From: Acidimicrobiales bacterium
GTDB taxonomy: Bacteria; Actinomycetota; Acidimicrobiia; Acidimicrobiales; Aldehydirespiratoraceae
NCBI GenBank assembly: GCA_040219515.1
Contig: JAVJSI010000001.1
Coordinates: 62,001 to 126,000 of the forward strand
Length of the DNA stretch: 64,000 bases
Direction of reading: 5' to 3'
Made by a program: the position numbers and the translations under genes. The notes beneath the pieces are model-generated. The model made no database searches. It worked only from the letters and a program-made list of their open reading frames with translations, and had not been told where the DNA came from. Positions 1 through 64,000 of this stretch are shown in pieces; the first letter of the stretch is position 1; each line of letters opens with the position of its first letter.

Positions 1-1616
1 TAGGTGCCGTTGAGGCCGACGATGTCGTCACCTCGGTAGACGAAGCCACCGGTGACAGAGCCACCCTCGGAACCGTTGGTCTGGTACTCATACGTCGGGC
101 CGACATGGTCGGCGATCTCCGGGTCGCGAGGCTCGTGGCGGAACGTGCCCTCCCAGGTGTCCCAGCCCAGGTTCGCGCCGAGGCCCCCGCCCAAGCCGTC
201 TTCCAAGCGGGTGATCTCCTCGCGGGTGTTCTGACCGACGTCGGCCACCCAGAGGTCGCCGTTGAACGAGTCGAACGAGAACTTCCACGGATTGCGTACG
301 CCGACGAGAAAGATCTGATCGAAGCCGGGGGTGCCGCCCGCGTAGGGGTTCGTGGCGGGGCTGACGTAGCCGGATGGGCCGGACGGATCGACGCGCAGGA
401 TCTTGCCCAGGAGCGTGTTGATGTTCTGTCCGTTGTCCTGCGGATCGCCGCCCGAGCCGCCGTCGCCGAACGACAGGTAGAGGAAGCCGTCCGGGCCGAA
501 GGTGAGATGCCCGCCGTTGTGGTTCGGATACGGCTGATCGACGTCGAACAGCTCGTCGGGCGCCCCGGTGGGCACGCCGTCGACGAGCGCGTACTCGAGC
601 ACGATCGAACGCTGTTCGACGCCCGGCGCCGCCGAGTCTGCGGTGAACGAGAGGTAGATGTGGCCGCCATCGGGCGACACGGCCACGCCGAGCAGTCCAC
701 ACTCGTTGCAGCCGGTGAGGTCGTAGCCCCCCGGGATCGACCACACCGTCGACGGACCGGCGGTCCAGTCGGGTCGGCCGGACGTGCCGGGCACCCGCAA
801 CAGGTTTCCGCCCTGCTCCGCGATGTACATCGAGCCGTCGCCGGGGTGCACGGCCGCAGCCACTGGCACCGACAGGCCACTCAGCACGGTGTCGAACCCC
901 AGGCTCAGGTCGGCGGGATCGACGATGCCATCGGCCAGCAGATTGAGCCGGTAGAGGAACGTCACGGCCTCGGCCCGCGTGATCGAGCGGTTCGGGTCGT
1001 AGGTCGTGGGCGTGGTGCCGGTGGTCAGGTCACGCCACTTGAGCCAGTCGACGGCGGCCTCGTAGAAGGAGCCGCCGACCACGTCACCGAAGCCGCTCGC
1101 GGGTGCGCCCTCGGGCTCGCCGGCGAGTCGAAACAGGAATGTGGCGAATTCGGCCCGGGTGAGCGATCCGTCGGGCGCATAGGCGGTCGGGGTCCGCCCG
1201 GTGGTGAGGCCCTCGCTCCACAGCCAGTCGACCGCCGCCTCGTAGAACGACGGCGAGACCACATCGAAGAACGGGGCCGCCTCCTCAGCCGGCGGCTCAC
1301 AGACCATGCGCCAGAGGAAGGTGGCGAACTGGGCCCGAGTCACCAGCGCGTCGGGTGAGAATGCCGACGCGCTCGTCCCCGTCGTGATCTCGTTCAGCGC
1401 GGCCCAACCGACCGCGTTCGAGTAGAACCGCCCGGTGGCGACATCGGCGAAGTCGTGCGAGCCCACCGCGTTGACGACGCACGGGCCCGGCGTGTAGCCG
1501 TCGACCGAACCCGTTCCCGGCGCCGATGACGCGGCGCCGGCCGGACTCACCGCCAGCAGGCTCGATCCCAGTCCGAGCAGGGCGAGGAGGGCGAGCGCGG
1601 CACGAGGAGAACGCAT
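1..1616 (-). CDS. SLH-anchored PQQ-dependent sugar dehydrogenase (C-terminus cut by window edge)
   Basis: The reading frame runs from ATG at 1616 off the left edge, giving 538 visible codons. Residues 1-29 are a Sec signal peptide ending near AGAAS. About residues 40-225 hold three S-layer homology modules, each with an FxDV start, a YEAAVDWL-type helix and a TRAEFATFL-type end. From about residue 240 there is a beta-propeller of the soluble glucose/sorbosone dehydrogenase family, including HNGGHLTFGPDGFLY, where the family has its catalytic histidine and PQQ site, and VGVRNPWKFSFD. Such enzymes oxidise aldoses outside the cell with PQQ. The SLH modules predict non-covalent attachment to the cell wall. 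A TACGTT box lies 8 nt before the ATG, suggesting a leaderless transcript. The substrate cannot be told from sequence. Confidence 0.88.
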   Translation of the reverse strand, partial: MRSPRAALALLALLGLGSSLLAVSPAGAASSAPGTGSVDGYTPGPCVVNAVGSHDFADVATGRFYSNAVGWAALNEITTGTSASAFSPDALVTRAQFATFLWRMVCEPPAEEAAPFFDVVSPSFYEAAVDWLWSEGLTTGRTPTAYAPDGSLTRAEFATFLFRLAGEPEGAPASGFGDVVGGSFYEAAVDWLKWRDLTTGTTPTTYDPNRSITRAEAVTFLYRLNLLADGIVDPADLSLGFDTVLSGLSVPVAAAVHPGDGSMYIAEQGGNLLRVPGTSGRPDWTAGPSTVWSIPGGYDLTGCNECGLLGVAVSPDGGHIYLSFTADSAAPGVEQRSIVLEYALVDGVPTGAPDELFDVDQPYPNHNGGHLTFGPDGFLYLSFGDGGSGGDPQDNGQNINTLLGKILRVDPSGPSGYVSPATNPYAGGTPGFDQIFLVGVRNPWKFSFDSFNGDLWVADVGQNTREEITRLEDGLGGGLGANLGWDTWEGTFRHEPRDPEIADHVGPTYEYQTNGSEGGSVTGGFVYRGDDIVGLNGT

Positions 1617-1619
1617 GGC

Positions 1620-1640
1620 CCGCGAACGTAGCGTTCGCGG
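1620..1640. promoter_or_regulatory. Perfect inverted repeat over the start of the SLH dehydrogenase gene
   Basis: Two 9-base arms, CCGCGAACG and CGTTCGCGG, flank a 3-base centre. The repeat overlaps the TACGTT -10 box (1625-1630 on the minus strand) of the dehydrogenase gene. It resembles a repressor operator. The arms contain CGAAC and GTTCG as in a LexA box, but the centre is 5 rather than 4 bases between those half-sites, so LexA is not claimed. Confidence 0.4.
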
Positions 1641-1641
1641 C

Positions 1642-2187
1642 TCAGCTGTGGTCGTCGCCCTTGACGTGCACGGTGGCGCCGCCATCGGCGATCTGGCGGA
1701 CCAGCACCATCACTTCGGCGGTTTCGTCCTCGAGCTCGGGAGGGTCGGTCGGTGAGAACCATCCGAGAGCGGACAGCTCCGGCGTGGTGACTGCGATCGT
1801 GTCGAGGTCGTGCTCCCCCACCACGCCGACGCGATAGATCGTCTCGAAACGGCTGTGCTCGGCGTCGACGACCACCCAGGGGCCACCGGTGATCTCGACG
1901 GTGAGACCGAGCTCCTCCTTCGTCTCCCGGACCGCGGTGACAGCCGGGTGTTCGCCGCGATCCACCAGACCGCCGGGCAGCGTCCAGCCCTTGCGGTAGA
2001 CGGGCCGCACGAACAGCCAGCGTCCGTCGTCGCGCTCGAGGATGGCCACCGACCCGGCGGTCCACGTCGGACGGATCGTGCGGACGAGCCAGCGTCGCAA
2101 CGGCTTGGGCAACGTGCCGAACGTGCGGAACACCGCGCGCCTCGCCCGGTCCGTGGACTGGCTCGGGCTCGGCGCGGGGGACGTCAC
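1642..2187 (-). CDS. Nudix hydrolase
   Basis: A protein of 181 residues with a full Nudix box at about residues 71-93: G-x5-E-x7-R-E-x-x-E-E-L-G-L (starting GGLVDRGEH and ending RETKEELGL). The glutamates of REXXEE bind the divalent metal used to hydrolyse a nucleoside diphosphate linked to another moiety. The first 35 residues are basic and not part of the fold. The start is GTG at 2187, with a TAGCCT box 6 nt upstream, so the mRNA is probably leaderless. The substrate (oxidised nucleotide, ADP-ribose or another) cannot be inferred. Confidence 0.9.
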   Translation of the reverse strand: MTSPAPSPSQSTDRARRAVFRTFGTLPKPLRRWLVRTIRPTWTAGSVAILERDDGRWLFVRPVYRKGWTLPGGLVDRGEHPAVTAVRETKEELGLTVEITGGPWVVVDAEHSRFETIYRVGVVGEHDLDTIAVTTPELSALGWFSPTDPPELEDETAEVMVLVRQIADGGATVHVKGDDHS

Positions 2188-2196
2188 GAGTTGAGG

Positions 2197-2940
2197 CTAG
2201 TTGCTCCCCGGTGCCCCGGTTCGCAGTTGCCGCAATCGGGGAAGGCGCTGCGGTCGCGCCGCGATCGGTGAACGGCGGGCCTCGTGGTCGAGAACGACGA
2301 GTTCGCGATCGAAGGCGTCGACCATCTCCACACCCACCTCGTGACAGATCAGCCAGGCCCCGAGGTAGTCCCACACGCCGAGGCCGCCGTCGAAGTCGAC
2401 ATAGCCGCTGAAGCGGCCATCAGCGACCGCGCAGAGGTCGAGCGCTGCGGCACCCATGCACCGGAACCAGCCGATCTCCTGACCCGACGGAATGCCGTTG
2501 ACCGCGGTGACGCCCTGCGGAACCGGCTCGGCATCGGGCACCCCGAGCACCACACCGTTGCGCCGGGCGCCGCCGCCCCGGGTTGCGTCGTAGCGTTCGC
2601 CGTTGCCGTGGTTGTGCACGACGGCGGCCAGCGGACCGTCGTCGTCGACCACGCACAGACTGGTGGCGAACCAGGGCAATCCGAGTGACGCGTTGGTGGA
2701 GCCATCGAGCGGATCGACCACCGCGATGGGGCCGTCCCCCGGCCCGAGGCCGCTCTCCTCGCTCAGCGTGCGAATACCCGCATCGCCCAGCACGGCGAGT
2801 ACGGCAACGTCGGCCACGACGTCGGAGGCGTACTGATCGTGGCGCAGACCGGAGGGACCCCAGTCGACGCCGGTGCGGAAGGCCTCGACGACCGCGTCGG
2901 CGGCGTCGTGGAGCACCGCGAGAATCTCGTCTGCCGTCAC
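2197..2940 (-). CDS. Inositol monophosphatase family protein
   Basis: A protein of 247 residues from a GTG at 2940, beginning VTADEILAVLHDAADAV, the usual first helix of the family. Metal-site motifs are EESG, DPLDGSTNAS and GVWDYLGAW, in the right order. The family removes phosphate from inositol-1-phosphate, related sugar phosphates or 3'-phosphoadenosine phosphates using Mg2+. The frame stays open upstream to 3228, but that part has no family similarity and runs antisense into the next gene, so the short form is preferred. The last 30 residues are basic and beyond the fold. Confidence 0.85.
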   Translation of the reverse strand: MTADEILAVLHDAADAVVEAFRTGVDWGPSGLRHDQYASDVVADVAVLAVLGDAGIRTLSEESGLGPGDGPIAVVDPLDGSTNASLGLPWFATSLCVVDDDGPLAAVVHNHGNGERYDATRGGGARRNGVVLGVPDAEPVPQGVTAVNGIPSGQEIGWFRCMGAAALDLCAVADGRFSGYVDFDGGLGVWDYLGAWLICHEVGVEMVDAFDRELVVLDHEARRSPIAARPQRLPRLRQLRTGAPGSN

Positions 2941-3021
2941 CGCCGCAGTGAACCACGCGCGCGAGCGGTCGGCACGGACTCCAGTGACGTTTCGGGCTGA
3001 TTCCGTGGCAGGCTGGAGCTG

Positions 3022-3585
3022 ATGGCAGTGATCGATCTCCAAGGTTTTGTCGCAGATCTCAAGGACCATGTCGCCGAACACGGTTTCCATGTGCACGACG
3101 AGCGGCACTTCATCGAGACCTACACGAACCGCCAGACCTGGGAGATCGACCTCCATCCCGACCGCGCCTGCGACGGCCCGCTCGACATGCACGTCTCGCT
3201 CGAGGTCGATCCCCGGTCGCTGATCCACTTCGAGGACGAGGTGATGCAGGTCGGCGAGACCGGCGAGCCCTCCGACGACATCAAGCTGCCGTTCACCATC
3301 AGTTTCGCGCTCCCGCCATTGCCGGCCGGACCCGACCTGCTGGTGCTGGCCACCGATCTCGCCGGCATCGGCGGCACAGACCTGCCCCTCGAGGTCAGTG
3401 CGGTCGACTCCTTCGCCGCCGTCACCGACGCCGCCGAGCGGGCGGTCAGCATCGTCGCCCGCGTCGAAGTGCCTCTCGCCCGGATCTTTCTCGGCCAGGA
3501 AGTGCTGTGCGATGTGCTCGACCGTTGTCAGCAGGTCGCCGAGTTCCTGCTCGACCGCGCGCCGGTCTGGCTCGACGAGCTCTAG
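3022..3585 (+). CDS. Conserved-looking hypothetical protein
   Basis: A soluble acidic protein of 187 residues, starting MAVIDLQGFVADLKDHV. There is no signal peptide or membrane segment. The middle (DLDMHVSLEVDPRS type strands, then LPFTISFALPPLP) predicts a mixed alpha/beta fold and the end is helical (LDRCQQVAEFLLDRAPVWLDEL). Codon use is typical of the genome and the frame is clearly coding. It is divergent from the inositol-phosphatase-like gene, 81 bp away. I do not recognise the family and assign no function. Confidence 0.7.
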   Translation: MAVIDLQGFVADLKDHVAEHGFHVHDERHFIETYTNRQTWEIDLHPDRACDGPLDMHVSLEVDPRSLIHFEDEVMQVGETGEPSDDIKLPFTISFALPPLPAGPDLLVLATDLAGIGGTDLPLEVSAVDSFAAVTDAAERAVSIVARVEVPLARIFLGQEVLCDVLDRCQQVAEFLLDRAPVWLDEL

Positions 3586-3608
3586 CCGCAGCTAACGGCT
3601 GCGCAGTA

Positions 3609-4055
3609 CTACCTGGAGCGCAGGGCCTCGAGCGCGTCGTCGGCGTGGGTGAGCATGCTGGTCTCGCTGCGAACCGACCGGAGCAGGCGTTGCTCTTCGT
3701 CGATCACGAACGTGGCCCGCTTCGACGGCAACGGGCCCATGCGCTTCACGCCGAACATCTTCGCGACCTCACGGTCGGGGTCGGACAGCAGCGCGAAGCC
3801 GAGCGAGTTCTTGTCGTCGAACTCTTTCTGCCGATCCACCGGATCGGCGCTGATCCCCACTCGCTGCGCTCCGAGTTCTTCGAACTCCGATCGCAGATCG
3901 CGGAAATGGCAGCTTTCCTTCGTTCAACCGGGCGTCATGGCCTTCGGGTAGAAGAACAACACGATCGGGCCTTCGGCGACGAGGCTACTGAGCCGTACCG
4001 ACGTGCCATGCTGATCGAGCAGTTCGAAGTCGTCGATGATGTCGCCTTCGTTCAT
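3609..4055 (-). CDS. Bcp/PrxQ-type peroxiredoxin with in-frame UGA, probable selenoprotein
   Basis: Read from ATG 4055 to 3609 the gene has 148 sense codons interrupted only by TGA at 3924-3926 (codon 44). This codon falls exactly where the family has its peroxidatic cysteine: FFYPKAMTPG-(UGA)-TKESCHFRDL, compared with TPGC in Bcp. The partner cysteine is present at 49, five residues on, as in Bcp/PrxQ enzymes. The frame after the UGA is intact and conserved (GISADPVDRQKEF, FALLSDPDREVAKMFGV, ATFVIDEEQRLL). I infer insertion of selenocysteine. Peroxiredoxins with Sec at this site are known in other bacteria. Two small hairpins lie just 3' of the UGA. The role would be thiol-dependent reduction of H2O2 and organic peroxides. 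A TATGGT box sits 7 nt before the ATG. The alternative is a point-mutated pseudogene or sequence error. Confidence 0.75.
3888..3918 (-). promoter_or_regulatory. Candidate bacterial SECIS region downstream of the UGA
   Basis: In the mRNA, 5 nt after the UGA, GGAAA pairs with UUUCC around a 7-base loop GCUGCCA that starts with G (3902-3918). Directly after it, CGAUC pairs with GAUCG around a UGC loop (3888-3900). The loop of the second hairpin starts 29 nt after the UGA, within the 16-37 nt spacing usual for bacterial SECIS elements, and has G in its second position. Either hairpin could be the SelB-binding element. The stems are short (5 bp), so this is suggestive only. Confidence 0.4.
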
Positions 4056-4125
4056 GGGCCGCACCATACCGCCCTGCGCAGCCTCCCTGCGGCCCAGTGG
4101 CGCCGATGCCGCTACTCTCGATCGG

Positions 4126-4485
4126 ATGGCCGACCAGTTCGACGACGTGCGGGCCATCGCCCTGTCACTTCCCGAGACCAACGAGCGGCTCAGCCACGGC
4201 ATGCCGACGTTCTTCATCCGCGACAAGAAGGTGTTCGTCTCGTGCGTCGACGATCACCACGGCGACGGCATCTTCGGCATCTGGGTGGGCGCCGCCCCCG
4301 GTGTGCAGGGTGAACTGGTCGCCCAGGAACCCGACCGGTTCTACGTGCCACCCTATGTCGGCCATCGCGGCTGGGTCGGCGTGCGCCTCGATGTCGACGT
4401 CGACCTCGATGAATTGCAGGCGATCGTCACCGACTCCTACCGTCTCGTCGCCCCGAAGACCCTCGTGAAGATGTTGCCCTCGTGA
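4126..4485 (+). CDS. MmcQ/YjbR family protein
   Basis: A protein of 119 residues starting MADQFDDVRAIALSLPETNERLSHG. The pattern ALSLPET, the H-G-MPTF and the closing Y-x-LVAPKTLVKMLP match the YjbR/MmcQ (CyaY-like fold) family, probably DNA- or ligand-binding, with no settled function. A TACTCT box is 7 nt before the ATG, so the transcript is probably leaderless and this start is preferred over the upstream in-frame ATG at 4036. It is divergent from the UGA-containing peroxiredoxin, with 70 bp between the starts. Confidence 0.8.
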   Translation: MADQFDDVRAIALSLPETNERLSHGMPTFFIRDKKVFVSCVDDHHGDGIFGIWVGAAPGVQGELVAQEPDRFYVPPYVGHRGWVGVRLDVDVDLDELQAIVTDSYRLVAPKTLVKMLPS

Positions 4486-4501
4486 CGACATTGGACGCCG
4501 A

Positions 4502-5656
4502 ATGATCCGCCGCCTCGTTCCCACCCTCGTCGCCTGCCTCGCGGCCTCCGCCTGCGTGTGGCCGGTGCCGTTGCCGGGAGAACCGGTCCCCACGATCGAG
4601 TCGGCAGTGACATGGGATGCCGCCGCCGGCACCGTGACCATGGAGATCACCGTCACCGATCTCGCCGCCACCACCGTTCGTGCCTACCCGGGCGGCCTCG
4701 ACGTCGCTGGGGTCGACGACACCGCCGCCCCGTTCACCTTCGTGTTCGACACCGCGACCTTCCCCGCCGATCATCGCGGCATGCTCGTGCTCGCCTCGGA
4801 CGGCGCCACCATCGTCGGCGAGATCGAGGCGATGCCCGATGTCCGCTGCAACGGACATCGCGAGCTCTGCGACCGCCCTTACGCCGACGTGCGCAACATC
4901 ACGACCCACAACGCCATGTCCAGCGCCGACGACGGCTGGCTCGGACCGAACCAGACCCTCGACGTGCCCGACCAGCTCGAAGCCGGCGTACGGGCCCTGA
5001 TGCTCGACACCTACCGGGCCGGCGACCTCAACGACTTCGGGTCGGTGGAGGTGCCCGGCGTCGACCCCGACACCCCGTATCTGTGCCATGCGATCTGCGC
5101 CCTGGGCAACCAGCCGCTGGTCGAGGGCCTCACCGAGATCCGCGAGTTCCTCGACGCCGACCCCGGTGCGGTGGTCACGCTGATCATCGAGTCCTATCTC
5201 GACCACGACCTCACCGCCGCCGCGTTCGACGCGAGCGGTCTCACCCCCCACACCTATGTGCATCCCGGCGGTGAATGGCCCACGCTCGGCGAGATGATCG
5301 ACGACGGCACCCGCCTCGTGGTGATGCAGGACGAAGCCGTCGATACGACCTATCCATGGCTGATGAATGTGTGGCAACACTCGTTCGAGACCCCGTTCTC
5401 GGCGGCAACCCCCGGCGACTTCACCTGCAACCACCTCCGTGGTTCGCCGTCGAACGAGCTCTTCATCCTCAACCACTTCCTGACCGAGGTCTTCGGCTCG
5501 CCGGCACTCGCCGCACAGGTCAACACCAACCCGTTCCTCCTCGACCGGGCCAGGGAGTGCGAGGCGTTCCACGACACGGCGGCGACGTTCGTGACGGTCG
5601 ACTTCTTCGAGATCGGCGATGTCGCCGCCGCGGTTGCGGCGCTGAACGGTCTCTGA
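4502..5656 (+). CDS. PLC-like phosphodiesterase lipoprotein
   Basis: A protein of 384 residues with a short hydrophobic leader ending ACLAASAC, a passable lipobox with Cys18 as the lipid-attachment residue. About residues 35-105 form a small beta domain. From about residue 125 there is a PI-PLC X-type TIM barrel: NITTHNAMS carries the first catalytic histidine, GVRALMLDTY the next strand and YLCHAICALG a probable second histidine. Related bacterial proteins are called PLC-like phosphodiesterases and many have unknown substrates. It starts 16 bp after the yjbR-like stop and may be cotranscribed with it. The position outside the membrane is inferred. Confidence 0.75.
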   Translation: MIRRLVPTLVACLAASACVWPVPLPGEPVPTIESAVTWDAAAGTVTMEITVTDLAATTVRAYPGGLDVAGVDDTAAPFTFVFDTATFPADHRGMLVLASDGATIVGEIEAMPDVRCNGHRELCDRPYADVRNITTHNAMSSADDGWLGPNQTLDVPDQLEAGVRALMLDTYRAGDLNDFGSVEVPGVDPDTPYLCHAICALGNQPLVEGLTEIREFLDADPGAVVTLIIESYLDHDLTAAAFDASGLTPHTYVHPGGEWPTLGEMIDDGTRLVVMQDEAVDTTYPWLMNVWQHSFETPFSAATPGDFTCNHLRGSPSNELFILNHFLTEVFGSPALAAQVNTNPFLLDRARECEAFHDTAATFVTVDFFEIGDVAAAVAALNGL

Positions 5657-5708
5657 CCGCGAGCCGAGTCGCGCCGACCGGTGGCCATGTGTGATGCTGG
5701 TCGCACTG

Positions 5709-5732
5709 GAGGTCGGCAGTCCCGCCGACCTC
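5709..5732 (+). promoter_or_regulatory. 9-bp inverted repeat in the metY leader
   Basis: GAGGTCGGC and GCCGACCTC flank a 6-base loop, ending 10 bases before the AAGGA ribosome-binding site of metY. There is no U-run, so it does not look like a terminator. It could be an operator or a leader hairpin controlling the methionine gene. It does not match an S-box riboswitch by eye. Confidence 0.3.
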
Positions 5733-5754
5733 GTGGCGAAGAAGGACGAATTCG

Positions 5755-7065
5755 ATGAGTGACCAGTGGGGCTTCGAGACCCGACAGATCCATGCCGGCC
5801 AGGAGCCCGATCCCACGACCGGCGCGCGGGCCGTGCCGATCTACCAGACCACCGCCTACTCGTTCCGTGACAGTGACCATGCCGCGAACCTCTTCGCGCT
5901 GTCCGAGATCGGCAACATCTACACCCGGATCATGAACCCCACCCAGGGCGTGGTCGAGGCTCGACTCCAGTCGCTCGAGGGCGGCACCGACACCGCCGTC
6001 GGCATTCCCGGCGCCCTACTCACCGCCTCGGGTCAGTCGGCCGAGATGATCGCCATCCTCAATCTGGCCGAGTCCGGCGACCACATCGTCGCCGCCGCCG
6101 CCCTCTACGGCGGTACCTACAACCTGCTCCACCACACGCTGCCGAAGATGGGCATCACCTGCACCTTCGTCGACGACCCCGACGACGAGGCCGAGTGGAA
6201 CGCGGCGGTGCAGGACAACACCAAGGCGCTGTACTGCGAGTCGATCGGCAACCCGAAGAACAACGTCATCGACATCCGCAAGATCGCCGACATCGCCCAC
6301 AGCCACAACGTGCCGCTGATGGTCGACAACACCGTCGCCACCCCGTTCCTGATCCGTCCGATCGAGCACGGCGCCGACATCGTCATCCACTCCGCCACCA
6401 AGTTCATCGGCGGCCATGGCACGGCCATCGCCGGTGCCATCGTCGATGGTGGCACCTTCGACTTCGGCGCCTCGGGCAAGCACCCGATGTTCACCGAACC
6501 CGACCCCAGCTACCACGGACTCGCCTACTGGCCCGCCCTCGGCCAGGGCAGCTACATCATCAAGGCCCGGGTGCAGCTGTTGCGCGATCTCGGCCCGGCC
6601 GTGTCGCCGTTCAATGCGTTCCTTCTGCTGCAGGGCCTCGAAACGTTGAGCCTGCGCATGGAGCGCCACTTCGCCAACGCCCAGAAGGTCGCCGAGTACC
6701 TCGACGCCCACGACCAGGTCGAATCGGTGGCCTACGCCGGTCTGGCATCGTCGCCGTGGAACGCGATCGCCACCTCGCTCGGTGGCGGCGCCGGCTACGG
6801 ATCCGTGCCGGCGTTCACGATCAAGGGTGGCCTCGAAGCCGGCAAGAAGTTCGTGGAAGCGCTCGAGCTCCACAGCCACCTCGCCAACATCGGTGACGTG
6901 CGCTCGCTGGTGATCCAGCCCGCCGCCACCACGCACTCGCAGCTCACCGCCGAGGAGCAGGAGTCCGCCGGCGTCGGACCGGGACTCGTGCGTCTCTCGG
7001 TGGGCCTCGAGCACATCGACGACATCATCGCCGACCTCGACATCGGCTTCGCCGCCGCGAAGTAG
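5755..7065 (+). CDS. metY: O-acetylhomoserine aminocarboxypropyltransferase (sulfhydrylase)
   Basis: A protein of 436 residues, the length usual for the family. It is a fold-type I PLP enzyme of the Cys/Met metabolism family: Y57-R58 in YTRIMNPT contacts the phosphate, D191 in MVDNTVATP the pyridine nitrogen, and K216 in [11 protein letters not shown] forms the Schiff base. It makes homocysteine from O-acetylhomoserine and sulfide in the cytoplasm. The long insertion after about residue 235 ([16 protein letters not shown]) is typical of MetY rather than MetB/MetC. AAGGA lies 8 nt before the ATG. A strong hairpin follows the stop. Confidence 0.93.
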
Positions 7066-7089
7066 ACAGTCGATCTCGCCCGAAACATC

Positions 7090-7120
7090 GCGGGGTGGCC
7101 GGTTCGTCCGGCCACCCCGC
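7090..7120 (+). terminator. Terminator between metY and the ABC importer
   Basis: A perfect 13-bp stem (GCGGGGTGGCCGG with its complement) around a TTCGT loop starts 25 bp after the metY stop. The flank AATTGTT is only weakly U-rich. The position between convergent genes suits a bidirectional terminator. Confidence 0.75.
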
Positions 7121-7158
7121 AATTGTTCAGACGGTCAATGCGTCAGATCGTCAGGGCG

Positions 7159-8187
7159 TCAGCCGCTGATGATGCCTTCATCGACCAGGAACTGGCTGGC
7201 CACGTCGGCCGCGTCTTCGCCGCCTTCGGTGACCCGGCGGTTCAGCTCCGCCATGGTCTCGTCGTCGAGGGGAGCCAGGATCTCGCCGACGATGGTGTCG
7301 ATGGCCTCGGGTGCCGTCTGGTAGACGTCGTCGGGAAGCGTGAGCGAGACGTTGTAGAGAATCATCACGCCGGGATCCTCGACCACATTCAGATCCAGCG
7401 CCGGGATGCGACCGTCGGTGGTGAAGATCTCACCGAAATCGCAGTCGCCGTTGGCGGTCTGGTTGTAGATCGCGCCCGACTCGAGGATCTCGATCTGGCT
7501 CTCGGGAATCTCGTAGCCGGTGGCTTCCTCCCACAGGACGAGGCCATCGGGACGGACCGGGAACTCTTCTTCCATGCACACGATGGCGTCGGAATTGGCC
7601 TCGAGGTACGCAGCCATCGAATCGAAGCTGAACGGCGCGCCGTCGTCCAGGAAGTCAGTGGCCGTTGCGAACCCGTAGGTGTTGTTGAACGGCGACTGGC
7701 CGATCCAGCGGATGTTGTTCTCCTCGAGGTCGGCCTCGCGAACGTTCTGGGTGAGCGTGTCGGGGTCGTCGGAGGGATCTTCCCTGGTCAGGTGAACAGT
7801 CCAGCCGGTGCCGTTGTACTCCCAGTACATGTCGATGTTGCCGGTGAGCAAGGATTCACGGTTGATCTCCGTGCCGCCGAGGTCGATCTGGTTGTTGACC
7901 TCGGCGCCGGCGGCCTCGAGGGAGGCAACCAGCAGCTCACCGAGCACGAACTGCTCGGTGAAGTTCTTCGAGCCGACCGTGTAGGTCTGATCGGACAGAT
8001 CGAGGGCTTCGATCGTCGTGCCGTCGGCCGAACCGTCGTCACTACCGTCATCGGCGCCGTCGTCGGTGCCGTCGTCGGCGCCATCGGTGGCGCCATCGCC
8101 GTCGTCGTCGTCACCGCATGCCGCGGCGAGGAGTGTGAAGGCGAATAGCAGGGCGAGCAATCGCCAGAGCTTTCTCGGGGTGTTCAT
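7159..8187 (-). CDS. Betaine/choline-type ABC transporter substrate-binding lipoprotein
   Basis: A protein of 342 residues. The leader ends LLAAACG, a good lipobox with lipidated cysteine. It is followed by an unusual linker of about 30 residues almost entirely Asp, Gly, Ala, Ser and Thr. The mature domain begins TYTVGSKNFTEQFVLGEL, the hallmark of OpuAC/ProX/OsmF binding proteins for glycine betaine, choline or carnitine, and continues with GNIDMYWEYNGTGW. The acidic linker tethers the domain to the membrane. It is the last gene of a four-gene operon and is separated by 72 bp from the permease upstream. Confidence 0.9.
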   Translation of the reverse strand: MNTPRKLWRLLALLFAFTLLAAACGDDDDGDGATDGADDGTDDGADDGSDDGSADGTTIEALDLSDQTYTVGSKNFTEQFVLGELLVASLEAAGAEVNNQIDLGGTEINRESLLTGNIDMYWEYNGTGWTVHLTREDPSDDPDTLTQNVREADLEENNIRWIGQSPFNNTYGFATATDFLDDGAPFSFDSMAAYLEANSDAIVCMEEEFPVRPDGLVLWEEATGYEIPESQIEILESGAIYNQTANGDCDFGEIFTTDGRIPALDLNVVEDPGVMILYNVSLTLPDDVYQTAPEAIDTIVGEILAPLDDETMAELNRRVTEGGEDAADVASQFLVDEGIISG

Positions 8188-8259
8188 TGTTGGTTCCCTC
8201 CATTGGGGTTTGCTTGCATAGAGAAATCAGGGCGCGCAAAGGCCCGCCGTCGGTCAGTC

Positions 8260-9056
8260 CTACAGACCGCGCGGGCGCAGGACGCGCTCGACGACCGCCG
8301 CGATCCAGTCGACCGAGAGGGCGACCAATGCCGTCATCAGCGTGGCGGCGAGCAGCACCGGGTCACGGTTGAGCGCGATACCTCGACCGATCGTGATGCC
8401 GAGACCGCCGCCGCCGACCAGGTAGGCGAGTGCGGCCATACCGACGTTGATCACGAGCGCAGTCCGCACGCCGGCGAGGATCACGGGCACCGCCAGCGGC
8501 AGTTCGATGCGTTTGAGTATTTGTGAGCGGGTCAGCCCCATGCCACGGCCGGCCTCGATGACCGCGGGGTCGACCTGATCGATGCCGACCATGGTGTTCC
8601 GCAGGACCGGCAGGATCGTGAACAGTGTCAGCGCCCAGATGGTCGTCCACGCATCTCGGCCGATCCACGCGAGCGAAAGGACCAGGAGGCCGAATGCAGG
8701 GGTTGCCTGCCCGGATGTCGCCACGGCCAGCACGGGTCCGCTCAGCCGCTTGTAGTTGGGGCGGGTCAAGAGGATGCCCAGGGGTACAGCGATGAGAATG
8801 ACGAAGACCGTCGACCAGAAGGTGATGTAGACGTGTTCCTTGAGCTGGGGGAACAGCACCGAGTCCCACTCGAGCGACCGTTGGATCGTGGAGTCGTCCT
8901 GATCGGTCGACCGGATGTAGTTGGCCAGCCACAGGCCGATCAGCGCGATGCCGACCGGCGCGAGGATCAGTCCGACATTGCTGCGGATGAAACCTCCGCC
9001 GCGGCGCGGCAAGACCTCGGTCGTTTCGCTGGGCGCTTCCGCGCTGGTCGCAGCTG

Positions 9057-9060
<4 letters not shown>
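8260..9060 (-). CDS. Quaternary-amine ABC transporter permease
   Basis: A protein of 266 residues with about six membrane segments. It has the binding-protein-dependent transport fold: the EAA loop is seen as EAGRGMGLTRSQILKRIELP, followed by AVPVILAGVRTALVINVGMAALA. Its ATG overlaps the stop of the ATPase gene by 4 bases (ATGA), implying translational coupling. With the second permease it would form the heterodimeric channel of an OpuC/OsmU-type importer. Confidence 0.9.
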
Positions 9061-10246
<1,186 letters not shown>

Positions 10247-10250
<4 letters not shown>

Positions 10251-11128
10251 TTGGTCAGACCCTTCGGGGAGGTGAGGCGCCGTAGGAGGTTGAACGCCAG
10301 GTCGAAGACCAGGGCGAGCAGGATCGTGAAGACCACGCCCGTCCAGATCCGTTCAACCGAGGTCGCGGCGGGGAATCGGTTGAGGCCCTGGTCGATGTAG
10401 GTGCCGAGGCCGGTGCCACCGACGAGTACCGCGATCGCGGCGATGCCGATGTTGAGCAGCGCGGCGACGCGCATTCCGGTGAGGATGACGGGCCATGCGA
10501 GTGGGAGCTCGATGCGAAGCAGCCGCTGGACCGGCGAGAGTCCCATGCCCTTGGCCGACTCGACAACGGCGCTGTCGACCTCTTCGAGCCCGGTGACGGT
10601 GTTTCGCAGTATCGGCAGGATGGAGTAGAGCGTGAGCGCGATGAGCGGGCCACGATCGCCGATCCCGATGAAGCTGATCGGAATGAAAATCGCGAACATG
10701 GCCAGCGACGGGACGGTCAGCATGATCGAGAAGAAGCCCAGCAATGGCGCCCTCAGCGTCGTCACGCGATAGATCAGCACGCCGAGGGTGATGGCGATCA
10801 GCGAGGCGCACGTCAGCGAGAAGAGGACGAGTTGGGCGTGATCCACCGTGCTGGCAAAGATCTCACCCCACCCCTCCTGCTCGGACATGTAGCTCCACCA
10901 CGAGCGGTACGCGTCGAGATCGATGATCATGCCGGGCAGCTGGAGGATGCCGTCGACAAGGCGGTCGAGGCCGCCCCATGGGGTCGTGTCGGCGGTGTCG
11001 TCACCGAAGGTGAACCACCACAGCGCAACGAGGCTCACCGCCGTCGCAAGCATCACGCCGGGTCGAGGGAGACGCTCGATCCAGGGACTTCCGGATTCTC
11101 GATCCGCAGACGGTCGCTCGTCGGCCAC
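10247..11128 (-). CDS. Quaternary-amine ABC transporter permease (first gene of operon)
   Basis: A protein of 293 residues if started at GTG 11128. The frame is open to ATG 11377, but the added 83 residues are rich in Arg, Cys and Pro and look non-coding, so the start is uncertain. Membrane segments begin at GVMLATAVSLVALWWF. The EAA loop is ESAKGMGLSPVQRLLRIELP. An insertion after the first segment (TTPWGGLDRLVDGILQLPG, SYMSEQEGWGE) may lie outside the membrane. It heads an operon reading permease, ATPase, permease, binding lipoprotein. Confidence 0.85.
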
Positions 11129-11482
11129 CGGGAGGTCATCCGCGGTGGCGTCGAGACTGTCGGGGGTCGGTGCGGGTGAGATGGGTCGCTGTCTCCGGTG
11201 CGAGGCAGCGCCAACTTGGCGACCCTCGCATTGCGTGCCGACCAACCCTACGGAGCAGGGGCCGGGATCACAAGCACCCTCGCCCCCGTCGGGCGGTGAG
11301 TGACGGGTCGCGAGTGTCGAGCGGCATGGCGGCCGACGACATCCTGGTCGAGCTCGATCTCGGCATTCAGCGAGCACGGCGGGTACCCGGGCGCGAACAG
11401 ACCCAACGGAACGGCTCGTTTCGAGGTGTTCAGTGCGGCCCTCGACGAATTCGGACAGCGGCGGTCGGGAACGCCGGCGTGA
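11129..11482. other. Stretch without a recognised gene
   Basis: 354 bp between the start of the ABC operon and the end of the YczE-like gene. It must hold the promoter of the operon. Open frames here have atypical composition, and I see no convincing start, hairpin or RNA gene. Confidence 0.5.
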
Positions 11483-12262
11483 TCAGCTGGCCGATGACAA
11501 CAGATCGTCGTCGCGCTCGACGGCATGCAGGGGCGACCGCATCGACTGCAGCCGAGCCTCGCGACCCGCCCGATGATCGGCCAGCGCCTGCATCGCTGCC
11601 GCGAGCAAGGGCCCGACGCCGAGGGCGATGATGACGGTCACGAAACCGAACGATCCGCCGGCGGCCACGCCCGCGGCCAACGCCCCCACCTCGAGGCCGG
11701 TGCGGAACCGGACGGGCGAGATGCCTCGACGCGCCGCCGCCTCGGTGATCGCCTCGTAGGCGCCGCCCGTGGCCGCAGTGTGCACGATCAGGCCGACCCC
11801 GGCGATCAACATGGCGATCCCGATCGCCGCCATGGCCAACCGCACACCGATGGTGTCGGGTGGCACGATGATCTGACGAGCGATGTCGACCGCCAGGCCG
11901 TTGGCGACGATGAAGGCGACACTCACGAGCGTCGGGCGCACGCCCAATGCCGCGGCGACACCGAACAGCAGGCCCGAGCTCGCCCAGGCCGCCTGGCCAT
12001 GGCTCAGCGGGGTCCGCTGGTCCACGGCCGACAGCCACACGTCGAACGGCGGCAGGCCAAGGTCGGCGGCAAGAAGGAAGGCGACGCCGAGTCCGATCAA
12101 CGCACTCGCCGGCAGCACCCAGCCCAGGCGCTCCGCCGATGCCGGCAGCGGCGGCCGCAGACGCGGATCAGCCGCCTTCTGGCGGGCATGGGCGATCACG
12201 CCGTGGCGGGAGATTCCGCTGCGACCGATCAGGCGCAGGAAGGAAGTGATGCGAGAAAGCAC
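11483..12262 (-). CDS. YczE/YitT-like integral membrane protein
   Basis: A protein of 259 residues starting at GTG 12262. After a basic N-terminus of about 40 residues there are about five or six membrane segments. The pattern LGLPPFDVWLSAV and the glycine-rich GGAYEAITEAAARRGISPV resemble the YczE/YyaS/YitT family of small transporters or unknown membrane proteins. The C-terminus is charged and cytoplasmic in prediction. No function is known. It abuts the outer repeat of the tRNA island. Confidence 0.7.
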   Translation of the reverse strand: MLSRITSFLRLIGRSGISRHGVIAHARQKAADPRLRPPLPASAERLGWVLPASALIGLGVAFLLAADLGLPPFDVWLSAVDQRTPLSHGQAAWASSGLLFGVAAALGVRPTLVSVAFIVANGLAVDIARQIIVPPDTIGVRLAMAAIGIAMLIAGVGLIVHTAATGGAYEAITEAAARRGISPVRFRTGLEVGALAAGVAAGGSFGFVTVIIALGVGPLLAAAMQALADHRAGREARLQSMRSPLHAVERDDDLLSSAS

Positions 12263-12326
12263 ACTTCATGTTCGGACACAACCCGCTCGAATCGGAACCA
12301 CCCCAGGGGGTCATCCGTCACGTCGT

Positions 12327-12374
12327 CGTGGTGGGCTCGGTGGGGATCGAACCCACGACCGAAGGATTATGAGT
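12327..12374 (-). repeat. attR-like repeat: displaced 3' fragment of the CAU tRNA gene
   Basis: Identical over 48 bp to 17562-17609, covering anticodon loop to CCA of the tRNA. Beyond 12374 the sequence diverges (GAGTTCCGGG instead of GAGTCCTCTG), so no tRNA can fold here. It marks the distal boundary of the island. Confidence 0.85.
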
Positions 12375-12794
12375 TCCGGGCTTCAGATATCTTGGAGTCC
12401 GGCGGCGACCCCTTAGGTCTCGACTTAGGCGACCTGGCTGGGGAGTCCTTCCTCGGGGTCTTGCCTGGTCCCACACCCTCCCGTCCGGTTTGAGCAACGA
12501 GTGAGCAACCAACTGTAGGCGTGGGGTCGGCCTCGAGGGTCGAACCGGGGTGATGCCGGAGGGGGTACACCTTGTAGGAGGGAGGTCTCCCGTGACAATT
12601 TTCCCTTACAAAGCTGTCAGTTCGCGCTGAAGCGACCGACTCCGCAGCAAGTTCGGCAGGAAAAGGCAGTCCAGACTGACGCGTCGGCGAAAGCACCTCG
12701 CACAGCGAGTACCGCCTCTCGGGAGGAAGAAGCGGAAGCAGACGACCAGGATGTCGACTAGAACTTGGATGGTCCGACTGGGGAGACGGTCCAA
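12375..12794. other. Island left end without a recognised gene
   Basis: 420 bp. It contains the left copy of the 23-bp repeat (12488-12510) and otherwise only frames with no recognisable product. A ribosome-binding-like GGGGAGA lies at its right end in front of the Cys-rich gene. Confidence 0.5.
12488..12510 (+). repeat. 23-bp repeat, left copy (possible integrase arm site)
   Basis: Contains GAGCAACGAGTGAGCAAC, that is, two GAGCAAC units 11 bases apart. An identical 23-bp copy in the same orientation is at 17495-17517 near the other island end. Paired short direct repeats on both arms are what tyrosine recombinases bind outside the core site. Confidence 0.55.
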
Positions 12795-13184
12795 ATGCGG
12801 TTCAAGTGCAGCTCTTGTCGACGACGTGCGGGGCTGATCTACACCTCCTGGGCACCGACTCGGTTTGCCTGCAAGCGCCATTCACGGGCGCTGGCGGCCG
12901 CCATCGTGGCGGAGGTCGAGGCCTCCGATGACCGTACGGACGCGGCCAGAATCGGCAAGGCGTGGTCGTCTACGGAAGAGTACATCGGGGCGTCCGTAAG
13001 GGGCTTCGACCCCGGACTGTTCTACATCCACCCGAAATTCGGCCTCGGTCGTGTGGGTTGCGAGTCGACCGGATGCGAGCGAGGCCAGATCTACTACGTG
13101 AACTTTGGCACGGGGCAGCCGGTAAAGCTCTGTGAGCCACACGCCATAGAGGCTGGCCGAGACGCCGCGACCAAGAAGAACTAG
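12795..13184 (+). CDS. Small Cys-rich, probably zinc-binding protein of the island
   Basis: A protein of 129 residues from ATG 12795, which has GGGGAGA 8 nt upstream. An in-frame ATG at 12765 would add 10 residues. It has four Cys/His pairs: CSSC near residue 5, CKRH near 27, CESTGC near 90 and CEPH near 114, suggesting two zinc ribbons or one interleaved site. No signal peptide. I do not recognise the family. Zinc binding is inferred from the spacing of the pairs, and a nucleic-acid role would be guesswork. Confidence 0.6.
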   Translation: MRFKCSSCRRRAGLIYTSWAPTRFACKRHSRALAAAIVAEVEASDDRTDAARIGKAWSSTEEYIGASVRGFDPGLFYIHPKFGLGRVGCESTGCERGQIYYVNFGTGQPVKLCEPHAIEAGRDAATKKN

Positions 13185-13261
13185 GCGGTCGAAGGGATCA
13201 ACTCGGTCAAGCTGGCCTACTCAGCAGCGTTCACGGCTGAAATTGTGGATCTTGGCTTCGG

Positions 13262-14023
13262 TCAGCCCGTAACGGGTTGACTGCATGCGGGGTACTGAAC
13301 GACGTTGCCGTCGGCGAGCACCGAGAAGTGGACGGACACGGTCTCGGTGTCGTAGGTCGCATTGGCCACGTAGTGGCGAGCTGCCTCAGGAAGGGCGTCG
13401 TGGGCCGCCCCTTCATTGGCCGTTTGCTCGTACGTTGTCGGCCAGATTTTGTCCTCAACAATCGAATTTCGGTCGACCGTTTCTTCGAGCGTGAGCAACC
13501 CTCTGTCGAGATCTCCCTGAAGAGCGTCAACCAGACGCGCCACGTCCCGCCCGAAGTCCTCGCCCCAAATACACTCGACGTATCGCTCGGGCGTCCACCA
13601 TCCCTGGGGCCACATCGCTGCAGCTCGGCGGTTCAGCCAGTCGGCTGCGCTGGGAGCGCCGCGGAGCGGGCTGTTGAGATATGCGACAAACTCTACGATT
13701 CGGTCACGATCGTCCTCCAGCAGAGCGGCGGCATCTGCGGCCTCGACCGCCGTCACGTTGACCGCGTCGATCTGGCCTTGTAGTCGATCCCGTTCACTCG
13801 TGACTTTCTGCAACTCCTCATCTAGGTCTCCCACCGCATCTCTGAGGTCTTCGAGTTCGGCCTCGAGTTGGCTGGACTCGGTCTCTAGGGCGAGATATGC
13901 ATCGGAGGTGACCGGGTCGGGGTCGTTGCCACACGAAACCAGCAGCATCGACGATCCAAGTATCCACAGGCCCCATCGCACAGCCGAAAGTGTGTCTGGC
14001 CTCCTATCGGGTGTCCAATTCAC
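13262..14023 (-). CDS. Coiled-coil lipoprotein of unknown function
   Basis: A protein of 253 residues. The leader ends MLLVSCG, a good lipobox with the cysteine at about residue 31. Residues about 42-85 are a heptad-rich coiled coil (LETESSQLEAELEDLRDAV, then DEELQKVTSERDRLQGQI). The C-terminal half contains WPQGWWTPERYVECIWGED and ends in a small beta-rich part. It is predicted to be anchored on the outer face of the membrane with a rod-like stalk. It lies inside the island and I do not recognise the family. Confidence 0.6.
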   Translation of the reverse strand: MNWTPDRRPDTLSAVRWGLWILGSSMLLVSCGNDPDPVTSDAYLALETESSQLEAELEDLRDAVGDLDEELQKVTSERDRLQGQIDAVNVTAVEAADAAALLEDDRDRIVEFVAYLNSPLRGAPSAADWLNRRAAAMWPQGWWTPERYVECIWGEDFGRDVARLVDALQGDLDRGLLTLEETVDRNSIVEDKIWPTTYEQTANEGAAHDALPEAARHYVANATYDTETVSVHFSVLADGNVVQYPACSQPVTG

Positions 14024-14163
14024 TCACGGTGAAGGCGAAGACGAGAGTGGCCCGCTAGGGATTGCGACCTCAAGGCTCTGGGTCTGGCTGGCGCTTGAGA
14101 TAGAGGCGTGACGTGCCCGCTGCTGAGGCATGGCATCCTGTTCGAACACGAACGGCGGTCGCC

Positions 14164-14769
14164 TCAGTTCTGGTTGACGACGAAGAGAGCAAGTAGACCC
14201 ACGACGACCAGGAACACACCGAACCCAGTGGCCTCGCTGGGAGCAAGCCCGATGGTGGTTCGCATCCAATCAGCTGTCTGAAAGATCAACAGGACCGCGC
14301 CGACAGCGATCGCTCCCATTCCGAAGGACAGCGCAGTTCTGCGGTCATCGGTGGCGGAGTCTCTCGGAGTCGAAGCGTCGTCAATGGCTGCGTCCCATTC
14401 CGCCAACCTCCTCGCATTGAACTCCTCGACTGACAGGCCTGAGGCGATCCGCTCAGTGCGGCGTTCGGACCATGCTTCGATGACCGATCGCTGGGCCTCC
14501 ACCTTTCGCTCGCGCATCTTGGGCGACATTGCCGCCCACTGACTTGGGCTAACTCTGTCCGCCATCGCCCCGTGAGTCCCTTCGCCATTGAGCAACTCAC
14601 GGAGTCGCCGTTGCCCTTCGTTGTGGGCCATGAGGTCCTCAGGTTGGCCGCCGTCCTGCGGTTCGCCGATGTCGTCGTCCCCACGTTCGCCAACGATACG
14701 AGCTTCGTCCTCAGCATCGCTTTCGGCCTGTCTTGCGGCCCGGTCTCGCTGCCGTTGTCTCTTTCCCAC
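14164..14769 (-). CDS. Membrane protein with charged N-terminal part, island-encoded
   Basis: A protein of 201 residues. Residues 1-140 are highly charged and helical, and around residues 62-75 have GEGTHGAMADRVSPSQW. Two membrane helices follow at about 145-165 (FGMGAIAVGAVLLIFQTA) and 180-198 (GFGVFLVVVGLLALFVV). This gives a cytoplasmic helical domain on a C-terminal hairpin anchor. The family is not recognised. Confidence 0.55.
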   Translation of the reverse strand: MGKRQRQRDRAARQAESDAEDEARIVGERGDDDIGEPQDGGQPEDLMAHNEGQRRLRELLNGEGTHGAMADRVSPSQWAAMSPKMRERKVEAQRSVIEAWSERRTERIASGLSVEEFNARRLAEWDAAIDDASTPRDSATDDRRTALSFGMGAIAVGAVLLIFQTADWMRTTIGLAPSEATGFGVFLVVVGLLALFVVNQN

Positions 14770-14928
14770 CGTTGCAGCTCCTTTGTCCTCGTCCTGTCAA
14801 TCTCGGTTGGCCGGCGAGTACCTCTCTCACGTCGTCGGCGATCCAGGGCAGTAGATCCTCAGGGGCCGCGGCCCCATCATGGCCGGTCACCCGTTCGTCG
14901 ATGGGGCCGGTGATGGCGACTTGTTCGT

Positions 14929-15891
14929 CTACAAACCGCCGGACCGGTTCAGAGACGCTCGATATGAGACGGGCTCGAGATGGACATGGTGCTGGATATC
15001 GCCTTCGAGGATGAAGATTTGCGGCTGGTCTCCCAACCCGAAGACCCGGTAAATCACGAACGCAGGGTCCTTCTGAGATATAGCCACCTCGTTGGCGGTG
15101 ATGTAGAAGGCCTGCAGGTGGTCGCCGGTTGTTGCCTTCACCTCGATGTGGAGTTCATCGCCGGTGGCGGCATTGAAGGAGAGCACGTCATAGCCGAGGC
15201 CGTCGCCGACTGTCTTCGAGACTTGGTCGACTGCCGCTGCCAGGTCGGGTCGGCCGGCCGCCTCCAGACGGGTCTTCTCGACTCCAACCACGAACTCCTC
15301 GCCGAGCTCTCCGATCTCCAGATTCCGCTCCTGCTCCTTGAGGTAATCCCTGGCCGAGATCACCGTCGGTTGAGATGCCCCAGATCTGGGCGCAGCGGAC
15401 GGGGCCTCCACGAACGTGGAAGATTCCAAAGGCATGGGACCTTCCGCAAACGGGAACGGGGTCGACCCCCTGGCGGACGAGCTGTGCAACGCCCGCATGA
15501 GGCCTTCGCCGAGTTCGTCCCCGTCGACATCTCTTTCTTCTCGATCGACGCGGAACCTGATTCGGTAGTCGTACGGGTCGGGAGCGGACTCCCAGATCGG
15601 AGAGTTGTTGCGGTGCAGTGGCTGTTCGACCGTGCACCACAGCAGCCGTTCGAGAACGACGCGGCGGTCTGGATCAAAGTCGCGTCGAACGCTCGCTCCT
15701 TTCTTGCCGGTCGCGATCACTAGGAGATCCCCGACTTGGGGAGCGCCAATTCGATCAACTCCACTTCGGCCGCCCTGGATCTGTCCTGGACTCTCGGCAA
15801 CGATCTCGGTCCAACCCCAGGTCTGGTGGTCCAAGGCCTTCTCGAGGTTCGAGGCCGCTTTGTTGCCTACAAACATTGCGTACGACGCCAT
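14929..15891 (-). CDS. DUF3883 (PD-(D/E)xK-like) protein with EVE/PUA-like N-terminus
   Basis: A protein of 320 residues from ATG 15891. The C-terminal 130 residues match DUF3883: ELGEEFVVGVEKTRLEAAG, then GLGYDVLSF, GDELHIEVKATTG and YRVFGL. D235 and E250-x-K252 fit the catalytic core of PD-(D/E)xK nucleases. The N-terminal 150 residues (YAMFVGNKAASNLEKAL, VGDLLVIATGKKG, DPYDYRIRFRV) look like an EVE/PUA-type domain, a fold that often reads modified bases. The middle is a linker. I infer a modification-dependent restriction nuclease, but the N-terminal assignment is by eye only. It is divergent from the MazG-like gene. Confidence 0.6.
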   Translation of the reverse strand: MASYAMFVGNKAASNLEKALDHQTWGWTEIVAESPGQIQGGRSGVDRIGAPQVGDLLVIATGKKGASVRRDFDPDRRVVLERLLWCTVEQPLHRNNSPIWESAPDPYDYRIRFRVDREERDVDGDELGEGLMRALHSSSARGSTPFPFAEGPMPLESSTFVEAPSAAPRSGASQPTVISARDYLKEQERNLEIGELGEEFVVGVEKTRLEAAGRPDLAAAVDQVSKTVGDGLGYDVLSFNAATGDELHIEVKATTGDHLQAFYITANEVAISQKDPAFVIYRVFGLGDQPQIFILEGDIQHHVHLEPVSYRASLNRSGGL

Positions 15892-15963
15892 CGCCGGACC
15901 GTAGTCCCAAGGATGCTGGAGTTCCTGTTGGCAGGTGTCGCACGAGTCGAACAGACTGCGGAC

Positions 15964-16323
15964 GTGTCCTTGGATATCGACAATCTGATAGGTGAACTGC
16001 GCACCTTCGCCGACGAGCGCGAATGGGACCAGTTTCACAATCCCAAGAACCTCGCGATGGCCCTTGCCGGGGAGGTCGGCGAACTCCTCGCCGAACTGCA
16101 GTGGCGTTCCCCCGAAGATTGCGAGTCCGAGAATCTGACTGGTGACGACCGCCAAGCGGTCGAGGCCGAATTGACTGACGTGTTGTTCTACCTCCTGAGG
16201 CTTTGCGACCGATTAGATGTCGACCTCGAAAAGGCGGTGAGCGCAAAGCTCGCCGAGAACGGCCGCCGCTACCCAGTCTCGGTAGCCAAGGGTTCCTCTG
16301 CCAAAGCTCCCCGGCACACGTAG
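15964..16323 (+). CDS. MazG-like nucleotide pyrophosphohydrolase
   Basis: A protein of 119 residues from GTG 15964, beginning VSLDIDNLIGELRTFADEREW. ATG 15913 is in frame but would leave only 21 bp to the divergent gene. Family motifs: FHNPKNLAMALAGEVGELL (EExxE metal site) and ELTDVLFYLLRLCDRLDVD (ExxD), with the closing KLAENGRRYP. These all-alpha enzymes (MazG, RS21-C6/DCTPP group) hydrolyse non-canonical or excess dNTPs to the monophosphate. It lies in the island opposite a nuclease-like gene, a setting in which such enzymes may serve defence. Confidence 0.8.
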   Translation: MSLDIDNLIGELRTFADEREWDQFHNPKNLAMALAGEVGELLAELQWRSPEDCESENLTGDDRQAVEAELTDVLFYLLRLCDRLDVDLEKAVSAKLAENGRRYPVSVAKGSSAKAPRHT

Positions 16324-16351
16324 CGGGATCGGTCACAGGCGCTGGGGGAAG

Positions 16352-16483
16352 ATGACGAGAAGCCAGCTCCGCACCGTGCTGTTCGACTACATCGAGACGT
16401 TCTACAACCGGCGCCGGGACCAAGCCCGGCTCGGCCACCGCACCCCCGCCGAGACCTACACCGCCTCCGCCGAGGTGGCCTGA
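16352..16483 (+). pseudogene. IS3-family transposase remnant (C-terminus)
   Basis: Forty-three codons matching the end of IS3-group OrfB integrases: VLFDYIETFYNRRRDQARLG then HRTPAETY, the part after the catalytic DDE glutamate. The catalytic core is absent. Just downstream, GTGTCCACGAAACCGGGTC (about 16499-16517) resembles the terminal repeat of IS3 elements. So one end of an IS remains after deletion of the rest. Confidence 0.75.
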
Positions 16484-16582
16484 TCACACAGAAACCCGTG
16501 TCCACGAAACCGGGTCAACTCCAGACCCCCAGCGAGACGAGGCAGCGGCAGCTGCGGTCAGCAATGCACTGAGCAGCTCCAC

Positions 16583-17419
16583 TCAGTCAGCGCCGTAGCC
16601 CGTTCGCCACTCATCAATCTCGTCGGCCCACTCCCACTCTGCGTCGCAATCGCAACTCAGCATCTGCCCTCCGCACTCGGGACAACGCTCTATGTCGCAG
16701 CCCCAAACGTGTAGCTGGCCGGGGACAGCAGAACAGTCTCCGCAACAACCGTCGTATTGCCCGACGAGGATGTCCTCCGGGGCGCCGCACCGGATTCGAT
16801 CAAGTACTACGTCACCGAAGCGAACTCGCAGAGCGAACTGGGACTCCAGAAGCTCCAACGGCAGGCTCCTCGACACCTCCGACCCTTGATAGGTCAACAA
16901 GCTGCGACGGAAGCGATCCATCATCGCTGCCTCTATTCCATACACATCCTCGTCAAGAAGATCGTGAAGCTCGCCGTTCAGTTGCTCCAAGTGGAAGACG
17001 TGGGCGAACTCCATGAGGTCGGCGAACGCAGCCTCAAGCTGATCAACTGTCGCTCGGACGTTGTAGTGGGCGAACTGATTCCGCATCCTTCTTGCGTGAT
17101 GAAGCCGGGACACGTCCTCGGCGTCGAAGTTCGCTCCCGCACCAGCAAGACGAGCGAGGGCCGCCGGAACGTCGACTGTGGCGGTCGAGTTTCCCTTGTC
17201 AGGGTTTGCCAACACAAGTAGCGGATGCTCGTCCTCGAGCCTGGCCTTGAGGAGCAACTCGACAGCCTGCGACGCGAGCACGATGGCGAACTTCCATGCG
17301 CTGTTCTCCCCGCTTGTGGCCCGATCGGCAAAGCGGAGCGACTCGTTGAGAAAGTCGTAGGCGTTCTCGCGAAGGCTCAGTTCGACAATCCGACTAGTTC
17401 CAGTACCGGCTTCTTCCAT
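16583..17419 (-). CDS. HEPN-domain protein with C-terminal zinc ribbon
   Basis: A protein of 278 residues if started at ATG 17419. The frame is open to 17548, but the added part is poor. Residues about 18-145 are an all-helical HEPN-like domain: the helix FAIVLASQAVELLLKARLED precedes R113-NQFA-H118, the Rx4H motif with Asn after Arg that forms the RNase site of HEPN toxins. Residues 211-258 hold nine cysteines (CCGDC, C241, CPECGG, CDC), suggesting one or two zinc ribbons. I infer a metal-independent ribonuclease targeted by the zinc part. No separate antitoxin is evident beside it. Confidence 0.6.
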   Translation of the reverse strand: MEEAGTGTSRIVELSLRENAYDFLNESLRFADRATSGENSAWKFAIVLASQAVELLLKARLEDEHPLLVLANPDKGNSTATVDVPAALARLAGAGANFDAEDVSRLHHARRMRNQFAHYNVRATVDQLEAAFADLMEFAHVFHLEQLNGELHDLLDEDVYGIEAAMMDRFRRSLLTYQGSEVSRSLPLELLESQFALRVRFGDVVLDRIRCGAPEDILVGQYDGCCGDCSAVPGQLHVWGCDIERCPECGGQMLSCDCDAEWEWADEIDEWRTGYGAD

Positions 17420-17494
17420 GACGACAGTTTCGCCGGTCTGGCTCGTTTGCGCTTTGACCGGCTTGATGGCCGCTTCGCCCGCAAACACCGTGGC

Positions 17495-17517
17495 GTTTGA
17501 GCAACGAGTGAGCAACC
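17495..17517 (+). repeat. 23-bp repeat, right copy (possible integrase arm site)
   Basis: Identical to 12488-12510, with the same internal GAGCAAC-GAGT-GAGCAAC doublet. It sits 45 bp from the tRNA-side boundary of the island. Confidence 0.55.
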
Positions 17518-17561
17518 GGGAGGCTGGCCCATTCATCGGTATAGACAAAGCCCCTGTTCAG

Positions 17562-17609
17562 CGTGGTGGGCTCGGTGGGGATCGAACCCACGACCGAAGG
17601 ATTATGAGT
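17562..17609 (-). repeat. attL-like repeat inside the CAU tRNA gene
   Basis: The 48-bp copy that completes the functional tRNA. It spans the anticodon loop, T arm, acceptor 3' strand and CCA. It matches 12327-12374 without mismatch. Confidence 0.85.
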
Positions 17610-17640
17610 CCTCTGCTCTGACCGACTGAGCTACGAGCCC
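17564..17640 (-). tRNA. tRNA with CAU anticodon (elongator Met or lysidine-type Ile2)
   Basis: A full cloverleaf on the minus strand: acceptor GGGCTCG with CGAGCCC, D stem GCTC/GAGC, anticodon loop CTCATAA, T loop TTCGATC, discriminator A and an encoded CCA. CAU can be elongator methionine or, with lysidine at C34, isoleucine for AUA. The sequence alone does not settle which. The initiator is excluded by the normal first base pair. The 3' half is the island attachment site. Confidence 0.92.
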
Positions 17641-17680
17641 AGCGGGACCCTATCGGAGGCACCCGGGGTCGGACGCGAAG

Positions 17681-17702
17681 CGGACCGCCCGTGGGCGGTC
17701 CG
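17681..17702. terminator. Strong hairpin between two tRNA genes
   Basis: CGGACCGCCC and its complement face each other with only 2 bases between, so effectively a 9-bp stem and 4-base loop. It follows tRNA-Asn in the minus direction. No U-run follows, so it may be a weak terminator or a processing signal. Confidence 0.35.
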
Positions 17703-17720
17703 ATGCTTCTCGTGCTTCTG

Positions 17721-17796
17721 TGGCTCCGGGGGTGGGGCTCGAACCCACGACAATCCGATTAACAGTCGGATGCTCTGCCAGCTGAGCTACCCCGGA
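17721..17796 (-). tRNA. tRNA-Asn (GTT)
   Basis: Minus-strand cloverleaf with acceptor TCCGGGG/CCCCGGA, D stem GCTC/GAGC, anticodon loop CTGTTAA giving GUU, T loop TTCGAGC, discriminator G and an encoded CCA. Confidence 0.95.
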
Positions 17797-17866
17797 AGGA
17801 TCGGGATGGAGACTACCAGCAACATTTCGCCAGGCATCACGCGAATCGGTCGGAGATCCCAACAGA

Positions 17867-17910
17867 AAAAGCGAACATATGTTCGCTTTTCTTCCGCGCT
17901 CGGATAGGGT
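17867..17910 (+). promoter_or_regulatory. SOS (LexA) box and promoter of the DUF222/HNH gene
   Basis: A 24-bp perfect palindrome (17867-17890) is centred on CGAACATATGTTCG, which fits the actinobacterial/Gram-positive LexA box CGAAC-N4-GTTCG. TTCGCT (17882-17887), 17 bases and TAGGGT (17905-17910) make a plausible sigma-70 promoter overlapped by the box. DNA damage would therefore induce the downstream gene. The A- and T-flanked palindrome could also act as a hairpin terminator, but the LexA match is the better reading. Confidence 0.75.
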
Positions 17911-18008
17911 GTTCTCCATGCCGGTCGCCAGACCTGGCCCCTGACCTCGTCGGGTTTCGTCTGGTCCTTCATCCGTACTTCCCCACTGTGTTCCGAGAGG
18001 GGTGTGTC

Positions 18009-19100
18009 GTGTTCGAGGACTGGATCGACGTGTTGTCGTCATTCGACGTCGCAACCGCGGAGACCGTCACCCTTCGGAAGATGCTGGGCGGCCTGTCAAG
18101 ACTGCGTGGTGCGATCGATGCATGCGAAGCGGGGATCGCTGCGCAGTTGGGCGAGGCGTCGTTGGTGCGTGGCGCCACACGGTGCACGCAGCGGGAGGCC
18201 GACCGGGCCATCGCCCGGGGCAAGCTACTCGCCGCCGCACCTGCGGTCGCCGAGGCCTTGGCCGCTGGAGCGATCACGGGCGCCCACGTCGACACGCTGA
18301 GCCGAGCGGCCGAGCGTTCCTCGGCCGCCGCGGTCGCAGGGTCGGGGCTCTTGGCCGTTGCCGAAGGGCGTCCCGCCGACGCAATGCGCGCCCAGGTCGA
18401 CGACTTCGTGCGCACTACTGCCGCCGACGCCGATCTCGCCGAGCGGCATACCCGCCAGCGTCGCAACCGCAGTGGACATGCCTTCGCCGGTGACGAGATG
18501 GGAATCCTCCACGCCGAGTTCGACGACACCGTCTTCGGTGAGATCCGCTCGGCGATCGATACCGAAACCGATCGTCTCTATCACCTCGACGGCGGGCGCG
18601 AATGCGCCGCCGAGGTGCGCACCGCCGCTCAGCGCCGGGCCGACGCCATCGCCAACTTGCTCACTCGCACCGACCCCGAACGTGGAGGCCCGCCGGCGGT
18701 GCGCAACCAGATGCTGGTCGTTTCCCACACCGACGGCGCGGGCCACATTCCCGGCGTCGGCGCGCTTCCCCGCGCCGAGGTTGCCCGCCTCATGTGCATC
18801 TCCGATCTCTACGGCGTCGTCTTCGACACCGCCGGCCAGCCGCTCTGGCACGGCACCCGGATTCGCCTCGCCGACGACAACCAGTGGCGGGCGCTCATCG
18901 CCCGCGATGGTGGCTGCATCGGTTGCGGCGCCCATCCCTCACGATGCGAGGCACACCACGTCATCTGGCGTCGCAACCACGGGTCGACCGACATCGACAA
19001 TCTCGTGCTCGCCTGCAAGCACCACCATCACCTCATCCACGACAAGGGTTGGCGGATCATCGACGGTCCCGACGGCACACCCATGCTGGTGCCGCCGTGA
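18009..19100 (+). CDS. DUF222 and HNH endonuclease domain protein (13E12 repeat family type)
   Basis: A protein of 363 residues from GTG 18009, which has GAGAGGGG a few bases upstream. The helical DUF222 region fills about residues 1-250. The C-terminus is an HNH nuclease: CIGCGAHPSRCEAHHVIW, then HGSTDIDNLVLACKHHHHLIH, with the Cys pairs of the zinc site and the catalytic His. This family is abundant in actinobacteria. Several mycobacterial members are SOS-induced, which fits the LexA box upstream. The biological role is unclear. Confidence 0.88.
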   Translation: MFEDWIDVLSSFDVATAETVTLRKMLGGLSRLRGAIDACEAGIAAQLGEASLVRGATRCTQREADRAIARGKLLAAAPAVAEALAAGAITGAHVDTLSRAAERSSAAAVAGSGLLAVAEGRPADAMRAQVDDFVRTTAADADLAERHTRQRRNRSGHAFAGDEMGILHAEFDDTVFGEIRSAIDTETDRLYHLDGGRECAAEVRTAAQRRADAIANLLTRTDPERGGPPAVRNQMLVVSHTDGAGHIPGVGALPRAEVARLMCISDLYGVVFDTAGQPLWHGTRIRLADDNQWRALIARDGGCIGCGAHPSRCEAHHVIWRRNHGSTDIDNLVLACKHHHHLIHDKGWRIIDGPDGTPMLVPP

Positions 19101-19147
19101 CCATCTCCGCTCCACGATCGGGGCCGGGGCCGGCAGCCCGGGATGGG

Positions 19148-20517
<1,370 letters not shown>

Positions 20518-20521
<4 letters not shown>

Positions 20522-22407
20522 GCGCCCTTCCCCTCCTCGTAGCTGATGAGCCACGGTAGCAACCGACCGATGCCGCCTTCCCGCGTCTCGCGTTCATCGA
20601 GCTCTTCGATCAGCAGTTTCAAGGGGCCGATCGACGACACGGCGTAGCGTTTCTGGGCGTCGGTCGAGTCGAGGGCCCGCTGGCTCCGACGGAGGTCGTC
20701 GAGCGCTCGGCGCCCGGCCAGGCGGCCGAGTCCGGCAAGTACGTCGTCGGTGTCGGCGTCGGAGGGGTCGACGGCGAGACGGCGCAGCAACGAGGCAGCC
20801 CGCTCCCCTGCCCGGTCACCCGCGCCGAGCAGACCGCCCTCGGAAAGCGCCATGAACGCCTCGCGCCGGATCGGGTCGCCGAACAGCAGCGGATGGAGGC
20901 GGGTGGCGTCCTCCGGCCGGTGGATGGCGAGACGTAGAGCCTCGTCCTCGGCCGCGGTGCCGGCGTGTTCGGTCTCGATCAGCAGGTCGCCCGGCATCGG
21001 GTCCTGCGCATCGTCGCCGTAGCCGTCGCTGTACCCGTCGTAGGAATCGACCGGCGGGGAGGACTCGCGATCGCGGCGCTCGTCGCGTCGACGAGCGGGC
21101 ACGGTCTCGCGCTCGACCGCTTTCTGGCGGGGTGCGGAGGCCAGCTCGCGCAGGCGGGAGAGATCGACTCGACAACGGTCGGCCACCTCGAGCAGGTAGG
21201 CATCGCGGACCAGCGGGTCGGGGTGTTCGGTGAGCACGTCGAGCGCAGCCTCGGCCGTGCGGGCTCGGCCCTCGACCGACGACATGTCGCCCGCCCGGAG
21301 CACGCGCTCGAGGCGAAAACTCAGGAACGGAATCGCCTCGTCGACGGCCCGTTGGAGCTCGACGGGGTCCTCGCGGGCGAGGTCGGCCGGGTCGACCCCG
21401 GCCGGCAGGTCGGCGACCCGCACCTCGAGCTCGTGTTCGCGCTCCCACTCGTAGACACGGGCTGCGGCGGCGAGCCCCGCGGCATCCGCATCGAAGGCCA
21501 GCACCAGGCGGCTGGCCGAGAACCGCTTGAGCAGCTTCACGTGGTCCTCGGTCATCGCCGTGCCACAGGTCGCCACCGCCCGGGGGATGCCCGCCTCGGC
21601 GAAGCCGATCACATCGGTGTAGCCCTCGCAGATGATCGCCTCGCCCGCCTTGACGATTCCTTCGCGGTGGGTGTGGAGTCCGTAGAGCACCCGACTCTTG
21701 TCGTAGACGGCGGCCTCGGTGGTGGTGTTCTTGTACTTGGAGCCTTCGTGACCAGGCAGGATGCGGCCACCGAACCCCACTGGGTCGCCGCGTTCGTCCT
21801 GGATGGGGAACATCACTCGGGCCCGGAAGGCGTCTTGTTGGCGCCCGGCCTTGTTGACGAAACCGAGCCCGCTGTCGCGCAGTGCGTCGGCGCTCAGGCG
21901 CAGGTGACGGGCCAGCTGGTCCCAGTCGTCAGGTGCCCAACCGATCTGGTAGCGCCGCACCACGTCGCCGTCGTAGCCCCGCGACCGCAGGTAGCTGCGC
22001 GCCTCGCCGGCATCGGGCGAGGTGAGTAATCGGTCGTGATAGAACGCGGCGGCCTTCTCGACCGCATCGAGCAGGCCCTTCTTGCGTTGCCGCTGCGAAC
22101 CCTCGTCCTTCGACGTGTAGCGCAGCTCGATGCCGTAGCGCGACGCCAGCGACTCGACCGCACCGGCGAAGTCCAGATTGTCCATCTCCTGCACGAACGT
22201 GATGGCGTCGCCACTGCGCTGACAGCCGAAACAGAAGTAGACGCCCTTCTCGGGGCTGACCGACAGCGACGGCGTGCGCTCGCCGTGCATGGGGCAGCGA
22301 GCCATCCACTGACGCCCGGCCCGCTTGATCTCGGTGTGCTCGCCGATGAGCGCCACGAGGTCGGCCGATGACCTGACCTTCGCGATGTCATCGTCGTGAA
22401 TACCCAT
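20518..22407 (-). CDS. dnaG: DNA primase
   Basis: A protein of 629 residues. The N-terminal zinc site is [10 protein letters not shown] with CFGC. The RNA-polymerase core follows with the TOPRIM motifs [18 protein letters not shown] and [10 protein letters not shown]. The C-terminal part after about residue 430 is variable, with a Tyr/Gly/Asp-rich linker ([13 protein letters not shown]), and ends in the helicase-binding helices. It makes RNA primers at the replication fork. TAGCTT stands 8 nt before the ATG, suggesting a leaderless message. Confidence 0.96.
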
Positions 22408-22476
22408 TGGTTCGCAAGCTAGCAGTGCCCCCTGACGTGCGACCCATGGGATCGGGGATGACAGGATGGTCGATCC

Positions 22477-23787
22477 ATGTCTCTCCCGCTGCGCAACAAG
22501 CTGGTCGGTCTCGCCGCACTGGTGTCGTTCGCGCTGGTGATCGCCCTCACCGGTGACGACCGCTCGCCCGCCGACAGCACCGCGCCGAGCCCGGCCAGCA
22601 CCCTTCCGACGACCACCCTTCCGACCACCACCCTTCCGACCATCTCCCTGCCGAGTGCTCCCACCACCACGACGACCGATCCACGGATCCTCACGATGAC
22701 CGCGCAGGTCGACGAGCTGGTGGCCGACGCCACGCCGAAGGAGCTGGCGTACCGCCTCGTGGTCACCGGCCTCGATGGCGCCGAGCTCGGCGCCCAGCTC
22801 GAGGACACCGTCGGATCGGTCTGCGTCGGCGGCGTGTTCCTCACCGAGTCCAGGGACAACTGGGTGCCCGAGGACGACCCGGCGGCCTTTCGGGCTGCCG
22901 TCGACGACCTCGATGAGCGGGTGTGGGGCACGCGGTGCACCTTCCGCCCCCTGATCACGACTGATGCCGAGCTCGGCGAGGTCATCCGCGTGCCCGCCGA
23001 CTCACCGGCCGCGGCGCCCTCCTGGGCCGTCCGCTACATCGAGGGCGAGCCCTACAACGTGCTGCTCGACCTCCAGGAGCAGAGCTTCACCTACGCCACC
23101 GCGCTGAGAGAGCTGGGAATCGACGTCAACTTCGGCGCCGTTGCCGACGTCGACACCGCGCCCGACCATTTCATGGCCCGCCGGGGTCGCTCCTTCGGCG
23201 GCGACCCCGGGATCGTGGCCTCGCTGTCGAGCGCAGTGGTCCAGGGCCACTGTGCTGCCGGCCTCGCCGCCACCCTCAAGCACTTCCCGAACCAGGGGGC
23301 CACGTTCGAAGACCCGCACGCCGAGCGCAGCACCGCCGTGGGCGGCGTCGACCACTGGGAGACGACCGGCCGTCTCCCCTACGAGACCACCAGCGCACCC
23401 CTCGTGATGACGGGTCACATCTTCATGGACATCGACCCGGACCTCCCGGCGTCGATGTCGGCGACGGTCACCACCGGGCTCCTCCGCGACGAGCTCGGCT
23501 ACGACGGCGTGGTGATCACCGATGACCTGTCCACCATGCGCGGCGCCATCGACGTGATCGCCGAGCCCGGCGAGCGTGCCGTCGCCGCCATCCGCGCCGG
23601 GGCCGACCTCGTGCTCTTCGTGGTCGACGACGACATCGCGCCGGTCGTCGAAGCACTGTCGACCGAGATGGAGACCGATCCGGCGTTCGAGCTCCGGGCC
23701 CGCGACAGCGTTCGCCGTGCCCTGATGCTGCGCCTCGCGTTGACCGACCCCGGGCTCTTCCCGCTCTGCGGGAGCCCGAACTCCTAG
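22477..23787 (+). CDS. Glycoside hydrolase family 3 protein (beta-N-acetylhexosaminidase-like)
   Basis: A protein of 436 residues. A membrane anchor or signal at residues 8-25 is followed by a Thr/Pro-rich stretch with TLPTT repeats. The GH3 barrel includes LKHFPNQGATFEDPH, matching the NagZ signature KHFPGHG...DSH with two changes, and VITDDLSTMRGA, where the second Asp would be the nucleophile. NagZ-like enzymes cut N-acetylglucosamine from wall fragments. The changes around the glycine-rich loop make the substrate uncertain. It is probably on the cell surface. Confidence 0.8.
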   Translation: MSLPLRNKLVGLAALVSFALVIALTGDDRSPADSTAPSPASTLPTTTLPTTTLPTISLPSAPTTTTTDPRILTMTAQVDELVADATPKELAYRLVVTGLDGAELGAQLEDTVGSVCVGGVFLTESRDNWVPEDDPAAFRAAVDDLDERVWGTRCTFRPLITTDAELGEVIRVPADSPAAAPSWAVRYIEGEPYNVLLDLQEQSFTYATALRELGIDVNFGAVADVDTAPDHFMARRGRSFGGDPGIVASLSSAVVQGHCAAGLAATLKHFPNQGATFEDPHAERSTAVGGVDHWETTGRLPYETTSAPLVMTGHIFMDIDPDLPASMSATVTTGLLRDELGYDGVVITDDLSTMRGAIDVIAEPGERAVAAIRAGADLVLFVVDDDIAPVVEALSTEMETDPAFELRARDSVRRALMLRLALTDPGLFPLCGSPNS

Positions 23788-23796
23788 CCCGGACCC

Positions 23797-25113
23797 CTAG
23801 CCCAGGCGTTCGGCCAGGTAGCCCTCGAGCTGGTCGAGGCTCACGCGGTCCTGCTCGCGGCTGTCGCGTTCGCGCACGGTCACGGCGCGGTCCTCGAGCG
23901 TGTCGAAGTCGACGGTGATGCAGAACGGGGTGCCGATCTCGTCCTGGCGGGCGTAGCGCTTGCCGATCGACTGGGTCTCGTCGTAGTCGGCCATCCAACG
24001 ACCCTTGACCGCGTCGAACACCTCGAGGGCGGTCGGCGTGAGCGTGTCCTTCTTGCTCAACGGCAACACCGCGACCTTGTAGGGCGCCAGGCGATGGTCG
24101 AGACGCAGCACCGTGCGGGTGTCGTCGTTGACCGTCTCCTCGTCGTAGGCGGCCATGAGGAATGCCATCGCCGTGCGGGTGGCGCCGGCCGCGGGCTCGA
24201 TCACGTGGGGCGTGTAGCGCTCACCGGAGGCCTGATCGAAGTAGTCGAGCTTCTCGCCGGATGCGTTGGCGTGTTGGGTGAGGTCGAAGTCGCCGCGATT
24301 GGCGATGCCCTCGAGCTCGTCCCAACCCCAAGGGAACAGGAACTCGACGTCGGAGGTGCCCGACGAGTAGTGGCTGAGCTCATCATCGTCGTGGGGACGC
24401 AGGCGCACGGAGTCGGCCGGCATGCCGAGGTCGAGATACCAGTCCATGCGGGCCTGGCACCAGTACTCGTACCACTGCTGCGCCTCGTCGGGCGGCACGA
24501 AGAACTCCATCTCCATCTGCTCGAACTCGCGGGTGCGAAAGACGAAGTTGCCGGGGGTTATCTCGTTGCGGAACGACTTGCCGATCTGGGCGATGCCGAA
24601 CGGTGGCTTCTTGCGGCTCGTGTTGAGCACGTTGGCGAAGTTGATGAACATGCCCTGCGCCGTCTCGGGTCGCAGATAGACCTCGGCGGCGGAGTCGACC
24701 ACCGGCCCGGCGTTGGTCTTGAACATCAGGTTGAACTCGCGGGCTTCGGTGAACGAACCCGAAGTGCCACAGGTGGGACAGGTGTTCGGATCGTCGAGCT
24801 TGTCGAGTCGGTGACGGGCATTGCAGTTGGTGCAGTCGACCAGCGGATCGGAGAAGTTCGAAAGGTGACCCGAAGCCTGCCAGACCTGCGGCGGCGACAG
24901 CACCGACGCGTCGAGCCCCACTACGTCGTGGCGCATCTGGACCATGTCTCGCCACCACGCGTCCTTGACGTTGCGGAGCAACAGCACGCCGAGCGGTCCG
25001 TAGTCGTAGGTCGACCGGAATCCGCCGTAGATCTCCGCCGACTGGAACACGAATCCCCGGCGTTTGGAGAGGTTCACGATCTTGTCGAAAAGCTGCGGAT
25101 CGGCGTCAGGCAT
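23797..25113 (-). CDS. glyQS: Glycyl-tRNA synthetase (single-chain alpha2 type)
   Basis: A protein of 438 residues beginning [20 protein letters not shown]. Class II motifs are seen in [20 protein letters not shown] (motif 1 region), [20 protein letters not shown] (motif 2) and the C-terminal anticodon-binding domain from about residue 345. Zinc ligands are CTNC and CPTC. A TAGTCT box 7 nt before ATG 25113 supports this start over the one at 25221. It charges tRNA-Gly in the cytoplasm. Confidence 0.95.
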
Positions 25114-25150
25114 GGCGACGAGACTACCGGCGACGTGCGAGCATGGACCC

Positions 25151-26383
25151 GTGACTGCACAGACCCCACTGCCACCGACGACGCCGCCCGCGATGCCTCC
25201 CACTGATCCCACCGCTGTCATCGGCCGTCGGATCCTCGCCTACATCATCGACGCCGCCATCCTGATCGTGTTGGTCGTGGTGTTGTTCGCGAGCCTGGCG
25301 TCGTCGGAGGAGCTCGGCTCGGCGCTCGAGGCCGAACTCACCTGCGACCTCATCAACGACACCGACACCGGTTTTCTCTGTATTGCGTTCGACAACACGG
25401 TCATGCTGCTCGAGGACAGCGACTTCGGGCTGCTGCTCGGCATCGGCGTGCTCTATCTCTTCGTCGTCCATCTCCTCCTCCCGGCCATGACCGGATTCAA
25501 CCCCGGCAAGGCGCTGGTCGGGCTGCGAATCGTGAAACAGGACACGTTCGAGCTGGCGGGGTTCGTTCCCAACCTGCTGCGGTGGGTCCTCTGGCTCGTC
25601 GACGGCATCCCCGGTGGTGTGCTGTTCCCGCTCGTCGGCCTCATCACCGGTGTGTCGAGCAGCGGCCATCGCCGCGTGGGCGACATGGCGGCCAACACCC
25701 TGGTCATCGACAAGAAATGGGTCGGCCAGCCGCTCCCGATCAGCGGTGTGAACACCGTCGCCCCGGTCGGCTACGCACCGTCGCCCCCGGTCGGTGCCCC
25801 GCCGCCGCCGCCGAGCGGTTTCGCGCCGCCGCCGCCCTCGGGCACCACCATGGGCGCGACACCGCCGCCACCCCCGCAGACGTTCCCGTCCACGCCCCCA
25901 CCGCCTGCGTCCGCGGCACCGCCGGTGTTCCCACCGCCCGCCCCGTCGGCCAGCCCCGCACCTCCTCCGCCCGCCGACACCACCCCGCCACCGCCGCCGA
26001 GCGACTACCGCGACCCGGGATCCATCGCGCCGCCGGCAGTGACACCGCCGGCGCCCCCGACCGGCGAAACCGAGTCCGCCGACGCGGGATCCGATGGCGA
26101 CGATTCCGGGGGCCTCGAACCCGAGACCATCGAACCCGAGGTCATGGAACCGGAGATCATCGAACCCGAGCTTCCCGAGGCGCGGGCCGACGCAACCGCA
26201 GCGATCATGCCCGACCCACCGGCACCGGCACCGCCGGTCGCCGAGACGCCTGTGCCCCAGCCGGGTGTGGACGCACCGCAGTGGGACGAGGCCCGCGACA
26301 CCTACATCCAGTGGGACGCCGAACTCGGCGAGTGGATGGAGTGGAGCGAGGCCACCGGGGCCTGGATCCCGATCTCCCGGTAG
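25151..26383 (+). CDS. RDD-family membrane protein with long Pro-rich tail
   Basis: A protein of 410 residues from GTG 25151. Residues about 25-190 form the RDD domain: [20 protein letters not shown] with the RRxxAxxxD start, then two further membrane segments and [12 protein letters not shown]. Residues about 200-300 are Pro/Ala rich with PPPPPSG-type units, followed by acidic repeats of EPE-x-x/EPE. The tail ends in a Trp-rich segment ([14 protein letters not shown]). RDD proteins are of largely unknown function. The tail would be cytoplasmic or external depending on topology. Confidence 0.8.
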
Positions 26384-26407
26384 CGCAGCTCGGGCGGCCG
26401 CGCCGGC

Positions 26408-27133
26408 TCAGGTCGGATGCTGCTCCAGCACCGCCACCGACCGGAGGCGCCGCTCCAAGTGGTGCTCGAGCAGTGCGGTGGCCAACATGTCGACCTCGCC
26501 GGTTGCCGGCCCCACCGGCTCCTCGAGCACGCCGGCGAGCCTGCCGCCGAGCACCCGGCGCATCAGCACGAGCGCACCATCGGAGATCGGGCGCCCACGC
26601 CGACAGTCGTTGCAGCGCACCCCACCATCGTCGAAGTCGAACGCGGCGAACGGGCCGTCGCTTCCGCACTCGATACAGAGGTCGAGTGCCGGTTGCACGC
26701 CCTCGTGGGCCAGCAGCTTCAGGAAGAACGCGGCCACGACCAGCGCCGAGTCGCGCTGGTTGAGCGTGCGGAGGGCCCGGACGAGCATCACGTGCAGCAC
26801 CCGGTCGGGTTCGCGATCCTGGGCGACCTGATCGACGGCTTCGAGCATCGCCTCGGCTCGGGCGAACCGATCGGAGTCCTCGCGCAGGGTGGCGAACCGG
26901 TCGACCGTTTCGACCTGCGTGATCGTGTCGAGATCACCGCGGCCCCGATACAGCTGGATGGCCACATGGCTCAGCGGTTCGAGGCGGGCCCCGAACTTCG
27001 ACTTCGTCCGGCGCACACCCTTGGCGACGCCCCGCACCTTGCCGTGATCATGGGTGTGCAGGCTGATGATGCGATCCGCCTCGCCGAGCTTCCAGGACCG
27101 GAGCACGACGGCGTGGTCGCGGTAGAGCGCCAT
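26408..27133 (-). CDS. recO: DNA repair protein RecO
   Basis: A protein of 241 residues starting MALYRDHAVVLRSWKLGEADRI, the typical OB-fold opening with the family LGEADRI. TKSKFGARLEPLSHV follows. A zinc site is formed by CIEC and CNDC at about residues 165-190. RecO loads RecA with RecR and anneals single strands. The ATG lies just 4 bp after the uppS stop, so the pair is an operon. An in-frame ATG at 27175 lies inside uppS and is less likely. Confidence 0.92.
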   Translation of the reverse strand: MALYRDHAVVLRSWKLGEADRIISLHTHDHGKVRGVAKGVRRTKSKFGARLEPLSHVAIQLYRGRGDLDTITQVETVDRFATLREDSDRFARAEAMLEAVDQVAQDREPDRVLHVMLVRALRTLNQRDSALVVAAFFLKLLAHEGVQPALDLCIECGSDGPFAAFDFDDGGVRCNDCRRGRPISDGALVLMRRVLGGRLAGVLEEPVGPATGEVDMLATALLEHHLERRLRSVAVLEQHPT

Positions 27134-27137
27134 GGGT

Positions 27138-27863
27138 TCAGCCCCCGCCGTTGACGCCGCCGAAGCGACGCTCACGTTCCTGGAACTCGCCGATGGCGCC
27201 GAACAGCTCGTTGCGCTGAAACGCCGGCCATGGCGTGTCGGTGAAGATCAGCTCGCTGTAGGCGAGCTCCCAGAGCAGGAAGTTCGAGATGCGGAACTCA
27301 CCCGAGGTGCGGATGACCAGGTCGGGATCGGGCATCTCGGGGTCGTAGAGATGCTCGGCGATGGTCTTCTCGGTGATCTTCTTCGGGGCGATGCCGCTCG
27401 CCGCGATCTCACGAACCGCGTCGACGATCTCGGCCCGTCCGCCGTAGTTGAACGCGATCGTGAAGGTGAGCTTGCGGTTGTTCTTCGTGAGCTCCGAGGA
27501 CTCGTTCATGCGCTTGATCAGCCGTTTCGGCACTCGCCAGTCGCGGCGGCCGATGAAGCGAATGCGCACGCCCCGCTCGTCGAGTTCGTCACGACGACGC
27601 AGGAGGATCTCCTCGTTGAAGTTGATGAGGAAGCGGACCTCGTCCTTGGGTCGGCGCCAGTTCTCGGTGCTGAACGCGTAGACCGTCAGCCATTCGACCC
27701 CGGCGTCGAGGCAGCCGTCGACGACCTCGAACAGCGAATGTTCCCCCGCCTTGTGGCCTTCGGTGCGAGGCAGATTCTGTGCCTGTGCCCATCGCCCGTT
27801 GCCGTCCATCACGCAGGCGACGTGGCGGGGGATCCGTTCCGGATCGAGATCTTCGAGGCGCAC
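27138..27863 (-). CDS. uppS: Isoprenyl (undecaprenyl) diphosphate synthase
   Basis: A protein of 241 residues from GTG 27863. It has HVACVMDGNGRWAQ with the catalytic Asp, GHKAGEHSLFEVVDGC, YAFSTENW and the closing PDLVIRTSGEFRISNFLLW. It adds cis-isoprene units to make the lipid carrier for wall synthesis. A TAGGTT box lies 6 nt before the start. It is followed by recO. Confidence 0.94.
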   Translation of the reverse strand: MRLEDLDPERIPRHVACVMDGNGRWAQAQNLPRTEGHKAGEHSLFEVVDGCLDAGVEWLTVYAFSTENWRRPKDEVRFLINFNEEILLRRRDELDERGVRIRFIGRRDWRVPKRLIKRMNESSELTKNNRKLTFTIAFNYGGRAEIVDAVREIAASGIAPKKITEKTIAEHLYDPEMPDPDLVIRTSGEFRISNFLLWELAYSELIFTDTPWPAFQRNELFGAIGEFQERERRFGGVNGGG

Positions 27864-27954
27864 CCCGCGAACCTACCGGCTCATCCGTTCCGGGTGGTGC
27901 TGGCTAGGATCCGCCCGGCGATGATGACCCACACGACCCGGAAGCCATGACGAC

Positions 27955-29850
27955 GTGGACCTAGCCGAGCAGGCGCTCGAGACCCTCGACGAGGTCGCGG
28001 TTGCCCTCCCCGGCGGCGGCGAACGTCGCGAAGGGCAGCGCCGGATGGTCACCGCGGTCGCCACGGCGATCCGCGACGGTGGCCACGTGGTCGTCCAGGC
28101 CGGTACCGGCACCGGGAAATCGCTCGCCTACCTCGTGCCGACGGCGCTCGCCGGCAAGACGACCATCGTCGCCACCGCCACCAAGGCACTGCAGGACCAG
28201 CTCGCGGGCAAGGATCTGCCGTTCCTCGACGAGCGCATTCCGGGCGGTGTCGACTTCGCCGTGCTGAAAGGCCGCTCGAACTACCTCTGTCTGCAACGAC
28301 TCGACGAGGCCGAAGCCGACGACCGCCTCGGTCTGGATCTGGGCGACCAGGACACGGCCACGCCGACGCTCGACAGTGATCTGCTGGCCCGGTTGCGGGT
28401 GTTCGCGGCGGCGACCGAGACGGGCGACCGCGCCGAACTCCCCGACATCGACGACCGCGCCTGGCGCCTCGTCAGCGTGGGGCGCGACGAATGCCCCGGG
28501 GCGGGCCGCTGCCCGGTGGGCGACGATTGCCTGGCCGAACGGGCCCGTCGAAAGGCGGCCACCGCCGATGTCATCATCGTCAACCTCCACCTCTACGCCA
28601 TCGAGATCATGGTCGAGGGCATTCTCCCCGAACACGACCTCGTCGTGATCGACGAGGCCCACCAGCTCGAGGACATCGTGTCGGAAGCCGCCGGCCGCCA
28701 GATCAGCCCGGCTCGGCTGCGCGCCGCAGCGCGCTCCGCCGGCGCAGTCCTCGCCGCCCGGGATGCGCCCGAAGGTGTAGAGGACGCCGCCACCCTCCTG
28801 CACTCGCAACTCGAACATCTGGTCGGTCAGCGATTGGCCGACGGTCTCGACGACGACACCGGCGCCACGATCGACCTCATCCGTGGCCGTGTCGACCAGC
28901 TGCTCAACGCACTCCGAGTGGTGCCCAAGGACGCGCCCGCGGAAACCGCGGCCAAGGCGCTGCGGGCCCGCCAGGCCGTCACCTCGCTGCTCGACGACAT
29001 CGACTACGTGCGCTGGCCCATCGACCACGAGGTGCTGTGGGTCGACGGCCCCACCAGCAATCCGAGCCTTCGTTCCACCCCGATCTCGATCGACAAGCTG
29101 CTCGAGGAGAGGCTGTGGTCGAAACGGCCGGGCATTCTCACCTCGGCCACGCTGTCGCCCGCCACGGTCACGCTCCTGGGTCTGCCGGCCGGCACCGAGA
29201 TGCTCGACGTGGGGAGCCCCTTCGACTACGAGAAGAACGCGCTGCTCTACTGCCCGACGAATCTCCCCGACCCACGCGCCGAAGGACATCGCGAGGCGCG
29301 GTTGGCCGAACTCGAGGCGCTCATCGTCGCCGCCGGCGGACGTACCCTGGCCCTCTTCACCAGCTGGGCGGCGATGCGCGAGGCCGCCGCCCATCTCGAG
29401 CCCCGCCTGCCGTGGCCCGTCCTCGTGCAGGGCGAAGGATCGAAGATGGCGCTGCTGGCGTCGTTCGTCGAGGACGACGAATCGTGCCTGTTCGCCACGA
29501 TGTCGTTCTGGCAGGGCGTCGACATCCCCGGTTCGACGTGCAACCTGGTGGTGATCGATCGACTCCCGTTCCCTCGCCCCGACGACCCCGTGTTGCAGGC
29601 CCGGCGGGAGCGGGCCGGGAAGGCCGCATTCCGCACCATCGACCTGCCACGAGCGGCCACCATGCTCGCCCAGGGGGCCGGTCGGCTGATCCGCTCGGCG
29701 ACCGATCGCGGGGTGGTGGCGGTGCTCGATCCCCGACTCGCCACCTCGCGTTCCTACCGCTGGGAGCTCATCAACGCCCTGCCGCCGATGCGACGGACCA
29801 AGGAACGCTCCGAGGCCGAGGCACTGCTGCGCGAACTCCGCGACGAGTAA
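27955..29850 (+). CDS. dinG: ATP-dependent helicase of the DinG/XPD group
   Basis: A protein of 631 residues from GTG 27955. Walker A is QAGTGTGKSLAYLVP and motif II is VIDEAHQLED. Four cysteines (NYLC, then DECPGAGRC and GDDC at about residues 110-190) are placed as in the 4Fe-4S domain of XPD/DinG helicases. The C-terminal motor ends with QGAGRLIRSATDRG (motif VI). It is a 5'-3' helicase acting on damaged or R-loop DNA. It is divergent from uppS, 91 bp away. Confidence 0.9.
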   Translation: MDLAEQALETLDEVAVALPGGGERREGQRRMVTAVATAIRDGGHVVVQAGTGTGKSLAYLVPTALAGKTTIVATATKALQDQLAGKDLPFLDERIPGGVDFAVLKGRSNYLCLQRLDEAEADDRLGLDLGDQDTATPTLDSDLLARLRVFAAATETGDRAELPDIDDRAWRLVSVGRDECPGAGRCPVGDDCLAERARRKAATADVIIVNLHLYAIEIMVEGILPEHDLVVIDEAHQLEDIVSEAAGRQISPARLRAAARSAGAVLAARDAPEGVEDAATLLHSQLEHLVGQRLADGLDDDTGATIDLIRGRVDQLLNALRVVPKDAPAETAAKALRARQAVTSLLDDIDYVRWPIDHEVLWVDGPTSNPSLRSTPISIDKLLEERLWSKRPGILTSATLSPATVTLLGLPAGTEMLDVGSPFDYEKNALLYCPTNLPDPRAEGHREARLAELEALIVAAGGRTLALFTSWAAMREAAAHLEPRLPWPVLVQGEGSKMALLASFVEDDESCLFATMSFWQGVDIPGSTCNLVVIDRLPFPRPDDPVLQARRERAGKAAFRTIDLPRAATMLAQGAGRLIRSATDRGVVAVLDPRLATSRSYRWELINALPPMRRTKERSEAEALLRELRDE

Positions 29851-29900
29851 CTGCCGAACCGCTGCTCAACTCGCTGCGGGTTCGTGCCGATCTCGCCCTG

Positions 29901-30416
29901 GTGAGTCGTCGTCGCCCGCATCCAGCCCGTCGCGCCCGTCGGGTCGCCGGCGCGTCCGCGCTCGGCGCCTACGCCGGTCTGATGTTCACGGTCGGCTGGG
30001 CGCACCGCTCCGGCGAAGTCGACAGCACCGCCGGCTTGCAGCCCACGACCGACCTCGGGGCCGACGAGATCGGCAGCCTGACCGGCGTCGAGCGAGTCGA
30101 CCTGCGGGCCGCCGCCACCGAGTTCCGGGCCTCGTCGACCACCACCCCGGACACCGACCGGACGATCACCGGCGAACGGGGGCTGGCGCCCACGCCACCC
30201 CCGCCGCCCAGCGTGGCGGTCACCACCACCGCGGCCCCGCAGGTCACCACGCCTCGCCCGACGGTCGCGCCCACCCCCGCTCCGCCGGCAACCGCCGGGC
30301 CCACCGCTCCCCCGGCGACGGCACCACCCGCGCCGACCACGGCTGCGCCTCCCACGACCTCGTTCAGCCCACCCACCTCGCTACCCCCGACCAGCCTGCC
30401 GACCGGTGGATCCTGA
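29901..30416 (+). CDS. Membrane-anchored Thr/Pro-rich protein
   Basis: A protein of 171 residues from GTG 29901. The basic start (SRRRPHPARRARRVAGAS) leads into one membrane segment (ALGAYAGLMFTVGWAH). The rest is extracytoplasmic: residues 30-80 are ordinary, and from about residue 95 almost only Pro, Thr, Ala and Ser. It overlaps the start of the ApbE gene, so it belongs to that operon and might present or space a flavin-carrying partner. The family is not recognised. Confidence 0.6.
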   Translation: MSRRRPHPARRARRVAGASALGAYAGLMFTVGWAHRSGEVDSTAGLQPTTDLGADEIGSLTGVERVDLRAAATEFRASSTTTPDTDRTITGERGLAPTPPPPPSVAVTTTAAPQVTTPRPTVAPTPAPPATAGPTAPPATAPPAPTTAAPPTTSFSPPTSLPPTSLPTGGS

Positions 30417-31266
30417 CCTCGAGGTCCGGCGGACGGGCCGGGCCATGGGCACCACATACCTGATGGTGACGGCAAAGGCCGACGGCGTGCTCCTCGACGA
30501 CGCTGTCGCTCTGCTCGACGATCTCGAGTCTCGTTGGAGCCGCTTCGTGGTCGACAGTGAGATCTGCCGGCTGAATCGCAATCCGGGAGTGCCGGTGATC
30601 GTCAGTCCCGACACCTTCGCGGTCGTCCAGGCCGCCGTCGACGGCGCCGAGGCCACGGGTGGCCGTTTCGATCCGACGGTGCACGATTCGCTCGTCGCGC
30701 TCGGCTACGACCGCACGTTCGACGACATGACCCTTGCCGGGGGCGGAGAGCCCCACCCGGCGCCTGGCGTGTGCGGCATCGAACTCGACGCCGCGCTCCA
30801 CGCGATCACCGTGCCCCATGGCGTTCGCATCGATCTCGGCGGCATCGGCAAGGGGACGGCGGCCGACCTCGCCACCGAACTCGTGATGTCGAACGGGGCG
30901 AGCGGCGTGGCGGTCTCCATCGGCGGCGACCTCCGGGTACGCGGCGAGAGCCCGTCGGGTGCCGGGTGGCGGTTCACCGACGACTGGGGTCGACTGCCGT
31001 TTCCGGCGCTCGCCGACGGTGGGCTGTGCACCAGCACCACTTGCCGACGCCGGTGGACGACCCCCCGCGGCGATGCCCACCATGTGGTCGATCCGAGGAC
31101 CGGCACGCCGACCGACGGCACTGTCGAATGCATCACCGTGGTCGGCGCGACCGCCCAACAGGCGGAGATCCTGACCAAGGCCGCGATGGTCGCCGGTCCG
31201 GAGGCGGCCGCGTTCCTCGAACCGTTCGGTGTGCGCCATGTCATCCACTGGTCGACGGCGGCCTGA
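30406..31266 (+). CDS. apbE: FAD:protein FMN transferase (ApbE)
   Basis: A protein of 286 residues from GTG 30406, overlapping the previous stop by 11 bases. Motifs: RAMGTTYLMV, TGGRFDPTVHDSLVALGY, IDLGGIGKGTAADLA and HHVVDPRTGTPT with the Mg2+-binding Asp. ApbE cuts FAD and attaches FMN to a Thr in extracytoplasmic flavoproteins. There is no signal peptide visible, which is odd for an enzyme that usually works outside. The next gene is a ferric-reductase-like membrane protein. Confidence 0.9.
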   Translation: MDPDLEVRRTGRAMGTTYLMVTAKADGVLLDDAVALLDDLESRWSRFVVDSEICRLNRNPGVPVIVSPDTFAVVQAAVDGAEATGGRFDPTVHDSLVALGYDRTFDDMTLAGGGEPHPAPGVCGIELDAALHAITVPHGVRIDLGGIGKGTAADLATELVMSNGASGVAVSIGGDLRVRGESPSGAGWRFTDDWGRLPFPALADGGLCTSTTCRRRWTTPRGDAHHVVDPRTGTPTDGTVECITVVGATAQQAEILTKAAMVAGPEAAAFLEPFGVRHVIHWSTAA

Positions 31267-31319
31267 GGCAGTTCCCCGAAATCCTCGCATTCGGCGAGAA
31301 CGTGCCGACTGGAGACGCC

Positions 31320-32597
31320 GTGAGTGAAGAGCTGTGGTGGTATGCCACTCGAGCCGCCGGTCTGATGACCTGGACCACCGCGACCGCATCGGTCGTGATG
31401 GGCCTGATGCTGTCCACCCGCGCGGTCCGCGCCCGCACCGGGCCGTGGTTCCTCGACCTCCACCGCTTCCTCGGTGGTATCAGCGTGGTGTTCCTCATCG
31501 CCCACATGGGCACCCTCTGGCTCGACTCCTACGAGGACTTCGGACCCCGTGAACTCTTCGTGCCCGGCGCGTCCGACTGGCGGACCGAGGCAATCGCGTG
31601 GGGCATCATCGCGGCCTATCTGCTGATCGCCGTCGAGGTCACCTCGCTCCTGCGGTCCCGTGTCAGCAAGGCGCTCTGGCGGGTGGTCCACCTGTCGTCC
31701 TTCGTGGCCATGGTCGCCGGCAGCTACCACGCCTACCTCGCGGGCAGCGACGTCGAGAATCCGGTCACCTGGGCGATCGCCGGCATCGGCTCGCTTCTGG
31801 TCCTCGGGCTCGTCTCGATGCGTCTCCAGCGCCAAGACCCCGAAGACCACGGGTCGACCAGCCTTGCCGACCAGCGTGCCGTGCTCGAGGAGATGCGCAA
31901 GCGTCTCGAGGAACTGCCGATCCCCGAGTCGACGCCCCAGCCGCAGATCTCGGTCACCCCCAATGCCATGCTCCCGCGACGTGCGCCGTTCGCGGAATCG
32001 TTGCCCGGCATCGCGACCGAGTCGGGCGAGCCCGCCCATGATGTCGCACCGCACAGTGATCCGATCGGCTTCAGCGACGACCCGTTCGCGTCGGTGCCCC
32101 TGTCGAGCGACGAGCCCGAGCTGGGTGGATGGGCCAACCAATCGCCGGCCGATCCGTTCGGCGTCATTGCTGCTGACGGCACCGTCCCCGATGGCCTCCC
32201 GGCCGACCGCACTCTTCCGCGCAGGGCGGAGGCCGAGGGTCGTCGCATCGACCCGTTCGAGGCTCTCGGTCTCACGCCGGCGATGGACCGCTCCGGGGAT
32301 GACGGCTTCCCCGTGCCCCCGCCGCCGGCCGAGGCCCCTGAACTGTTCGGCGCGGCCGTCGACGACGAGCCTCGCGCCGACATCCTGCACACCCGATTCG
32401 AACCGGTGGTGCAGACACCGTCGACCATCCAGGCTCCGGCGACCCCGACCTCGGGTCCGCCGCCGCTGCCCGACGCCGTCGATCCGCTGACCGGCGAACC
32501 CGACGAAGCGGCCTACACGGCCTGGCTCAAGGACTGGCTGTCGTACGCCGAGCAGTACGGCGACGAGGCCCCCGAGGACCCGGCGCGGCGCTTCTAA
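31320..32597 (+). CDS. Ferric-reductase-like transmembrane protein with long cytoplasmic tail
   Basis: A protein of 425 residues from GTG 31320. The first about 180 residues have five or six membrane helices with histidines placed for b-type haem: LHRFLGG, IAHMG, VHLSSF and SYHAYLAG. Residues 185-425 are a hydrophilic, low-complexity tail ending AAYTAWLKDWLSYAEQYG. With apbE upstream, the unit looks like a transmembrane electron-transfer system that uses a covalent flavin. The acceptor is unknown. Confidence 0.75.
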   Translation: MSEELWWYATRAAGLMTWTTATASVVMGLMLSTRAVRARTGPWFLDLHRFLGGISVVFLIAHMGTLWLDSYEDFGPRELFVPGASDWRTEAIAWGIIAAYLLIAVEVTSLLRSRVSKALWRVVHLSSFVAMVAGSYHAYLAGSDVENPVTWAIAGIGSLLVLGLVSMRLQRQDPEDHGSTSLADQRAVLEEMRKRLEELPIPESTPQPQISVTPNAMLPRRAPFAESLPGIATESGEPAHDVAPHSDPIGFSDDPFASVPLSSDEPELGGWANQSPADPFGVIAADGTVPDGLPADRTLPRRAEAEGRRIDPFEALGLTPAMDRSGDDGFPVPPPPAEAPELFGAAVDDEPRADILHTRFEPVVQTPSTIQAPATPTSGPPPLPDAVDPLTGEPDEAAYTAWLKDWLSYAEQYGDEAPEDPARRF

Positions 32598-32603
32598 CCG
32601 GGT

Positions 32604-33449
32604 CTAGTAGCCCAGCCGCTCGACGGAGTGGGCCTGGTGTTGCCAGTTCTTCTCGACCTTGACGAAGAGCTCGAGGAAGACGCCTTCGGGCAGCTGCTCT
32701 CGCACGGCGATGCCGACCTTCTTCAGGTTCTCGCCCTTCTTCCCGATCACGATGCCCTTCTGCGAGTCGCGCTCGACGATGATCTCGCAGCGGACCCGGG
32801 GCCACTCCCATTCGGTGACGCGGGTTGCGATGGAGTGCGGCAGCTCCTCGCGGGTGACGGCGAGCAGCTGCTCGCGCACGAGTTCGGCCACCCAGAACTC
32901 ATCGGGCACATCGGTGATCATGCCCTCGGGGTAGAAGTGCGGTCCTTCGGGCATGCGGGAACGGAGGTGGGCGACCAGGGCATCGATGCCCTCGCCGGTC
33001 GTGCCCGACACCGGGAACCACGACTCGACGGCCAGCGCCGAGGTGGACTGCAGCTGGGCCAGCACCTGTTCGGGTGACGCGAGGTCGGCCTTGGTGACGA
33101 CGACGACCGAGTCCTTCGGCAACCGCTCGGCGATGAACGCGTCGCCGCGGCCGTAGGGCGCCGTGGCGTCGAGCACGAAGCACACGACGTCGACCTCGGT
33201 GGTGGCCTGGTTCGCGGTCGCATTGAGGCTCGTGCCCAGGGCGGTACGGGGCTTGTGGATGCCCGGCGTGTCGACGAACACGAGCTGCGCGTCGTCGTCG
33301 GTGAGCACGCCACGCACCTGCGTGCGGGTGGTCTGCGGCTTGTCGGACACGATCGAGACCTTGTGGCCGAGGATGCGGTTGAGCAGGGTCGACTTGCCCG
33401 CGTTGGGCCGGCCCACGAGGGTCACGAACCCCGATCGGAACTCAGCCAT
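32604..33449 (-). CDS. era: GTPase Era
   Basis: A protein of 281 residues starting MAEFRSGFVTLVGRPNAGKS (G1). Further motifs are VDTPGIHKP (G3), TKADL (G4) and the C-terminal KH domain RCEIIVERDSQKGIVIGKKG, which binds the 3' end of 16S rRNA. Era assists 30S assembly. The ATG at 33449 overlaps the upstream CNNM gene end by 8 bases. A longer in-frame start at 33581 lies inside that gene and is rejected. Confidence 0.95.
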   Translation of the reverse strand: MAEFRSGFVTLVGRPNAGKSTLLNRILGHKVSIVSDKPQTTRTQVRGVLTDDDAQLVFVDTPGIHKPRTALGTSLNATANQATTEVDVVCFVLDATAPYGRGDAFIAERLPKDSVVVVTKADLASPEQVLAQLQSTSALAVESWFPVSGTTGEGIDALVAHLRSRMPEGPHFYPEGMITDVPDEFWVAELVREQLLAVTREELPHSIATRVTEWEWPRVRCEIIVERDSQKGIVIGKKGENLKKVGIAVREQLPEGVFLELFVKVEKNWQHQAHSVERLGY

Positions 33450-34734
33450 GCGCGCCCTCTCGCTGGGCTCTCTGGTCGGCGTCCTCGGGATCGAGAACCG
33501 GCGTGAGTCGGACGCGCGTGATGCGACGCCCTTCCATCCGTTCGACCTGGAGGCGCACGCCACCCTCCTCGATCCATTCACCGACGCTGGGAATGTGGCC
33601 GAGGGTGTTGAAGATCAGCCCACCCACGGTGTCCCAGTCGCCGTCCTCGATCGCCGAGGGAACCAGGGTGTGGAGCTGATCAACGGGCATGCGACCGTGG
33701 ACGAGCACCTCGCCGCCGGCGAGTGGTTCGACCAGCGGTTGTTCGATGTCGTACTCGTCGACGATCTCGCCGACCAGCTCCTCGACCACGTCCTCGAGGG
33801 TGACGAGGCCGGAGGTGCCGCCGTACTCGTCGACGACGATGGCCAGGTGATGCCGACCGAGCTGCATCTCGCGCAGCAGCGCATCGGCGTGCTTCGTCTC
33901 GGGAACGAAGCGGGCCCGACGCATCACCGTCCGCACCTCACGGCTGCCCTGCCCGGCCCGCTCGGCTCGGGTGAGATCCTTGATCAGGCAGACACCGACG
34001 ATGTCGTCGATTCCGTCGCCGCACACCGGAAGGCGACTGAGCCCCTTGTCGATCGCAAGGTCGAGCACCTCGGTGACCGAACTCGCCGCTGGGCTCGTGA
34101 CCATGTCGGTGCGCGGCACCATCACCTCGCGCACCACCGTGTCGCCCAGCGCGAAGACGGACTCGATGAGGTCACGCTCCTCTTCCTCGATCGACTCGCC
34201 GGCGGCCGCGGCACCGGTGAGCGCGATGAGTTCGTCCTCGGTGACCACGGGCGGTCGGGCGGGCCCGGGAAGGAGCCCGTTGGAGATGCCGTTGAGGGCG
34301 CGGCTCGCCCACCGCAACGGTGCGATGAAGAGCACCAGGCGGACCACCGGGGCAGCCCGGCGGGCGGCGATGTCGGGGTGTTGCAGTGCCCACGATCTCG
34401 GCATCGCCTCGGCCAGCACGTAGAGCACCATCACCTCGACGGCGACCGCCGCCGCAACCCAGGTGGCCCCGGCCCGATCGACGACCAGCACGGTGACGAT
34501 CGACGATGCGGCCAGGTGGAAGATGATCCGCAGCAACAGCAACGGCGCCAGACTGGATTCGCGGTCGATGAGCAGATGGGCCAGTGCCCCGGCGCCGGGA
34601 ACGCCGTCGGACGCAAATGATTCGGCGCGAGCGTGGCTGATGTGGGTCAGCGCGGTCTCGCCGGCCGCCACCAGCGCTGCCATCACGACCAGCACGCCGA
34701 TGCCGATGACCGCCACGATCAGACCGGTCGTCAT
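33442..34734 (-). CDS. CNNM/CorC-like protein with CBS and transporter-associated domains
   Basis: A protein of 430 residues. Residues 1-150 are a DUF21 (CNNM) membrane domain (GLIVAVIGIGVLVVMAALVA first helix, FHLAASSIVTVLVV). The middle has tandem CBS motifs (REVMVPRTDMVTSPAASSV, then VVDEYGGTSGLVTLEDV). The C-terminal CorC_HlyC domain follows. These proteins are linked to Mg2+/Co2+ efflux. It sits in the conserved order phoH, ybeY, CNNM, era. Confidence 0.9.
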   Translation of the reverse strand: MTTGLIVAVIGIGVLVVMAALVAAGETALTHISHARAESFASDGVPGAGALAHLLIDRESSLAPLLLLRIIFHLAASSIVTVLVVDRAGATWVAAAVAVEVMVLYVLAEAMPRSWALQHPDIAARRAAPVVRLVLFIAPLRWASRALNGISNGLLPGPARPPVVTEDELIALTGAAAAGESIEEEERDLIESVFALGDTVVREVMVPRTDMVTSPAASSVTEVLDLAIDKGLSRLPVCGDGIDDIVGVCLIKDLTRAERAGQGSREVRTVMRRARFVPETKHADALLREMQLGRHHLAIVVDEYGGTSGLVTLEDVVEELVGEIVDEYDIEQPLVEPLAGGEVLVHGRMPVDQLHTLVPSAIEDGDWDTVGGLIFNTLGHIPSVGEWIEEGGVRLQVERMEGRRITRVRLTPVLDPEDADQRAQREGAHG

Positions 34735-35243
34735 GCGGGGGTCCCGGGACGGTGCTGGACCACAGGACGGTGGTGCGCGCCGAGCAGGGCATCCTCGGCC
34801 GCCTGCATGCGCACCGTCTCGTCGGCCTCGGCGTGGTCGTGGCCGAGGATGTGCAGCACGCCGTGGACGATGAGCAGCGCCAGCTCGTCGTCGACCGAAC
34901 CGTCGTGACCGCGGTCGTCGCGGTGATCGGCGGCCTGACGAGCGGCGTAGGCGGGGCACACCACGATGTCGCCGATCAACCGCTCGCCCACGGGATCGTC
35001 GTCGTCGGCATCGAGCGGGAACGACAACACGTCGGTGGGCCGATCCTCGTCCATGTGCTCACGGTTGAGCTCGGTCATCACCTCTTCGTCGACGAACAAC
35101 AGATTGAGCTCGCCCTCGACGACCCCGGAGGCCGCCAGCGAGTCGCCGGCGAGTCGCGACCACCGTCCGACGTCGACGGGCAGGTCGTGCTGTTCGTCGA
35201 CCGCGACGACGACCGGGCGGCCGCCGTTCGCCGGTTCAGCCAT
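34731..35243 (-). CDS. ybeY: Endoribonuclease YbeY
   Basis: A protein of 170 residues starting MAEPANGGRPVVVAVDEQ. The zinc site is HGVLHILGHDH, the family H-G-x-L-H-L-x-G-H-D-H motif, preceded by DRPTDVLSFPLD. It matures 16S rRNA ends and takes part in ribosome quality control. It overlaps phoH at its start and the CNNM gene at its end. Confidence 0.94.
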   Translation of the reverse strand: MAEPANGGRPVVVAVDEQHDLPVDVGRWSRLAGDSLAASGVVEGELNLLFVDEEVMTELNREHMDEDRPTDVLSFPLDADDDDPVGERLIGDIVVCPAYAARQAADHRDDRGHDGSVDDELALLIVHGVLHILGHDHAEADETVRMQAAEDALLGAHHRPVVQHRPGTPA

Positions 35244-36186
35244 CGACGCCGGCCTTCTCATAGGCGTCGACGATGTCCTGCACGATGCGATGGCGCACCA
35301 CGTCGCGGCCGGTGAAGCGCACGAAGTCGATGCCGTCGATGCCACCGAGAATCGGTTCGAGGCCGAGAAGCCCGCTGCGACCGGTCTGCACGTCGACCTG
35401 GGTGACGTCGCCGGTGATGACCGCCTTGGAGCCGAACCCGATGCGGGTGAGGAACATCTTCATCTGCTCGGGCGTGGTGTTCTGGGCCTCGTCGAGGATG
35501 ATGAACGACGAGTTGAGCGTGCGACCACGCATGAAGGCGAGCGGGGCCACCTCGACCACACCGCGTTCCATCAGCCGCTCGACGCCGTCCATGCCGACCA
35601 TGTCGTGGAGGGCGTCGTAGAGCGGCCGCAGATACGGGTCGACCTTGGCCATCAGGTCGCCGGGGAGGAAGCCGAGTCGCTCGCCGGCCTCGACGGCGGG
35701 CCGGGTGAGGATGATGCGCTCGACCGCGCCGGCCTGGAGTGCCGCGCACGCCATCGCCACCGCCAGCCACGACTTGCCGGTACCGGCCGGACCGATGCCG
35801 AAGGTGATGACATTGCCGTCGATCGCCTCGACGTAGGCCTTCTGCCCGCTCGACTTCGGGCGGATGATCTTGCCCTTGTCGGCCTTGAGGATCTCGTGGG
35901 TGAAGACCGCCGAGGGTCGCTCGTCCTGGCGCACCATGTCGATCGTGCGGTCGAGCGAACGCTCGTCGAGGCGTTGACCCTTCTCGGCCAGCACCACGAG
36001 CTCCTCGAACAGCGTCTGCACGATCGGCGCGCTCGGACCGCTGAGATGGACCTCGTTGCCGCGCACCGTGACGTCGGTGTCGGGGAAGGCCGCCTCGACG
36101 CGACGAAGATGTCGGTCGTGTTCGCCGAGGAGTGCACCCATCAGGTGATTGCCGGGGATGCGGATGGTGATCGCGTGTTCGCTCAT
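35236..36186 (-). CDS. phoH: PhoH-like ATPase
   Basis: A protein of 316 residues. An N-terminal KH-like part (GNHLMGALLGEHDRHLRRVE) precedes the ATPase with Walker A GPAGTGKSWLA and Walker B FIILDEAQNTTPEQMKMFLT. It is first in the phoH-ybeY-CNNM-era operon and probably acts in RNA metabolism with YbeY. A TACCAT box is 12 nt before the ATG. Confidence 0.92.
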   Translation of the reverse strand: MSEHAITIRIPGNHLMGALLGEHDRHLRRVEAAFPDTDVTVRGNEVHLSGPSAPIVQTLFEELVVLAEKGQRLDERSLDRTIDMVRQDERPSAVFTHEILKADKGKIIRPKSSGQKAYVEAIDGNVITFGIGPAGTGKSWLAVAMACAALQAGAVERIILTRPAVEAGERLGFLPGDLMAKVDPYLRPLYDALHDMVGMDGVERLMERGVVEVAPLAFMRGRTLNSSFIILDEAQNTTPEQMKMFLTRIGFGSKAVITGDVTQVDVQTGRSGLLGLEPILGGIDGIDFVRFTGRDVVRHRIVQDIVDAYEKAGVDG

Positions 36187-36198
36187 CGTTCACCGGGA

Positions 36199-36214
36199 AT
36201 GGTACCGGTACCCT
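36199..36214. promoter_or_regulatory. Overlapping divergent promoters of phoH and the Sm-like gene
   Basis: The perfect palindrome GGTACCGGTACC (36201-36212) carries TACCAT on the minus strand (for phoH) and TACCCT on the plus strand (36209-36214, 8 nt before GTG 36223). The two -10 boxes overlap, so the genes compete for polymerase. Confidence 0.45.
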
Positions 36215-36222
36215 CGACCGTC

Positions 36223-36801
36223 GTGGACGGCGATTCCTCGCAGCAGCCCTTGCGGCTCACCGGCGACGACCCCCTGAGCGGGCTGTCGGCCTGGTTGGCC
36301 GAGGGTCGCGTCGACGACGCGGCCGCCGAACGCACCCGTCAGCGATGGCTCGAACGCCAGGCCGCGGCCGATGCGACGGTCGCCGGTGTGCTGCTCGACC
36401 TCGCCGAACGCGGCAGTCCCGTCACCGTCCGGACCCTCGGTGGTCGCACCGCACGGGGTCGGGTCGCCGCCCTCGGCGTCGACTTCGTGGCGGTACGCGA
36501 GCCGAGCCGCGGCGACGTCGTGATCCCCACGGGCCGGGTGGCGACGGTGCGCACCGCACCCGGCGAGGACCCGACGGTCGGCGACCGGCCACCGACGCTC
36601 GATGTCGCACTCGTCGACGCGCTCGTCGAGCTCGCCGTCGATCGTCCGCCCGTGCTCGTCTCTGTCGCCGGCGACGAGCTGCGCGGCGACCTCCACAGCG
36701 CGGGCACGGATGTGATCGCACTTCGCCTCGACGCCGTTCCGCCGTCGATCGTCCACGTCGCCATCGCCGCGCTCGATCATCTCGTGCTGAGGGTCGGCTG
36801 A
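36223..36801 (+). CDS. Hypothetical protein with two Sm-like beta-barrel segments
   Basis: A protein of 192 residues from GTG 36223, chosen because TACCCT lies 8 nt upstream. ATG 36199 is also in frame. A helical start (LSGLSAWLAEGRVDDAAAER) leads into SPVTVRTLGGRTARGRVAAL and DFVAVREPSRGDVVIPTGRV, a pattern of short strands like an LSM/Hfq-fold barrel. A second such unit follows at PPVLVSVAGDELRGDLHSAG. RNA binding is a guess from fold only. It is divergent from phoH. Confidence 0.55.
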   Translation: MDGDSSQQPLRLTGDDPLSGLSAWLAEGRVDDAAAERTRQRWLERQAAADATVAGVLLDLAERGSPVTVRTLGGRTARGRVAALGVDFVAVREPSRGDVVIPTGRVATVRTAPGEDPTVGDRPPTLDVALVDALVELAVDRPPVLVSVAGDELRGDLHSAGTDVIALRLDAVPPSIVHVAIAALDHLVLRVG

Positions 36802-36816
36802 GCCCCGACCGGAATC

Positions 36817-38292
36817 TCAGGAGGCCCGACCGCGGCGCTGACGCTCGAGGAACCGATAGACGTCGAGCAGGTCGATGCCGGGGAACGGGCTGAACTCGCG
36901 CGACGACGGGGGCAGGGCCGACAGCACGTGACTGCGCTCGGCCGCCGACGGCCACGCGATGTCGCGCCACTCGTGGACGAGCCCCGGGTCGGGTTCGATC
37001 TCCCGGCCGCGCGCGAATTCACGGCGCAGCGTGTCGGATCCCCGAAACGCGGTGGCGTATTGCGACCGCGTGCCGAGCGAGATGGCGTGGGGTGAACGAT
37101 CCGTCTCGGTCTCGATGTAGGTGGTGCAGAAGTACTCGTCGTCGTCGCACACCGTGAACTGGCTGTGGAGCAAAAAACTCCCGTGGGCATTCCACGCCTG
37201 CCGACTCCCCCACTGGCGCGGCACCCGCTGCCCCTCGAGTCCGCCGTCGCTGGCCGCGGGAAAGACGATGCCGTCGTTCTCGTAGGCCTTGTTGATCACG
37301 CCCTCGCTGTCGGTGCGCAGGAAGTGGCAAGGAATGTCGAGATGGCGAGTCGCGAGGTTGGTGAAGCGGTGCGCGGCCATCTCGTAGGAGATGTAGAAGA
37401 GCTCCTTCAGGTCCTCGACCGAGATGTCCTTCTGCCGTTGCGCGTCGCGGAGGAACTCGACGGCCGGCCCCTCGGGGGCGAGCACCGCCGCAGCGAAGTA
37501 GTTCGACTCGATCCGCTGCCGCAGGTACTCCCCGAAGTCGGTGGTGTCGACGTGCTGGAGCACGAAGTGACCGAGGGTTTGGAGCACCACCGAACGGGCC
37601 TGGCGAATGCGTAGACCACCCTGATCGGGGATGAAGATGATCTTGTCGCGGGTGTCGGTGATGCTGCGGGCGGTGCGGGGGATCGACCCGACCCGCTCGA
37701 TGGTGAAGCCGTGGATCGCGGCGATCTCGGTGAGGACCCGCTCGCTGATCGGCCCCGACCCGCCGTACCCGGCGCGCCGCAGGGTGGCGTTGGCGACCGC
37801 TTCGATCTCGGCGAAATAGTTGTCGCGGGCGCGCATCTCGGTTCGCAAGGCGCTGTTGGCGGCACGGGCGTGATCCGCGAAGCGCCGGTGATCAGGTGAG
37901 GGCGGAGCCGGCTCGTCGTGGTCGGCCACGAGAGTCCACAGCGTCAGTACGTGCTCGAGCACGTCATCGCTGATCTTGGCCGACGGCTTGAGGTACGGCA
38001 GGCCGAGCGCCGCATAGCGAGGGTCCTCCTGGGCGCGGGCCACGCCGATCTCGAGCTCGGCGCGGCGATCGGGCGGGGCGGGGTCGAGCAGGTCGGCGGT
38101 GGTCGTGTCGAGCGCCTCGGCCAACTCACCGAGGAAGCTCAGCTTCGGCTCGACCTTGCCGTTCTCGAGCTGGCTCAGATACGGGGCCGGCCGCCCCACG
38201 AGATCACTGATGTCGGCCAGCGTGGCATCACGTCGGCGCCGGGCGTCGCGAATGCGCGCGCCGAGCACGAGGGGGTCGAAGTCGTCGGCCAT
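36817..38292 (-). CDS. ramB: RamB-type regulator of acetate metabolism (XRE/ScfR family)
   Basis: A protein of 491 residues starting MADDFDPLVLGARIRDARRR. The HTH is at about residues 12-66 (ATLADISDLVGRPAPYLSQL, ENGKVEPKL). A ScfR/IrrE-like region follows with YFAAAVLAPEGPAVEFL and the C-terminal DUF2083 portion with IPCHFLRTDSEGVINKAYEN. In corynebacteria and mycobacteria RamB controls aceA and aceB, and here it is divergent from aceB. The upstream in-frame ATG at 38505 overlaps aceB and is not credible. Confidence 0.88.
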   Translation of the reverse strand: MADDFDPLVLGARIRDARRRRDATLADISDLVGRPAPYLSQLENGKVEPKLSFLGELAEALDTTTADLLDPAPPDRRAELEIGVARAQEDPRYAALGLPYLKPSAKISDDVLEHVLTLWTLVADHDEPAPPSPDHRRFADHARAANSALRTEMRARDNYFAEIEAVANATLRRAGYGGSGPISERVLTEIAAIHGFTIERVGSIPRTARSITDTRDKIIFIPDQGGLRIRQARSVVLQTLGHFVLQHVDTTDFGEYLRQRIESNYFAAAVLAPEGPAVEFLRDAQRQKDISVEDLKELFYISYEMAAHRFTNLATRHLDIPCHFLRTDSEGVINKAYENDGIVFPAASDGGLEGQRVPRQWGSRQAWNAHGSFLLHSQFTVCDDDEYFCTTYIETETDRSPHAISLGTRSQYATAFRGSDTLRREFARGREIEPDPGLVHEWRDIAWPSAAERSHVLSALPPSSREFSPFPGIDLLDVYRFLERQRRGRAS

Positions 38293-38425
38293 GAGCAAAG
38301 AATTGCAGATCTTTCGATACTTGTGAAGGCGGACCCCAAAATTTGTTCCATACATGTCTTGTTTTGTGGTCGAAGAACCGGCAAACTTCCTGTCCAGTCG
38401 AGATCGACCGACGGAGGGAGCGAGC
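38293..38425. promoter_or_regulatory. Divergent ramB/aceB control region
   Basis: 133 bp, noticeably more AT-rich than its surroundings. It contains GCAAAGAATTGC (38295-38306) beside the ramB start and GCAAACTT (38381-38388) before aceB. Both resemble the TTTGC/GCAAA core of known RamB sites. A good SD (GGAGGG) lies before aceB. Operator identity is tentative. Confidence 0.4.
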
Positions 38426-40021
38426 ATGCACACACCAGCGTTCCCGAATCCTGCCCTCCCGAACCCGGCGTGCGCGGCGCACCCGCTCGCCGCCACGATC
38501 CTCACGCCTGAAGCGCGCGAGTTCCTCGGGGCCCTGCATCAGCGGTTCGAACCCACCCGGCGGGCGCTGCTCGCCGCCCGTGAGGAACGCCAACGGTGTA
38601 CCGACCGGGGTTTGCGGCCGTCGTTTCGGCCCGACACCGCCCACATCCGCTCGGGCGGATGGACCGTCGCCAGCGCGCCGGCCGACCTCACGAACCGACG
38701 GACCGAGATCACCGGTCCCGTCACCCGCGACTTCATGGTCCGGGCACTCGAGAGCGGCGCCGACGTCTTCATGGCCGACTTCGAGGACGCCACGGCGCCC
38801 ACGCTCGACAACATCCTCGAGGGGCAGGCCAATGTCGCGGCCGCGTATCGCGGCGAGCTGACCCCGCCGCCCCACGCCACCACCTTGATGGTGCGGACCC
38901 GGGCGTGGCACCTCGTCGACAAACACCTCACCGTCGACGGCGAGCCGATGGCGGCGGCCCTCGTCGACTTCGGGCTCTGCGTCTTCCACAACGCGGCGCC
39001 GGCCGCGGCCCGGGGCACCGGGCCCTACTTCTACCTGCCCAAGGTCGAGGGCCAGGCCGACGCCGAGCTGTGGAACGACGTGTTCGACTTCGCCGAGGCT
39101 GAGCTCGCGCTGGGCCCGGGCACCATCCGGGCGACGGTGCTGGTCGAGACGATTCTCGCCGCGTTCGAGATGGACGAGATCCTCTACGCACTGCGTGATC
39201 ACATCACCGGCCTCCACACCGGCAACTGGGACTACCTCTTCAGCGTGGCCAAGACGTTTCGTGAGGACCCGGCGTTCGTGTTGCCCGATCGCGACCGGAT
39301 CTCGGTGACCACGCCGTTCATGCGGGCGTTCACCGAGCTCCTCGTCGCGACGTGCCACCGCCGCGGCGCCCATGCGATCGGCGGCATGTCGGGCGTCATC
39401 CTCGGCGACGGCCCCGAATCCGCGCACGACGAACGCATCGCCGGTGCACTGCGCAAGGTCACCGTCGACAAGCGACGCGAGGCCGGCGACGGTTTCGACG
39501 GCACCCGCATCGCCCACCCTGGCCTGGTGCCGGTCGCCCGGGCCGAGTTCGACAAGGTGCTCGGAAAGAAGCCGAACCAGGTCGCCCGACAGCGAGACGA
39601 CGTCTACGTCACGGCCGACGATCTCCTCACGCTCCCCGGGTCCGACGGCGCCATCACGCTCGAAGGTGTGCGCACCAACATCCGCATCGTCATCCGCTAT
39701 CTGGGCGAATGGCTCGCCGGAACGGCGGCCGTCGCCATCGACGATCACCTCGAGGACACGGCCATGGCCGAGGTCTGCCGGGCCCAGCTGTGGCAATGGC
39801 GTCGCCACGGCGTCGAGGTCGCCGACGGCCAGGCGCTCGACGATGACCTGCTCCACTCGCTCATCGACGAGGAGTTCACCGCCCTTGAAGCCGACCTCGG
39901 CCCCGATCGCTGGTCGGCCGGCCGCTACGGCGACGCCTGCGACCTCCTCCGCACCCTCTGCTTCGCCCCCGCCTCCGACTACCCCGAATTCCTCACCATC
40001 CCCGCCTACGACCTCCTCTAA
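38426..40021 (+). CDS. aceB: Malate synthase A
   Basis: A protein of 531 residues, standard for the A isoform. ATG 38426 has GGAGGGAGC upstream. Motifs: [18 protein letters not shown] near residue 110, [35 protein letters not shown] and [14 protein letters not shown]. It condenses glyoxylate with acetyl-CoA to malate, the second step of the glyoxylate shunt. It sits between ramB and aceA. Confidence 0.94.
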
Positions 40022-40040
40022 CCCGTCCCACCGTCCCAAA

Positions 40041-40082
40041 GGTGTCAGACACCTGTCCCGCCGGTGTCAGACACCTGTCCCC
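40041..40082. repeat. Tandem 22-bp repeat with palindromic core
   Basis: GGTGTCAGACACCTGTCCC occurs at 40041 and 40063, period 22. Each copy contains the palindrome GGTGTCAGACACC. It lies between aceB and aceA. It may be a REP-like scattered repeat, a dual operator or a transcription attenuating hairpin pair. Confidence 0.65.
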
Positions 40083-40145
40083 GCCCTATCCCTCAACCCC
40101 AATCTCACCATCTCAACACGAGATCCCGATAACCAGGAGAAAGCA

Positions 40146-41435
40146 ATGAACCCGAGCTTCGCCGAACAGGTGGCCGCCCTTCAGAAGGACTGGGACGAGA
40201 ACCCCCGGTGGAAGGGCGTACAGCGGGACTACACCGCCGAGGACGTCGTGCGGCTGCGCGGCTCCGTGATGCCCGAGCACACGCTCGCCCGCCAGGGCGC
40301 CGAGAAGCTCTGGGACCGCATCAACAACATGGACTACGTCCACGCGCTGGGCGCCATGACCGGTGGCCAGGCGATCCAGTACGCCAAGGGCGGCCTCCCC
40401 GCCATCTACCTCTCCGGTTGGCAGGTCGCGGGCGATGCGAACCTCGCCGGGCAGGTCTACCCGGACCAGTCGCTCTACCCGGCCAACTCGGTGCCGTCGG
40501 TTGTGTCGCGCATCAACAACGCGCTGCGCCGCGCGGACCAGATCGAATGGGCCGAGACCAGCGGTAGCCCGTCGATCGACTACATGCTGCCGATCGTGGC
40601 CGACGCCGAAGCCGGCTTCGGCGGGCCGCTCAACGCCTACGAGCTCATGAAGTCCATGATCGAGTCCGGCGCGGCCGGTGTGCACTGGGAAGACCAGCTC
40701 AGCTCGGCCAAGAAGTGCGGCCACATGGGCGGCAAGGTCCTCATCCCGACCCAGCAGCACGTGACCACCCTGAACGCAGCCCGTCTCGCCGCCGACGTCG
40801 CCGGCACGCCGACGATCGTCCTTGCCCGCACCGACGCGCTGGCCGCGAACCTGTTGACGACCGACGTGGACGAGCGTGATCAGGAGTTCCTCACCGGCGA
40901 GCGGTCCGCCGAGGGCTTCTACTACACCGAGCCCGGCATCAAGACGCCGATCAAGCGTGCGCTGGCCTACGCGCCCTACGCCGACCTGATCTGGTGCGAG
41001 ACCGGCACGCCGGACCTCGAGCAGGCCCGTGAGTTCGCCGAGGCCGTCAAGGCCGAGTACCCGGACCAGATGCTGAGCTACAACTGCTCGCCGTCGTTCA
41101 ACTGGAAGGCGCACCTCGACGACTCGACGATCGCCAAGTTCCAGAAGGAGCTCGGTGCAATGGGCTACGCGTTCCAGTTCATCACCCTCGCCGGGTGGCA
41201 CGCACTCAACGCGTCGGCCTTCGATCTGGCCCGTGGCTACACCGCCAACGACATGACCGCCTACGTCGAGCTACAGGAGCGCGAGTTCACCATGGAGCCG
41301 GACGGCTACACCGCCACGAAGCACCAGCGTGAGGTCGGCGCCGGTTACTTCGACGACATCGCCACCGTCGTCTCCGGCGGCACCGCGTCGACGCTCGCCC
41401 TCGCCGGCAGCACCGAGGAAGAGCAGTTCCACTAA
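40146..41435 (+). CDS. aceA: Isocitrate lyase
   Basis: A protein of 429 residues, the bacterial short form. ATG 40146 has AGGAG 8 nt upstream. The catalytic cysteine motif is [12 protein letters not shown]. Other motifs are [40 protein letters not shown] and NCSPSFNWK. It cleaves isocitrate to glyoxylate and succinate. With aceB and ramB it forms the acetate utilisation cluster. Confidence 0.96.
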
Positions 41436-41461
41436 GCCGGGTCCGCCAGACCCCGCTTCTC

Positions 41462-41500
41462 GAGGCGACTTGACCACCCTTGCGGTGGTCAAGTCGCCTC
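41462..41500 (+). terminator. Terminator after aceA
   Basis: A perfect 17-bp stem (GAGGCGACTTGACCACC and complement) around CTTGC, followed by AATTTC. It starts 26 bp after the aceA stop. Confidence 0.8.
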
Positions 41501-41559
41501 AATTTCGGGGGTGTTGGGGAGGAGCTTGAGGGACGGGCGGTGGTGCCGACAGGAACCCG

Positions 41560-42663
41560 ATGTTTCGCACCCTCCCTCTTCGCGTCATCGCGGCGGCGCT
41601 GCTCGTCGGCTGCGCCGTGATCGGGGGATCGCTGCTCGGCCACGAGGGTGACATCACCGGTCTCGTCAAGTTCGGCTCGGCACCCGACGCCCAGCCCATC
41701 ACCGAGCACGTCGAGGCCGAGATGGGCCGCGAGATCGCCACGGTCGACGCCGAGGGCCACGACGGGAAGTACTTCTATCTCCAGGCGCTCGACCCGCTGT
41801 ATCTCACGCCCGACCGCCACGCCGCGCTGCTCGACCGTCCGGTGTACCGCGGGCAGCGCATGCTCTTCCCGCTCGTCGCCGGCGCCGGCGGCCTCGTGCC
41901 ACCGACGGCACTGCCGTGGACCATGGCGATCACCAACCTGTTCGCCATCGCGCTCGGCACCGCGGCGACGGCCCGGCTCGCTCGTCGTCTCGGAGGCAGC
42001 GAGTGGTGGGGCCTCGCCTTCGCGCTCAACGTGGGGATCATCTTCGAGTTCGACATCAGCGGCGCCGGCATCCTGGCGTTCGCGGCCGCGCTCTGGGGCA
42101 CGGTCGCGTTGGAGGAGCGCGACGACCGCCGGGCCGCGGTGTGGTTCACGGTCGCCGTACTCGCTCGCGAGGTGATGTTCCTCTACCTCGCCGGCGCCTT
42201 GCTGCTCCGATTGGTTCGCACCCGCCGGATTCCCTGGCTGATCGGCATTCCCCCGACGATCGCGGCCGGCGCGTGGGCCGTCTACCTCCGCCTGCGTCTC
42301 ACCTCGGGCAGCGGGGTCGACGAGGTCCAGGAGTTCGGCCCGCCCTTCGGCGGCATGGCGGGTGCCTATGAGAACTGGATCGAGAACCCGGTCGACCTCG
42401 CCGTCATCCTCGCGCTCATCGCGATCATGCCGATGCTGATCGTGCGGGCAATCCGCCGCCCCACCTACCTGACATGGGGGTCACTCGGGTTCGTGGTGCT
42501 CGCCGTGTTCTTCAGCCGTCAGGTCTGGTGGCGCTTCTTCGACATCTCCCGAGCGATCGCGCCGGTGCTCACCGCCTACCTCGTGGCCACATTCGCCGCG
42601 CCGGACGAACAACCGAGCGACGACCCGACCCCGACGACAGCCGAATCCACCGCCGCGGTCTGA
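41560..42663 (+). CDS. Polytopic membrane protein, glycosyltransferase-C-like in outline
   Basis: A protein of 367 residues with about eight or nine membrane helices. After the first helix there is a periplasmic loop with EGHDGKYFYLQALDPL, and later ARRLGGSEWWGLAF and LAREVMFLYLAGALLLRLV. An Asp-containing first loop followed by many helices recalls lipid-linked-sugar mannosyltransferases (GT-C), but no certain motif is present. Function not assigned. Confidence 0.65.
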   Translation: MFRTLPLRVIAAALLVGCAVIGGSLLGHEGDITGLVKFGSAPDAQPITEHVEAEMGREIATVDAEGHDGKYFYLQALDPLYLTPDRHAALLDRPVYRGQRMLFPLVAGAGGLVPPTALPWTMAITNLFAIALGTAATARLARRLGGSEWWGLAFALNVGIIFEFDISGAGILAFAAALWGTVALEERDDRRAAVWFTVAVLAREVMFLYLAGALLLRLVRTRRIPWLIGIPPTIAAGAWAVYLRLRLTSGSGVDEVQEFGPPFGGMAGAYENWIENPVDLAVILALIAIMPMLIVRAIRRPTYLTWGSLGFVVLAVFFSRQVWWRFFDISRAIAPVLTAYLVATFAAPDEQPSDDPTPTTAESTAAV

Positions 42664-42691
42664 GCACCACCTGTGCCACGCTGAACCTGCG

Positions 42692-44170
42692 ATGAAGACG
42701 CAGATCCACGACACCCTGCCCCACACCCTCCCGCCCGCCGATTCGCACCCGTATCGATCGGGACCGTGGCGGCCGCAACATGTCGAGTACGACGCGTGGG
42801 ACCTCGACGTCGAAGGGCACATTCCCGACGATCTCAACGGGGTCTACATCCGCAACACCGAGAATCCGTTGCACCCGCCGATCGAGCGTTACCACCCCTT
42901 CGACGGCGACGGCATGTTGCACTCGATGTCGTTCGAGGCCGGCCAGGCCCGCTACGCGAACCGCTTCGTTCGTACCGATGGCCTCGAACGGGAACTCGCG
43001 GCCGGCGAGTCATTGTGGGCCGGGCTCGCCGAGTTGCCGGCGAGCGCCAAGGCCGACCACACCATCGGTGCCCGGCCCCGCATGAAGGACGCGGCGAGCA
43101 CCGATGTGGTGATCCAGGGCGGTGACGCCCTCGCCAGCTTCTACATGTGCGGTGACCTGTATCGGGTCGACCCGATCACGCTCGCACCACGGGGCAAGGC
43201 GACCTGGAACGGCGCGTTCCCCGCCGAGGGCGTGTCCGCCCATACGAAGGTCGACGAGTCCACGGGTGAACTGCTGTTCTTCAACTACGGCACCGAGGCC
43301 CCCTACATGCACTACGGAGAGGTCTCCGCAGAGGGTGAGCTCACGAACTACATCGACGTGGTGCTACCCGGGGCCCGACTCCCCCACGACATGGCCTTCA
43401 CCGAGCACTACGCGATCGTCAACGACTGCCCGCTGTTCTGGGAACCGGAGGCGATGGCGGCCGGCATCTACGCTCCTCGATTCCATCCGGAACTGCCGAC
43501 CCGCTTCGGCATCATCCCCCGCGGCGGATCGAGCGACCAGGTGCGCTGGTTCGAGGCCGATCCGACCTTCGTACTCCACTGGGTCAACGCGTACGAGGAC
43601 GGCGACGAGATCGTGCTCGACGGGTTCTTCCAGCAGAACCCATCGCCACGACCACGGCCCGAGGCCACGTTCGAGGAGAACCTCTACCGCTATCTCGACC
43701 TGCACCAGATGAAGTCGATCCCCTACCGCTGGCGATTCGACCTCACGACCGGACGGACCACCGAGGGTCCGCTGAGCGACCAGATCCTCGAGTTCGGCAT
43801 GATCAACGGGCGCCACGGCGGCCGCCCGTATCGCTACAGCTACGACGCACTTCCTGCGGCCGGCTGGTTCGGTTTCGAGGGAGTCGTGAAGCACGATGTC
43901 GAATCCGACACCATGGTCACCCATCGCCTTCCCGACGGCGTCTTCGCGAGCGAGACGGTCATGGCACCCCGACCCGGCTCGACGGCTGAGGACGACGGCT
44001 ACCTGATCACCTTCACAGTGGATCTCGTGAACGACCGCTCGCAGTGTCTGATTCTCGACGCGACCGACCCCGCCACTTCGCCGATAGCGGCGATCACCCT
44101 GCCGGAACGGATCTCCAGCGGCACCCACGCGTGTTGGGCTGGCGCGGCCCGGCTCCCCGTCGCCCGCTAG
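42692..44170 (+). CDS. Carotenoid oxygenase family protein
   Basis: A protein of 492 residues. Four iron-binding histidines occur in the expected places: GVSAHTKVD, RLPHDMAF, VLHWVNAY and GTHACWAG (near the C-terminus). The N-terminal LDVEGHIPDDLNGVYIRNTE and PFDGDGMLHSM are family hallmarks. These seven-bladed propellers split conjugated C=C bonds in apocarotenoids or stilbenes with Fe2+ and O2. The substrate is unknown. The following acyl-CoA dehydrogenase starts 9 bp after its stop. Confidence 0.9.
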   Translation: MKTQIHDTLPHTLPPADSHPYRSGPWRPQHVEYDAWDLDVEGHIPDDLNGVYIRNTENPLHPPIERYHPFDGDGMLHSMSFEAGQARYANRFVRTDGLERELAAGESLWAGLAELPASAKADHTIGARPRMKDAASTDVVIQGGDALASFYMCGDLYRVDPITLAPRGKATWNGAFPAEGVSAHTKVDESTGELLFFNYGTEAPYMHYGEVSAEGELTNYIDVVLPGARLPHDMAFTEHYAIVNDCPLFWEPEAMAAGIYAPRFHPELPTRFGIIPRGGSSDQVRWFEADPTFVLHWVNAYEDGDEIVLDGFFQQNPSPRPRPEATFEENLYRYLDLHQMKSIPYRWRFDLTTGRTTEGPLSDQILEFGMINGRHGGRPYRYSYDALPAAGWFGFEGVVKHDVESDTMVTHRLPDGVFASETVMAPRPGSTAEDDGYLITFTVDLVNDRSQCLILDATDPATSPIAAITLPERISSGTHACWAGAARLPVAR

Positions 44171-44179
44171 CGTCCTGCC

Positions 44180-45490
44180 ATGGCAGCGACGCAGCAGACG
44201 ACCTCTGATCCGATCCTCGACGAACTCCAGGCGTGGCTCGAAGAGAACTGGGACCCGGATCTGACCCTGGGCGACTGGTGGGAACGCCTCGGTCTCTCGG
44301 GTTGGTGCGCACCGACCCTGCCGACCAACGCCTACGGCAAGGGGCTCTCCCGCAGCGATTCGAACAGGATCGGCAAGACCATCGCCGAGCACGGCGCGGT
44401 CGGCGCCCCCGGCGGGCTGGGTCTCCTCCTCGCCGCTCCCACGATCGCCACCCACGGCACCCAGGAGCAGATAGACCTCTACGTCCGCGAGATCGTCACC
44501 GGTCAGAAGGCGTGGTGTCAGCTGTTCTCCGAGCCGGGCGCAGGGTCCGACCTCGCCGGGCTCACCACCAAGGCCGAGCTCGACGGTGACGAGTGGATCG
44601 TCACCGGCCAGAAGGTGTGGACCTCGCTCGGCCAGACCGCCGACATGGGCATGTTGATCGCCCGTACCAACCCGGACGCGCCCAAACACCAGGGCATCAC
44701 CTGGATGGCGTGCGACATGCACCAGGAGCAGGTCGACCTGCGTCCGCTCGTCGAGATGACCGGCCACGCGATGTTCAACGAGGTGTTCCTCACCGAGGCC
44801 CGCGTGCCCGACAGCGCGGTGATCGGCGGCGTGAACAACGGCTGGGCGGCCACCAACACCACGCTGGCCAACGAACGAGCCGGCCTCGGGGCCGGTGGTG
44901 GTGGCGGCGGCTCCGGCCTGACGCCGGGCACGATCGCGAAGATGCTCGACAAGCGGGCCGGCGACTTCGCGCCCGATCCGGCCAAGGCGAGCAAGGGCCA
45001 GGGCCCCCGACAGCGGGCCGGATCGTCGATGATGACCGACCTGGCTCGCGCCGTCGGCATGAACACCGACCCCGTGATCCGCCAGGACCTCGTTCGCCTC
45101 CACATCATGAACCGGCTCGGGCAGATGAACACCGACCGGCTCAAGGCCGCGAAGATGGCCGGCAAGGACATCCCGGGCATGGCCAACATCGCGAAGCTGG
45201 CGATGAGTGACCTCGTGCGTCTCAATCGCGATCTCGGACTTCAGCTCGTGGGCCCGGCCGGCACGCTCCACGGCTACACCGCCGAGCAGTCGGAGGCGCT
45301 CAACGAGGCCACCGGCAACCCCATGCTGCCCTTCGTCACCGGTGGTGCGCTCTACGCGCAGGCGCCGCCCATCTACGGCGGCACCGACCAGATCCAGAAG
45401 AACATCATCGGTGAACGGGTCCTCGGCCTGCCCAAGGAACCCGGCGACTTCAAGACGACGCCGTTCTCCGAGCTGCCGAAGAACGCCTGA
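44180..45490 (+). CDS. Acyl-CoA dehydrogenase
   Basis: A protein of 436 residues. FAD contacts are in WCQLFSEPGAGSDLAGLTT and WIVTGQKVWTS. The C-terminal four-helix part ends with YGGTDQIQKNIIGERVLGLP. A glycine run (GLGAGGGGGGSGLTPG) and a basic insert near residue 280 (KASKGQGPRQRAGSSMM) are unusual. The catalytic base is not certain. It oxidises an acyl-CoA to the enoyl-CoA. TAGCGT lies 6 nt before the ATG, though it overlaps the previous stop. Confidence 0.88.
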   Translation: MAATQQTTSDPILDELQAWLEENWDPDLTLGDWWERLGLSGWCAPTLPTNAYGKGLSRSDSNRIGKTIAEHGAVGAPGGLGLLLAAPTIATHGTQEQIDLYVREIVTGQKAWCQLFSEPGAGSDLAGLTTKAELDGDEWIVTGQKVWTSLGQTADMGMLIARTNPDAPKHQGITWMACDMHQEQVDLRPLVEMTGHAMFNEVFLTEARVPDSAVIGGVNNGWAATNTTLANERAGLGAGGGGGGSGLTPGTIAKMLDKRAGDFAPDPAKASKGQGPRQRAGSSMMTDLARAVGMNTDPVIRQDLVRLHIMNRLGQMNTDRLKAAKMAGKDIPGMANIAKLAMSDLVRLNRDLGLQLVGPAGTLHGYTAEQSEALNEATGNPMLPFVTGGALYAQAPPIYGGTDQIQKNIIGERVLGLPKEPGDFKTTPFSELPKNA

Positions 45491-45495
45491 GCCGC

Positions 45496-46587
45496 TCAGA
45501 CCTCCGAGGTCACGCCTCGATAGGTGACGGTCCGGCTGGGTTCCTTCGAGCCGAGGCGAGGAAGGTCGTCCTCGTAGCCGAGCACGATCAGCCGGTCGCC
45601 GATCGCCAATCGGAGATCTGACCGGGGATGCATGACGGTGGTCCCGTCGACGCGGCGCACGGCGATGATCAGGTAGCCGTAGGCGCCGCGCACCTCGATG
45701 TCCCCGATGACCCGGTTGGCCAACGGCGACGACGACTGCAGCTCGATCTCGTCGAACTCGAGACCGAGCTGGACGAGGTCGAGGTCGCCGGACGAGCCGA
45801 TGGAGTCGAGCATCTCCTCGGCGCTCGGCCGCACGATCAGCTGCGAGATGCGGGTCGCACCGATGTCGGTCGGGAGGACCACCTGGTCGGCTCCACAGGT
45901 CCGCAGCTTCGACTCGGTGTGGCGATTCTCCCCGCGGGCGAGGATCGTGATGTCGGGGTTCATCGCCCGCGCTGTCAGGGTCACGAAGACGTTGGTGGCG
46001 TCGGCGGACAGCACGGTGGCCAGAACCGAAGCCCGGTCGATGCCTGCAGCCATGAGGACGTCCTCATCGGCGGCGTCACCCGAGATGACCAGCTCGTAGC
46101 GCTCGCGGGCCCGCTCGACGGCCCCCGGGTCCTCGTCGATGGCGACGAAGCGGTGGCCGACCGCGTGCAGTTCTGCCGCGAGCGACGCCCCCATGCGGCC
46201 CAGACCACAGATGATCGTGTGTCCCTCCATTCGGGCGATCTCCTTTCGTGTCTTCCTGGCGCCGAACGCGCGGTTGAGTTGGCCGTCGATCACCATCTGG
46301 ATGAATCCGCCGACCGTGTAGATCACGGCGCCGTAGCCGGCGACGATCACGAAGCCGGTCAGCCCGCGCAGCGCCAGGGTGTCGATCGGTCGGACCTCGC
46401 CGTAGCCCACGCCGAAGATGGTGATGACCACCATGAACATCGCATCGGGCAAGGACCAGCCGGCGGCGAGATAGCCGACCGCACCGGCGACACAGACGCC
46501 GACCAGCACGCTGACCCCGGCCAGCATCTTCCGCACGGATTCAGCGATCGGCGGTCCGACTTCGGTGCCGTCAGTCTTCGCGGTCAT
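45496..46587 (-). CDS. Potassium channel with RCK/TrkA regulatory domain
   Basis: A protein of 363 residues. Two membrane helices enclose the pore loop with filter TIFGVGYGE (GYG signature). The RCK_N domain follows: HTIICGLGRMGASLAAELHA, binding NAD or nucleotide through GxGxxG. The C-terminal TrkA-C domain (LANRVIGDIEVRGAYGYLII) binds ligands. It resembles MthK/Kch-type channels. The gene is convergent with the acyl-CoA dehydrogenase gene. Confidence 0.9.
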   Translation of the reverse strand: MTAKTDGTEVGPPIAESVRKMLAGVSVLVGVCVAGAVGYLAAGWSLPDAMFMVVITIFGVGYGEVRPIDTLALRGLTGFVIVAGYGAVIYTVGGFIQMVIDGQLNRAFGARKTRKEIARMEGHTIICGLGRMGASLAAELHAVGHRFVAIDEDPGAVERARERYELVISGDAADEDVLMAAGIDRASVLATVLSADATNVFVTLTARAMNPDITILARGENRHTESKLRTCGADQVVLPTDIGATRISQLIVRPSAEEMLDSIGSSGDLDLVQLGLEFDEIELQSSSPLANRVIGDIEVRGAYGYLIIAVRRVDGTTVMHPRSDLRLAIGDRLIVLGYEDDLPRLGSKEPSRTVTYRGVTSEV

Positions 46588-46797
46588 CGCTGCACGACGT
46601 CGTCTCTCCGGGGTCTCGGTCTATGGTGGAGGTTCCGTGTTTCCGGACGATTGCCGACCACTTGTGAGTTCCTGCCCCCCGAGCGGGATGAGTGATTCCA
46701 CCGTGTTACGGCTCGGAGAACAGCCCGTCGCAGCGGCGGGCTTCGCACGCGAGCTGGCTAACTTCCGGCCAATCGACTCGAGAGAGAGAAATCAGAC

Positions 46798-48975
46798 ATG
46801 AGCGGCAACGAGATCAGGCTCCAAGCGATCAACTCGGTGACCAACCGCGGCGTCGTGCCCGACGGCGCACCCGGCGCGCCGCTCAGCGAGATCTGGGGAT
46901 GCGACGTCTTCAACCTCGCGACGATGGAGGAGTCACTGTCGAAGAACGCCTTCAAGGCGATGAAGGCCGCCCGTCAGACCGGCACGCCGCTCGATCAGGC
47001 GACGGCCGATGTGGTCGCCGCAGCGATGAAGGACTGGGCCATCGCCAAGGGCGTCAAGTTCTTCTCCCACATCTTCTATCCGCTCACGAACATCACGGCG
47101 GAGAAGCACGACGGCTTCATCGTCCTCAACTCCGACGGCCACGCCATCACCGAGTTCACCGGCAGCCTGCTGCGCAAGGGCGAGCCCGACGGTTCGTCGT
47201 TCCCCAACGGAAGCCTGCGGGCCACCAATGCGGCCCGCGGCTACACCGCGTGGGATCCGACGAGCCCCGCCTACGTGATGCAGACCGCCAATGGCGCCAC
47301 CCTGATGATCCCGTCGGTCTTCATGTCGTGGACCGGCGAGTCGCTCGACAAGAAGATCCCCCTTCTGCGTTCGAACGCAGCGATGAGCCGCGCCGCTGAG
47401 CGCGTGTTGACCCTGATGGGCGAAACCGACATCGAGCCACTCAGCGCGAGCTGTGGTGCCGAGCAGGAGTACTTCCTCATCGACGCCCACTTCGCGCACA
47501 GCCGCCCGGATCTCCTGCTGACGGGGCGCACGCTCTTCGGAGCGCCGTCACCCAAGGGCCAGGAGTTCGACGACCACTACTTCGGCGCGATTCCGGAGCG
47601 GGTCCAGGTCTTCATGCAGGACTTCGAGGACAAGCTCTTCCGCCTCGGTATCCCGGCCAAGACCCACCACAACGAGGTCGCCCCCGGCCAGTTCGAGATC
47701 GCGCCGTACTACGAGTCGGCCAATGTCGCCGCCGACCACCAGCAGCTGCTGATGACGGTGATGCAGGCGACGGCGACGGCGCACGGGTTCGTGTGTCTCC
47801 TCCACGAGAAGCCCTTCGCCGGTCTCAACGGATCGGGCAAGCACGTGAACTGGTCGGTCGGCAACTCGACCCAGGGCAACCTGCTCGATCCGGGCCGCAC
47901 ACCCAACGAGAACCTGAACTTCCTGCTGTTCTGCGGTGCCGTCATCCGCGGCGTCCATCTCTTCGGTCCGCTACTACGCGCCGTCATCGCCTCGGCGAGC
48001 AACGATCACCGGCTCGGTGCCAACGAGGCACCGCCGGCGATCCTGTCGCTCTACCTCGGCGAGCAGCTCGAGGCGGTGTTCGACGACATCAAGACCGGCA
48101 AGACGTCGGCGCTGGCCGAGAGCGGCACGATGGACCTCGGCCTGGCCGAGATTCTGTCGTTCACCCGAGACCCGGGCGACCGCAACCGCACCTCGCCGTT
48201 CGCCTTCACCGGCAACCGCTTCGAGTTCCGTGCGGTGGGGTCGGCACACTCCGTCGCCGGCCCGCTCGTGGCGATGAACACCATGCTCGCCGATGCGCTC
48301 GAGTGGATCGGCGACAAGCTCGAGGCCGAACTCGACGCCGGCTCCTCGAAGTCCGCGGCGGTCGCCGCCGTGCTCAAGGAGCTCATGGATCTGCACGGCG
48401 ACGTCATCTTCGGCGGCGACGGCTACTCCGAGGAATGGCATCGCGAGGCCGTCGAAGAGCGTGGTCTACGCAACCTCCCGACGACGGCCGATGCGCTGCC
48501 GGTGCTGATGGAAGACGATGTCGTCGCCCTGTTCGACCGCACCGGTGTGCTGTCGCCAGTCGAGCTCGAGAGCCGCTACGAGGTCTACGCAGAGCAGTAC
48601 TGCCTCTCGATCGCGGTGGAGGCGAAAGTGGTGGTCGAGCTCGCGAAGACCGCTCTCTACCCCGCCACGATGTCATACCTGTCGAATCTCGCCAGCACGA
48701 TCCAGCAGACATCCTCGTTGGGCATCAAGCTCAACACGTCGGTGGTGGCAACGATCGCCGGCGAGGCCGATGCGATGCTGGTGGCCGCCGACGACCTCGC
48801 CGAGGCCATCGAGGTCCACGACTTCGACACGCCGGAAGCGCACATGCGCTACGGCGCCGACACCCTTCGTCCGCTGATGGACGAAGTGCGGCGCCATGCC
48901 GACACGCTCGAGACGCTCGTGGCCGATCAGTACTGGCCGCTCCCCAAGTACCGGGAGATGCTGTTCATCAAGTGA
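46798..48975 (+). CDS. glnN: Glutamine synthetase type III
   Basis: A protein of 725 residues, the large GSIII form. Motifs: SCGAEQEYFLID, KTHHNEVAPGQFEIAPYYES and GLNGSGKHVNWSVGN, with the DRNRTSPFAFTGNRFEFR loop. It makes glutamine from glutamate, ammonia and ATP as a dodecamer. GAGAGAGAA precedes the ATG by about 7 nt. The 210 bp upstream separate it from the divergent channel gene. This may be one of several glutamine synthetases in the genome. Confidence 0.94.
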   Translation: MSGNEIRLQAINSVTNRGVVPDGAPGAPLSEIWGCDVFNLATMEESLSKNAFKAMKAARQTGTPLDQATADVVAAAMKDWAIAKGVKFFSHIFYPLTNITAEKHDGFIVLNSDGHAITEFTGSLLRKGEPDGSSFPNGSLRATNAARGYTAWDPTSPAYVMQTANGATLMIPSVFMSWTGESLDKKIPLLRSNAAMSRAAERVLTLMGETDIEPLSASCGAEQEYFLIDAHFAHSRPDLLLTGRTLFGAPSPKGQEFDDHYFGAIPERVQVFMQDFEDKLFRLGIPAKTHHNEVAPGQFEIAPYYESANVAADHQQLLMTVMQATATAHGFVCLLHEKPFAGLNGSGKHVNWSVGNSTQGNLLDPGRTPNENLNFLLFCGAVIRGVHLFGPLLRAVIASASNDHRLGANEAPPAILSLYLGEQLEAVFDDIKTGKTSALAESGTMDLGLAEILSFTRDPGDRNRTSPFAFTGNRFEFRAVGSAHSVAGPLVAMNTMLADALEWIGDKLEAELDAGSSKSAAVAAVLKELMDLHGDVIFGGDGYSEEWHREAVEERGLRNLPTTADALPVLMEDDVVALFDRTGVLSPVELESRYEVYAEQYCLSIAVEAKVVVELAKTALYPATMSYLSNLASTIQQTSSLGIKLNTSVVATIAGEADAMLVAADDLAEAIEVHDFDTPEAHMRYGADTLRPLMDEVRRHADTLETLVADQYWPLPKYREMLFIK

Positions 48976-48990
48976 CCGGGGCGGCCAGGG

Positions 48991-49067
48991 TGGCACCCCC
49001 GACAGGACTCGAACCTGCAACCTGCGAGGTAGAAGCTCGCTGCTCTATCCAGTTGAGCTACGGGGGC
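48991..49067 (-). tRNA. tRNA-Arg (TCT)
   Basis: Minus-strand cloverleaf: acceptor GCCCCCG against CGGGGGT (G-U first pair), anticodon loop CTTCTAC giving UCU, T loop TTCGAGT, discriminator G and an encoded CCA. It reads AGA codons, rare in this GC-rich genome. Confidence 0.94.
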
Positions 49068-49155
49068 GAGATAAGGGTAGGCCGCGGTGCGCTCGGCCCG
49101 GTACACTCCTCCTTCGCCTGACCCCTCGGGGTCGGCAGTTGGCTTCGGCCGACAT

Positions 49156-49230
49156 GGTGGGCGTAGCTCAGTTGGTTAGAGCGCCTGGTTGTGGTCCAGG
49201 AGGTCGGGGGTTCGAATCCCCTCGTTCACC
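49156..49230 (+). tRNA. tRNA-His (GTG)
   Basis: Acceptor GTGGGCG with CGTTCAC, an extra G at position -1 opposite discriminator C (the histidine identity pair), anticodon loop TTGTGGT giving GUG, T loop TTCGAAT. CCA is not encoded, unlike in the neighbours. Confidence 0.94.
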
Positions 49231-49258
49231 CGTAGAATTTCTCTCCGGAGCAATTCCT

Positions 49259-49334
49259 GCACCTCTAGCTCAATTGGTAGAGCATCGGACTCTTAATCCG
49301 CAGGTTCTGGGTTCGAGTCCCAGGGGGTGTACCA
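49259..49334 (+). tRNA. tRNA-Lys (CTT)
   Basis: Acceptor GCACCTC with GGGGTGT (two G-U pairs), D stem GCTC/GAGC, anticodon loop CTCTTAA giving CUU, T loop TTCGAGT, discriminator A and encoded CCA. It follows tRNA-His by 28 bp and is probably cotranscribed with it. Confidence 0.95.
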
Positions 49335-49337
49335 CGA

Positions 49338-49380
49338 GAAACCCCAGGTCAGGCCCGTTGTGCGGGCGGCCTGGGGTTTC
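49338..49380 (+). terminator. Terminator after the tRNA-His/tRNA-Lys pair
   Basis: GAAACCCCAGG pairs with CCTGGGGTTTC, with an inner GCCCG/CGGGC helix and a TTGTG loop. It begins 3 bp after the tRNA-Lys CCA. Confidence 0.75.
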
Positions 49381-49505
49381 GACGTTTCGGCGCAATCGTC
49401 TCTGCTCTCCGAGGGCAGGGCCGAGCCACCGCGGTGCGGTGGGGTTGAAATCCCGTCCGCCCGGGTACGCCTGTACCGACGTGCGACGAACTCCACGAGG
49501 TGACC

Positions 49506-50408
49506 ATGAACCCCCAGCAACCCGCTGACCAGACCGGTCCGGTGGTCGAAGAAGACGGCACCGCCGACCGCGCCGCCCCCGAGCCGCAGGTCCGAGCCGT
49601 GCCCGTCGTCGACACCGTCGGCGGCCTGTCCGTTCCCCGGCTCGGCATCGGCACCTGGCAACTCGCGGGTGACGAGGCGACTGCTTCGGTCGAGGATGCG
49701 CTGGAGATCGGGTACCGCCACATCGACACCGCCCAGATGTACGACAACGAGGAAGCGGTCGGACGCGGCATCGCCTCGGCATCGCTGCCGCGCGAGGAAC
49801 TCTTCGTGACGACCAAGATCGCCAATGACCATCACGAGCCTGATGACCTGGTCGCATCGACGGAACGGAGCCTCGACCGGCTGGGTCTGGACCACGTCGA
49901 CCTGCTCCTGCTCCACTGGCCCACGGCATGGGACCGCATCGGCGCGACGATGGCGTCGCTCGCGCAAGTGCAGGCAGCAGGGATGACCCGAGGCATCGGC
50001 GTCTCCAACTTCACGCTGGAACAGCTCGAAACCGTCCTCCCCATGGCGCCACTCGATGTGCTCCAGGCGGAGTGTCACCCGTTCTTCCGCCAGGACAGCC
50101 TCCGCTCGTGGTGCGCCGGCCACGGGTGGGCGTTCACGGCCTATTCACCCATCGCTCGAGGAGACGTCTTCGACGACGCCACGTTGCGCGACATCGCCGA
50201 GCGCCACGACGCCTCGCCGGCTGACATCGCGATTGCATGGCTGCTTCACCAGGAGAATGTCGTCGCCATCCCGCGAAGTGCCGACCGCGAGCACATCCTG
50301 CAGAACTGGGACGCCCAGCGCATCCGACTCGACGATGACGACGTTGCCCGGATCGAGTCCCTGGATGAACACGCTCGACTCGTCGATCCCGATGTGGCGC
50401 CGTGGTGA
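49506..50408 (+). CDS. Aldo/keto reductase
   Basis: A protein of 300 residues from ATG 49506. A GTG 6 bp upstream is equally possible. It has an extra N-terminal 35 residues, then a TIM barrel with the tetrad Asp and Tyr in HIDTAQMYDNEE, Lys in VTTKIAND and His in LLHWPTAW. GIGVSNFTLEQL and the C-terminal VVAIPRSADREHI bind NADPH. It reduces carbonyl compounds. The natural substrate is unknown. Confidence 0.9.
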   Translation: MNPQQPADQTGPVVEEDGTADRAAPEPQVRAVPVVDTVGGLSVPRLGIGTWQLAGDEATASVEDALEIGYRHIDTAQMYDNEEAVGRGIASASLPREELFVTTKIANDHHEPDDLVASTERSLDRLGLDHVDLLLLHWPTAWDRIGATMASLAQVQAAGMTRGIGVSNFTLEQLETVLPMAPLDVLQAECHPFFRQDSLRSWCAGHGWAFTAYSPIARGDVFDDATLRDIAERHDASPADIAIAWLLHQENVVAIPRSADREHILQNWDAQRIRLDDDDVARIESLDEHARLVDPDVAPW

Positions 50409-50432
50409 ACGGATCCGACGTGACCCCGTCGG

Positions 50433-50792
50433 TCACTCGGGCGACGGTGACTCCGGTTCGTCGTCGGGAACGACCTCCGTCTCGGGTCGGGGAACGACCT
50501 CGGTCTCGGGTCGCGGAACGATCTCCGTCTCGGGCACACCATCCGGCGGTTCACGGTGCGGCGGCGGCACCTCGGGAGGGGCGCCACGTCCGGGCGTCTC
50601 GTCAGGCTCCTCGCGCCATGCCCGGGTCACCACGTCGTCACGAGCCTCCGAATCGCCCTGAACGATTGCGGGATCCTCAACACCGACCGGCTTCTCCGGC
50701 GGGTAGGTGGCCCGGAGGCCCTCACCGTCACCGTCGGTGGTGGTGACGGTCTCGTCCACCTGTTCGGCTGCGTCCTGCTCTGCGCTGTTCAT
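50433..50792 (-). CDS. DUF5709-like hypothetical protein
   Basis: A protein of 119 residues starting MNSAEQDAAEQVDETV. YPPEKPVGVEDPAIVQGDSE with TRAWREEPDE resembles the DUF5709 pattern (PPERPLGVED ... LAREEPD) of actinobacteria. The tail is a Pro/Glu repeat with PRPETEVV-type units repeated three times. It is acidic and probably disordered, with no known function. An in-frame start at 51077 is rejected because that part has non-coding composition. Confidence 0.6.
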   Translation of the reverse strand: MNSAEQDAAEQVDETVTTTDGDGEGLRATYPPEKPVGVEDPAIVQGDSEARDDVVTRAWREEPDETPGRGAPPEVPPPHREPPDGVPETEIVPRPETEVVPRPETEVVPDDEPESPSPE

Positions 50793-51148
50793 GACACCGA
50801 CGTACCCGCAGCAAGGGGGGACGAAACCTGCGGCGAGACCCCCGCGGGAAGGCGAGGGTGCAGGTCGTGCCCTGTCGGGTACGCCAGGTCGGGTACCCGC
50901 CCCACGTCGCACGGGCCAGGTCGCACCAACCCGCCGGAGGCCCTCTGCCGTCGAGAGCAGTCGCACGCTCACCGCACTTCGTCGAGGTCTTCGCCCGCAC
51001 CCCCGTGGCCTCCTGAAGCCGAGCGGCTTACGACGCAAGAGCGCCGTGCAGCGAACCGAGAACTCTCGCCTCGTCACGGGAACCGGCAGGTCTGCGAGAT
51101 CGTCAGACCTCCACGGTCGACCGTCGACCGACGGGAGGGAACGTCACC
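50793..51148. other. Stretch without a recognised gene
   Basis: 356 bp between the DUF5709-like and STAS genes, which diverge, so both promoters should be here. The right end carries GGGAGGGAA as the ribosome-binding site for the STAS gene. I see no RNA gene or other feature. Confidence 0.5.
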
Positions 51149-51571
51149 ATGTCCATCGCATCACCTCCGGTCACTGCGCCGTCCACGACCGCAACGTCCG
51201 CGACCTCGGTTCGGTTCCCCGGCGGCGCGACGGCGGACCTGCTCTGCCTGGGAGAGGATTGGATCACGCTGAAGATCGAGGGCGAACTCGACACCTTCGA
51301 CAAGTACGCCATCATCGACGTGCTCACACCGTTCGTTCTCGGTGGTTTTCGGCGGTTCCGGATCGATGCCGAGGGTGTGACCTTCATCGACGCCGCGGCG
51401 CTGCGGGCATTCGCTCGTGTGCGCTGGTTCCTGCGACGAGACGGGGGCACGCTGGAGATCGTGGGCCTGGAGGCGGTCGCGGCGCGAACGTGGGCATGGC
51501 TGACAGAGCCGACCGGCGTCGCTGACCGATCCAGAGCAGCGCTGCCTGGAGGAAGTCCTACGTCGGGTTGA
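51149..51571 (+). CDS. STAS-domain protein without the usual phospho-serine
   Basis: A protein of 140 residues. A Ser/Thr-rich start is followed by the STAS fold: LITLKIEGELDTFDKYAI-type strand, then FRIDAEGVTFIDAAALRAFA and GTLEIVGL. In anti-anti-sigma factors the loop reads DSSGL, with the first Ser phosphorylated. Here it is DAAAL, so control by phosphorylation at that site is not possible. It may act as a constitutive partner or in another signalling complex. Its 3' end overlaps that of the next gene by 14 bp. Confidence 0.8.
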   Translation: MSIASPPVTAPSTTATSATSVRFPGGATADLLCLGEDWITLKIEGELDTFDKYAIIDVLTPFVLGGFRRFRIDAEGVTFIDAAALRAFARVRWFLRRDGGTLEIVGLEAVAARTWAWLTEPTGVADRSRAALPGGSPTSG

Positions 51572-52058
51572 GCCAGCGGCTCGCGACCTCGCGGGCGCGA
51601 CGCACGCGGGCCCGAGCGATCGGGTCCGACGCGGGAACCGGGCTGGTGGCGGCCGAGGCCGGCGAACCGCCAGCGGCGGGCCGACGGGGGCTGCGCTTCT
51701 GGGACTTGAGATCTCGGAGTTGTTCCTTCAGGAACTCGTTCTCCGTCTCGGCCCGCGCCGCCCGCTCGCGGGCATCGGCGAGCTGTTGACCGGCCTCGTG
51801 CACATGCCCGACCTGCTCGAGGATGCGGGTCCAGGCATCGATGGGCACGAGCATCTGCCCCGACTCCTCGACCGGCGTGGCCATCGCCGGATCGACCGGG
51901 GAGTGACGGATCACCGCGTCGTTCGGGGCCTGCCCCTGCGATCCCGACGACGTGGACGGGCGGGCCGGCGACGGTTTGGGGTCGACGGCGTCGGCCACCG
52001 CCTTCCAGAGCCCGGCGGAGCCACGCGCCATGTCGCCGGCGAGGTCACGAAGTGCCAT
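51558..52058 (-). CDS. Coiled-coil hypothetical protein
   Basis: A protein of 166 residues. A short N-terminal helix (LRDLAGDMARGSAGLWKAVA) precedes a disordered Ser/Pro segment, then a coiled coil at about residues 78-120 (ILEQVGHVHEAGQQLADARE, RAARAETENEFLKEQL). The C-terminus is basic (ARARVRRAREVASRWLNP). Similar layouts occur in actinobacterial DNA-associated proteins, but I recognise no family. TAGTGT lies 7 nt before the ATG. Confidence 0.65.
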   Translation of the reverse strand: MALRDLAGDMARGSAGLWKAVADAVDPKPSPARPSTSSGSQGQAPNDAVIRHSPVDPAMATPVEESGQMLVPIDAWTRILEQVGHVHEAGQQLADARERAARAETENEFLKEQLRDLKSQKRSPRRPAAGGSPASAATSPVPASDPIARARVRRAREVASRWLNPT

Positions 52059-52083
52059 GCGGGCGACACTAGTCCACGACGCG

Positions 52084-52106
52084 AAAAACCCCTGCCGAAG
52101 CAGGGG
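52084..52106 (-). terminator. Intrinsic terminator on the minus strand
   Basis: On the minus strand CCCCTGC-TTCG-GCAGGGG is followed at once by TTTTT, a textbook Rho-independent terminator. It lies upstream of the coiled-coil gene and so would end a minus-strand transcript starting inside the helicase leader. Confidence 0.65.
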
Positions 52107-52208
52107 CAGTCCGCACGGTGGGAAACCGTGTCGAATGACCGCTCCTCAGCGGTCACCCGTACCCGTAGGCTAGATGAGCCAGACGGGATTTCCCTCGTCA
52201 TGAGGGAA
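52089..52208. ncRNA. Array of five hairpins: helicase leader or minus-strand small RNA
   Basis: Five stems follow each other: 52089-52106 (7 bp), 52114-52130 (6 bp), 52136-52155 (8 bp), 52162-52187 (5+4 bp) and 52190-52208 (7 bp). The last pairs TTCCCTC with GAGGGAA, hiding the helicase ribosome-binding site (GAGGGA). Read on the plus strand it is a structured leader. Read on the minus strand it is a compact RNA of about 110 nt ending in the terminator at 52084. No known RNA family was recognised. Confidence 0.45.
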
Positions 52209-52217
52209 GCAGTTGCC

Positions 52218-53942
52218 ATGTCGAACATCGAAGTGTCTCCAGAAGAACAGCCGGAACAGTCGGAAGAAGCATCCGACGGGTTCGCGGCCCTCGGTCTGCG
52301 GGCCGAGTTGGTCGCCACCACCAGTGCCCTCGGCTACGAGGAGCCCACGCCGATCCAGCGCGAGACGATCCCGATCCTGTTGGCCGGTTCCGATCTCGTC
52401 GGCCAGGCGGCCACGGGCACCGGCAAGACCGCCGCGTTCGCGCTGCCGGTGCTGAACGGCATCGAGCCCGGCGCCCCGGCCGAACCGACCGCCCTGGTCG
52501 TCGTGCCCACGCGCGAACTCGCGGTGCAGGTCAGCGAGGCGATGTTCAAGTACGGGGCCGGTCAGGGCGTGAAGGTGGTGCCGATCTACGGCGGCCAGCC
52601 GATCCAGCGCCAGCTCCAGGCCCTCGACCGCGGCGTTCACGTGGTCGTGGCCACCCCGGGGCGGGCGATCGACCACATCCGTCGCAAGTCACTCAGGCTC
52701 GACGGCATTCGTACGGTCGTGCTCGACGAGGCCGACGAGATGCTCGACATGGGCTTCACCGAGGACATCGAAACCATCCTCGAGAACACGCCGGCGGAGC
52801 GTCAGACCGTGATGTTCTCCGCCACGATGCCGCCCCGCATCGAGCGGCTGACGAAGAAGTACCAGCGTGACCCGGTCCGCATCCACATCGGTGCCGGCGA
52901 CACGAAGGCGGGCAAGACCCTCGTGCGCCAGACCGCGTACATCGTGCCCCGGTTCCACAAGGCCTCGGCGCTGGGCCGCATCCTCGACGTCGAGAGTGCG
53001 TCGTCGGCCATCGTCTTCTGCCGCACCCGAACCGAGGTCGACGAGCTCACCACGACGATGAACGGCCGCGGGTACCGGGCCGAGGCACTTCACGGCGGGA
53101 TGGATCAGAAACAGCGCGACCGGGTGATGGGACTTCTCCGCGACGGCACCGCCGAGCTGCTGATCGCCACCGACGTCGCCGCTCGTGGCCTCGACGTCGA
53201 CACGCTGACCCATGTCGTGAACTACGACGTGCCGTCGGCCTCGGAGAGCTACGTGCACCGCATCGGCCGTGTCGGTCGGGCCGGGCGCGAGGGCGTGGCC
53301 ATCACGCTGGTCGAGCCCCGCCAGCGTCGACTGCTCGACAACATCGAGCGCCTCACCAAGCAGAAGATCGCGATCGAGAAGGTCCCCACGGTCGCAGACC
53401 TGCGGGCCCGCCAGGTCGACGACACCGTCACCGCGATTCGCGAGGCGCTCGCGGCCGACGATCTCGACGACTACAACAGCGTGCTCCACGGACTGGCCGG
53501 CGAGGACAGCGACCGCAACCTCGCCCTCGCTGCGATCAAGCTCTACCACGAGGCCCGCGGCGCCACGACGGACGAGCAGGAGATCCCCGATGTCGGCGAC
53601 GACCGTCCGAAGAAGCACAAGAAGAAGAACCGCGACGACGAGCACTACGGCGAGGGCAGCAAGTTCACCAAGCCCAAGCCCCGCCCCAGGGGCAACGTCG
53701 GCCCCGGCACGTCCCTGGTCTACGTCGGCATGGGTCGCAAGGCCGGTGTGCGCCCCGGCGATCTCGTGGGCGCGATCGCCAACGAGACCGAACTCGTGGG
53801 CCGTGAGATCGGGCCGATCCGCATCGCCGACAAGTACTCGGTGGTCGGTGTGCCCGAGGCGTCAGCCAAGTCCGTGATCGATGCCCTCAACGCCACGACC
53901 ATCCGCGGCAAGAAGGCCCAGGTCCGCGCCTACGTCGACTGA
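52218..53942 (+). CDS. DEAD-box RNA helicase (DeaD/CsdA-like)
   Basis: A protein of 574 residues from ATG 52218. Motifs in order: Q motif GYEEPTPIQRETI, I ATGTGKT, Ia PTRELA, II DEAD (VVLDEADEMLDMGF), III SAT, V ARGLDVD and VI HRIGRVGRAGREG. The C-terminal 120 residues after a basic linker (KKHKKKNRDD) form a DbpA-type RNA-binding domain (LVYVGMGRKAGVRPGDLVGA). It helps ribosome assembly and mRNA decay, often at low temperature. The upstream frame to 51720 is not coding. Confidence 0.94.
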   Translation: MSNIEVSPEEQPEQSEEASDGFAALGLRAELVATTSALGYEEPTPIQRETIPILLAGSDLVGQAATGTGKTAAFALPVLNGIEPGAPAEPTALVVVPTRELAVQVSEAMFKYGAGQGVKVVPIYGGQPIQRQLQALDRGVHVVVATPGRAIDHIRRKSLRLDGIRTVVLDEADEMLDMGFTEDIETILENTPAERQTVMFSATMPPRIERLTKKYQRDPVRIHIGAGDTKAGKTLVRQTAYIVPRFHKASALGRILDVESASSAIVFCRTRTEVDELTTTMNGRGYRAEALHGGMDQKQRDRVMGLLRDGTAELLIATDVAARGLDVDTLTHVVNYDVPSASESYVHRIGRVGRAGREGVAITLVEPRQRRLLDNIERLTKQKIAIEKVPTVADLRARQVDDTVTAIREALAADDLDDYNSVLHGLAGEDSDRNLALAAIKLYHEARGATTDEQEIPDVGDDRPKKHKKKNRDDEHYGEGSKFTKPKPRPRGNVGPGTSLVYVGMGRKAGVRPGDLVGAIANETELVGREIGPIRIADKYSVVGVPEASAKSVIDALNATTIRGKKAQVRAYVD

Positions 53943-53950
53943 CCCGAGTG

Positions 53951-54889
53951 TCAGGCGTCGAGGTCCCAGTCCTGCCCGACCAGCCCGATCGGGCAGAAGA
54001 GCCCGGTCGGCACGGCGTCACCAGCTCTCGACTGTGCCGGTGATGAGCCCGCCGGCGGCAGCTCGTCGTGACACGGATCCTCCATGTCGAAGATCGTCCC
54101 ACCCGGGTCGATGCACGGGTGCAACGGGGCGTAGACATCGTCGATGAGTTCCACGTCGGGGACGATCCAGGCGTGCAACATGTAGAAGTCCTGGAGGTGC
54201 ACGTTGACGCCGCCACGGCTCTCGCAGACAGAGTCGCTGAGGTTGACGCCGAGCGTCGCCTTGGCGGTGACGGGGTCGTGGCAGAGCCTCGGGTGGTGGT
54301 GCCACCAGTCGTTGTCGCCGGCAAAGCCCTCGGGCGGCAGCCCCGTGTCGGTGTAGACGTAGTAGGACATGCCGACCAGCGGTGAATCCGGGCTGGTGCC
54401 GTCGTATTGGAGGAACTCGGGGCGGCCGGGCTCGAACAGCCCGTCGACGTGGCCGGGGAGGTTGGAGTTGAGCCGTTCCTCGGGGTGCGTGGGGTCGAAC
54501 GTCGGGTCGGCGAAGTCCTCGGGCGTCAGGACGCCGAGACCGTGGTGGGTGCCCATCCCGGGGATGCGCTCGAAGGTCTCGAAGTAGCCCGCCGCCTCGG
54601 CGTCGCCTCGGGTCGGGTACTGGTTGGCGAACGACTGTGCGAAGTCGAGCTGAAGCGCGAGCGTCTTGCACTCCTCATAGCTCAACGGGGCCCGAGTGAT
54701 GCCCTCGTACCAGTCGACGGTGCCCATCGCAGGGTTCACCACGGTGTTGAACGCGGTCGGGTTGCAGATGAACGGCACCGGTTCGCTGTTGTTCTCCGCG
54801 TTCACCGCGGCGACGTAGTAGCAACTGCTGCCCAGCAGCGCCATGAGCGCCACCACTGCCACGTAACGGACCTGTCGCAAAACACCCAT
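53951..54889 (-). CDS. Hypothetical His-rich lipoprotein
   Basis: A protein of 312 residues with the leader ending LLGSSC (lipobox). Notable features are a paired histidine site in GMGTHHGLGVL, DNDWWHHHPRLCHDPVTAK and LQDFYMLHAWIVPD, and six or more conserved-looking cysteines. These could bind a metal. The fold is not recognised. Homologues I recall only as unnamed actinobacterial secreted proteins. AACAGGA lies before the ATG. Confidence 0.6.
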   Translation of the reverse strand: MGVLRQVRYVAVVALMALLGSSCYYVAAVNAENNSEPVPFICNPTAFNTVVNPAMGTVDWYEGITRAPLSYEECKTLALQLDFAQSFANQYPTRGDAEAAGYFETFERIPGMGTHHGLGVLTPEDFADPTFDPTHPEERLNSNLPGHVDGLFEPGRPEFLQYDGTSPDSPLVGMSYYVYTDTGLPPEGFAGDNDWWHHHPRLCHDPVTAKATLGVNLSDSVCESRGGVNVHLQDFYMLHAWIVPDVELIDDVYAPLHPCIDPGGTIFDMEDPCHDELPPAGSSPAQSRAGDAVPTGLFCPIGLVGQDWDLDA

Positions 54890-54904
54890 TCCTGTTCCCC
54901 CTTG

Positions 54905-55663
54905 TCAGGTGCCAGTCCAGTGGGGCGATCGCTTCTCCGCGAACGCCGCCGGACCCTCCTTGGCATCGTCCGAGGAGAATACATCAGACACGAGCGAGGC
55001 CTGAAGCTCCCACAGCTCGGCTTCCGTCGCGCCCTGTGTCGCCCGGATCATCTGCTTCGACGCAGCCACCGCCAGCGGTGCGTTGGCGGCCACCCGCTCG
55101 GCGATCTCGATCGCCACCTCGAGCGCGTTGCCCGGCGCGGCCAGCTTCGTGATCAGTCCGAAGGCGAGCGCTTCTTCGGCCGTGATGGGGTCGCCGGTGA
55201 TCGCCATCTCCATGGCCTTGCCGTAGCCGACCCGGCCGGGCAGACGCATCACACCGGCACCGGCCGCGAACAAGCCAACCTTGACCTCGGGGATGCCGAG
55301 CCTGGCACCTTCGGCGGCGACGAGCAGGTCACAGGTGAGCGCCAGTTCGAGCCCGCCGGCGAGGGCGAACCCCTCGATGGCGCCGATCAGGGGCTTGTCG
55401 GCGCCGTTCTGCACGAAGGTCGTCATCGGGCCGATGTCCTCACCGCGGGCGAAGGCCTTGAGATCCATACCGGAGCAGAAGGCGCCGCCGGCGCCGGTCA
55501 ACACCGCGGCCGTCAACGACGGGTCGACATCGAGTTCTTCGATGGCCGCCCACAACCCGGTGGAGAGTTCGCCGTTGATGGCGTTCCTGGCCTCGGGTCG
55601 GTTCATCGTGATGACGAGCACTCGGCCCCGCCGCTCGGTGAGGATGGCCTGGTCGGTCGTCAT
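54905..55663 (-). CDS. Enoyl-CoA hydratase/isomerase family protein
   Basis: A protein of 252 residues starting MTTDQAILTERRGRVLVITM. The crotonase fold shows AFCSGMDLKAF and IEGFALAGGLELALTCDLLV for the oxyanion hole. The loop where catalytic Glu pairs usually occur reads IPEVKVGLFAAGAGVMRLP. The ATG overlaps the stop of the truncated SDR by 4 bases, so the two genes were originally an operon. It would act on fatty acyl-CoA in beta-oxidation. Confidence 0.9.
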   Translation of the reverse strand: MTTDQAILTERRGRVLVITMNRPEARNAINGELSTGLWAAIEELDVDPSLTAAVLTGAGGAFCSGMDLKAFARGEDIGPMTTFVQNGADKPLIGAIEGFALAGGLELALTCDLLVAAEGARLGIPEVKVGLFAAGAGVMRLPGRVGYGKAMEMAITGDPITAEEALAFGLITKLAAPGNALEVAIEIAERVAANAPLAVAASKQMIRATQGATEAELWELQASLVSDVFSSDDAKEGPAAFAEKRSPHWTGT

Positions 55664-56210
55664 TTCGGTGGCATCCGGGCGCCGCCGTCGACACGAATCG
55701 TCTCGCCGTTCATGTAGGGGTTGGTGAGGCACTCCATCACCATGAAGGCGAGTTCCTCCCCTGAGCCGAGCCGCTTGGGGAACAGCACCGACTGGCCGAG
55801 TTGCTTCTTGAAGTCCTCGGACCCCTCGCCCTCGCCGTAGATGGGCGTGTCGATCAGCCCCGGGGCGATGGTGTTGACCCGCACCCCCACCGCGCTCAGG
55901 TCGCGGGCGATCGGCAGTGTCATCCCCACGACGCCGCCTTTCGAGGCCGAGTAGGCGCACTGCCCGATCTGTCCGTCGAAGGCCGCCACCGACGCCATGT
56001 TGACGATGGCGCCACGGCTGCCGTCGTCGTCGACCGGGTCGGTCTGGGCCATCGCGGCCGCGGCCTGGCTGAGCATGTTGAACGAGCCGATCAGGTTCAC
56101 CCGAACGACGAACTCGAAGTTCTTCAACGGGAACGGCTCGTTGTTGCGGTCGATGGTGCGACCGGCCGAACCGAGGCCGGCAGAGTTGACGAGGGCCGGA
56201 ACGTGCGCAG
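55660..56210 (-). pseudogene. SDR-family 3-hydroxyacyl-CoA dehydrogenase, 5'-truncated
   Basis: The C-terminal part of an SDR is intact: VNLIGSFNMLSQAAAAM, NMASVAAFDGQIGQ, YSASKGG (catalytic YxxxK), GVRVNTIAPGLIDTPI and the end MNGETIRVDGGARMPPK. The same frame reads upstream into ALVNSAGLGSAGRTIDRNNE, then stops resembling an SDR at about 56205, where copA coding starts. The NAD-binding TGxxxGIG part, about 80 residues, is missing. It could be translated only as a fragment, for example from ATG 56127. The type resembles human HSD17B10-like enzymes. It is a deletion junction or an assembly chimera. Confidence 0.75.
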
Positions 56211-58316
56211 CCGCAGACTGTTGCCCACCACGAAGAGCGACGAGAATCCCATCGCACCGGCCGCGATCATCGGGTTGAGCACCCCGAGGGCGGCGAGCGG
56301 AATCGCGGCGGCGTTGTAGGCGAACGCCCAGAAGAGATTGCCCTTGATGATGCCGAGGGTGCGGCGGGACAGGTCGATCGCGTCGACGGCCGCGGACAAC
56401 TCACCGCTGACCAGGGTGAGGTCGGATGCCTGCATGGCGACATCGGTGCCGGTGCCGATGGCGATCCCCAGGTCGGCGGTCGCCAGCGCGGGGGCGTCGT
56501 TGATGCCGTCCCCCACCATCGCCACACGGCGACCTTCGGCCTGGAGTCGCCTGATCTCGTCCGCCTTGCCGTCGGGAAGCACGCCGGCCATCACCCGCTC
56601 GATCCCGACCGATTCGGCGACGGCGGCGGCGCTCGTTGCGCTGTCGCCGGTCAGCAGCGCGACCTCGAGTCCTCGGGACTGCAGGGCAGCCACCGCGGCG
56701 GCGGAGGTGGGCTTGATGGTGTCGGCGAGGACGATCGCGCCCTCGGCCGTGCCACCCCGGCCGACGAGGACGACCGTGCGTCCGTTGGCCGACGCCGAGA
56801 CCATCTCGTCGGACAGCGATGCCGGGACCTCGTCGAAGAACTCGGGCCGGCCGACCCGCACGCGGATGCCGTCGACGGCCCCGGCCACGCCGCGGCCGGC
56901 CTGGTTGTAGAACCCGGTCACCGTTCGCGCAGAGGTGTCGGCCCCGGCGGCGATGGCCCGGCCGATCGGATGCTCCGAGGACGACTCGAGCGCGGCGGCC
57001 AGCCGAAGCAACTCCTCCTCCTCGCCGGCCGGGCCGCGGACCTCGACCAGCTCCATCCGACCTTCGGTGACCGTGCCGGTCTTGTCGAGCACGATCGTGT
57101 CGATCGTGCGACTGTCCTCGAGCACCTCGGCCCCGCGAATGAGAATGCCCAGCTGGGCCGCTCGTCCGGTGCCGACCAGGATCGCCAGCGGCGTGGCCAG
57201 ACCGAGCGCGCACGGGCACGCGATGATCAGGACCGCGACCGCCGCGGTGAACGCGTCGGCGGTGGCGTGGCCCAGGATCAGCCAGGCGGCGAGGGTGGCC
57301 AGTGCGATGGCGATCGCCGTGGGCACGAAGACGGATGCAACCCGGTCGGCCAGCCGCTGCACCCGGGCCCGGCTTCCCTGGGCTTGCTCGACGAGACGGA
57401 TGATCTGCGCGAGCGCCGTGTCGGCGCCCACCCGGCGGGCCTCGACGAGCAGAGACCCGTCGGTGTTGATGGCCGCGCCGATGACGTCGTCGCCATCACC
57501 CACCTCGACGGGCAACGACTCGCCCGTCACCACCGAATTGTCGATCGCACCGCGACCGCTGACGACCACGCCGTCCGTGGCGATGCGTTCGCCGGGCCGG
57601 ACGCGGAAGCGCATACCGACCTCGAGATCGTCGATGGCGATCACGCGGCCGTCCTCGAGCTCCGCGGTGCGCGCGCCCAGATCGGCCAGCGACCGGATCG
57701 CGTCACCCGAGCGCCGGGTGGCCCGCACCTCGAACCACTTGCCGAGCAGGATCAACGTGACGATGACCGCGCCGGTCTCGAAGTAGAGCGGCTCGTCCAA
57801 GTCGGCGAGGAGAACGACGGCCGACCAGGTCCAGGCCGCCAGCGTTCCGACGGAAACGAGCGTGTCCATGGTGACCATGCGATGGCGCAGGTTGCCGAAG
57901 GCCACCCGGTGAAAGCCCCAACCGGCGCCGAACACCACCGGGGTGGCGAGGGCGGCGGCCACCCATTCCCAGCCAGCGAAGCGCAGCGGTTCGATCATCG
58001 AGATCAGCATCAGCGGCACCGTCAGCAGGGCGGCGACACGGAATCGGTTCCACAGACCGCCTTCCCGACGGGCCTCGGCCGCATCGTGATCGCGCACTTC
58101 CGGCGCGCGATATCCGAGCGATTCGACCACCTCGCGCAGAATCGGCAGCTCGACGCCGTCGCCGTGTCGTACCGAGGCCATGCCGGTGGCGAAGTTGACG
58201 TGGGCCTCCTCGACCCCGACCACCCGTCCGAGTCCTTCCTCGATCGAACGAGCACACGCGCTGCACGTCATGCCCTCGATCGAGAGCTCACTGGTGTTCG
58301 CTGTCGCGGTGGTCAT
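56124..58316 (-). CDS. copA: Copper-translocating P1B-type ATPase, C-terminus fused to SDR sequence
   Basis: A protein of 730 residues. An HMA domain at the N-terminus binds copper (GMTCSACARS). The rest has eight membrane helices with IIACPCALGLATPLA (CPC), phosphorylation site VLDKTGTVTEGRM, TGES and VGDGINDAPALATADLG. It ends VVGNSLRLRTF, the usual CopA end, then about 24 odd residues (PSSTLPASVRPVAPS...) that are out-of-frame SDR sequence. So the pump is functionally complete but has a foreign tail. It exports Cu(I). The promoter is MerR-controlled. Confidence 0.93.
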   Translation of the reverse strand: MTTATANTSELSIEGMTCSACARSIEEGLGRVVGVEEAHVNFATGMASVRHGDGVELPILREVVESLGYRAPEVRDHDAAEARREGGLWNRFRVAALLTVPLMLISMIEPLRFAGWEWVAAALATPVVFGAGWGFHRVAFGNLRHRMVTMDTLVSVGTLAAWTWSAVVLLADLDEPLYFETGAVIVTLILLGKWFEVRATRRSGDAIRSLADLGARTAELEDGRVIAIDDLEVGMRFRVRPGERIATDGVVVSGRGAIDNSVVTGESLPVEVGDGDDVIGAAINTDGSLLVEARRVGADTALAQIIRLVEQAQGSRARVQRLADRVASVFVPTAIAIALATLAAWLILGHATADAFTAAVAVLIIACPCALGLATPLAILVGTGRAAQLGILIRGAEVLEDSRTIDTIVLDKTGTVTEGRMELVEVRGPAGEEEELLRLAAALESSSEHPIGRAIAAGADTSARTVTGFYNQAGRGVAGAVDGIRVRVGRPEFFDEVPASLSDEMVSASANGRTVVLVGRGGTAEGAIVLADTIKPTSAAAVAALQSRGLEVALLTGDSATSAAAVAESVGIERVMAGVLPDGKADEIRRLQAEGRRVAMVGDGINDAPALATADLGIAIGTGTDVAMQASDLTLVSGELSAAVDAIDLSRRTLGIIKGNLFWAFAYNAAAIPLAALGVLNPMIAAGAMGFSSLFVVGNSLRLRTFRPSSTLPASVRPVAPSTATTSRSR

Positions 58317-58322
58317 GACACC

Positions 58323-58354
58323 AGTGTAAACCTTCCATCCGAAAGGAAGGTCAA
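58323..58354 (-). promoter_or_regulatory. MerR-type operator and promoter of copA
   Basis: On the minus strand TTGACC (58349-58354) and TACACT (58323-58328) are 20 bp apart, the long spacer typical of MerR-activated promoters. The spacer holds the inverted repeat ACCTTCC-N8-GGAAGGT (58330-58351), like known CueR sites. It overlaps the merR stop codon. The start of transcription should fall at or next to the copA ATG (58316), so the message is probably leaderless. Confidence 0.8.
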
Positions 58355-58746
58355 GGGCTGATCACCTGACAGCGGTTCGGATCGGTGCACTCGGTCGGAT
58401 CGAGGGCCGCAGCCCGCTCGGCCAGGCTCCGGAGCTCGGCCCGGGCCTCGACCAAGCGAGCGATCTGTTCGTCGAGATCGTCGAGATGACGATCCAGCAA
58501 CGTTCGAGTGTGCGCACAGCTGCGCTCCCCGGCGTCCTTGAGTTCGAGCACCGACTGGATCTCGGCCAACGACAGGCCGGTCGCCTGGGCGTCACGGATG
58601 AAGCGCAGACGCTCGGCACCCGCCGAGTCGTAGTCGCGGTAGCCCGACGGCGTTCGCGCCGGTTCGGTCAGCAACCCGATCGACTCGTAGTAGCGGATGG
58701 TCTTCGTCGTCACCGATGCCTGCTCGGCCAGCTCCCCGATCTTCAT
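58351..58746 (-). CDS. MerR-family regulator of the copA pump
   Basis: A protein of 131 residues starting MKIGELAEQASVTTKTIRYYESIGLL, the MerR HTH. A dimerisation helix at about 78-112 follows. The C-terminal CTDPNRC gives two cysteines five residues apart, and an additional Cys lies in RSCAHTR. CueR proteins have a Cys pair seven apart, so a related Cu(I) or other soft-metal sensor is likely. TACGCT lies 7 nt before the ATG. It directly precedes copA. Confidence 0.88.
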   Translation of the reverse strand: MKIGELAEQASVTTKTIRYYESIGLLTEPARTPSGYRDYDSAGAERLRFIRDAQATGLSLAEIQSVLELKDAGERSCAHTRTLLDRHLDDLDEQIARLVEARAELRSLAERAAALDPTECTDPNRCQVISP

Positions 58747-58791
58747 GTCCACGAGCGTATGACTCCCTAGGCTGAGAAGAGGAGGTCTCCC

Positions 58792-60399
58792 ATGAGACTC
58801 GACCAACTGACGTTCGACAACACGTTCACCGCGGCGCTTCCCGCTGATCCGTCGACCGAGGTCCGTCCTCGTCAGGTGACCGACGCGGCCTACTCCCGGG
58901 TGGCGCCGGCGCCCACCGAATCGCCCTCGCTGCTGGCGGTTTCCGGCGAGATGCTCGACGAGCTCGGCATCGACCGCACGGAGGCCGGCGGCGCCAACGC
59001 CGACCGCTTCGCCGCCGTGTTCACGGGCAACGAACTGCTCCCCGGCATGGACCCACACGCCATGGCCTATGCCGGTCACCAGTTCGGCAACTTCGCCGGC
59101 CAGCTCGGCGACGGCCGGGCCATCACCCTCGGCGAGATCGTCACCCCCGATCACGGCCGCCAGACCCTGCAACTCAAGGGCGCCGGGCCCACCCCGTACT
59201 CCCGCACGGCCGACGGCCTCGCGGTGCTGCGCAGCTCGATCCGCGAGTTCCTCTGCAGCGAGGCGATGCACCACCTGGGCGTGCCGACCACCCGCGCCCT
59301 CAGCCTGTCGCTCACCGGCGACAAGGTGATGCGCGACATGTTCTACGACGGGCGTCCGGCGCTCGAACCTGGCGCCATCGTGTGCCGCGTTGCGCCGTCG
59401 TTCATCCGGTTCGGCAACTTCGAACTGTTCGCCTGGCGACAGGACGCCGACAACCTGCGCCGCCTGGCCGACTACACGATCGACACTCACTTCCCCGAGC
59501 TCGGCGAGCCGTCGCCCTCGGGTCATACCTCCGAGACCTATGCCGAGTGGTTCGCCGAGGTCTGTCGCCGCACCGCCGACATGGTCGTCCACTGGCAGCG
59601 GGTCGGCTTCGTCCACGGCGTCATGAACACCGACAACATGTCCATCCACGGCCTGACGATCGACTACGGCCCCTACGGCTGGCTCGAGGACTACGACCCG
59701 GGCTGGACACCCAACACCACCGACAACCAGCACAAGCGTTATCGCTACGGCGCCCAACCGGCCATCTGCCAATGGAACCTGACGCAGCTGGCCAACGCCC
59801 TGCATCCGCTGATCGGCGAGGTCGAGCCGCTCCAGGCCGGACTCCAGGTTTTCGTCGACCGCTTCAACACCGCCTGGCCCGAGATGATGGCGACCAAGCT
59901 GGGCCTGGCCGACTTCGACGCCGATGCCGATCGCGACCTCATCGAGTCGCTGACCGGCATTCTCCCCGCCATCGAGACGGACATGACCGTGTTCTTCCGA
60001 GGCCTGGCCGACGTTCCCGGCGAGACCACCGAGGAGGATGCGCTGCTCGCGCCCCTGCTGGATGCGTACTACTCCCCCGCCGAACTCGTCGGCGAGGTTC
60101 GCGACGTCACCCTGGCCTGGCTTCGCGACTACTCGGCGCGGGTTGGCCGTGACGGTCGCAGCGACGGCGACCGCCGAACGGCCATGCACGGCGTCAACCC
60201 CAAGTACGTCCTGCGCAACTACCTGGCACAGCTCGCCATCGATGCATCCGAGCAGGGCGACCATGTGATGATCGGCGAACTCCTCGACGTGCTGCGCAAT
60301 CCCTACGACGAACAACCGGGCAAGGAGCGATTCGCCGAGAAGCGCCCCGACTGGGCCCGCACCCGCGCCGGCTGCTCGATGCTCAGCTGCTCGAGCTGA
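58792..60399 (+). CDS. selO: Protein adenylyltransferase SelO (YdiU)
   Basis: A protein of 535 residues. GAGGAGG precedes the ATG. The pseudokinase core shows YAGHQFGNFAGQLGDGRAIT, LKGAGPTPYSRTADGLAVLR, SIREFLCSEAMHHLGVPTTR and MNTDNMSIHGLTIDYGPYG. SelO transfers AMP from ATP to Ser, Thr or Tyr of target proteins. The C-terminus ends SMLSCSS: the Cys third from the end occupies the site that is selenocysteine in animal SelO. It is divergent from merR. Confidence 0.93.
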   Translation: MRLDQLTFDNTFTAALPADPSTEVRPRQVTDAAYSRVAPAPTESPSLLAVSGEMLDELGIDRTEAGGANADRFAAVFTGNELLPGMDPHAMAYAGHQFGNFAGQLGDGRAITLGEIVTPDHGRQTLQLKGAGPTPYSRTADGLAVLRSSIREFLCSEAMHHLGVPTTRALSLSLTGDKVMRDMFYDGRPALEPGAIVCRVAPSFIRFGNFELFAWRQDADNLRRLADYTIDTHFPELGEPSPSGHTSETYAEWFAEVCRRTADMVVHWQRVGFVHGVMNTDNMSIHGLTIDYGPYGWLEDYDPGWTPNTTDNQHKRYRYGAQPAICQWNLTQLANALHPLIGEVEPLQAGLQVFVDRFNTAWPEMMATKLGLADFDADADRDLIESLTGILPAIETDMTVFFRGLADVPGETTEEDALLAPLLDAYYSPAELVGEVRDVTLAWLRDYSARVGRDGRSDGDRRTAMHGVNPKYVLRNYLAQLAIDASEQGDHVMIGELLDVLRNPYDEQPGKERFAEKRPDWARTRAGCSMLSCSS

Positions 60400-60417
60400 A
60401 GCCGACCTCCAGCCGCC

Positions 60418-60996
60418 TCAGAGCTTGCGGATCTGGTCGCCCTGGCGAATCGTGCCGGGCGTGACCACCCGGGCGTTGATCCCGCGTAGGCGGAGTTGCT
60501 TGCCGGTCTCGCTGTTGACGAAACGGTGGGCTTCCACTCCGAACCGACGGCTGAACTTCGCGCAGCCGGTGTGGGGCTGATCGGTGACCTGGATGACGGC
60601 TTCGCCGATCGCCAGCTCGGTCCCCGCCGGGAGGTTGGCCTCGGAGAGATCCATGTCGACGATGAGCTGGTCGCCCGCGAGGGCCATGCGATCGGGCGAC
60701 TGTGCGATCGCGGCGAGGATACGGGCGTTCATGATGTTCAGCTGCATGTCGGGATGCGGGCTGCCGTCCTCGGTTCGCTTCGATCCCCGCTGATTCCACG
60801 TGTCACCGGCGAGTCCCTCGTCGGTGTTCAGTTCGGCCTCGGCCAGCTCGATACGCTCGTCGACGGCAGGGCGCTGCACGATCAGTTCGAGGGTGCCTTC
60901 GGCGGGCGATGCACGAACGTGGTCGAGCGTCGCTTCGAGCTGTCCGCGGTCGAGGTGGGAGATCTCGGTTGACGTCATGGCGACAGTCTGGCTCAT
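60418..60996 (-). CDS. MOSC-domain protein
   Basis: A protein of 192 residues from ATG 60996, which overlaps the SDR stop (ATGA). ATG 60978 is also possible. The MOSC core includes DEGLAGDTWNQRGSKR, MQLNIMNARILAAI and the Cys site QPHTGCAKFSRRFG. MOSC domains bind molybdenum cofactor or carry sulfur. This small form, like YiiM, may reduce or sulfurate substrates. The upstream SDR is its partner in an operon. Confidence 0.85.
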   Translation of the reverse strand: MSQTVAMTSTEISHLDRGQLEATLDHVRASPAEGTLELIVQRPAVDERIELAEAELNTDEGLAGDTWNQRGSKRTEDGSPHPDMQLNIMNARILAAIAQSPDRMALAGDQLIVDMDLSEANLPAGTELAIGEAVIQVTDQPHTGCAKFSRRFGVEAHRFVNSETGKQLRLRGINARVVTPGTIRQGDQIRKL

Positions 60997-61772
60997 CCGA
61001 CCGGGGGTACGCCGGTCAAATTCGTGTCGCACAACAGCCCGCCGTCGATCTGGATCGCCTGACCGGTGATCGCGGTCGACTCGTCGCTGCCGAGGAAGAG
61101 GACCAGATCAGCGACCTCCTCGGGTTGGATGGTCCGGCCGATGGCGTGCATGGCCGCCACCTCTTCCCGCGACTTGAGGCCGATGCCGAGCACCGCCTCG
61201 AACATCGGGGTCTCCACCACCCCCGGGCAGATCGCGTTGCAGCGGATGCCCTTGCGGCCGTACTCCACCGCAGTGACACGGCTGAGATTGATGAGCGCGG
61301 CTTTGGCTGCGCAGTACGGTGCATTCGCGGCACCCGCCACGAGCCCGTAGACCGACGACGTGTTCACGATCGAACCGACGCCCTGTTCGATCATGTAGGG
61401 AATCGCCGCCTGCATGCCGTGGAGCGGCCCGTTGAGCATCAAGGCGATGCTGTCGTTGAACCCGTCGAGGTCGAGATCGGCGACATACCCACCGGTCGAC
61501 GTGGCGGCGTTGTTGAACAACACGTCGATGCGGCCGTGGTCGGCCACGCACCGATCGACGGCCGCGCGGACCTGCTCCGGCGATCGCACGTCGGCCTCCA
61601 CGAAGGTCACGTTGGCCGCGCCCACCTCGTCGACCATCTGGGCACCACGGTCGGTGTCGATGTCGACGGCGACGACCTTGGCCCCCTCGGCGACGAACCT
61701 GCGAGCCGTGGCCCACCCGATCCCTCCTGCCGCGCCGGTGATGACTGCTGCCCGATTGTCCATTCTTCCCAT
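60993..61772 (-). CDS. SDR-family oxidoreductase
   Basis: A protein of 259 residues. NAD(P) site VITGAAGGIGWATARRFVAE with D38 in VVAVDIDTD favouring NAD. NNAATS, catalytic Ser in VNTSSVYG and the Y-x3-K in YCAAKAAL. The end AITGQAIQIDGGLLCDT is typical. Substrate unknown. Contrast with the broken SDR at 55660-56210, which is a different subfamily. Confidence 0.9.
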   Translation of the reverse strand: MGRMDNRAAVITGAAGGIGWATARRFVAEGAKVVAVDIDTDRGAQMVDEVGAANVTFVEADVRSPEQVRAAVDRCVADHGRIDVLFNNAATSTGGYVADLDLDGFNDSIALMLNGPLHGMQAAIPYMIEQGVGSIVNTSSVYGLVAGAANAPYCAAKAALINLSRVTAVEYGRKGIRCNAICPGVVETPMFEAVLGIGLKSREEVAAMHAIGRTIQPEEVADLVLFLGSDESTAITGQAIQIDGGLLCDTNLTGVPPVG

Positions 61773-61880
61773 GGGCGGAGTCTCGCGCGGCTACGTTCGA
61801 CGGTGTGCGTTGGCGGATGCCCGGTGCGCACCGCGAGGAGATCCTCGACGAGATCTGAACCGTCGCGAGGTACGTTCAGA

Positions 61881-62888
61881 TCAGCTCAGCCAGGTGTCGA
61901 CCGCCGCCACCGGGGCGAAACTCTCGATGAGTGAGTTCTCCGCCAACGTACGGAGACCGCCCTCGTCGAGGTCGCACAGATTCCACGCGTGCTCGTACTC
62001 GGAGAGCAGGTCGGTGTGGAACAACGGCGGGTCATCCGAGCCGAGCGTGACGGTGATCCCCGCGTCGAGCATTGCCGGCAACGGGTGGGCGTCGAGCGAC
62101 ACGACGGCGCCGAGCGCCACGTTGCTGCCCGGGCACACGTCGCAGGCGACGCCCTCATCCACGAGCCGGGCCACCACGTCGGGGTCGCCCATGGCACCGA
62201 TGCCGTGCTGAATCCGCTCGGCCCCGAACACGTCGAGTGCGTGGAGAACTTCCCATGCCGGTCCGTGTTCGCCGGCATGGCTCACTGCATGGAGTCCCGC
62301 ATCACGGGCCCGGGTGAACGCGGTGCCGAAGTCCTCGTCGCGCCAGTTGTCGGCCGGCCCGCCCATGCCGACCGCAACGACACGTGGGTGGAGCTCGGCG
62401 AGCACGACGTCGAGCGCCTGCTGGGCCGCCGCTGCGCCGAGATGAGGCGAGAGATCGGGGATCAGCAGCGACGAGATGCCGAAGTCGATCTCGGCTCGCT
62501 CGCAGCCGGCGACGATGCCGCCGAGGACCTCGGACCAGTCCGCCTCACGCTCGACGATGTGAAAACTCGACGACACATGGAACTCGACGTGGACGGCACC
62601 CTGTTCGTGCGCCGTTGCCAGGTAGGCGTGGGCGATGTCGGCGAAATCGTCGGCGGTCCGGAGCAGTCCGCACACCCAGAAGTAGCGCTCGAGGAAACGG
62701 GGGAAGCCCTCGAACTCGAGCCACCGGACGATGCCGGCCAGGTCCGCGGCCGGCGGCTCGACACCGTGCCGCTCCGCCAGGCTGAGCATCGTGGCAGGGT
62801 CGACGCTGCCCTCCAGGTGCACGTGCAGTTCGGCCTTCGGCAGGGCTCGTGCGAAGTCGACCGGAAACGGAGTCGCCATGTCATCCAT
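61881..62888 (-). CDS. Adenosine deaminase family protein
   Basis: A protein of 335 residues from ATG 62888, or 332 from ATG 62879. It overlaps or abuts the TauE stop. Motifs: PKAELHVHLEGS (metal), AVSHAGEHG (catalytic Glu), RIQHGIGAM and LGSDDPPLF (metal Asp). It deaminates adenosine or a related base or nucleoside (adenine deaminases share this family). It is last in a two-gene unit with tauE. Confidence 0.9.
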   Translation of the reverse strand: MDDMATPFPVDFARALPKAELHVHLEGSVDPATMLSLAERHGVEPPAADLAGIVRWLEFEGFPRFLERYFWVCGLLRTADDFADIAHAYLATAHEQGAVHVEFHVSSSFHIVEREADWSEVLGGIVAGCERAEIDFGISSLLIPDLSPHLGAAAAQQALDVVLAELHPRVVAVGMGGPADNWRDEDFGTAFTRARDAGLHAVSHAGEHGPAWEVLHALDVFGAERIQHGIGAMGDPDVVARLVDEGVACDVCPGSNVALGAVVSLDAHPLPAMLDAGITVTLGSDDPPLFHTDLLSEYEHAWNLCDLDEGGLRTLAENSLIESFAPVAAVDTWLS

Positions 62889-63624
62889 ACAAGCCGACCA
62901 AACGCCCCGCGAAGACGATGACCGCGCCGATCAGCACGGGCCGCACGACCTTCTCGCCGCCTGCCACCGTGATGCGAGCGCCGATGTAGCCACCGGTGGC
63001 GAGCCCGGCGGCGAGGACCAGGGCCGGCGCCCAGTCGACGTCGCCGTTGATGATGAACACCGGCAGCGCGATGGCCGTGAACACGAGGGTGATGATCGAC
63101 TTGATGTTGTTGGCGATGACGAGGTCGACCCCGGCGCGAGAAAGCGCCACGATCATCATGAGCCCGACTCCGGCCTGGAAGGCACCGCCGTAGAGCCCGA
63201 TGCCGAAGAACACCAGTGTCGTGACCCAGGTCGGCCACTGAGGCCGGTCGGCCATCGCCTCGACGTCGGGACGGCGAACGGACAGCAGGAGCACGGGGAT
63301 CATCACGAAGCCGAACACCTGCTCGAAGGTGTCGTCGGCCAGGTTCGTGACGACGACGGAGCCGATGAGCGAGCCCACGACGGCGGGGCCGAGGATGCGG
63401 CCGATGCCGCTCAGACCCTGCACGCCCAACCGGCGGAACGTGCTCGCTGAGCTGACCGCGTTGGCCAGTACCCCGACGCGGTTCGATCCGTTGGCCGTGT
63501 TGCCGGGCACCCCCGCGAACACCAGCAGCGGCACCGTCAACAACGAACCGCCGCCGGCCATGGCGTTGACCACGCCGGCGACGAGACCGCCGCCGAGCAG
63601 CAACACCACGTGGACCAATTCCAT
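62881..63624 (-). CDS. TauE/SafE (TSUP) family membrane exporter
   Basis: A protein of 247 residues with about seven or eight membrane helices. GGGSLLTVPLLVFAGVPGNT and GGAFQAGVGLMMIVALSRAG are the two characteristic repeats. The family exports sulfite or sulfoacetate or takes up anions. TAGCGT 7 nt before the ATG. Confidence 0.85.
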   Translation of the reverse strand: MELVHVVLLLGGGLVAGVVNAMAGGGSLLTVPLLVFAGVPGNTANGSNRVGVLANAVSSASTFRRLGVQGLSGIGRILGPAVVGSLIGSVVVTNLADDTFEQVFGFVMIPVLLLSVRRPDVEAMADRPQWPTWVTTLVFFGIGLYGGAFQAGVGLMMIVALSRAGVDLVIANNIKSIITLVFTAIALPVFIINGDVDWAPALVLAAGLATGGYIGARITVAGGEKVVRPVLIGAVIVFAGRLVGLYG

Positions 63625-63674
63625 CGCCGCACGCTACTTCCGCCGACCCCGCCTCACGGCTTACAGTGTCAGTC

Positions 63675-64000
63675 ATGCTCACCACGGACACGACCACCGC
63701 GTCGCTCGACAGCGCGTTCGACACGACCTTCACCTGGGACTACGAACGCGGCCGGGCCGGGCTCGACAAGCTCTACGAGAAGGCCAAGGCCAACCAGTGG
63801 AACTCCACGACCGATCTCGACTGGACGATCGACGTCGACCCCGAGAAGGAGATCGTCGAAGGGGCCGCAGCGATGGGAGTCCCGGTCGGCTGGCAGGCCA
63901 AGTACCTGGCGTCGCTCGACGGATCACCGATCGCGTCGTGGGGCGACAAGGAGTTCCTCGAGTTCGCCATCGCCAACCAGAAAGCGTCGATGAGCCAGTT
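63675..64000 (+). CDS. Ferritin-like di-iron protein, partial (right window edge)
   Basis: The first 108 codons of a gene that continues past the window. It begins MLTTDTTTASLDSAFDTTFT and has YERGRAGLDKLYEKAKANQW and TDLDWTIDVDPE, which I recall as the N-terminus of ferritin-like/AurF-type di-iron proteins common in Acidimicrobiia. The metal-binding helices lie mainly beyond the end. A TACAGT box is 7 nt before the ATG. The function (oxygenase or oxidase) is not visible here. Confidence 0.6.
   Translation, partial: MLTTDTTTASLDSAFDTTFTWDYERGRAGLDKLYEKAKANQWNSTTDLDWTIDVDPEKEIVEGAAAMGVPVGWQAKYLASLDGSPIASWGDKEFLEFAIANQKASMSQ

Follow-up and report, generated by a model that had tools for sequence, protein, structure and literature searches.

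A candidate SECIS hairpin displaced from its UGA codon by a proposed folded spacer in selenocysteine peroxiredoxins of an actinobacterial class

Peroxiredoxins that contain selenocysteine (Sec) are an already known family. They are listed among the bacterial selenoprotein families in the accessible parts of PMC13188914, PMC1794560 and PMC5029168, and the portions available of two further papers count 43 such genes under COG1225 (PMC1088965) and 253 genes (PMC2398784). In bacteria, the SECIS element typically lies immediately downstream of the UGA, according to the accessible sections of PMC13188914, which restate the bSECIS model with most elements placed 16 to 37 nt from the UGA. The same sections mention a subset of genes that fails this model, pointing to distinct classes, and thus appear to leave room for a class with a displaced SECIS.

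The gene studied here lies in the window, i.e., the whole stretch of 64,000 nucleotides of DNA that was analysed, and has the following features:

3609 to 4055, minus strand: putative Sec-containing peroxiredoxin gene of the Bcp/PrxQ type, with its ATG at 4055, encoding 148 amino acids plus stop
3924 to 3926, minus strand: putative Sec codon UGA, residue 44, at the peroxidatic position in the motif TPGU, inferred from codon alternation among homologues
3909 to 3911, minus strand: codon of Cys49, the presumed resolving Cys, five residues past the Sec
3611 to 3609, minus strand: stop codon of the gene

An earlier note on this DNA had described one frame broken only by a TGA between TPG and TKESC, at the peroxidatic position. 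This description was confirmed: its coordinates and codon were right, but it had left the strand unstated, and the gene is on the minus strand. The single in-frame TGA is found at 3926-3924, where the plus-strand letters are TCA, and the translation reads MNEGD...FFYPKAMTPG-U44-TKESCHFRD...ALRSR*. An in-frame ATG four codons upstream of the ATG at 4055 is a possible alternative start. The plus strand of 3609-4055 showed no peroxiredoxin likeness, as judged by eye only. The read-through protein matched Pfam PF00578 (AhpC-TSA) over residues 4-124 with 119.8 bits, above the gathering cut-off of 26, and also matched the Pfam family Redoxin. Among solved structures, its sequence is closest to that of 5epf_A, an entry titled simply "Peroxiredoxin", which was matched over residues 1-147 with an E value of 6e-46. 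The top NCBIfam match was NF006960, thioredoxin-dependent thiol peroxidase (102.2 bits, under its curated cut-off of 140), a name that we take to be synonymous with Bcp. Two-Cys-type Bcp/PrxQ enzymes have a second Cys five residues past the peroxidatic residue, and the window gene fulfils this definition with Cys49, which the earlier note had also recognized.

We then compared codon 44 in 110 top-ranking loci, consisting of the 30 best from 395 genomes of the same class and, from named genome contigs, the top 80 of 176; the window gene is counted, and nine pairs among the 110 are one sequence reached by both routes. The codon was TGA in 53 loci, including the window gene, TGC in 44 and TGT in 13, and no other codon occurred. 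The U/C alternation at residue 44 that had been predicted is thus seen, and no match among the 110 had more than one TGA. Disrupting changes after the UGA, named beforehand as a possible refutation, were absent: 52 of the 53 TGA loci, with exactly one TGA each, aligned to at least residue 145, the exception being L135, whose alignment ends at residue 94 where the locus itself ends (match 3001-3282 of 3283 bases). Another 17 loci were then added because a TGA was already visible in them, and one of these, the paralogue L154, was excluded. The resulting working set holds 69 Sec-form and 57 Cys-form rows (66 to 67 and 49 distinct ones, depending on the stretch compared), and since it was enriched by the choice of TGA loci, its number of Sec rows is no estimate of frequency. 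The TGA is not a product of chance: independent assemblies (L058-L060, 84-86% identical) have it at this very codon, and for each of the seven pairs computed, six of them distinct (the partners L029 and L061 are identical), pN was lower than pS both before and after the UGA. A search of plasmids with the peroxiredoxin returned four records, all below 60% identity, and nothing on Sec.

Cys49 is present in 60 of the 69 Sec-form rows compared to all 57 Cys-form rows. In the nine Sec-form peroxiredoxins that lack it (L066, L075, L076, L119, L122, L142, L150, L151 and L153), the residue is R, G, A or N. By inference, the Sec enzyme may need no internal resolving Cys; several of these nine rows are close relatives on the tree.

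The genome that holds the window (4.02 Mb in 19 contigs, 99.98% complete with 4.96% contamination by the tool's estimate) contains tRNA-Sec, selA, selB and selD, all above their family cut-offs, so the lack of sel genes that the earlier note had named as a possible refutation did not come about. The tRNA-Sec has the anticodon UCA (TCA in the DNA) and, at 64 bits, exceeded the gathering score of 47; ARAGORN gave the same result. The selA gene (393 bits) is located directly before selB (276 bits), and SelB showed its GTPase domains and SelB-wing_3 domain above their cut-offs and a beta-barrel match slightly under the cut-off (25.7 of 27 bits). The selD gene scored 362 bits and itself contains one in-frame TGA, at GAG-U-GCK. 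The selenocysteine reading of UGA44 is supported by this machinery and by the U/C alternation, and we hold it to be almost certain that the gene encodes a Sec peroxiredoxin. The sequence, the machinery and the alternation are observed; the insertion of Sec itself and the enzymatic activity are inferred.

In 92 genomes, the match to the peroxiredoxin was at orthologue level (E<=3.4e-39, by our own reading of the search table). Among these, selA (E<=1e-50) was found in 22 of the 23 with a TGA orthologue and in 22 of the 69 without an internal stop (Fisher test, 4.8e-8, uncorrected for kinship). Likewise, tRNA-Sec was detected in 22 of 24 TGA genomes, i.e., the 23 plus G252, whose TGA gene is a paralogue, compared to 20 of the 56 TGA-free genomes examined out of the 69. 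The search for selA missed the TGA genome G292, where tRNA-Sec is present, and that for tRNA-Sec missed G265 and G252, both of which have selA; these three misses are possibly assembly gaps or filter losses. In g89, a genus of family f34 with genomes near 1 Mb in size, no match to the peroxiredoxin was seen at E<=1e-10 among the genomes listed, and selA is present in many g89 genomes among the matches listed, where it has probably been kept for other selenoproteins.

The strand, four more TGA-containing genes (three with PF00578, and selD) and the downstream RNA element described below are absent from the earlier note. PF00578 matched eight times in this genome, and four of the matching genes have exactly one in-frame TGA, namely the window gene and three others, one of them also Bcp-like (TPGUTVEG) and two TlpA-like with the motif UGC:

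G000, contig C14, 132503 to 132874, minus strand: L002, second Bcp-like peroxiredoxin, TPGUTVEGQ, without a Cys five residues on
G000, contig C3, 7069 to 7404, minus strand: L003, TlpA-like, in-frame TGA, U-G-C motif
G000, contig C10, 116444 to 116785, plus strand: L005, TlpA-like, in-frame TGA, U-G-C motif

The motifs of the two TlpA-like genes are SWUGC (L003) and PYUGC (L005), and a family "Prx-like (UGC-containing)" is listed in the accessible part of PMC2398784. Counting nucleotides from the U of the UGA, here and throughout, we obtained from folds of several lengths the possible hairpins CUGCC-CGUGU-GGCAG at nt 19-33 in L005, CUGCC-CGGGU-GGCAG at nt 19-33 in L003 (only in its 66- and 99-nt folds), GGCGCUG-CGUGA-CAGCGCC at nt 18-36 in L002 and GGCGCA-GGUCG-UGCGCC at nt 30-46 in selD. 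These hairpins look ordinary. The selD helix was present in all 12 parsed selD rows (L026, L160-L167, L170, L171 and L175), ten of them with the loop GGUCG; the motif could not parse the remaining 11 of 23 selD loci. In ten of the 12 parsed rows, a small hairpin (nt 14-18 with 22-26) precedes this SECIS. It is possibly a mini version of the peroxiredoxin spacer described below, but is not leaned on here because the selD SECIS is already in the canonical range.

In the peroxiredoxin itself, the candidate SECIS is found much farther from the UGA:

3830 to 3848, minus strand: putative displaced SECIS hairpin, nt 79-97, 8 bp, GCCGAUCC-GGU-GGAUCGGC, from comparative pairing and folding
3838 to 3840, minus strand: its apical loop GGU, nt 87-89, with GGT in 62 of 67 distinct Sec-form rows

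The stem pairs nt 79-86 with nt 90-97, so that the loop lies 83 nt past the UGA in the linear mRNA. When every 5-bp helix within nt 1-125 was scanned without bias, this hairpin ranked top, the five scanned pairs being all standard in 94% of the 67 distinct Sec rows and in 0% of the 49 distinct Cys rows. Over the entire 8-bp helix, 95.6% of the cells were paired in 66 Sec rows versus 39.0% in the 49 Cys rows, and sliding the partners in the Sec rows gave at most 49%. Compensatory changes on both sides were seen at five of the eight pairs in the Sec rows (pair 86-90, for example, is C-G in 41, A-U in 16 and G-C in 5), amounting to 43 double-change cells compared to a shuffled mean of 9.4, with none of 500 shuffles as high. 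At least six of seven core pairs were formed by 67 of the 69 Sec rows and by none of the 57 Cys rows, whose maximum was five. The loop sequence GGT, as plain sequence, also occurs in 17 of the 49 Cys rows. In the window, the 19-nt hairpin has a free energy of -12.9 kcal/mol (z -3.9). Consistently, RNAalifold on 99 nt recovered the distal hairpin from the Sec rows but left the Cys rows without any predicted pair; on 45 to 90 nt from the UGA it found no or weak structure, because the element lies beyond.

Residue 72 varies among Pro, Gln, Arg and Ser, and the third base of Val73 mostly matches codon 72 (GTG after CCG or TCG, GTT after CAG in 17 of 19 cases, GTC after CGG). Watson-Crick pairing between the Val73 codon and the middle base of codon 72 was seen in 62 of 66 Sec rows versus 7 of the 47 Cys rows that have Val73. 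At residues 72-73, the protein thus follows the RNA.

Only two Sec-form rows of the 69, L150 and L151, both from family f51, lack the distal hairpin. They have an alternative, GCCG-AGUU-CGGC at nt 37-48 with its loop 37 nt from the UGA, which they may use; it is part of the minimum-energy fold of L151 and not of L150. L149 has six of the seven pairs, but the distal hairpin is missing from its minimum-energy fold. A covariance model of the 99 nt matched 47 of 396 genomes of the phylum at E<=0.001. Of 20 such loci examined, only two had TGA (the window gene and G075, with 112 and 96 bits, respectively); the other 18 had TGC and scores no higher than 61 bits, and their matches reflect coding similarity. 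The model alone is therefore no proof of the element elsewhere in the phylum.

Two other pairings were considered and dropped. The hairpin at nt 9-25 (GGAAA-GCUGCCA-UUUCC) has four of its five pairs about equally frequent in Cys and Sec rows, and only pair 13-21 differs (30 of 51 Sec rows versus 9 of 49 Cys rows); it was dropped for this lack of Sec bias and because its loop starts only 10 nt from the UGA. A possible helix between nt 92-96 and the bases immediately before the UGA, considered by eye, was dropped once the local 8-bp hairpin was found to covary.

The relation between hairpin and UGA was followed on a maximum-likelihood tree of 116 rows, from which column 44 had been left out. U/C at residue 44 requires five changes on this tree, the direction of which is inferred from nesting because the tree is unrooted. 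Two Cys lineages lie within Sec clades: L086, the sister of L078 (support 95), with four core pairs, and L097/L102/L104/L105/L108 (support 100), with two to three core pairs, which is nested within L074/L089/L101/L093/L116 at forks of 88-99. The near Sec relatives L078, L093, L101 and L116 have seven of seven pairs. The branches starred on the tree yielded only three independent pairs, and hairpin and UGA were concordant in all three in nearly all pairings; in a few pairings, one independent pair showed no difference. With only three pairs, a sign test (p 0.25) cannot reach significance. The existence of the distal hairpin and its dependence on the UGA are shown at the comparative level, that is, from sequences alone.

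Twelve peroxiredoxins on contigs labelled Myxococcota, Myxococcales or Deltaproteobacteria (L076-L079, L081-L083, L088, L094, L096, L118 and L137) fall inside the actinobacterial Sec clade and have the same RNA element, which suggests that gene and element were transferred together. Two further loci, L110 and L111, are on contigs titled Bifidobacterium breve, and their peroxiredoxin groups with those of uncultured actinobacteria and G382; this label is probably wrong.

Measured against the bSECIS model, the distal hairpin satisfies the criteria for the upper stem (4-16 bp, at most -7.5 kcal/mol) and, with GGU, for the loop. The spacing of 16-37 nt from UGA to apical loop is not met at 83 nt of linear sequence, and would be met, at 18 nt, only if nt 14-78 were folded out:

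3849 to 3913, minus strand: putative spacer hairpin, nt 14-78, 65 nt, one closed domain, from folding and comparison

In the minimum-energy fold of the 99 nt of the window, nt 1-13 are open, nt 14-78 form one irregular hairpin and the hairpin at nt 79-97 follows. This fold (-47.9 kcal/mol, z -4.24, a value reached by 0 of 200 shuffles) includes all pairs of the structure drawn by comparison plus a few inner pairs. In 1000 synonymous permutations of the window gene, five were as low (z -3.2). The same permutation of nt 1-99, a stretch that includes the SECIS hairpin itself, gave a mean z of -2.42 for the 69 Sec rows (45 below -2) and of -0.21 for the 57 Cys rows (4 below -2). When nt 1-78 were folded alone, a single closed domain, with its start at nt 10-20 and its end at nt 70-78, was obtained in 62 of 66 Sec rows versus 4 of 49 Cys rows, and exactly 14-78 in 56 versus 0. 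With nt 1-81 the domain was closed in 55 versus 2, and with nt 1-99 in 63 versus 0. A strict criterion on the 99-nt fold, i.e., a free SECIS hairpin preceded by one large closed domain, was met by 60 of 66 Sec rows; L064, L081 and L144, which fold the distal hairpin with one mismatch, failed it, as did L149, L150 and L151. The score of the Cys rows (0 of 49) holds by construction, as the criterion asks for the SECIS hairpin. With the domain folded out, the UGA-to-loop spacing was 18 nt in 54 of the 60 passing rows and 14-21 nt in the rest.

Support for the spacer helix is weaker than for the SECIS hairpin. Double changes were seen at only three of its 12 pairs, RNAalifold favours a register that is off by one position, and in L040, which does fold as drawn, 28 of 200 shuffles were as good (z -1.11). 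On Cys rows, the drawn structure had 60% of its cells paired (at most 41% when slid, 0 of 500 shuffles as high), so that part of the signal comes from the coding sequence alone. In L119 and L142, a long closed spacer is retained although its pairs are different, which suggests that the spacer geometry is under selection.

In the mechanism that we propose, SelA, SelB, tRNA-Sec and SelD of this genome would decode UGA44 as Sec, which takes the place of the peroxidatic Cys in a peroxide-reducing peroxiredoxin of the Bcp/PrxQ type. In the enzyme, Sec would be the attacking residue and Cys49 the likely resolving one; without Sec insertion, translation would end at residue 43. SelB with Sec-tRNA would bind the GGU hairpin inside the coding region. 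Going by general ribosome geometry, the spacer hairpin would start about at the mRNA entry when the UGA is in the A site, and would hold the SelB hairpin at the usual distance, so that Sec could be inserted. With the spacer folded out, the SECIS hairpin would come after 10 unpaired nt and its loop would be 18 nt from the UGA, within the range of 16-37 nt. In E. coli fdhF, too, 18 nt separate the UGA and the loop, and about a dozen nt past the A site are covered by the ribosome; a spacer beginning at nt 14 fits both. That the distal hairpin is a working SECIS appears highly likely, although binding of SelB is inferred and no experiment supports it; the geometric role of the spacer, likewise inferred, is favoured with less confidence. 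Overall, we assign a probability of about 0.7 to a distinct class of bacterial SECIS, in which a GGU hairpin displaced by some 80 nt is brought to an effective 18 nt by a spacer within the coding sequence, and which occurs in Sec peroxiredoxins of this actinobacterial class and Myxococcota and decays upon change from Sec to Cys.

The strongest competitor, which we consider unlikely, accepts the distal hairpin as the SECIS and lets a distance-tolerant SelB act over 83 nt, the intervening structure being incidental. In its favour are the covariation, which is much stronger in the distal hairpin than in the spacer helix, and the ambiguous register of the spacer, but an incidental structure accounts poorly for a stretch that closes on its own in nearly all Sec rows and few Cys rows, for the rebuilt spacers of L119 and L142, for the collapse of the spacing to 18 nt and for the difference in permutation z between Sec and Cys rows, which does include the SECIS hairpin. 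An undetected proximal SECIS at 16-37 nt could instead insert Sec and leave the distal hairpin to serve as an enhancer or in mRNA stability or pausing. This would agree with the position immediately downstream that the accessible text of PMC13188914 gives as typical and with the possible hairpins, with G-containing loops in range, of the four other in-frame-TGA genes (for L003 only in two of its folds). However, of the 4-bp hairpins whose loop begins at nt 20-41, none was formed by more than 22% of the 67 distinct Sec rows, and in the minimum-energy folds of 54 of the 60 passing rows nt 4-13 are unpaired and nt 14-78 are one closed domain, so that a proximal element is the more improbable of the two.

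Doubts about the UGA itself carry far less weight. A pseudogene or a sequencing error, with the TGA a plain stop or an artefact, might be suspected in a draft assembly of 19 contigs with about 5% estimated contamination, but it is strongly disfavoured by a TGA shared among independent assemblies, by a codon 44 that is only ever TGA, TGC or TGT, by pN below pS on both sides, by the full sel set and by an RNA structure linked to the UGA. Even less credible is a reading of the UGA as Trp or Cys through suppression or a changed code: no support for it was found, the search for tRNA-Sec being the only one that bears on it, and the residue is aligned with Cys, the genome has a tRNA-Sec whose anticodon is TCA and each match has exactly one TGA.

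If the displaced SECIS with its folded spacer is correct, the position rule for a bacterial SECIS would concern the folded and not the linear distance, and the protein sequence beside an active-site Sec need not encode the recoding signal. This would matter for gene finding and for engineered Sec insertion, where, as stated in the accessible part of PMC11431864, the protein produced can be mutated by a SECIS placed after the UGA, even a minimal one. In the parts accessible of the open-access literature on SECIS position and odd SECIS elements, Sec peroxiredoxins and this bacterial group, we did not find a displaced bacterial SECIS with a spacer hairpin. The peroxiredoxin would provide a concrete structure for one class that does not fit the bSECIS model, with covariation, natural Cys-form controls and an 18-nt folded-out rule.

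Compared with known systems, the protein shares with the described Sec peroxiredoxins the Sec at the peroxidatic position, the T-x-x-U motif (here T-P-G-U) and PF00578. Thioredoxin-dependent thiol peroxidase NF006960 is its best NCBIfam match, but below the cut-off of the model. New with respect to the known Sec peroxiredoxin family are the putative displaced RNA element and the Sec/Cys alternation in this actinobacterial class and Myxococcota, and the element differs from a canonical bacterial SECIS by its 83-nt spacing and by the predicted folded hairpin that lies in between.
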